From the NCBI GenBank assembly GCA_001313065.1, contig BBFD01000017.1, positions 1-26,813 on the forward strand: a DNA stretch of 26,813 nucleotides, given 5' to 3'. The position numbers and the translations under genes are program-made. The notes under the pieces are model-generated. The model did not search any database and was not told where the DNA came from. It worked only from the letters and a program-made list of their open reading frames with translations. This DNA comes from Silvimonas sp. JCM 19000. GTDB lineage: Bacteria > Pseudomonadota > Gammaproteobacteria > Burkholderiales > Chitinibacteraceae. Each line of letters opens with the position of its first letter. The stretch's first letter is position 1. Shown here one piece after another: positions 1 to 26,813 of this stretch.

Positions 1-2293
1 CCTGCAAACTGGCGATGCGTTGCTCCTGCGCGGCGTGCAGCGTCGTGGCCTGTGCGCGGTTGATGCATCTAAAACGCACGGTATTGCCGGGGCGCAGTTG
101 CCCTAACTTCCATAATTCAGCATCCACGACCACGGCGGGACAAACAAAGCCGCCCAGACTCGGCCCATCCGGACCAAGTATCACCGGCATATCGCCGGTA
201 AAGTCGATTGCGCCGATGGCATAGGCGTTGTCGTGGATATTGGACGGATGCAGCCCGGCCTCACCACCATCACGCCGCGCCCATTGCGGCTTGGGGCCGA
301 TCAACCGCACGCCGGTACGGCTGGAGTTGTAATGCACTTGCCATTCAGCGCTAAAGAAGGCGTCGATATCGGCATCGGTAAAGAAATCCGGTGCGCCGTG
401 CGGGCCGTACAACACGCCGATTTCCCAATCCGCTGGATAGAGCGGGATGGCGGTGTGCGCCAATTCGTTCGGCACGCAGTCTGCATCACTGCCCAGATGC
501 AGCACGTCCCCCACCCGCAAGGTGCGACCGCCATGACCGCCAAACTGACCGAGGGTAAAAGTGGATTTGCTACCCAGATAATCCGGCACATCCAGCCCGC
601 CACTCACGGCTAGATAGCTGCGGCAACCACCGCCTTCGATGGCGCCGATACGCAATACGCTACCGGCGGCGACGGGTATCGCGCGCCATAAGGCCAGCGC
701 TTCGCCATCCAGCGTGGCCTGCATGGCAGCCCCGGTCAGCGCGATCACGCTGGCGCGGTTAAAGCGCAAGCTTGGGCCGGTGATGGTGAGCTCCAGTGCG
801 GCGGCCCCCTCGGCATTCCCCACCAGACGATTGGCCAGCCGCAAAGCCTGACTATCCATCGGCCCGGAAGGCGGCACCCCCACGCCCCAATAACCCACCC
901 GGCCCGGCCAATCCTGGATGCTGGATTGCACACCGGCATCCAGCACATCGATGGTTGCAGGACGATAAACCAGAGCGGCAAGCGAGCGGGTAATCTGGCG
1001 GCCGCTGGCAAACACCTCATCCGCCAGTATTTGCCGCAGATATTCCAGATTGGTTTCAATGCCCGCCAGCGCCGTGCCCGCCAACGCATGCTGCATCCGC
1101 TGCAACGCGGCGGCCCGGTCCTCGCCCCAGGTCAGTACCTTGGCCAGCAGTGGATCGTAAAACGCGGGGACCTCGGTGCCGCTGCTGACCCAGCTATCCA
1201 CCGCGCTGCAGCCGGCAACTGCACATGGGTCAGCAAGCCCGCGGCAGGCTGAAACTGCTTGTTCGGGTCTTCGGCATAAACCCGCACCTGCATGGCGGCG
1301 CCGTGCGGCTGCCATTGCCAGGCGCTCAGATCCGGCCCTCGCCTGCGGCGGCCAGCAGCATCCATTCAACCAGATCAACCTCGTTCACCAACTCGGTTAC
1401 GCCGTGCTCGACCTGTAGCCGCGTGTTTACTTCCAGAAAATAAAACTGCTGGCTGCGCACGTCGTAGACAAACTCGACCGTGCCCGCGGATTGATAGCCA
1501 ACCGCTTGCACCAGGCGCACCGCCGTATCGCACAGTTGCTGGCGCTGTTCGGCGCTTAAATGCGGCGCCGGCGTTTCTTCAATCACTTTCTGGTTGCGGC
1601 GTTGCGTGGAGCAATCGCGTTCGCCCAGATGCACGATGCGGCCGTCCGAGGTGCCAAAAATCTGCACCTCGATATGGCGCGCGTCTTCGACAAATTTCTC
1701 CAGATAAATGCCGCCGTTCTTGAAGTTGTTTTGCGACAAGCGCTCCACGCTGGCCCATGCCTGCGTCAGCCCGTCGGCATCGCGGCACAACTGCATGCCG
1801 ATGCCGCCCCCGCCTGCCGTGCTTTTAAGCATGACCGGATAGCCGATGCCTTGCGCTTGCGCGCGCGCATCGGCCACATCCAGCAGCAAACCACTACCCG
1901 GCAATAGCGGCACATTGTTCAGCTGCGCCAGTTCGCGCGCGGTGTGCTTGAGGCCGAAGGCACGCATATGTTCCGGTTTGGGGCCGATAAACGTAATGCC
2001 CGCGTCCGCGCAGGCTGCGGCAAAGTCGGCGTTTTCGCTCAAGAAGCCGTAGCCCGGGTGGATGGCTTGCGCGCCGGTATCGCGCGCCGCTTGCAGTATG
2101 GCGTCAGCGCGCAGATAACTGAGTGCGGCCGCGGCCGGGCCAACGCAAACGGCTCATCGGCCAGCGCCACATGCGCGGCATGGCGGTCCGCCTCGGAATA
2201 CACCGCCACTGCGGCGATGCCCATGCGTTTAAGGGTTTTGATAATGCGGCAGGCAATTTCGCCGCGATTGGCGATCAGCACTTTGCTAAACAT
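1..2293 (-). CDS. Guanidine carboxylase (urea carboxylase family), N-terminal part, cut by window edge
   Basis: Biotin- and ATP-dependent carboxylase; about 760 residues of a protein family usually near 1,200 are visible. The start is [17 protein letters not shown], the classic biotin carboxylase N-terminus. An ATP-grasp domain follows with a GGGGIGMQ loop and the catalytic [14 protein letters not shown] segment. From about residue 470 comes the carboxyltransferase part ([16 protein letters not shown], then [12 protein letters not shown]). The rest of the carboxyltransferase and the biotinyl domain lie beyond the left edge. Proteins of this family are often labelled urea carboxylase. The guanidine-I riboswitch and two DUF1989 genes upstream argue for guanidine as substrate, giving carboxyguanidine. 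An allophanate hydrolase would be expected next, outside the window. The frame is broken near 2144, 1340 and 1207, each by one missing G or C. It is the last visible gene of the operon, 102 bases after its neighbour. Family is certain; guanidine specificity is inferred. Confidence 0.9.
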
Positions 2294-2302
2294 GGTTATG
2301 CA

Positions 2303-2349
2303 CCAGCGGGTCGTCCCGCACGATTGCAACGCCCAGCGGGCCGTCCCGC
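2303..2349. repeat. Pair of 17-base repeats, each a small stem-loop
   Basis: Two copies of a 17-base unit (2303-2319 and 2333-2349) differ at one position and start 30 bases apart. Each holds a perfect five-base stem, GCGGG/CCCGC, around a four-base loop (TCGT or CCGT). They fill much of the 102-base gap between the DUF1989 gene and the carboxylase gene. They might act as an mRNA processing or stability element inside the operon. No family is recognised. Confidence 0.5.
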
Positions 2350-2395
2350 GTGGGTGGAATACTTGGGCCAGCGGCGCGATCAGGCCGCGCCCGCC

Positions 2396-3049
2396 TCAAT
2401 CCCAGATCAACAGCCGCACCGGCGTCGGGTTCCAGCCATTGCAGGGGTTGTTTAATTGCGGGCAGTTGGAGATCAGCACCCACACGTCCATCTCGGCGCG
2501 CATCTCCACATATTTGCCGGGGCCGGACACGCCATCGTCAAACTTCAGATCGCCCGTGTCCGTTACCGGCACATTCATAAAGAAATTCACATTGGGCACC
2601 AGATCGCGTTTGCTGATGCCGACGTCGGCGTGCTGGATGGCCAGCAGATAATTGTCGCGACACGAATGCATATATTTCTTTTGCAAGGCGTAGCGCACGG
2701 TATTGCTCTCGGCCGCGCAGGCGCCGCCCAGGGTGTCATGGCGGCCACAGGTATCGGCCACGATGGTGAGCATCGCGTTGCCATCGTTGCTGACCAGCAC
2801 GCTATCGGTGGTCAGATAAATGCCGCCTTGCTGCAACATGGTTTGCGTGGCGCTGTAGTGCTCGCCGATATCGTGCTGGTTATAGAAGATGACATCGGCC
2901 GCCTGATTGCCTTGCAGATCTTCGATGCGCAGGGTCTGGCCCTGTTTGACGGCGTGCAGCCACGGCTCGCCCGCAGGTTGATAGCGGTCGAGTACGGCGT
3001 GCGCGGGATTAAGCGCGCTGGTTTTGAGGCGGATGGCCGTTGCGGTCAT
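2396..3049 (-). CDS. DUF1989 urea carboxylase-associated protein, probable carboxyguanidine deiminase subunit (Cys-containing)
   Basis: An intact 217-residue protein of the DUF1989 family, matching the smaller of the two 'urea carboxylase-associated' proteins. In guanidine-degrading bacteria the pair forms carboxyguanidine deiminase (CgdAB), which converts carboxyguanidine into allophanate and ammonia. The likely metal-site residues are visible: C101, H104 and C111 (TCGRHDTLGGAC) and C130 (MHSCRDN). The start is the ATG at 3049, ten bases after the stop of the larger partner, which suggests coupled translation. No signal peptide, so cytoplasmic. The metal role of the cysteines is inferred from the family. 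I cannot say which of the two genes is cgdA or cgdB. This is one of the few genes here without a frameshift. Confidence 0.88.
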   Translation of the reverse strand: MTATAIRLKTSALNPAHAVLDRYQPAGEPWLHAVKQGQTLRIEDLQGNQAADVIFYNQHDIGEHYSATQTMLQQGGIYLTTDSVLVSNDGNAMLTIVADTCGRHDTLGGACAAESNTVRYALQKKYMHSCRDNYLLAIQHADVGISKRDLVPNVNFFMNVPVTDTGDLKFDDGVSGPGKYVEMRAEMDVWVLISNCPQLNNPCNGWNPTPVRLLIWD

Positions 3050-3059
3050 GACGATTTCC

Positions 3060-3866
3060 TCACATCAAATACAGTTGGTCGGCGTTATGGATGGCACGCG
3101 CGTTCTCGGGGCGGAATTGGCGGCAGTAGTCATCAGCCGCTGCGGTCCCGGAACGCCAGGCGGCCAGGCCGATCTTGCCCGGCGCGTAGTCGGAGCGCGG
3201 GTCCAGCGGATGCGGCGCGCTGCTATAGGCAATCAGCGTGTCCATATCAAAGCGCAACTCGACGTAATCACCGGGTTGAGCGTGGTCAGGTACAAAGGCA
3301 AAGCGGCCTTCGTCATCCACCGTGATCTTGCTGAACAGATTGACCGGCGCGGTCAGATCGCGTTTGCCCAGGCCGTATTTGCCGATCTCGATCAGCAAGC
3401 CATCGCGGCCATTGCGGTACATGGCGTTGCGCGCCGTCTCAAAATTGCGCTCGCCGTATTTGCGCGCCAGCGTCGGCGCATCCAGCAGCGCACCCAGCGG
3501 ATCGTGCCAACCCAGGGTATCGGCGGTGAATGACGCCAGCGAGCGACCCATATCGCTCATCAAGACATGGCCGCGCGTGTAATGCGCGGTGTGCTGCGCT
3601 TTCAGGCTGTCGGGCATGCTGTAGCGCTCCAGTTTTTCACGCGCGGAAAACAGCATCAGCGATAAATTGACGCCCGCATCCAGCGCCACCAGACGCAGCG
3701 TGCTGCCGCGCGGCATCAGCGCGGACCAATGCGCGCCGCCGGGCAGGATGTCGGACCAGAGGATGCGGTCGGCGGCCAGATCCGGCGCAAAGCGTTTCCA
3801 GAATTCGGGCGTATCCACTGGCGCGTGTGCAGGTGGATTGTCGAGGCTTGCGGCAAAGTCGGTCAT
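3060..3866 (-). CDS. DUF1989 urea carboxylase-associated protein, larger subunit lacking the cysteines
   Basis: An intact 268-residue DUF1989 protein, the larger of the two associated with urea/guanidine carboxylases and the probable partner of the 217-residue protein just downstream. The segment that holds C-x2-H-x6-C in the partner reads TLGWHDPLGALLDA here (about residues 117-130), and the third cysteine region reads YRNGRDG (150-156). The three putative metal-binding cysteines are therefore all absent while the surrounding HDPLG framework remains. This fits an unequal heterodimer in which this subunit shapes or stabilises the complex. The start ATG at 3866 is preceded by GAAGGAG, which overlaps the end of the ATPase gene region, so the genes are co-transcribed. 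Function is from family and context. Confidence 0.87.
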   Translation of the reverse strand: MTDFAASLDNPPAHAPVDTPEFWKRFAPDLAADRILWSDILPGGAHWSALMPRGSTLRLVALDAGVNLSLMLFSAREKLERYSMPDSLKAQHTAHYTRGHVLMSDMGRSLASFTADTLGWHDPLGALLDAPTLARKYGERNFETARNAMYRNGRDGLLIEIGKYGLGKRDLTAPVNLFSKITVDDEGRFAFVPDHAQPGDYVELRFDMDTLIAYSSAPHPLDPRSDYAPGKIGLAAWRSGTAAADDYCRQFRPENARAIHNADQLYLM

Positions 3867-3880
3867 GGGAATGGCTCCTT

Positions 3881-4726
3881 CTAATCGTGCAACGCGGCCA
3901 GACCGGACAGCTTCTGCAGCTGTTCCAGATCGGTTTTCATGCCTGCGGTGTCACGGATGCGGTTGAGGATTTCGCGCTTGAGGCCGGTAAATTCCGGCGC
4001 CAGTTTCATGTCCTGATCGCGCGCGGCGGCAGCGGCACCGGGTAGATGGTGTCGATGCGGCCAGGGCGTGGCGCCATCAGCACCACGCGGTCGCCCAGAT
4101 AAATGGCTTCTTCAACATCGTGAGTAACAAAAAAAACGATGGTGACTTGCTCCAGCCGCCGCACGTGGCAGATCAGGTCGTGCATCACTTCACGCGTTTG
4201 CGCATCGAGCGCGCCAAACGGCTCATCCATCAGCAATACGCGCGGCTTGCTCATCAAGGCCCGGGCGATGGCCACACGCTGCTGCATGCCGCCCGACAAT
4301 TGCGCCGGATATTTATGCGCGGCGGCGGTCAGGCCCATCAGGCTGAGCAAGGCATCGGCGCGACCACTGGCGCGTTCCACATCGACCGAAGTACGGTCTT
4401 GCTGGTTGACGGCCAGCTGGCGACTGAACTTGATGTTGTCCAGCACGGTAAGCCACGGTACAGGCTGTAATGCTGAAACACCATAGCCCGATCCGCGCCC
4501 GGGCCCGTCACCGGCGCGCCGTCGAGCAACACCTGGCCGCTGCTTTGCGTTTCCAGCCCGCCGATAATGCGCAACAACGTGGATTTGCCGCAGCCCGAAG
4601 CGCCGACAAAGGTGATGAATTCGTTGTCGGCCACGTCCAGGCTGGCGTGTTGCAACGCCTGCACGGCTTGCGCGCCGTGGCCGAATTGCTTGTTGACGTC
4701 GCGAATGGCGATTTTTTTGGGGTCAT
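3881..4726 (-). CDS. ABC transporter ATP-binding protein (nitrate/sulfonate/taurine type) of guanidine operon
   Basis: Cytoplasmic ATPase that powers the transporter encoded by the two genes before it. After frame correction it is about 281 residues and carries every ABC motif: Walker [11 protein letters not shown]-loop MVFQHYSLY, signature LSGGMQQR, Walker [13 protein letters not shown] and the H-loop VTHDVEEA. The start is the ATG at 4726 with AAGGAGCC just upstream, 15 bases after the permease stop. Frame breaks: the A7 run at 4712-4718 (native five), one missing C near 4455 (YSLYPW) and one missing base near 4040. Beyond the usual end, about 40 residues continue to the TAG at 3881. Closest in type to SsuB/TauB/NtrD proteins. 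The substrate (guanidine or a derivative) is inferred from the operon only. Confidence 0.9.
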
Positions 4727-4741
4727 CCTGGTGGCTCCTTG

Positions 4742-5581
4742 TTAGTGCCGTGCCAGCCACGGAAAGGCTTTGCGATGTAGCAGGCGGAACAGTTGATCGA
4801 TGACCAGACCCATCGCGCCGATCAGCAAAATGCCGGCGAAGATCTTGTCGGTCTGCAAAAAAAACGCTGCGCCTTGAGGATGGCAAAGCCGACGCCCGAA
4901 TTAGCAGCCACCAGTTCGGCCACCACCAGATAAGTCCAGGCCCAGCCCATGGTGATGCGCAGCGTATCCAGCAAGGCGGGTCGCGCCGACGGCACGATCA
5001 CCAGCTTGATGATCTCGCCGCGCGTGGCGCCCATGGTTTGCGCGGCTTCGATCTGCATGGCGGGTACGCGGCGTACGTCTTCCGCCACCATCAACACCAT
5101 CTGGAAAAAAAACGTGCCGATAAAGATGACGGCCACTTTGGCGCCTCATCGATGCCCACCCACAGCATGACCAAGGGCACAAAGGCCACCGCTGGCATGT
5201 AGCGGATAAAGTCGGTGAGCGGCTCCAGCAAGGCCTGCACCGGGCGGAAGGTGCCGATCAACAAACCCAGCGGCAAAGCCACCACCACCGACAAGGCCCA
5301 GCCGGCAATGACGCGATAGCCGCTGATGGCCATATCGCCGCCCAGGTTGTCTTCGCTCCACCATTGCACCAGCCGTTGCAGCACCGTATACGGGCCCGGC
5401 AAAAAAACACCGGTGACACCAGCTGGCTGGCCGACAGCGCCCACCAGATCAACAAAGGCAACAGCAAGCCCGCCAACGCAATCGCCAGATAAGCGCGCGT
5501 CGACAGTTCGCCACGGATGGCCCAGACACTGCGCCGCGGTGGCGCGCTGCTGACGGGCACGATAAGTTCAGGTGCGGACAT
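4742..5581 (-). CDS. ABC transporter permease (SsuC/TauC type) of guanidine operon
   Basis: Inner-membrane permease, about 279 residues after correction. It starts MSAPELIVPVSS, with a first membrane helix around residues 28-50. It has the conserved ABC permease loop (EAAQTMGATRGEIIKLVIVP) that contacts the ATPase, and ends HRKAFPWLARH. Frames join across the A7 run at 5401-5407 (VFLPGP restored), a missing G near 5145 (EAPKVAVIF restored) and the A8 run at 4857-4864 (RFLQTDK restored). The A8 run at 5105-5112 is in frame and gives GTFFFQM, which may contain an extra Phe. The gene starts 53 bases after the binding-protein stop with GGAG before the ATG. Confidence 0.88.
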
Positions 5582-5634
5582 GCGATTCTCCGGCGGGGTT
5601 GGCGGACGGGTCGGGCTGGATGGATTGGACCGAC

Positions 5635-6639
5635 TTATTTGCTTGCGTCCTGGATCAGCGAACCATCCAGACCCTTGGCCACATCGGGCTTGCCTTCGAC
5701 CAGCTTGTTATCCAGCAAGAAGCGATTGATGGTCGGCGCAACAGCGCTGAGCGAGGTCGCGCTTTTCGGGTTGAAGGCGTCCGCATTGTCCTTGGCATTA
5801 AAGAATCGCGTGCCCGGCAAGAATGCTTTGTATTCATCCGGTTTAAGGCTGACCACCTTGCTCATGATTTTGGCGGCGTCATCCGGATGGGTGGCGATAA
5901 AGGCTTGCGCGTCGTACCAGCTTGATCATACCGACAGATCTTTGCGCTTGGTCTGGATGGCTTTGTCTTGCGCCACCAGCAAATCGGGGATCAAGCCGGG
6001 CATATCGCGCGAGGTGAACAGCGCATGGCCTTTGCCGGAAGTCTGGATGGTGTTGACCCACGGATTCCACACCACGGCGGCATCGACCCGACCGGCCATA
6101 AAGGCGGCGGCGGCGTCACCGGCGGCCAGATTGGTCACCTTGACGTCTTTCAGCGTCATGCCGTGTTTTTTTTCCAGCGCGTTGACCAGCACGAAATGCG
6201 AAATGCTGTATTGCTCCAAGGCGATGGTTTTGCCTTTGAGGTCGGCAAAGTTCTTGATTTTGGGGCCCACCATCAGGCGTCGTTGCCGGCCGAGTTGTCA
6301 TTGACCAGCACCGCCTTGACCGGCACGCCCTTGGCCAGGGGCGCCATGGTGTCGGACCAGGTTTGCGAATTGGCATCCAGTTGCCCGCTGCTCAGTGCAG
6401 CGATCGAATCGGTGTAATTGGCAAACCACACCAGCTTGACGTCAGCACCGTACTTTTTTGAAATAGCCATTCTGATCGGCCACATACCAGGCCACCCAAC
6501 CCGGCCAGTCCGACACGCCTACTTTGACTTCAGCACGCGCCAGCGGCGACCACGCGGACAAAGCAGTCAGCGCCACAGCGGTGACAAGGGCAGCACTACG
6601 ACGACAGAACAGCGATGCAGCAGATGAACGAACAGACAT
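5635..6639 (-). CDS. ABC transporter periplasmic substrate-binding protein (SsuA/TauA-like), first gene of guanidine operon
   Basis: Exported solute-binding protein, about 334 residues. A Sec signal peptide is clear: basic N-terminus with RR, a hydrophobic stretch, then cleavage after ARA before EVKVGVSDWPG. The mature start and the later GRVDAAVVWNPW segment are typical of the nitrate/sulfonate/taurine-binding fold. Frames join across the T6 run at 6464-6469 (GYFKKYG restored) and a missing C near 6280 (NDALMVGPK restored). An in-frame TGA at 5926-5928 sits in a locally garbled stretch. The frame on both sides is the same and the likely reading is SGMIKSWYDAQ, so compensating small losses are more likely than a true stop. 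AGGAG precedes the ATG. It lies directly downstream of the riboswitch. The ligand is probably guanidine or a related compound; this is inference. Confidence 0.87.
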
Positions 6640-6681
6640 GGCATTGCTCCTGAGGGTGGGAATCCGGGCACGAGAGGCGGG

Positions 6682-6713
6682 CAGCCCTTGTACTGCATTG
6701 CAGTAACAAGCTG
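6682..6713 (-). promoter_or_regulatory. Long hairpin between riboswitch aptamer and first gene (expression platform candidate)
   Basis: Read on the minus strand, the bases just after the riboswitch core form a nearly continuous stem. CAGC pairs with GCTG, TTGT with ACAA, and TACTGCA with TGCAGTA around a single A. No run of T follows it, so it does not look like a simple intrinsic terminator. It may be part of the riboswitch switching region or hide downstream signals before the AGGAG of the binding-protein gene. Confidence 0.5.
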
Positions 6714-6714
6714 T

Positions 6715-6832
6715 CGCGACCTCCCGGGCTTTTGTCCCGCCGTGGAGCTGCCAATGGATGGCGGCCGGAACGCTCTCGGACCAGACATTGCATGCGCGTC
6801 AGTGACGGATGCAACCGGAACCCTAGCTTTCC
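6715..6832 (-). promoter_or_regulatory. Guanidine-I (ykkC) riboswitch aptamer
   Basis: Three signature blocks of the ykkC/guanidine-I aptamer are present in order on the minus strand: GCTAGGGTTCCGG (6815-6827), CTGGTCCGAGAG (6773-6784), and the ACGGCGGGACAAAAGCCCGGGAG block at 6721-6743, with key elements GGGACAAAA and GCCCGGGAG. This RNA class binds free guanidinium and usually turns on guanidine export or breakdown genes. It lies in the leader of the binding-protein gene, between a sigma-54 promoter and the start codon, and so explains the role of the whole operon. Outer boundaries are approximate. Recognition is by conserved sequence and has not been checked by covariance search. Confidence 0.93.
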
Positions 6833-6878
6833 TGAAAGACGATGCGACACAGGCCGCACCCCTCGTGCTGTCTACTAG

Positions 6879-6894
6879 AGCAAAAGCAATGCCA
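6879..6894 (-). promoter_or_regulatory. Sigma-54 (RpoN) promoter of guanidine operon
   Basis: On the minus strand the 16 bases read TGGCATTGCTTTTGCT. They match the sigma-54 consensus TGGCAC-N5-TTGCW with exact spacing between the -24 GG and the -12 GC. Transcription would begin near 6866, about 40 bases before the riboswitch core. Sigma-54 control is common for nitrogen-scavenging operons and would make expression depend on nitrogen limitation through an activator such as NtrC. Confidence 0.72.
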
Positions 6895-7227
6895 GGCATG
6901 TATACAAGATGCGTATTACTTGATGTTTTTTTACTTCAGAGGCATGATTTGGAAAGGTTTTTTTTCTGCGTGTGTCAGCGGCTGTCAGACAATACCCCGA
7001 CGCCAGCCTCAATTAACCGCGCGTAACTCTGGTGCAAGATGCAGTTTTATGGGCCGCAATGGTGCAATGCACATAAACATATAATTAATAAGCAATATCT
7101 CGGGAGGAATTGAGGCGGAATGCGGCTTGCAGCGTCAGCGCGTTTAATTACCGGTGCAAGCGAGGATGACGTTCGTCGGATTCTGCCGTCAAAGTCGTGA
7201 AAAGCTTAATTTCGGCTTAAAAGGTAT
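6895..7227. other. Intergenic region between divergent guanidine operon and PEP-CTERM gene
   Basis: This AT-rich region separates two divergent promoters. It holds the two TGGTGCA sites and a T8 run near 6959-6966. It also holds a possible 26-codon reading frame at 7120-7200 on the plus strand, with GAGGCGG just before its ATG. I see no other gene or RNA signature. Confidence 0.5.
7030..7073. promoter_or_regulatory. Two TGGTGCA half-sites, candidate activator (NtrC-like) binding sites
   Basis: TGGTGCAAGATGCA (7030-7043) and TGGTGCAATGCACA (7060-7073) start 30 bases apart, close to three helical turns. The second contains the dyad GTGCA-A-TGCAC. TGGTGCA is the NtrC half-site, but the partner half is poor in both copies, so assignment to NtrC is weak. 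They lie about 140-190 bases upstream of the sigma-54 promoter, a normal enhancer distance. Confidence 0.35.
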
Positions 7228-7256
7228 TTGCTTACAGATGATGTAGCACTTATTAT
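7228..7256 (+). promoter_or_regulatory. Sigma-70 promoter of PEP-CTERM gene
   Basis: TTGCTT (7228-7233) and TATTAT (7251-7256) are separated by exactly 17 bases. Transcription would start near 7263, giving a leader of about 70 bases. A GGAG at 7318-7321 lies 10 bases before the ATG at 7332. Confidence 0.6.
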
Positions 7257-7331
7257 TGCGTTGCGTCAGGACATTCCTTACGCAAACCGCAAAACATTTT
7301 CACCGACTTGCCAATTCGGAGACTTGCCAAC

Positions 7332-7875
7332 ATGCGTTCCTTTACTTCTTTTGCTGTCGCAGCCCTGCTCGCCGCTGGTGTTGCACAAGTAGCCCAAGCT
7401 GATGTCACCACCCCGTGGGGCTTTTTTTGACCCCGAACCACCCGAAAGTCGCACTGGGTAATGTGGACTCCGGCTCTTTCACCGACACCTACACCTTCAG
7501 CCTGGGTCAGGAATACACCCTCGGCACCTCGGCTGTGGTGCTGGATCTGGAAGGCGCCTATGACATCACCGACGCGTACGTAAGCCTGTACGCCGTTGCT
7601 GATCCGACCACTGCCCTGCTGACCTATGATTTCGATACCGCCAGCGGCGCTGCTACCTACTTCAAGAAGCTGACTTCTGGCGCTTACTTCTTTGAAGTGA
7701 AGGGCATTGGCGGCGACGACAACGGTGGTAACTACCTGTTCGACGTGAAGGTCAGCCCGGTACTGGGCGTGCCGGAACCCGAAACCTATGCCTGATGGGT
7801 CTGGGCCTGGTTGCTCTGGTTGCTGCTCGCCGCAAAAAAAATGGGTTCGCGCGACTAAGTCTGGCTGAGTCCTGA
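7332..7875 (+). CDS. PEP-CTERM exported protein, FxDxF type
   Basis: A small exported protein of about 180 residues after correction. It opens with a signal peptide (MRSFTSFAVAALLAAGVAQ, cleavage after AQA). The early segment GSFTDTYTFSLG fits the FxDxF motif that defines one PEP-CTERM family. The C-terminus carries the sorting signal: VPEPETYA, a hydrophobic helix (LMGLGLVALVA) and an Arg/Lys tail. Such proteins are cut and anchored by an exosortase, usually on the way to the surface or extracellular matrix; no exosortase is in the window. Breaks: the T7 run at 7422-7428 (native five) and one missing C near 7792 (YALMGLG restored). The A8 run at 7834-7841 leaves the last residues uncertain, so the true stop is at 7855-7875. 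The gene stands alone with its own promoter and terminator. Confidence 0.85.
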
Positions 7876-7880
7876 AATGC

Positions 7881-7912
7881 ATGCCCCCGCTTAGGCGGGG
7901 GCATTTCTTTTT
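7881..7912 (+). terminator. Rho-independent terminator of PEP-CTERM gene
   Basis: A perfect 10-base-pair stem (ATGCCCCCGC / GCGGGGGCAT) closes a TTAG loop and runs into TTTCTTTTT. It lies directly after the PEP-CTERM gene. Confidence 0.93.
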
Positions 7913-8034
7913 GTGAGCGAGCCACTGCGGCGCATCCATCTTGCGTCCCGGCGGTGCTCGCGATGCTCATGGGTGTGAGCGAGCCACTGCGGCGCATCCA
8001 TCTTGCATCCCGGCGGTGCTCGCGATGCTCATGG
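7913..8034. repeat. Tandem repeat, 62-base unit, two copies
   Basis: Two copies of a unit starting GTGAGCGAGCCACTGCGGCG and ending near GCTCATGGG begin at 7913 and 7975, a period of 62. I find one clear difference (TTGCGTCCC versus TTGCATCCC). The array begins right after the T tract of the PEP-CTERM terminator. No gene is evident in it. Confidence 0.85.
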
Positions 8035-8039
8035 GCGTT

Positions 8040-8327
8040 CAGCCACTCCGCTCGCTGTGCTCCGGCGGTATGCAAGCTGAATACACCGCAGCGGCTCGGA
8101 GGTTGGGGTTGAAAACCCACTGTTGATCCGATGGGTGCGATCAGCCCACTCCGCTCGCTTGTGCTCCGGCGGTATGCAAGCTGAATACACCGCAGCGGCT
8201 CGGAGGTTGGGGTTGAAAACCCACTGTTGATCCGTGGGCGGGTTCTCTCGCGCGCTTCGGCGGCTTGCTAGCTGAATGCACCGTGGCGGCCTGGATGCGG
8301 GGATGGGAAACCCGGTGTTGATCGGGT
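8040..8327. repeat. Tandem repeat, about 102-base unit, two close copies plus one diverged
   Basis: Copy one (about 8040-8130) and copy two (about 8142-8234) are nearly identical apart from single extra bases. Both run from CAGCCACTCCGCTCGCT through GGCGGTATGCAAGCTGAATA to AACCCACTGTTGATCCG. A third, degraded version follows at about 8236-8327, keeping GCTAGCTGAATGCACCG and GTGTTGATC. Each unit can fold locally (GGGTT-GAA-AACCC near its end). With the 62-base repeat it fills the gap between the PEP-CTERM terminator and the scpB stop. Function unknown. Confidence 0.85.
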
Positions 8328-8379
8328 ATTGCCTGGTCGGCCGGCGCCATGGCGACGCTCGAGCGGGTGGGCGAGACGT

Positions 8380-8948
8380 TTATTCGTCGGCGGGGATGAC
8401 CAGGTTGCCCAGTTCTTGCAGCGGCGGCAAGGCGCTGAGGGCGTGGAGGCCCAGGTCATCCAGAAACTGGCGGGTGGTGGCCAGGAGTTCGGGGCGACCG
8501 GGGACTTCTTTGTGGCCGACGACATCCAGCCAGCCACGTTCTTTCAGCGTCTGGATGATCTGGCTGGAGACCGTCACGCCACGGATTTCTTCGATATCGC
8601 CCCGCGTAACCGGTTGGCGATAGGCAATGATGGCCAGCGTTTCCATAACCGCGCGCGAATAACGCGGGGGTTTTTTTCCGGGTTCAGTCGTTCCAGATAC
8701 GGTTGCATTTCCAGCCTGGCGCGAAAACGCCAGCCCGTGGCCAGCTTGACCAGTTCAATGCCGCGCCCCGCCCAATCCTGCTGGATGGCATCAAGCAAAC
8801 CATTCAGTAACAGCGCATTGGTCTCTTCGGCAAACAGACTTTTCAAGGCATGCAAGGACAGCGGCTCGTTGGCCACCAGCAAGGCGGTTTCCAGCACCTT
8901 TTGCATATGCGCGCGATCATATAGCGCCGATACCCCTTGATTATTCAT
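8380..8948 (-). CDS. scpB: Segregation and condensation protein B
   Basis: ScpB, the winged-helix partner of ScpA and SMC in the condensin complex that organises the chromosome. About 189 residues after correction. It begins [20 protein letters not shown] and has the conserved [20 protein letters not shown] block (about 100-120) and IRGV. It ends GNLVIPADE. One frame break at the T7 run 8672-8678; restoring five bases gives the family-typical [11 protein letters not shown]. Its ATG (8946-8948) overlaps the end of scpA by eight bases, so translation is probably coupled. It is last in the cluster; the tandem repeats follow. Confidence 0.94.
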
Positions 8949-9822
8949 CGCTCACTTCCTCGGCCGCCGCCGCGCCACCCTGAAACAAATCGGGCACGCT
9001 GGTCAGGCAAACATAAATCGGCGCAAAGCCTTCGTCCTGGCTAACGCGGATATATTTTTTTCTTTCACCAGTTCCAGCACCGCAATAAAGGTCACCACCA
9101 ACAAAGGCACACCGCGCGTGGTATCGAACAGATCTTCAAAGCGGGCATACCGGCCGTCCTGCAATAGCTTAAGGATGTGAGTCATCTGCTCGCGCACCGA
9201 TAACTCATCCGGTTGCACCTTGTGATGCTGATTGCGTTTGGCGCGTGCCAGGATATTAAGCCACGCGGTTTTGAGATCGACCGCGCTCACTTCGGGCAAA
9301 CGCTCCGCCCGGTCTTTTTTCAAACAAGACCGTCACCCACTGAAAATCGCGTCCGGCTTGTGGCAACTGATCCAGCTCATAGGCGGCCAGTTTGATTTGC
9401 TCGTATTCCAGCAACCGGCGGACCAGTTCCGCGCGCGGATCGTCAGCTTCGGCATCGGCGCTGGCGCTGGGCTTGGGCAGCAACAAGCGCGATTTGATTT
9501 CGATCAGCATGGCCGCCATCAGCAAGTATTCGGCGGCCAATTCCAGCCGGTCCACCTGCATGGCATTCACGTATTCCATATATTGCGCAGTTACGCGCGC
9601 CATCGGGATATCGAGAATATCGATGTTTTGCTTGCGGATTAAATACAGCAATAGATCGAGCGGCCCCTCAAACGAATCGAGCAGCACGCGCAAGGCATCA
9701 GGCGGGATATATAAATCGAGCGGTAATTCGGTAACGGCTTCACCAAACACCAAAGCCAGCGTCGGAGGCGCCAGCGCGGCGGCGGCATCGGTGCTGGCGG
9801 TGGCGACGGGCTCAGACATCAT
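8941..9822 (-). CDS. scpA: Segregation and condensation protein A
   Basis: ScpA, the kleisin subunit of the SMC-ScpAB condensin. About 292 residues after correction. The N-terminal SMC-binding segment reads FEGPLDLLLYLIRKQNIDIL, followed by YLLMAAMLIEIKSRLLLP, both hallmarks of the family. The C-terminal winged helix ends in VTFIAVLELVKEKYIRVSQ once the frame is restored. Breaks: the T6 run at 9315-9320 (LFEKDRAERL restored) and the T7 run at 9055-9061 (KEKYIRV restored). The start is one of two adjacent ATGs (9820-9822 or 9817-9819), with GCGGAG upstream. The GNAT stop lies inside the first codons, so the three genes form a translationally coupled string. Confidence 0.94.
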
Positions 9823-10327
9823 CAAACTCCGCAGCGTAAAGCACGGGGCCGGGCTGCAAGCATCCAGCGCGCCCGGGGCCAGTGCGCTGATCATGAAATG
9901 TTCGGGCTGCGCCGCCCGGGCGCAAGTCAGACCAAATTGTGCAGCGGGCACACAGCCAAACCGTGAGTAATACGTAGGGTCGCCGATCACGACCACGCCA
10001 TCAAAAACGCGCATCGCGCAACATCGGCCACGCATATTCCACCAGTGCCGCGCCGATGCCATTCTGCTGCGCGTGCGGCGCCACCGCCAACGGTGCCAGC
10101 CCGACCAGGCGCGCCCCTTCCGGCGCACTGACCTGGGTAAACAAGACGTGGCCGACAATCTGTTCATCCAGCAAGGCCACCAGATTGCATACCGAATGGC
10201 CGGAACTGAGTAAAGCCGCCACCAGATCAGCCTCGGCGGCACGGCCGAAAGCCGCGCGCTCTACCGCAAGAATGGCGTCCAGATCTCGCGCAATCGCTGG
10301 CCGCACATAGGGTTCGGCCAGCCGCAT
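9813..10327 (-). CDS. GNAT family N-acetyltransferase
   Basis: A cytoplasmic acetyltransferase of about 172 residues; the acceptor is unknown. The acetyl-CoA-binding stretch is LVGLAPLAVAPHAQQNGIGA, with the expected Q-x-x-G-I-G-A core, followed by GDPTYYSRFGCVPAAQ and an FDDV terminus. It resembles YhbS-type proteins. Breaks: the A5 run at 10003-10007 (native four, restoring DARFDGVVV) and one missing G near 9855, which hides the true end GPVLYAAEFDDV. The ATG at 10327 has AAGG seven bases upstream; a TTG at 10348 overlapping the trpS stop is the alternative start. It sits between trpS and scpA with a tiny overlap at its 3' end. Confidence 0.85.
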
Positions 10328-10344
10328 GGAACCTTGATCGACTT

Positions 10345-11551
<1,207 letters not shown>

Positions 11552-11586
11552 GTTTTATTCCTTGCGACGAGGCGTCGTGTATTCGA

Positions 11587-12231
11587 TTACAAAATCATTC
11601 GATGCAGAAGGCTGTAGAGCACGCCGATGATGGGTTGCATCACGCCGCCGAGCACGCCGGTGGCCAATAGCAAAATCACGATCCACATACCATAGGGTTC
11701 AATGCGCTCCACACTCATGGCGGACTTGCGCGGCAGTAGCGAAATCAGCATGCGCCCGCCATCCAGTGGCGGCACCGGAATCAGATTCAGCACCATCAAC
11801 ATCAGGTTAATCATGATGCCGGCCTGTGACATATACAGCAGCGGCAATTGCAGGCTGCTGCCATCCATCGCGCCGCCGAGCCTGAACAGCAAGCCCCAGC
11901 CGATGGCCATGATCAGGTTGGCGGCAGGCCCGGCGGCGGCCACCCAGAGCATGTCGCGCTTGGGATTGTTCAACTTGTCAAAGCGTACCGGCACCGGCTT
12001 GGCCCAACCAAACAGAAAGCCCCCGGGCAACATCAGGCAAATGAGCGGCAGCAGGATAGTGCCGACGGGATCAATATGCTTGAGCGGGTTCAGCGTCATG
12101 CGCCCCATCATGTAGGCGGTGGTATCGCCAAAGCGTTTGGCGATAAATGCATGCGCTGCTTCGTGCACCGTAATGGCAAACAAAACAGGCAGAGACCAGA
12201 CACAAATCTTCTGGATCAGGTTCAAGTCCAT
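11587..12231 (-). CDS. Site-2 protease family (M50) membrane metalloprotease
   Basis: An intact, polytopic membrane protein of 214 residues. The zinc motif HEAAH sits in the first membrane helix (FAITVHEAAHAF, about residues 18-29) and the second catalytic motif is PPLDGGRML (about 150). Hydrophobic segments lie around residues 50-65, 85-105, 125-145 and 175-200. It is the short S2P type without a PDZ domain, so it is not RseP. Natural substrates are unknown. The chosen start is MDLNLIQK at 12231; an in-frame ATG at 12273 would add 14 residues unlike the family. It follows yciO and precedes trpS, an arrangement seen in related betaproteobacteria (recalled, not searched). Confidence 0.9.
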   Translation of the reverse strand: MDLNLIQKICVWSLPVLFAITVHEAAHAFIAKRFGDTTAYMMGRMTLNPLKHIDPVGTILLPLICLMLPGGFLFGWAKPVPVRFDKLNNPKRDMLWVAAAGPAANLIMAIGWGLLFRLGGAMDGSSLQLPLLYMSQAGIMINLMLMVLNLIPVPPLDGGRMLISLLPRKSAMSVERIEPYGMWIVILLLATGVLGGVMQPIIGVLYSLLHRMIL

Positions 12232-12354
12232 CGAGGGGAGTTTCCCGGAGCATATTGCGCTGCATGATCGCACGGATCAGCGCAGCGACGAAAATCGGAA
12301 TCGTGGGCCAGCAGCACGCCGGCCCACTCGGTACAAGCAGAAAGCGCGCCAGTG

Positions 12355-12980
12355 CTAGCCACCGAACAAGGCTGGATCACCCTTGCCGACACGGATGATT
12401 TCGGCCGCGCCATTGGACAAGTCGACCACGGTGGTGGGTTCAAGGCCGCAATAGCCGCCTTCAAGCACCAGATCGACATCGTGCTCCAGCCGGTCGCGGA
12501 TTTCCCAGGCATCGGTGAGCGGGTCTTCATCACCGGGCAACAGCAAAGTGGAAGACAACAGCGGCTCACCCAGTTCTTCCAGCAAGGCCAATGCCACCGG
12601 ATGCTGTGGCACGCGCAAACCGATGGTCTGCTTTTTTTGGGATGCCAGACCCGGCGCGGCGTTTCTTTGGTGGCTTGCAGAATAAAGGTGTAGCTGCCTG
12701 GTGTGGCCGCTTTCAGCGCGCGATAGGTGCTGTTGTCGACCTTGGCGTAGGTGCCGATCTGCGAGAGATCGCGACAGACCAAGGTGAAGTGATGTTTGTC
12801 GTCCAGACGCCGGATGTGGCGTATGCGATCCAGCGAGTCTTTGGACTCCAGGCTACAGCCGATGGCATAGCACGAGTCGGTGGGATAAACGATCACGCCG
12901 CCTTTACGGACGACATCCACCGCTTGCTTGATCAAGCGCGGCTGTGGGGTTTCGGGGTGTACTGAAAAGAATTGGGCCAT
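12355..12980 (-). CDS. yciO: YciO/YrdC/Sua5 family protein
   Basis: A YrdC-fold protein of about 208 residues. Relatives make threonylcarbamoyl-AMP for tRNA t6A. The YciO branch is less well understood, and the match here (GGYCGLEPTTVVDLSNG near the end, VIVYPTDSCYAIGCSLE near the start) is to YciO. The residues RRLDDKHHFTLVCRDLS form the usual binding region. One break at the T7 run 12632-12638; restoring five bases gives WHPKKQTIGLRVP. It starts at the ATG at 12980. A terminator separates it from the PHP gene upstream, so it may begin its own transcript. In E. coli yciO also lies next to rnm (yciV). Confidence 0.9.
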
Positions 12981-12998
12981 ACCCGCCTAAATAGGGTC

Positions 12999-13033
12999 AA
13001 AAAACCGGGCGCATCAAGTCAGCTTGTGCGCCC
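12999..13033 (-). terminator. Terminator between PHP gene and yciO
   Basis: On the minus strand GGGCGCA pairs with TGCGCCC, with an inner CAAG/CTTG extension and a CTGA loop, followed by GG and six T. It lies directly after the stop of the PHP-domain gene. Confidence 0.88.
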
Positions 13034-13038
13034 TCTGC

Positions 13039-13885
13039 TTATGCAACTTCCGCTTCCAGCCAGTCTTGCCACACTGGTACGCAACCGATGGGCAGATCGG
13101 GATTCAACCCGGGTTCGCGCGCGCCTTCGCCGGTAGCGTGGTAATCGGTACCCGACGAGGCCAGCAGTTCAAATTCTTGCGCCAGGCGCCCGAAACGGCC
13201 GATCTCGGCGGCGCCATGACATCCGGACACCACTTCGATGCCCTCGCCCCCCAGCCGACGAAACTCGGACAGCAATACGCGCATGGTTTCGTTACCCATC
13301 TCATAGCGGCCCGGATGCGCCAGCACCGCTTTGCCGCCCGCTGCGCGCACCCATTCGATGGCTTCGTGCAGGCGCGCCCATTCGTGTTCTACATAGCCGG
13401 GTTTGCCGCGCACCATAAAGCGCTTGAAGACCGTTTTGGTGTCTTTGCAGGCGCCAATTTCTACCAGATAACGCGCAAAGTGCGTGCGGCTGATCATCTC
13501 GGGGTTGTCGGCATATTTGCGCGCGCCTTCGATCATATTGTCGAGGCCCACTTTCGCCAACGAGGCGCTCATGCGCTCGGCCCGTTCAGTACGGCCTGCG
13601 CGCACGCTGGCCAGGCCTTGTTGCAAAACGTCGTTGTGACGATCCACATTCAGCCCGAGCATATGCAGCGTGTGCTTGCCCCAGCTAACCGAGATTTCGA
13701 CCCCGTTAATGAGCTTGAGCATGCAGTGTGGCCTCGGCATGCGCTTCGGTCAGGCCGCGCAAATCATCGTGGTCCGTCAGCGCAAACAGTTTGCAACCGC
13801 GCGCGGCCGCTTTGCGCACAACTTCGGCCGGCGGCAACAAGCCGTCGGAGACATTGGAATGGCAGTGCAGATCAACCGGTGTCAT
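13039..13885 (-). CDS. rnm: PHP-domain phosphoesterase, RNase AM / 3',5'-nucleotide phosphatase type
   Basis: A PHP-family metal-dependent phosphoesterase of about 282 residues, matching E. coli YciV/TrpH (RNase AM, which trims rRNA 5' ends). Metal-binding motifs run in order: DLHCHSNVSDG at the N-terminus, LTDHDD (about 38-43), GVEIS, AHPGRY and SGTDYH near the end. One frame break lies near 13717, where a base is missing between EATLHA and LKLINGVEIS. The ATG (13883-13885) overlaps the TGA of cysM in an ATGA, so the two are translationally coupled. A strong terminator follows. RNase AM is inferred from homology; other PHP phosphatases look similar. Confidence 0.88.
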
Positions 13886-14764
13886 GCAGGAAATACGCCT
13901 GTAGAAAGATAACGGTCGCCCCGATCCGCAATGATCGAGACGATAACGGCGTTTTCGACCTCGGCCGACAACTTGAGTGCCGCCGCCAGCGCGCCGCCCG
14001 ACGAGATGCCGGCAAAAAAATGCCTTCCTCGCGCGCCAGCCGCCGCGTGGTGTCTTCGGCTTCTTGCTGCGTCACTTCCATGACGCGATCAATCTTGTTC
14101 CAGTCGCAGATATCGGGCACGTATTCCTGCGGCCATTTGCGGATGCCTGGAATGGACGCACCGTCACAAGGTTGCACGCCGACGATCTGGATGGCGCTGT
14201 TCTTTTCTTTAAGAAAACGCTGCGTGCCCATGATGGTGCCGGTGGTGCCCATGCTGGAGACAAAATGGGTGATGCCGCCAGCGGTATCGCGCCAGATTTC
14301 CGGGCCGGTGCTTTGATAATGCGCGAGCGGATTATCGGGATTGGCAAACTGGTCCAGCATCAGGCCCTCACCCTGCGCGCTCATGGTCACGGCCAGATCA
14401 CGCGCGGCTTCCATGCCATCGGTGAGGATGACTTCGGCGCCAAACGCTTTCATGGTCTGCACCCGTTCAATGCTGGAATTTTTTTCGGCATGATCAGTAC
14501 CATGCGATAACCCATCATGGCGGCGGCCATAGCCAGCGCGATGCCGGTATTGCCCGAGGTGGCTTCAACCAGGGTATCGCCCGGCTTGATGTCGCCACGC
14601 GCTTCGGCCTGGCGGATCATCGACAAGGCCGGCCGGTCTTTGACCGAGCCTGCCGGATTGTTACCTTCGAGTTTGACCAGCACGATATTGCTGGTGTCGC
14701 CAGGCAAGCGCTTTAGCCGCACCAGCGGCGTATTGCCGACGAAATCTTCGATGTATTTATACAT
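13882..14764 (-). CDS. cysM: Cysteine synthase B (O-acetylserine sulfhydrylase)
   Basis: PLP-dependent enzyme making cysteine (or S-sulfocysteine from thiosulfate) from O-acetylserine. About 294 residues after correction. The start MYKYIEDFVGNTPLVRLKRL, the PLP lysine in NNPAGSVKDRPAL (about residue 41), the phosphate loop EATSGNTGIALA, GTTGTIMG and the SSGGAL segment are all present and point to CysM over CysK. Breaks are at the T7 run 14479-14485 (MPKNSSIERVQ restored) and the A7 run 14014-14020 (GIFAGISSGG restored). It ends GVFPA, and its TGA overlaps the PHP gene ATG. A TATAAT lies 22 bases before the start codon. Confidence 0.95.
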
Positions 14765-14785
14765 GGGCACTCCAATGGAGCCCCG

Positions 14786-14791
14786 ATTATA
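14786..14791 (-). promoter_or_regulatory. Candidate -10 element for cysM
   Basis: The minus strand reads TATAAT here, 22 bases before the cysM ATG. No good -35 hexamer lies at 16-18 bases, though TTGCGT is found closer. Only the -10 is convincing. Confidence 0.4.
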
Positions 14792-14880
14792 AGCCGGGAA
14801 TACGCAAGATCGTATCGCCATGCAGTGCCGTGCGCGCCAGCCAGCTAGCCCCGCAGCTGCGTGACGGCCCCGCTCGGGTC

Positions 14881-16564
14881 TCAGGCGGCAGCAACGATAA
14901 TCGGGCCCCACACCGCGAACAGCACGTTGGAGATGGCATAACACACGGTAAAGCCAATGACGGGCGTCTGGCTGCCGGATTGCTCGATAATGGCGTTCAT
15001 CGACGCGGCCTCGGTCTGGGCGCCAGCAAGTGCGCCTAGCAAGATCATCGGATGTAGCCGCAGTACCCATTTGCCAAAATAAAACGCAACCACCGGCGGC
15101 ACCAGCGTTACCACGACGCCAGCAATTACCAGAGAGATGCCATGCGCCTGAATGGCGACGATGGCTGGCGGCCCGGCCAGTAAACCGACCACGGCTGCAA
15201 AAGCGGTCAGACCGAACTCGGAAAACGCCCACTGGGCGGCCGGGGGCAAGGCGCCAAAGGCGGGATAGCGCGATTGCAACCAGCCCAGCACCAGCGCCAC
15301 CACCAGGATGCCGCCACCTATCCCCAACTCGATGGGTACGTCGCCAACCCGTGCCGACAGCGCGCCCAGCAGCGACCCCAATACAATCCCGAAAGCATGC
15401 AATGCGATATCGCTCTTGTGCCGGGCGGAACGGACCTTGCCCAGGCGCGCGGCCAAGGTATCGACGCAGTCCGGCCGACCCGACAGATGCGCAATATCGC
15501 CGGGCCGTAACACGGTCTTGTTAAGCAGCGGCAAGTCATAGCCTGGCGGGTAACGCGATCAAGAAATAGTCCGTGCCGCGACGACGGGCCAACCATAGCC
15601 CGGATTTGAGCGAGATTTTTGTGGGCAAATTCGCCGTGCCGCACCACGACTTCGACCGCGCGCGTCGGATAGGACATGGCCAATGGATGATCGATTTCTG
15701 GCCCCAGCAAGGCAGCGAGCTGCGCCGCGTACACGCGCTGGCAACCGATCCCGACAATATCCCCTTCCTGCAGCAGCAGATCCGGCTGGCGTTCATGCAC
15801 GGCGCCAGCACGCACCACGCGTTCAATGCTGATCCACGGCAAATCGTGCTCGACTGCGGCGATGGTTCTGGCAATGGCAGTACCCGCAGCGGTAAGGACG
15901 TGCGCGCGGGTCACGATGCGGGTGTAAGGCGTCATGACGTCGTCGTGCCCCCCCTCGCCTTCAGCGAGTTTGGCTTCCAGCTCCCGGGCCGATTGCTTGA
16001 GATCCACGCCGAGCAACAGCGGCGCGATGGCGCTGACAAACAGAATCAGGCCTATCGTGCCGAATAGATAGGTAATGGCGTAGGCCACTGCCATATGGCT
16101 GTTGAGCTGACTCAGTTGTGCGCTGGTGATGGGTAAACCGTTCAGCGCGCTGGCAGCCGTACCCATCATCGCGGTATCGGTGAGCGCGCCCGCCCCCAGC
16201 CCAGCCGCAAAACCGGCATCAAAACCAAACCAATGGTTCATCAACAGTATGGTCAGCAAGCCCGTTACACAGAGCACAACCGAAAACACCACCAGTTTCA
16301 GCGTGCCGCGATTGAGGCTACCGAAGAATTCCGGGCCGCTTTTAAAGCCCACGGAATAGATGAAGAGTGCAAAGAAAACCGCCTTCAGCAAGGCAGGTAC
16401 GGCAATGCCGATCTGCCCGATCAGCAACCCCATCAGCAAAGAACCTGCTACCGACCCGAGATGAAACTTGCCCCATCGCACATTACCTAGCCAGGTTCCA
16501 GCGCAATCGCCAGAAAGATGCCCAGCTCGGGGTTGGCGCGAAACGTATGCAGGACAAAATCCAT
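14881..16564 (-). CDS. AspT/YidE-type transporter with TrkA-C domains
   Basis: An inner-membrane carrier of about 561 residues with the duplicated layout of the aspartate:alanine exchanger family. It has an N-terminal membrane half (MDFVLHTFRANPELGIFLAI, later GLGAGALTDTAMMGTAASAL), then two soluble TrkA-C-like segments (ISIERVVRAGAVHE, LQEGDIVGIG; then LRPGDIAHLSG). The C-terminal membrane half contains GALAGAQTEAASMNAI. The paired GA(L)xD/QT motifs sit at equivalent sites in both halves. The substrate cannot be told from sequence; an organic acid or amino acid is likely. Breaks: one missing G near 16495 (LGTWLGNVRWGK restored) and one near 15546 (TRQGYDLPLLNK restored). It is monocistronic, with no close partner. 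Confidence 0.87.
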
Positions 16565-16979
16565 GACGACGGCGCCTTTTGTTTTTTTTGCAGTCGCCGG
16601 GGCGACGGTTAACGCTTCATATAGGGTCGGGAGGCAGAGCACATGCTTTTCCGTATGCCACGGTGGCACGACTCGAGACGGCAAGCGTGCTGCGGAGATG
16701 CATGCTTCAACTTATTGATAAGACGAAATCCTGAAATGGCAACCTGCGTATGACGCCCGCATAGCGCAACGGGCCGGGCCCGGTTGCTCCGACTCCTCCT
16801 CCGATTGGCAGAAAAAAATCGTTCCCACGGCGCGCAACCACGCAGGCAAATCCTGTAAAACCAGAGTGCGCGGGCTGAACTCGGCATCGCTGACCCGCGG
16901 CACCGACGAGGATGGCGGGCGCGACCTGCAGCAGCCCCCCCCTACCACACCCCTGAAAAAAAACTCGAATGAGCTTCCT
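16565..16979. other. Intergenic region between divergent transporter and DUF4239 genes
   Basis: About 415 bases with no convincing gene. It should hold two divergent promoters, but I find no well-spaced pair on either strand. It contains a GC-rich palindrome (CCGGGCCCGG near 16776-16785), an A7 run, a C8 run near 16935-16942 and another A run before 16969. No known RNA signature was recognised. Confidence 0.5.
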
Positions 16980-17749
16980 ATGGCCCAGCTGGTCGATTTC
17001 CCGATTGTTCTGTTTTTTTGTAGCCGTAACGATCATGCTGGCATGCGCTTATGCCGGTACACGGATGCCAGGCAAGCAGGCCTTGCAGGACAAAGAAGTG
17101 CGCGATGATTTTGGCATCGTGCAGTCCGCATCGCTGACCTTGCTGGCCCTGGTCATCGGCTTCAGCCTGTCCATGGCCGTCGGCCGCTACGACCAGCGTA
17201 AGAACTACGAAGAGGAAGAGGCCAATGCCATCGGCACTGAATACCTGCGCGCGGATCTGCTACCGGCACCGCAAAACAAACAAATGCAAAGCGCGCTAAA
17301 ACATTATCTTGCGCTACGCCTTGAGTTTTACGCGCCGCTGGACGCCGACCGCCGCGCGCAACTGAACGCAGAGGCCGGCGCAGCACAAAAACGCCATCTG
17401 GCAAGTGGTGCGCGCAGGCGCCGCAGCCGCAACGCCCAACCCAGTGACGGCACTGGTGGTGGCGGGCGCTAATGACGTCATTAATGCGCAAGGCTACGCG
17501 CAAGCCGCCTGGTGGAACCGCATCCCGCATTCGGTTTGGCTGTTGCTGGGCTTGCTGGGTATCTTTTGCAACCTGCTGGTGGGTTACGGAATGCGCGGCC
17601 GCCGCCCGCCTTTGCGTTTTCTCGTCATCATGCCGTTGGTGGTGGCGCTGTCCTTTTTTTTGCTGATCGCTGATATCGACAGCCCGCGCAAAGGCATCAT
17701 CCGCGTGCAACCGCAAAACCTGCAGAGTCTGGCCAACACCCTGAAATAA
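16980..17749 (+). CDS. DUF4239 (bestrophin-like) membrane protein
   Basis: An inner-membrane protein of about 256 residues. It has two N-terminal helices (VLFF..VAVTIMLACAYAG and ASLTLLALVIGFSLSMAV), then RYDQRKNYEEEEANAIGTEY, which is the DUF4239 signature. An amphipathic middle follows, then two C-terminal helices (SVWLLLGLLGIFCNLLVGYG; FLVIMPLVVALSFFLLIADI) and an ending rich in polar residues. Function unknown; the family has a bestrophin-like fold. Breaks: the T7 run at 17013-17019 (native six if the start is MAQLVDFPIVLFF at 16980) and the A5 run at 17397-17401 (native four, restoring QNAIWQVVRAG). A start at 16969 would read through the T7 run without a shift and is an alternative. Neither start has a strong ribosome site. 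Confidence 0.78.
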
Positions 17750-17757
17750 CCGTTGGC

Positions 17758-17778
17758 CCGCGCCGCCGCGGATTTTTT
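17758..17778 (+). terminator. Weak terminator after DUF4239 gene
   Basis: CCGCG-CCGC-CGCGG forms a five-pair GC stem followed by A and six T, nine bases after the stop codon. It lies in the 33-base gap between two convergent genes. Confidence 0.55.
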
Positions 17779-17782
17779 GCGC

Positions 17783-18452
17783 TCAGAACATGGCGTAACG
17801 GGCAGCGACGGATTCGGGAACACTCAGGGTGAGGCCGTCGTGCACATCGAGTTCGAGTTCGGCGTAGTCATTGATCGCGCCGATCACGCCGCGTTCCGTC
17901 GACTGCAGGCCGCCGACCAAAACCACGCGGCAGCCAGCGGCCAGGGCGGATTCCATGCCGGCGGGGGCGTCTTCAAACACGATGCAATCGCGCGGGTGGA
18001 TGCCGAGTTTTTTTCTGCGGCTTGCAGATAGGGTTCCGGCGACGGTTTGCCGCGGCTGACGGTCTCGGAGGTGACCACTGCGCGCGGCAATACCAGCCGC
18101 AGGCTTCAAAGCGCGCATCCAGCACCGGGCGCGAGGCGGAGGTGACCACGGCCCAGTGTTCGTCCGGCACCCGAGCCAGAAAATGGCCCGCGTTCGGCAC
18201 CAGCTTGATACCACCGCTGGTGTCGGTTTCGATCTCTTCCATCCATGCCACTTCAGTCGCGACATCAAGATGCGGCGCAACCATGCGTAGCGTGTCTTCG
18301 GTGCGCACGCCGTGGGTATAAGGGCGGATTTCTTCCAGATCAAAACCGCGCCGGGCGCACCACGCGGACCAGGTCCGGTCGACCAGCACATGGGAATCGA
18401 TCAGGGTGCCATCCATATCAAACAAGAAGGCTAAAGCGTGGTGGCGCGGCAT
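17783..18452 (-). CDS. HAD family phosphatase (sugar/glycerol phosphatase-like)
   Basis: A cytoplasmic HAD subfamily IA hydrolase of about 222 residues. Motif I is FLFDMDGTLIDSH (nucleophile Asp, about residue 12), motif II AVVTSAS, motif III GKPSPEPYLQAAEKLG and motif IV VFEDAPAGMESALAAG. The THGVRTEDTLR segment in the cap is like sugar- or glycerol-phosphatases of the YfbT/Gpp group; the substrate is not determined. Breaks: a missing C near 18113 (ACGLVLPRAVVTSE restored) and the T7 run 18008-18014 (AAEKLGIHPRD restored). The ATG at 18452 follows AGGACGC. It is divergent from the AraC regulator. Confidence 0.86.
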
Positions 18453-18574
18453 GATGCGTCCTGCAAACTGACTAGAGATAGCTGGAATATCGCGCACCGC
18501 CAGTCTTTCCGGGTTCGCTTATGGTGCAATTTTCTCTACAATCAGCTCACCCGGACCCCTAAGGTGTAACCCGT

Positions 18575-19503
18575 ATGTTGACACGTGAAATGGTTGCATA
18601 CAGCCACGGTCAGCGCTGGCATTACCAGCGGCTTGATGTGGAGCAGGTGCCATTTATATGGCACTACCATCCTGAATTCGAACTCACGCTCACACGTCGC
18701 GCGCGCGGCATGCGTTATGTGGGTGGCGATGTGGCGCCGTTTGGCGAGCTTGATCTGATGCTGGTGGGGCCCAACCAGGCGCATACCTGGCAAGCGCCGC
18801 GCCGCGCCGACGGCGCTTTGCATCAGGTGGAAGTGATCTTTTTTTTACCCGGGAATGGGTCGAGGAACTGGCGGCTGGCGCACTCCCCGAGATGACGGGT
18901 CTGGCGCAGTGGCTGCGGGGTGCGCAGAACGGGGTGGAATTCAGCCTGCCCTGCGCTGAAGGCATGACCGCCTTGTTTGATCGGCTCAAGAGCGCGCGCG
19001 GCCTGACCCGGCTGGGCTGCTTGCTGGAAATTCTGGATGGGCTACCGCGCGATCATGGCGCGCGTTTTCTGGCGGGGGCGCGTAATCCGGATGTGCTGGA
19101 TCAACGCATCGAACTGGCGCTGGCGTGGTTGCATCAGCATTATCGCGAGCCGGTTACCCTGGCCGATCTGGCCACCGCCGCGCGCACCAGCGAGGCCACG
19201 CTGAAGCGGCTACTGCGCGAGCAGCTGCACGACAATATGTCGGGTTTGCTGGGCCAGTTGCGTATCGGGCATGCCTGCAATTTGCTGATCACCACCCATT
19301 TGCAGGTGCAACTGGTGGGCGAGCAAAGTGGCTTTCCCAGCCCCAGTCATTTCTACAAACAATTTGCGGCGGCCAAGGGTTTATCGCCGGGCGATTTTCG
19401 CCGGCGTTACCATTTGAGCCACCGCCAGAACGCCGCCCGCGACAATCTCGACACGCCCGGGCTGCGCTTTCGCTATCGCATCGGCGAGCCCACCACGCCT
19501 TGA
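18575..19503 (+). CDS. AraC family transcriptional regulator with cupin sensor domain
   Basis: A DNA-binding regulator of about 309 residues. The N-terminal half is an AraC-type cupin (FIWHYHPEFELTL, DLMLVGPNQAHTWQ). The C-terminal half (from about residue 180) holds two helix-turn-helix motifs: TLADLATAARTSEATLKRLL and LVGEQSGFPSPSHFYKQFAA, ending in the GLSPGDFRRRY signature. The ligand is unknown. One break at the T8 run 18839-18846 (native six), restoring VEVIFFTREWVEEL. It is transcribed away from the HAD gene, which could be a target. Its stop is 19 bases from that of hldD, the two genes converging. A TACAAT -10 candidate lies at 18537-18542 with no clear -35. Confidence 0.9.
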
Positions 19504-19522
19504 AGTTACACGCCGGGCCAGC

Positions 19523-20516
19523 TTATTTGCGCAGCAATTCCTGCACATAACGCTGCACGCCTTCTTCCACCGTGAGGAAGGCTTCGTCATAGCCTGCTTC
19601 ACGCAGCAAGGTCATATCGGCTTCGGTAAAGCTTTGATATTTGCCTTTGAGCGCATCGGGAAATTCGGTGTATTCCAGCAGCCCCTCGCCGATGGCATCG
19701 GCCAGGTCAGCACGCTTTTGCCTTCGTCAGCGCGGCAGGTATTGATGACCGTCAGCGCCACATCATTAAACGGTTGCGCCTTGCCGGTGCCCACGTTGTA
19801 AACGCCGCAGACTTCGGAGTTCTCCAGAAACCACAGGTTGACCTTGACCACGTCTTCAACCGACACGAAGTCACGCGTGTGGCCGCCCGCCGGGTAGCCG
19901 CCGTATTCGCCAAACAATTTGACTTTGCCGGTAGCGCGGTACTGATTGAAATTGTGGAAGGCCACCGAGGCCATGCGTTCTTTATGTTGTTCGCGCGGAC
20001 CGTACACATTGAAATAGCGAAAGCCGACCGCTTGCGCGCTGAGCTCATCCCACCGCTGACGCAGTACCTGGTCGAACAGCAACTTGGAATAGCCATACAC
20101 GTTCAGCGGCGATTCACATTCCGGATCTTCATGAAAGCCGTTGCGACCCGCGCCATAGGTGGCTGCGCTGGAGGCATACAGAAACTGGATTTCTTCTGAC
20201 TGGCACCATTCAAACAGCCCCAGCGTGTACTGATAGTTGTTGTCCATCATGTACTTGCCGTTGTGCTCCATGGTGTCGGAGCACGCGCCTGATGCAGCAC
20301 CGCACTGATCTGGCCGTCCCAGCGCCCACTGGCCAATTCGTCCAGAAAATCAGTCTTGTCGACGTAATGCGAAATCTGGCAATCGACCAGATTGCGGAAT
20401 TTGTCGCCGCGCGTGAGGTTGTCCACCGCAATGATGTCGGTGTCGCCGCGCTCGTTGAGCGCGCGTATCAGGTTGGAGCCGATCATGCCGGCTGCGCCGG
20501 TCACAACGATAGTCAT
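19523..20516 (-). CDS. hldD: ADP-L-glycero-D-manno-heptose-6-epimerase
   Basis: HldD (RfaD), an NADP-dependent epimerase making ADP-L-glycero-D-manno-heptose for the LPS inner core; cytoplasmic. About 331 residues after correction. The Rossmann start is [18 protein letters not shown], with Met where Phe is more usual. The GACSDT segment after the break, YASSAATYG, and the catalytic YGYSKLLFD follow. [25 protein letters not shown] and a C-terminus QELLRK are family-typical. Breaks: a missing G near 20287 and a missing C near 19710 ([12 protein letters not shown] restored). The ATG at 20516 has AAGGAAAA upstream. It stands alone; other LPS genes are not nearby. Confidence 0.95.
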
Positions 20517-20710
20517 AGCGATTTTCCTTGCCGTTAAAGCACAGAGGCTGTGCCTGCGATGGCGCGATTGTCGCTAAAAGCCCGCAGCGCGGCAACGCCG
20601 CTGTGGCGGCCCGCCTGGCATAAAGCGCTTTTTTTGTGCGGTTGCCACCACCCCTTCTCCAATGACTGTCACCTACCGTTTGTCGCCGGAATGCCATCGA
20701 CATAAAACTA

Positions 20711-20775
20711 TACCTTGCATCACAAGGTACTGAATGACTACTATCCATTCCATCGTACTGTGCATTGCATGGTAC
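20711..20775 (+). promoter_or_regulatory. Operator-like palindromes upstream of padR
   Basis: TACCTTG-CATCA-CAAGGTA (20711-20729) is a perfect inverted repeat with seven-base arms. A second, imperfect dyad GTACTGTGCATTGCATGGTAC (20755-20775) lies 44 bases on and shares GGTACTGA with the first. They occupy the 80 bases before the padR start, where PadR proteins commonly bind to repress their own operon. Confidence 0.65.
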
Positions 20776-20790
20776 TGAAAAGGAAACACC

Positions 20791-21147
20791 ATGAAGATAC
20801 AGCTCAAGAAAGGAACGCTCGACATGTGTGTGCTGGCTCTGCTGGCCCGCAAAGACAGCTACTCGTACGAAATCGCCAGCAATCTGGCGCAAGGCATGGA
20901 TGTCAGTGAAGGCACGATCTATCCGCTGATGCGGCGGCTGCAGAACGAATCCTGGGTGAGCACTTACCTGGTCGAATCCAGCAGCGGCCCGGCACGCAAG
21001 TACTACCGGCTTACGCCGGATGGACATCGCGAGCTGGCCAGCATGCGGCAGGAATGGCGCGAATTTGTCACTGAAGTTGAGAGCGTCCTTGACGCCCAGA
21101 CCACCGGTACAGCCACCGGTCTCGATGAGGAAGTACAAAAAAAATGA
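20791..21147 (+). CDS. PadR family transcriptional regulator
   Basis: A winged-helix regulator of 118 residues. It starts MKIQLKKGTLDMCVLALLAR and has the PadR signature SYEIASNL, then EGTIYPLMRRLQNESWV, then the wing ARKYYRLTPDGHREL. A short acidic C-terminus follows. It is of the short PadR-s1 type often paired with HAAS/DUF1700 membrane proteins, and the next gene is exactly that: its ATG overlaps this stop (ATGA). AAGGAAAC precedes the start. The last codons lie in an A8 run. The overlap holds for either five or eight A's, so the end is VQK or VQKK. Confidence 0.92.
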   Translation: MKIQLKKGTLDMCVLALLARKDSYSYEIASNLAQGMDVSEGTIYPLMRRLQNESWVSTYLVESSSGPARKYYRLTPDGHRELASMRQEWREFVTEVESVLDAQTTGTATGLDEEVQKK

Positions 21148-22217
21148 ACCAGAAATCTTTTCTCGACCAACTCGAACGCGGCCTGCAAGACCTGCCTCGC
21201 GACGCTATCAACGAAATCCTCTCGGATTACACCGAGTACTTTCATGACGCGCTGAGCGATGGCCGCAGCGAACAGGAAATTGCCGCTGCCCTCGGCGACC
21301 CACGCCGCCTGGCCCGCGAACTCAAAGTGCAAATGCATTACCGCACCTGGGAGCGCGATCGCAATGTCGCCAGTTTGATGCGCACCATCGGCGCCATCGC
21401 CGGTCTGGGCGTGCTTAATTTCATCCTGGCCGTGCCGTTCATGATTTATCTCTGCCTGCTGACCTGCTTTATGGCCGTGAGCGTGATCTGCTCGGTCACC
21501 GGTCTGGTCATGGTGTTGATGTGGGGTTCGCATACCGCCACCGGCTGGCCCAGCCTGCAAACCGCCAGCCTTGGGCCGGACGATGGTTATGTAAATGTCA
21601 GCGTGTTTGAGCCGGAAGACGATGGCGGCAACCCGACGGCGCGCGAGGCAGCGGATGCCCGCCGCAAGTCCATCGGTAGCGCAACCTCCGCCCTGCACTA
21701 CCACATGCCCGATATCGGCGTGGAGCTGCGCGATGGCGATGAGCTGAAGCTGACCAGCCGCAAAGGCGAAGTGATTGCGCTCAAGAGCGAGCATGGCCAT
21801 CTGACCCGCACCGATGGCGGCCAACTGGACGACAACGACAGCTACAGCATGCGTCGGCGCGAAATCAGCAAACTGAACGTGGTGACGGCAGACGGCGATA
21901 CGGTCGAGATTGCCCGCGACAGCAAGACCGGCAGTATCGACTGGTACAACATGGATCATGCGGGCACCGCTTCGACCATCGTGGTTAGCAAACGCGCCGA
22001 CGATACCGTGCGCCTGGTGATGGATGACGATGATGATGTGCACATCCTGACGCGTGCCAGCACGCCGAAGAAAGTGCTGGGCTTTGGTCTGGCCCTGCTG
22101 GTGGGCGGTGTACTGTGCTTTATGTTGTTGCTGTGGATGGTGCGTATTACCTGGCGCGGTTCGGTCAAGTTTGTGCGCTGGCAATTTGGCCGCATCCAGG
22201 ACGCTCGCGCCGCCTGA
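21144..22217 (+). CDS. HAAS domain (DUF1700) membrane protein
   Basis: An intact 357-residue protein. The N-terminal 70 residues are a HAAS/DUF1700 helical domain (FLDQLERGLQDLP, EILSDYTEYFHDAL, EIAAALGDPRRLARELK). Two membrane helices follow at about 80-125, then a soluble middle of about 170 residues with a charged DDDDDVH stretch. A last membrane helix (LGFGLALLVGGVLCFMLLLW) lies near residue 315, with a short basic tail. PadR-HAAS pairs are thought to sense envelope stress or regulate membrane processes. The middle part may be a putative adhesin-like DUF4097-type domain, but that is not certain. It overlaps padR by four bases. Confidence 0.85.
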   Translation: MNQKSFLDQLERGLQDLPRDAINEILSDYTEYFHDALSDGRSEQEIAAALGDPRRLARELKVQMHYRTWERDRNVASLMRTIGAIAGLGVLNFILAVPFMIYLCLLTCFMAVSVICSVTGLVMVLMWGSHTATGWPSLQTASLGPDDGYVNVSVFEPEDDGGNPTAREAADARRKSIGSATSALHYHMPDIGVELRDGDELKLTSRKGEVIALKSEHGHLTRTDGGQLDDNDSYSMRRREISKLNVVTADGDTVEIARDSKTGSIDWYNMDHAGTASTIVVSKRADDTVRLVMDDDDDVHILTRASTPKKVLGFGLALLVGGVLCFMLLLWMVRITWRGSVKFVRWQFGRIQDARAA

Positions 22218-22310
22218 CGGCAAAAAAATACCTGGAAAGCGCGGTGAAAGGTCGCTGCGCGGCAGACCCCTCTAGCGGCATCATGGCGAGTGTTCCTACC
22301 GGAGTACCGC

Positions 22311-22658
22311 ATGAACCGTAATCTGATCCAGGCGGCCCGCGCTATCTACACCACCGGCGCTGGCGCCATCAAACGCAAACTGACCACGCGTAACCAGAGC
22401 GCCACGCAATCCAGCCCGCTTCCCCTCTACAAAGGCAGCGCGCCAGACACCACAGCCGCCCCTGGCGAAGCGCCCTATCTGCTGGTGGCCGCGGAACTCC
22501 CCGAACAAAGCACCGCGGACTGGTTAGCCGTGCTGGATGCCGAACAACGCGTCAGCACCGAAAGCCCGGGCGCCAGCGGCAACCATATCGCCCCCACCCC
22601 GGCCAGTGTTTACACCAACCCCGCGCCGGCACCGACGTCCTTTTCAACCTCAGGTTAA
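22311..22658 (+). CDS. Hypothetical small protein
   Basis: A 115-residue protein of unknown function, MNRNLIQAARAIYTTGAGAI at the start, then a basic segment and a Pro/Ala/Ser/Thr-rich second half. GGAG lies six bases before the ATG. I recognise no domain, signal peptide or membrane helix. It lies 93 bases after the HAAS gene on the same strand and may be co-transcribed. Its TAA overlaps the stop of the convergent cupin gene. The low-complexity C-terminal half suggests a disordered region; a spurious frame is possible. Confidence 0.55.
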   Translation: MNRNLIQAARAIYTTGAGAIKRKLTTRNQSATQSSPLPLYKGSAPDTTAAPGEAPYLLVAAELPEQSTADWLAVLDAEQRVSTESPGASGNHIAPTPASVYTNPAPAPTSFSTSG

Positions 22659-23129
22659 AGCGGCAAGCGCATGCCCGGTTGCGCGTTGGCATACCAGGCC
22701 ATTAACGCCGTTGCCGCCACCTCGCCTTCTGCTGGCGTGCCCGGCAGGTAATCCGCCGGATCGATCGCCATATACGGCCCGTGTTTCACTTCAAAAAATC
22801 ACCCCACCCGCATCCAGCGACAGCACGGCATGCCATGTGCCTGCCGGCGTCTCCAATGTGGCCGTCCCGTCACCCAGCACCGCACGATCTATCACCACCC
22901 CGGCATCGTCAAAATGCAGCACCACAAATCGACCGCGCAAGGGGTAGAGCAATTCCCAGGTATGCGGGTGTCGATGCGGCCGCACATAGGTTGCCGGTTC
23001 CATTGCAATGGCCAGACGCTGGATCGGGTCCGCCAGTTCGGGATGCAGATTCAGATTGGCGCGCTGGCGGGGCGATGCCGCGGCCTGGGCGGCGAGTTGA
23101 TCAATATCGGACTGGCTGATCTGTTTCAT
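22655..23129 (-). CDS. WbuC family cupin metalloprotein
   Basis: A small cupin of about 158 residues. The metal-binding motif is RPHRHPHTWELLYPLRG (about residues 50-66), with a second histidine in AGTWHAVLS. The RANLNLHPELADPIQR start matches the WbuC family often found near polysaccharide genes; the exact reaction is unknown. One break at the A6 run 22793-22798 (native five), restoring GVIFEVKHGPYMAID; it then ends GMRLPL. The ATG at 23129 was chosen over an upstream in-frame start because the family begins near here. It converges on the small hypothetical gene with overlapping stop codons. Confidence 0.82.
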
Positions 23130-23162
23130 GGTCGACCTGAAAAGTGGATGCGATAAGCAATA

Positions 23163-23189
23163 AAAAACGGGCACATGATGCCCGTTTTT
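23163..23189 (-). terminator. Terminator, probably of fecR-domain gene (possibly bidirectional)
   Basis: AAAAACGGGCA and TGCCCGTTTTT form an almost perfect stem around CATGA, with A and T runs on the two sides so it could work both ways. It follows the stop of the minus-strand FecR-domain gene at 23213. Confidence 0.85.
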
Positions 23190-23212
23190 GATGGCCAGCG
23201 CCGCAGCGCAGC

Positions 23213-24226
23213 TTAATGTCTGGCCTCGGCGTTGGCGGGCTTGAAGTAACGATTACCCGGCGCCCACTGCCCGTGTTGCAACTTCTGCGACATATCCGCT
23301 TCTTGCCCGGCCTTGCGGTTGGCCATATCCAGCGCGCTGGATTCCGGCGCGGGCGTCTGGCGGATGCCGTCCGGCCCGGACTGTTTAGCGCCGGCGCTGC
23401 GGCGTCGCGCCGGGTTTTCCGGATGCGCCTTCATATAACGGCGCACTTTGGGTGCGTCATTGCCCAATTTGTCCGGGTCGAGTGTGTAGCCCTCGCCGCT
23501 ATGCAAATGCAGACCATCAAGCACGCTGCTGATTTTCTGGCTCAGATCGAACTTGCCGATATCGCTCCAGACACTGGTTTGTTTTTTTTGCTCATGCGTC
23601 GCGGTTTGGCTGGTTTGGCCGTGGTCCAGGCCGTCTGGCGCGGGGCCACGTTGATGGCGCCTTCTGGCGTCTTGAGCGTGGTGCCGCCCGCATTCACCGT
23701 GTGGTATGTACCGGGCTCCAGCCCGGGCTGGCTGTTGTCGGTGACCACATCGACATCGTAATCGGTGCCGCGAATACCGATGGTGGCGGTCGGAGTCACC
23801 AGCTTGTAGCTGTCTTTATTCATGCGACCGATGGCGCCGGTAATCGAGCGCAACGCACCCTGCGTCAGCGTCAACCAACTGCGACCGTTTTTTGGGATTA
23901 TCGACGTCAAACACGTAGTCATCGATATGCAATTTCGCATTGGGGCGTAAGGTCAGGCTGGCGCCGTCCTGCATGCTCAGCACGGCCCAACTGTTGGGGC
24001 CGGCGCTCACGGTGTCGCCCTTGTCCACGGCATCACCCACCTTGACCGCCTGCGCAACGCCAGAGGCGTGCGCCAGCATGATCTGTCCGTTCATGGCAGC
24101 CACTTTGCCCGCTGCAGCAAAGGCTGCGGCGGGAGCCAGCAAGGTCAGGCCAAGCAAGACCAAACGTAATAGATTCCGGATCAGCACGGGCGCGCTCCGC
24201 GTAGCAAGGACATTATTATGATTCAT
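23213..24226 (-). CDS. Exported FecR domain-containing protein
   Basis: A periplasmic or surface protein of about 337 residues. A Sec signal peptide is visible (NLLRLVLLGLTLLAPAAAFAAAG, cleavage after AFA or AAA). The FecR-type beta domain follows: VKVGDAVDKGDTVSAGPNSWAVLSM, SLTLRPNAKLHIDDY and TPTATIGIRGTDYDV, the last being the typical end motif. The C-terminal third is polar, rich in Lys/Pro/Ala, and unrecognised. Unlike FecR itself it has no N-terminal anti-sigma part and no sigma factor gene nearby. Breaks: the T6 run at 23888-23893 (NPKNGRSWLTL restored) and the T8 run at 23582-23589 (MSKKQTSVWSD restored). It is divergent from the MscS-like gene. Confidence 0.83.
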
Positions 24227-24411
24227 TCCGTCAGTTAACTCGGCAGTGTGCCTCTTGGTACGCTGCCAACGCCATTCAGTTCCCACCCTGCGGTCGGCAG
24301 CGGGGGCCTTACGGCAGCGCCACTATATAAGAAATTACTGTTATCCACCCATCAGGGACGTTCCCATCAGCATTTTTTCTTACGGCGTGTAGTCATTCCG
24401 GCAAGCCGTCT

Positions 24412-24440
24412 TTGCAGAGGACAGTGCCGCCACATAGAAT
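24412..24440 (+). promoter_or_regulatory. Sigma-70 promoter directly abutting mscS-like start
   Basis: TTGCAG (24412-24417) and TAGAAT (24435-24440) are 17 bases apart. The -10 ends six bases before the ATG at 24447, so transcription would begin at or next to the start codon. This matches the lack of a ribosome site. Confidence 0.58.
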
Positions 24441-24446
24441 GCGCCC

Positions 24447-25310
24447 ATGTTTAAAGACCTGATTGCCTCGTTTTCCGATATTGCGTTTCTGCGCGATCTG
24501 TTTGCCTCGATCGCCTATATTGCCGCGCTGGTCACGGTGCGCTCGCTCATTGCCCGCGCCATCTTGCGTCGCGAAGACACCGCACCCGAAGCGCGCCGCC
24601 GCATGCTGGTCTATACGCGCAATCTGGGCCTGGTGTTGTTTGTGCTGGGCATGGTGGTGATCTGGGGGCATGAGATCGAAGCATTTGCGGTATCGCTGGT
24701 CGCGATTGCCGCCGCCATCGTGTTGGCCACCAAAGAAATGTTGATGTGCATACTGGGCTCGGTCTATCGCACCACCGGGCGTGTGTTTGATATTGGTGAC
24801 CGCATCGAAATCGCCCAATTGCGCGGGCGGGTCATCGACATCACCCTGCTGTCGACCACGCTGATCGAATCCAGCGCCGCCGCGCCGCATAAGGCACCGT
24901 CGGCCGGGTGATCGTGTTTCCCAATTCGCTGTTACTGTCCAACCCGGTTTTTTTAACGAAACCATGTTGGGCGCTTATGTATTACAGACCGTGCACGTGG
25001 CCATCAGCCGCGATCAGACTGGCAGCGCGCCGAGACGGCTTTGCTGCAGGCGGCCAATAATGTCATCGCGGAATACGCCAGCGACCTGGCCGTGCATGTG
25101 CGCGAACTGGAACGGACCTATGCGCTGGAACCCACACCCACCGAGCCACGAGTACGGGTGGCGCTGGACGATAGAGAAGCCGTGATGCTGCAACTGCAGT
25201 TGCCGGTACCCTTGGGGCAACGTGCGCGGATCGAGCAAGTGGTACTGCATGAATACCTGAAAAGCGTGGCGGAACCTGCGTTGGCGCCTGACCTTGCTAC
25301 CGCTGGTTAA
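24447..25310 (+). CDS. MscS-type mechanosensitive ion channel family protein
   Basis: An inner-membrane protein of about 287 residues. Three membrane helices are visible: residues about 15-32, 52-75 and the pore-like segment AVSLVAIAAAIVLATKEML (about 80-100). The MscS beta domain follows (YRTTGRVFDIGDRIEI, RGRVIDITLLSTTL, RVIVFPNSLLLSNPVFN). The last hundred residues form the cytoplasmic cage region. The pore helix lacks the strict Gly-Ala pattern of E. coli MscS, so it may be a divergent member. Breaks: a missing G near 24895, the T7 run at 24948-24954 (NPVFNETM restored) and a missing G near 25018 (RDQDWQRAE restored). No Shine-Dalgarno is seen before the ATG. Confidence 0.85.
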
Positions 25311-25340
25311 GAATATTCATATAACTTTATGGCAAGAGAC

Positions 25341-25369
25341 TTGCCCTTAGTCCGAATAAGCCGTATAGT
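25341..25369 (+). promoter_or_regulatory. Sigma-70 promoter of DEAD-box helicase gene
   Basis: TTGCCC (25341-25346) and TATAGT (25364-25369) are separated by exactly 17 bases. Transcription would start near 25376, about 165 bases before the start codon. Confidence 0.6.
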
Positions 25370-25375
25370 CCGTCC

Positions 25376-25542
25376 TTTCGCCCAGAGCTGGCAGCGCTTT
25401 TGACTGCCAACTCTCTGATATTCATCGCCCCTGACCTCTTCACCGCCCCTGCGTTTGTTCGTGATTGCGGTTCATATGTTGGTTAGGTCGATGCTTCGCC
25501 GGACACTTTGATTGATCCGGCTCACTTAACCAGGACTACAGC
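25376..25542 (+). promoter_or_regulatory. Long structured 5' leader of helicase mRNA
   Basis: Between the predicted start of transcription and the ATG at 25543 lie about 165 bases with two clear hairpins: GAGC-TGGCAG...CTGCCA-ACTC (about 25385-25414) and GCCGGA...TCCGGC (25498-25521). The second ends ten bases before the AGGA at 25532-25535. Long leaders of this sort occur in cold-induced or self-regulated RNA helicase genes. No known Rfam-type RNA was recognised. Confidence 0.5.
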
Positions 25543-26813
25543 ATGACGCTCGCCGCCCATGATCAGGCTTCAGATCAGGATATCACTTTCTCTTCGCTCG
25601 GCCTCGACGAAGATCTCTCCAAAGAACTGGCCTCGCAAGGCCTGGTAAACCCCACCCCGATTCAAGCTCATGCGATCCCCGTGCTGCTGCGCGGCGAAGA
25701 TCTGATGGCTTCTGCACAAACCGGTACCGGCAAGACCGCCGCCTTCCTGTTGCCTGCAATCACCCGTCTGGCACGTCCGCCGGTTCACCACGGCAAAGGC
25801 CCGCGTGTTCTGGTACTGACCCCGACGCGTGAACTGGCTGAACAGGTTTCCAAGGTGGCCGTCGCTTTTGCCCGTCGTATTCCGCGTTGCAAAGTCGTTA
25901 GCGTGGTCGGTGGCGTACCTTACCCGGTTCAACACAAACAACTGGCGCAACCGGTTGAAGTACTGGTTGCTACCCCGGGCCGTCTGATGGACCTGATGCG
26001 CAGCGGTCGTATCGACTTCCGCCGCCTCGAAATGCTGGTGCTGGACGAAGCTGACCGCATGCTGGACATGGGTTTCATCGACGACATCGAAGAAATCGTC
26101 GGCCAACTGCCGCCGGAACGCCAAACCGCCCTGTTCTCCGCCACGCTGTCGCAAACCGTGCAAACGTTTGCTGCACCGATGCTGCGTAACCCGCAGAAAG
26201 TGGAACTGGCCCCGCAAGGTCTGCCGACCGCTAACGTGGAACAATCGGTGCATTACGCCGATGGTTACGAACACAAACTGAAACTGACCGCTGCACTGGC
26301 TCAAGCCCTGCCGGACACCCAGTCGATCGTCTTTGTCGCCACCAAGGTTGACGCTGACAGCATCTCTGACTGGCTGAAGCTGGAAGGCCTGCGCGCTGAT
26401 GCCATGCACGGCGATCTGCCGCAACGCACCCGCCGTAAAGTGCTGGACAAGCTGCGCCGTGGCGAGATCGACATGCTGATCGCTACCGACGTTGCTGCCC
26501 GTGGTATTGACGTGGCCGGTATCGGTCAGGTGATCAACTTTGATCTGCCGCGTTTCTCGGAAGATTACATTCACCGTATTGGTCGTACCGGCCGTGCTGG
26601 TCGTTCAGGCCGCGCAGTGTCGCTGGTGACCAAAAAAAACGACTTCATGCTGCTGACGCGTATCCGTAAACGCTATCAGATCGACTTCGGCACCATGGCG
26701 ATGGAAGGTCTGGAAGCACGCTTCCAGCCGGCAGCCCGCGGTGAGCGTGGCGGCGATCGCGGCAATGACCGCGGTGGTCGTGGCTTTGGTGGCGGCGGTC
26801 GTCCGCAAGGTGG
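25543..26813 (+). CDS. DEAD-box ATP-dependent RNA helicase, cut by window edge
   Basis: An RNA helicase with at least 423 residues visible; the C-terminus lies beyond the right edge. All core motifs are present in order: Q motif (FSSLGL...NPTPIQ, about 18-42), AQTGTGKT (about 58-65), PTRELA, TPGR, DEAD (about 168-171), SAT (about 199), and HRIGRTGRAGR (about 343). The end becomes rich in Arg and Gly (RGERGGDRGNDRGG), an RGG-type RNA-binding tail as in RhlE and related helicases. AGGA lies seven bases before the ATG. No break is seen. The A8 run at 26632-26639 (VTKKNDFM) is in frame but could hide an extra Lys if it is over-read like the others. Likely roles are ribosome assembly, mRNA decay or cold adaptation. 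Confidence 0.95.
   Translation, partial: MTLAAHDQASDQDITFSSLGLDEDLSKELASQGLVNPTPIQAHAIPVLLRGEDLMASAQTGTGKTAAFLLPAITRLARPPVHHGKGPRVLVLTPTRELAEQVSKVAVAFARRIPRCKVVSVVGGVPYPVQHKQLAQPVEVLVATPGRLMDLMRSGRIDFRRLEMLVLDEADRMLDMGFIDDIEEIVGQLPPERQTALFSATLSQTVQTFAAPMLRNPQKVELAPQGLPTANVEQSVHYADGYEHKLKLTAALAQALPDTQSIVFVATKVDADSISDWLKLEGLRADAMHGDLPQRTRRKVLDKLRRGEIDMLIATDVAARGIDVAGIGQVINFDLPRFSEDYIHRIGRTGRAGRSGRAVSLVTKKNDFMLLTRIRKRYQIDFGTMAMEGLEARFQPAARGERGGDRGNDRGGRGFGGGGRPQG

Follow-up and report, generated by a model that had tools for sequence, protein, structure and literature searches.

A predicted sigma-54 promoter ahead of a guanidine-I riboswitch in a putative guanidine-assimilation operon of Silvimonas sp. 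JCM 19000

The minus-strand operon at the left end of the window, i.e., the whole 26,813-nt stretch of Silvimonas sp. JCM 19000 DNA analysed here, is very probably a guanidine-assimilation operon with two inputs arranged in series, an NtrC/sigma-54 promoter followed by a guanidine-I aptamer. We read this arrangement as an AND gate, in which nitrogen starvation would start transcription and guanidine would permit its passage. The guanidine carboxylase pathway under guanidine-I control is already known, and the sigma-54 promoter in front of it is the added element. Annotation commonly assigns such genes to urea breakdown, yet here they appear to form a guanidine-assimilation operon. Features are collected in Table 1.

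Table 1 Features of the operon and its leader in the window
Feature	Position	Strand	Basis
Possible NtrC site GCACC-N5-GGCCC	7051..7065	-	8/10 consensus letters (TGCACC-N5-GGTGCA); weak, as 8/10 is attained in 34% of 400-nt control windows
Further half-site GCACC	7035-7031	-	NtrC consensus half-site
Predicted sigma-54 -24/-12 promoter TGGCATTGCTTTTGCT	6879..6894	-	11/11 in consensus scoring
Guanidine-I riboswitch aptamer (RF00442)	6719..6837	-	79.8 bits vs gathering threshold 63, full model 1-107
CCCGGGAGG within aptamer	6728-6720	-	Partial pairing with CCTCTCGTG
CCTCTCGTG, candidate competing strand of expression platform	6669..6677	-	Partial complement of CCCGGGAGG
ABC transporter substrate-binding protein gene, frame interrupted	5635..6639	-	Pieces match SsuA_fam/TIGR03427, NMT1
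ABC transporter permease gene, frame interrupted	4742..5581	-	Pieces match TauC/SsuC/SaoP-type permeases
ABC transporter ATPase gene, frame interrupted	3881..4726	-	Pieces match nitrate/taurine/sulfonate-type ATPases
DUF1989 gene, UAAP1 type, predicted carboxyguanidine deiminase subunit	3060..3866	-	TIGR03425 319.2 vs cut-off 205.95; PF09347
DUF1989 gene, UAAP2 type, predicted carboxyguanidine deiminase subunit	2396..3049	-	TIGR03424 341.9 vs cut-off 284.7; PF09347
Guanidine-type carboxylase gene, frame interrupted, truncated by window end	1..2293	-	TIGR02712 pieces
Asp codon at aligned position 1330 (K. lactis)	205-203	-	Alignment

Promoter match, aptamer and leader

An earlier note on this DNA had placed a guanidine-I riboswitch ahead of the transporter, DUF1989 and carboxylase genes and had proposed a covariance search. 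The Rfam search bears this out, as the full RF00442 model, conserved blocks included, matched above its gathering threshold (E 5.8e-13). This was the sole Rfam match at gathering threshold across the whole window, and no guanidine-II aptamer was found in the window at the Rfam threshold. The span given in the note, 1 to 6832, falls short at its end, since the first aptamer position is 6837 and the sigma-54 match extends to 6894.

The GG and GC of TGGCATTGCTTTTGCT occur at the correct spacing for a sigma-54 -24/-12 element, and the match lies 52 nt upstream of the CTAGGG block of the aptamer; a transcription start is predicted near 6868. Scoring relied on what we take to be the sigma-54 and NtrC consensus sequences. 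No sigma-70-like site was revealed by a promoter scan of 6560-7200. The sigma-54 match is absent from the earlier note.

In the leader, CCTCTCGTG may serve as a competing strand within the expression platform; it was read off the sequence and then set beside the terminator hairpins of relatives. Neither a T run nor an intrinsic terminator was detected in the window leader by the hairpin scan and the promoter/terminator scan, and the fold of the leader (239 nt, z -1.16) is little informative. In 65 of 149 leaders, a terminator-like hairpin lies in the interval from -45 to +150 nt around the end of the aptamer core (a raw count). The 5' arm of the hairpin begins inside the conserved GCCCGGGA block in 37 of the 149 (likewise a raw count, made by hand), and the window has no such hairpin.

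Operon genes and the carboxylase signature residue

Profile matches confirmed the families that the earlier note had assigned downstream of the riboswitch, namely an ABC transporter, two DUF1989 proteins and a carboxylase. Both DUF1989 genes are complete and, being of UAAP1 and UAAP2 type, form the kind of pair expected for a carboxyguanidine deiminase CgdA/CgdB. Two carboxylase pieces score 453 and 643 bits against TIGR02712, under the cut-off of 1303.85 because that cut-off is set for the whole protein. The allophanate hydrolase gene comes directly after these genes in 57 of 80 relatives, and a Cupriavidus basilensis relative features the same gene order as the window, together with allophanate hydrolase and Asp1584. 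In Silvimonas, the hydrolase gene is expected just outside the window.

The published signature of guanidine-type carboxylases is Asp at two sites, in place of Asn1330 of urea carboxylase and at 1584 (K. lactis numbering; PMC11410670). In our alignment, along which position 1330 was counted by hand, the window carboxylase has Asp at the Asn1330 position (GAIDFTG vs GAINFTG). The carboxyltransferase comparison suggested in the earlier note hence returned the guanidine-type residue and not the urea-specific Asn, and this residue and the aptamer support the view stated there that urea-based names mislead. The second site falls past the window end; Asp1584 is present in 79 of 80 relatives, the alignment stopping short in the remaining one. 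Asp1330 is found in 80 of 80, which is no measure of guanidine-type frequency because the relatives were drawn with an Asp1330 query protein. The window copy probably uses guanidine.

Recurrence of the promoter-aptamer pair

The sample was built from the best 30 matches per genome search, and aptamers within these loci were located by pattern matching instead of individual Infernal runs, using block patterns that we take to be those of guanidine-I. The 199 aptamers were reduced to 149 distinct ones by merging identical sequences. The L047 aptamer was taken from its locus, nine loci outside the aptamer pattern (L095, L114, L128, L137, L152, L192, L193, L194 and L207) were left out, and a sub-threshold place (G174:C565) lies outside the sample. 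The class samples are called alpha- and gammaproteobacteria by inference from the named locus at their centre. P values were set aside, as they would count kin sequences as independent.

Sigma-54 matches of at least 10/11 are found within 150 nt upstream of 112 of the 149 distinct aptamers, the window included, against 153 of 16,591 control stretches (0.9%) and 0 of 28 TPP riboswitches (two of the 30 TPP loci were too short). When 147 upstream regions were scanned for gapped words with no prior motif, GGCA-N6-TTGC ranked first, occurring in 76 (shuffle mean 0); the highest count for any word in one shuffled set was 6. De novo scans also recovered the NtrC consensus upstream of the sigma-54 core. 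The top dyad before the 112 matches, GCAC-N7-GTGC, was found in 31, with 0.8 expected (shuffles for the dyad and gapped-word scans permuted two-base blocks). At least 9/10 letters of the NtrC consensus occur upstream of 51 of 111 sigma-54 matches versus 4.0% of 2,733 control windows, and 40 of the 51 sites sit 63-130 nt upstream of the -24 element.

The 37 matchless aptamers, two of which have less than 100 nt upstream, include 10 from cyanobacteria, where all five genomes lack rpoN, and 11 of ammonia-oxidizer type, where rpoN is present in 9 of 9 genomes tested. The latter group consists of eight aptamers assigned by name, in Nitrosomonas or Nitrosospira records, two (L119 and L126) assigned because their first gene belongs to the APC cluster, and L130, from the genome that also carries L119. 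Outside these groups, 14 of 126 aptamers with at least 100 nt upstream have no match by the scoring rule. Missing sigma-54 fails to explain them, because rpoN was found in 12 of 12 of their tested genomes; 3 of the 14 have an NtrC-like site. Overall, rpoN was searched in 80 of 116 aptamer-bearing genomes and found in 74. One genome (G505) features two sigma-54 matches, yet no rpoN match.

Guanidine-II leaders of exporters (Gdx/SMR), taken from the same class sample of genomes, likewise carry a guanidine-sensing RNA but serve export, not assimilation. Among 25 Guanidine-II loci, six leaders were assigned to exporters by reading the first gene (the L290 aptamer is under the family cut-off); none has a sigma-54 match of at least 10 within 200 nt, and L292 has 9. 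Of the remaining 19, 17 were scored (L270 and L281 were too short), with at least 10 in L279, L291 and L293 and 9 in L272, L284 and L289.

Taken together, it is likely that the guanidine-I aptamers of proteobacterial assimilation operons (alpha, beta, gamma and Acidithiobacillus among named records) as a rule stand right after NtrC-activated sigma-54 promoters and let a single leader RNA compute an AND of nitrogen starvation and the presence of guanidine, and that the first input is missing in lineages without sigma-54 (cyanobacteria) or with ammonia as energy source (ammonia oxidizers, which keep rpoN).

Alternative readings and biological meaning

It is unlikely that the operon is governed by the riboswitch alone from a sigma-70 housekeeping promoter, the sigma-54 match being fortuitous or unused. 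The 14 comparable relatives without a match would fit such control, as would the cyanobacteria and ammonia oxidizers that manage without one, but the excess of matches over background, the recovery of the sigma-54 motif with no prior assumption, the NtrC-type dyads upstream of the matches and the lack of a sigma-70-like site in the scanned region all argue against it. Moreover, ntrC dependence has been published for B. cenocepacia H111, in which "urea carboxylase" is down 6.0 log2 units in an ntrC mutant (PMC5491218). Another B. cenocepacia strain carries guanidine-I aptamers and sigma-54 matches before transporter-type and DUF1989 genes.

A urea operon, as suggested by automatic names (urea carboxylase, UAAP1/2 and putative urea ABC transporter, from NCBIfam TIGR02712, TIGR03424, TIGR03425 and TIGR03427), is very improbable, given the guanidine-I aptamer ahead of the genes, Asp instead of Asn at aligned position 1330 and the presence of two DUF1989 genes; we know of no step for DUF1989 proteins in a urea route. 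Several frame changes interrupt the transporter and carboxylase genes, as they would in a decaying, non-functional copy. Decay is nonetheless very improbable, as trpS and cysM elsewhere in the window are also broken, over three and two frames respectively, A/T runs of 7-8 exceed runs of 5 by 29 to 7, both DUF1989 genes are whole, and the aptamer and sigma-54 match are intact. The broken frames probably reflect sequence error.

Under the two-input reading, nitrogen limitation would lead NtrC-activated sigma-54 RNA polymerase to start about 12 nt past the -12 element, and the leader RNA would fold into the guanidine-I aptamer. Bound guanidine would retain GCCCGGGAG, a conserved strand, as part of the aptamer, allowing the transcript to be completed or translated. 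The ABC transporter would then import guanidine, the carboxylase would use ATP to carboxylate it, the two DUF1989 subunits would deiminate carboxyguanidine to allophanate, and the hydrolase expected just beyond the window would split allophanate. We infer the enzyme activities, the ligand response, the action of the aptamer on downstream RNA, that of NtrC at the window and the local hydrolase gene. Observations weighing against the gate are the weak NtrC site of the window, the 14 of 126 matchless aptamers, G505, the leader without terminator and the broken frames.

COG3665 presumably corresponds to DUF1989. Genes of COG3665 are found within a predicted sigma-54 regulon (PMC12316311). The guanidine-I carboxylase operons of P. 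syringae DC3000, Raoultella terrigena, Klebsiella michiganensis and Vreelandella boliviensis resemble the window in combining aptamer, importer, deiminase and carboxylase, with the hydrolase expected (PMC11410670, PMC12186494 and PMC12508155). Some such operons differ in having a guanidine-II aptamer before the carboxylase. In the accessible portions of PMC11410670 and PMC12186494, no statement on sigma-54 control (RpoN, NtrC or promoter) was found. Genes of NtrC/sigma-54 regulons that serve the use of alternative nitrogen sources are similar in the -24/-12 match and, among relatives, in the NtrC dyads 63-130 nt upstream; what sets the window apart is the metabolite-sensing riboswitch after the predicted promoter. 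Guanidine is unmentioned in the portions available of PMC12316311 and PMC5491218, and the single instance of "riboswitch" in those of the former belongs to the reference list. A limited literature search returned no paper joining a sigma-54 promoter to a guanidine-I riboswitch, and the link may already be in print.

If the two-input reading is correct, a riboswitch usually treated as a guanidine-only control would become half of a two-signal gate, and the appearance of urea-named operons in NtrC and sigma-54 regulons would be accounted for. Guanidine alone is predicted not to induce these operons under plentiful ammonium. The gate would also back the view of free guanidine as a nitrogen source for these bacteria, because a starvation promoter accompanies the assimilation genes and was unseen before the six exporter genes examined (0/6).

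Guanidine-I aptamer, operon and carboxylase type

The only Rfam match of the window at the gathering threshold is a guanidine-I riboswitch, which scores 79.8 bits against a threshold of 63 and spans the full model. This bears out the earlier note, in which an operon annotated for urea was read as a guanidine-use operon behind such a riboswitch. The predicted transporter, two DUF1989 genes and carboxylase were likewise recognised by family. Apart from the window's own protein, the named sequences closest to the first DUF1989 protein are Silvimonas proteins (78-79% identity), which makes a betaproteobacterium close to this genus the probable source.

Features of the window, with positions and strand where reported
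Feature	Position	Strand	Remarks
Sigma-54 -24/-12 match	6894-6879	minus	TGGCATTGCTTTTGCT; upstream of the aptamer, 52 nt ahead of the CTAGGG block
Guanidine-I aptamer	6837-6719	minus	Rfam match
Leader strand	6677-6669		partly complementary to an aptamer block
ABC transporter pieces		minus	NMT1/SsuA-type binding protein, TauC/SsuC-type permease, ATPase; downstream of the aptamer
Two DUF1989 genes		minus	complete; above curated cut-offs for UAAP1 and UAAP2
TIGR02712 carboxylase		minus	in pieces; extends past the window edge
trpS (three pieces) and cysM (two pieces)	10348-11369 and 13875-15232		pieces in different frames
A/T runs of 7-8 bases (examples)	4129, 4857, 5105, 6166, 11372, 16582 and others		

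Guanidine carboxylases are described as carrying Asp at positions 1330 and 1584 (K. lactis numbering), the former distinguishing them from urea carboxylases (PMC11410670); a review assigns Asn to urea carboxylase at a discriminating site, the position of which is not given (PMC12186494). Alignment to chain 5i8i, in which Asn1330 was located by counting along the alignment, sets GAIDFTG of the window against GAINFTG of K. lactis. The active-site comparison proposed in the earlier note thus yields Asp, the guanidine type, as read at position 1330 alone, since position 1584 falls beyond the window. An operon of identical gene order on a C. basilensis plasmid encodes a carboxylase with Asp1330 and Asp1584 and has an allophanate hydrolase gene next in line. 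Among 80 relatives found with the window's carboxylase protein, Asp1330 is present in all, as expected from a query that is itself of the Asp type, and Asp1584 in 79, the alignment of the remaining one stopping short of that position. A hydrolase gene lies within 250 nt downstream on the same strand in 57/80 relatives and anywhere in the fetched stretch in 62/80; several of the other 18 stretches end shortly past the carboxylase.

Several frame changes interrupt the transporter and carboxylase genes of the window. Decay was set aside as their cause. Two housekeeping genes of the window, trpS and cysM, are broken up as well, so a frame break is here no evidence of a pseudogene on its own. Moreover, the window contains 29 A/T homopolymers of 7-8 bases versus 7 runs of 5 and 12 of 6, an odd length distribution that suggests miscalled homopolymers, a systematic sequencing error.

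Sigma-54 and NtrC motifs upstream of the aptamers

The sequence preceding the window aptamer matches the full sigma-54 -24/-12 consensus, and a scan of 6560-7200 returned no sigma-70 promoter (0.4 expected by chance). For comparison, 199 guanidine-I instances were reduced to 149 distinct aptamers, the window included. They derive from the 80 relatives and most of their whole genomes (42/50 and 14/28 positive), from even draws of the order around a Variovorax genome (18/150 positive) and of the classes around a Methylomonas genome (29/369) and an Azospirillum genome (27/337, 23 above cut-off), and from two plasmid records and further fetched copies.

Sigma-54 matches of at least 10/11 letters occur within 150 nt of 112/149 aptamers, compared with 153/16,591 control 150-nt stretches taken from both strands of the same sequences. 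Restricted to the even draws, with ammonia oxidizers and short upstreams omitted, the counts are 19/19 in the order, and 28/33 and 18/25 in the classes. In a scan made without a prior motif, the commonest gapped word was GGCA-N6-TTGC (76/147 upstream regions; mean of 0 in shuffles). As a general riboswitch control, TPP aptamers of these genomes are preceded by no match (0/28). Promoter-to-aptamer distances fall into two groups, 15-26 and 40-84 nt, so that transcription is predicted to begin either right at the aptamer or some tens of nucleotides upstream of it.

Gapped dyads (4-letter arms, gaps of 3-13) were sought in the stretch of up to 250 nt preceding each of the 112 matches, and those in at least 12 sequences were reported. 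The top two, GCAC-N7-GTGC (31 sequences, 0.8 expected) and CACC-N5-GGTG (16 sequences, 0.2 expected), combine into the NtrC consensus. NtrC-like sites of at least 9/10 letters are found in 51/111 upstream regions versus 4.0% of 2,733 control windows, and 40 of the 51 are located 63-130 nt ahead of the -24 element. The best site of the window scores 8/10, a value met by one third of control windows; NtrC control of this copy is therefore argued from its relatives. Some guanidine-I aptamers form head-to-head pairs on the two strands, separated by a few hundred bases (loci L111, 9800-10488; L119/L130; L154/L233; L157/L235; L161/L236), and their divergent transcripts may share upstream activator sites.

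Aptamers lacking the promoter match fall into several sets. None of the 10 cyanobacterial aptamers has one, and rpoN was not found in any of the five genomes concerned. The ammonia-oxidizer group has none in 11 aptamers, yet rpoN was found in 9/9 genomes tested. The next gene after 10 of these 11 belongs to a single cluster, the scanned representative of which is an amino-acid-permease-type (APC) transporter, and gene type is here confounded with lifestyle. Among the other aptamers with enough upstream sequence, 14/126 have no match by the rule used, and rpoN is present in all 12 of their genomes tested. Near-matches are seen in L026, L156 and L197 (9/11 at 70-76 nt), in L149 (a match at 157 nt) and in L177 and L179 (TTGGCACGCTTCTTGA, with GA within the -12 part); no such near-match explains the remaining eight. 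L176, L181 and L185, which have no sigma-54 match, share CTTTGCTGTAATTG followed by ATACAGAGTTTGG right before the aptamer, perhaps a different promoter. NtrC-like sites accompany 3/14 of these exceptions, 0/10 ammonia-oxidizer and 0/10 cyanobacterial aptamers. One genome (G505) has two sigma-54 matches, but rpoN was not found in it.

The conserved GCCCGGGA block of the aptamer could form the start of the 5' arm of a T-trailed hairpin in 37/149 leaders, a count made without a shuffled control. Such hairpins would fit guanidine-driven antitermination. In the window leader, no T run follows the partly complementary strand and no terminator was found, so that transcriptional, Rho-linked and translational control are all candidates there.

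Published evidence and genes behind other aptamers

The guanidine pathway and its riboswitch are established, and the window operon belongs to this known system. COG3665 corresponds to the DUF1989 family. Of the sigma-54 regulon members predicted in a 2025 survey, 102 are COG3665 genes from alpha-, beta- and gammaproteobacteria, 59% of them named urea carboxylase (PMC12316311); sigma-54 control of such genes is thus partly in print already. When ntrC was mutated in B. cenocepacia H111, RNA-seq showed the urea carboxylase gene 6.0 log2 units lower, and two further genes described as carboxylase-related, one of them for a transporter, had zero reads in the mutant; the authors attribute the set to urea use (PMC5491218). 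A second B. cenocepacia strain has two head-to-head guanidine-I aptamers, both preceded by sigma-54 matches; a transporter-type gene follows one, and DUF1989-type genes and an Asp1330 carboxylase follow the other. We infer that these are the ntrC-dependent H111 genes. Our literature search found no paper joining a guanidine riboswitch with sigma-54 or NtrC, and queries pairing ykkC, urea carboxylase or riboswitch with nitrogen regulators or sigma-54 gave no linking title or abstract among the matches listed. What is added here is the serial arrangement of a putative NtrC/sigma-54 promoter and the riboswitch, a strong sequence pattern that recurs across proteobacteria.

Other gene types also occur behind these aptamers. 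In L279 and L291, the gene behind a guanidine-II aptamer with a sigma-54 match encodes a membrane-protein-like product of about 330 aa. A porin-like gene (by reading) follows the guanidine-I aptamer of L238, and an annotated TorF-family porin gene (1682-2662) adjoins the C. basilensis operon (L112). In L173 and L178, a guanidine-I aptamer and sigma-54 match stand ahead of a gene that reads as TonB-dependent-receptor-like, which, if so, would point to active import of guanidine through the outer membrane. In L157, L161, L232 and L233, the same arrangement leads into genes of a single cluster, the scanned representative of which is of the arginase family. These genes are possibly guanidinases; if they are, the other guanidine pathway may be served by the same promoter-riboswitch gate.
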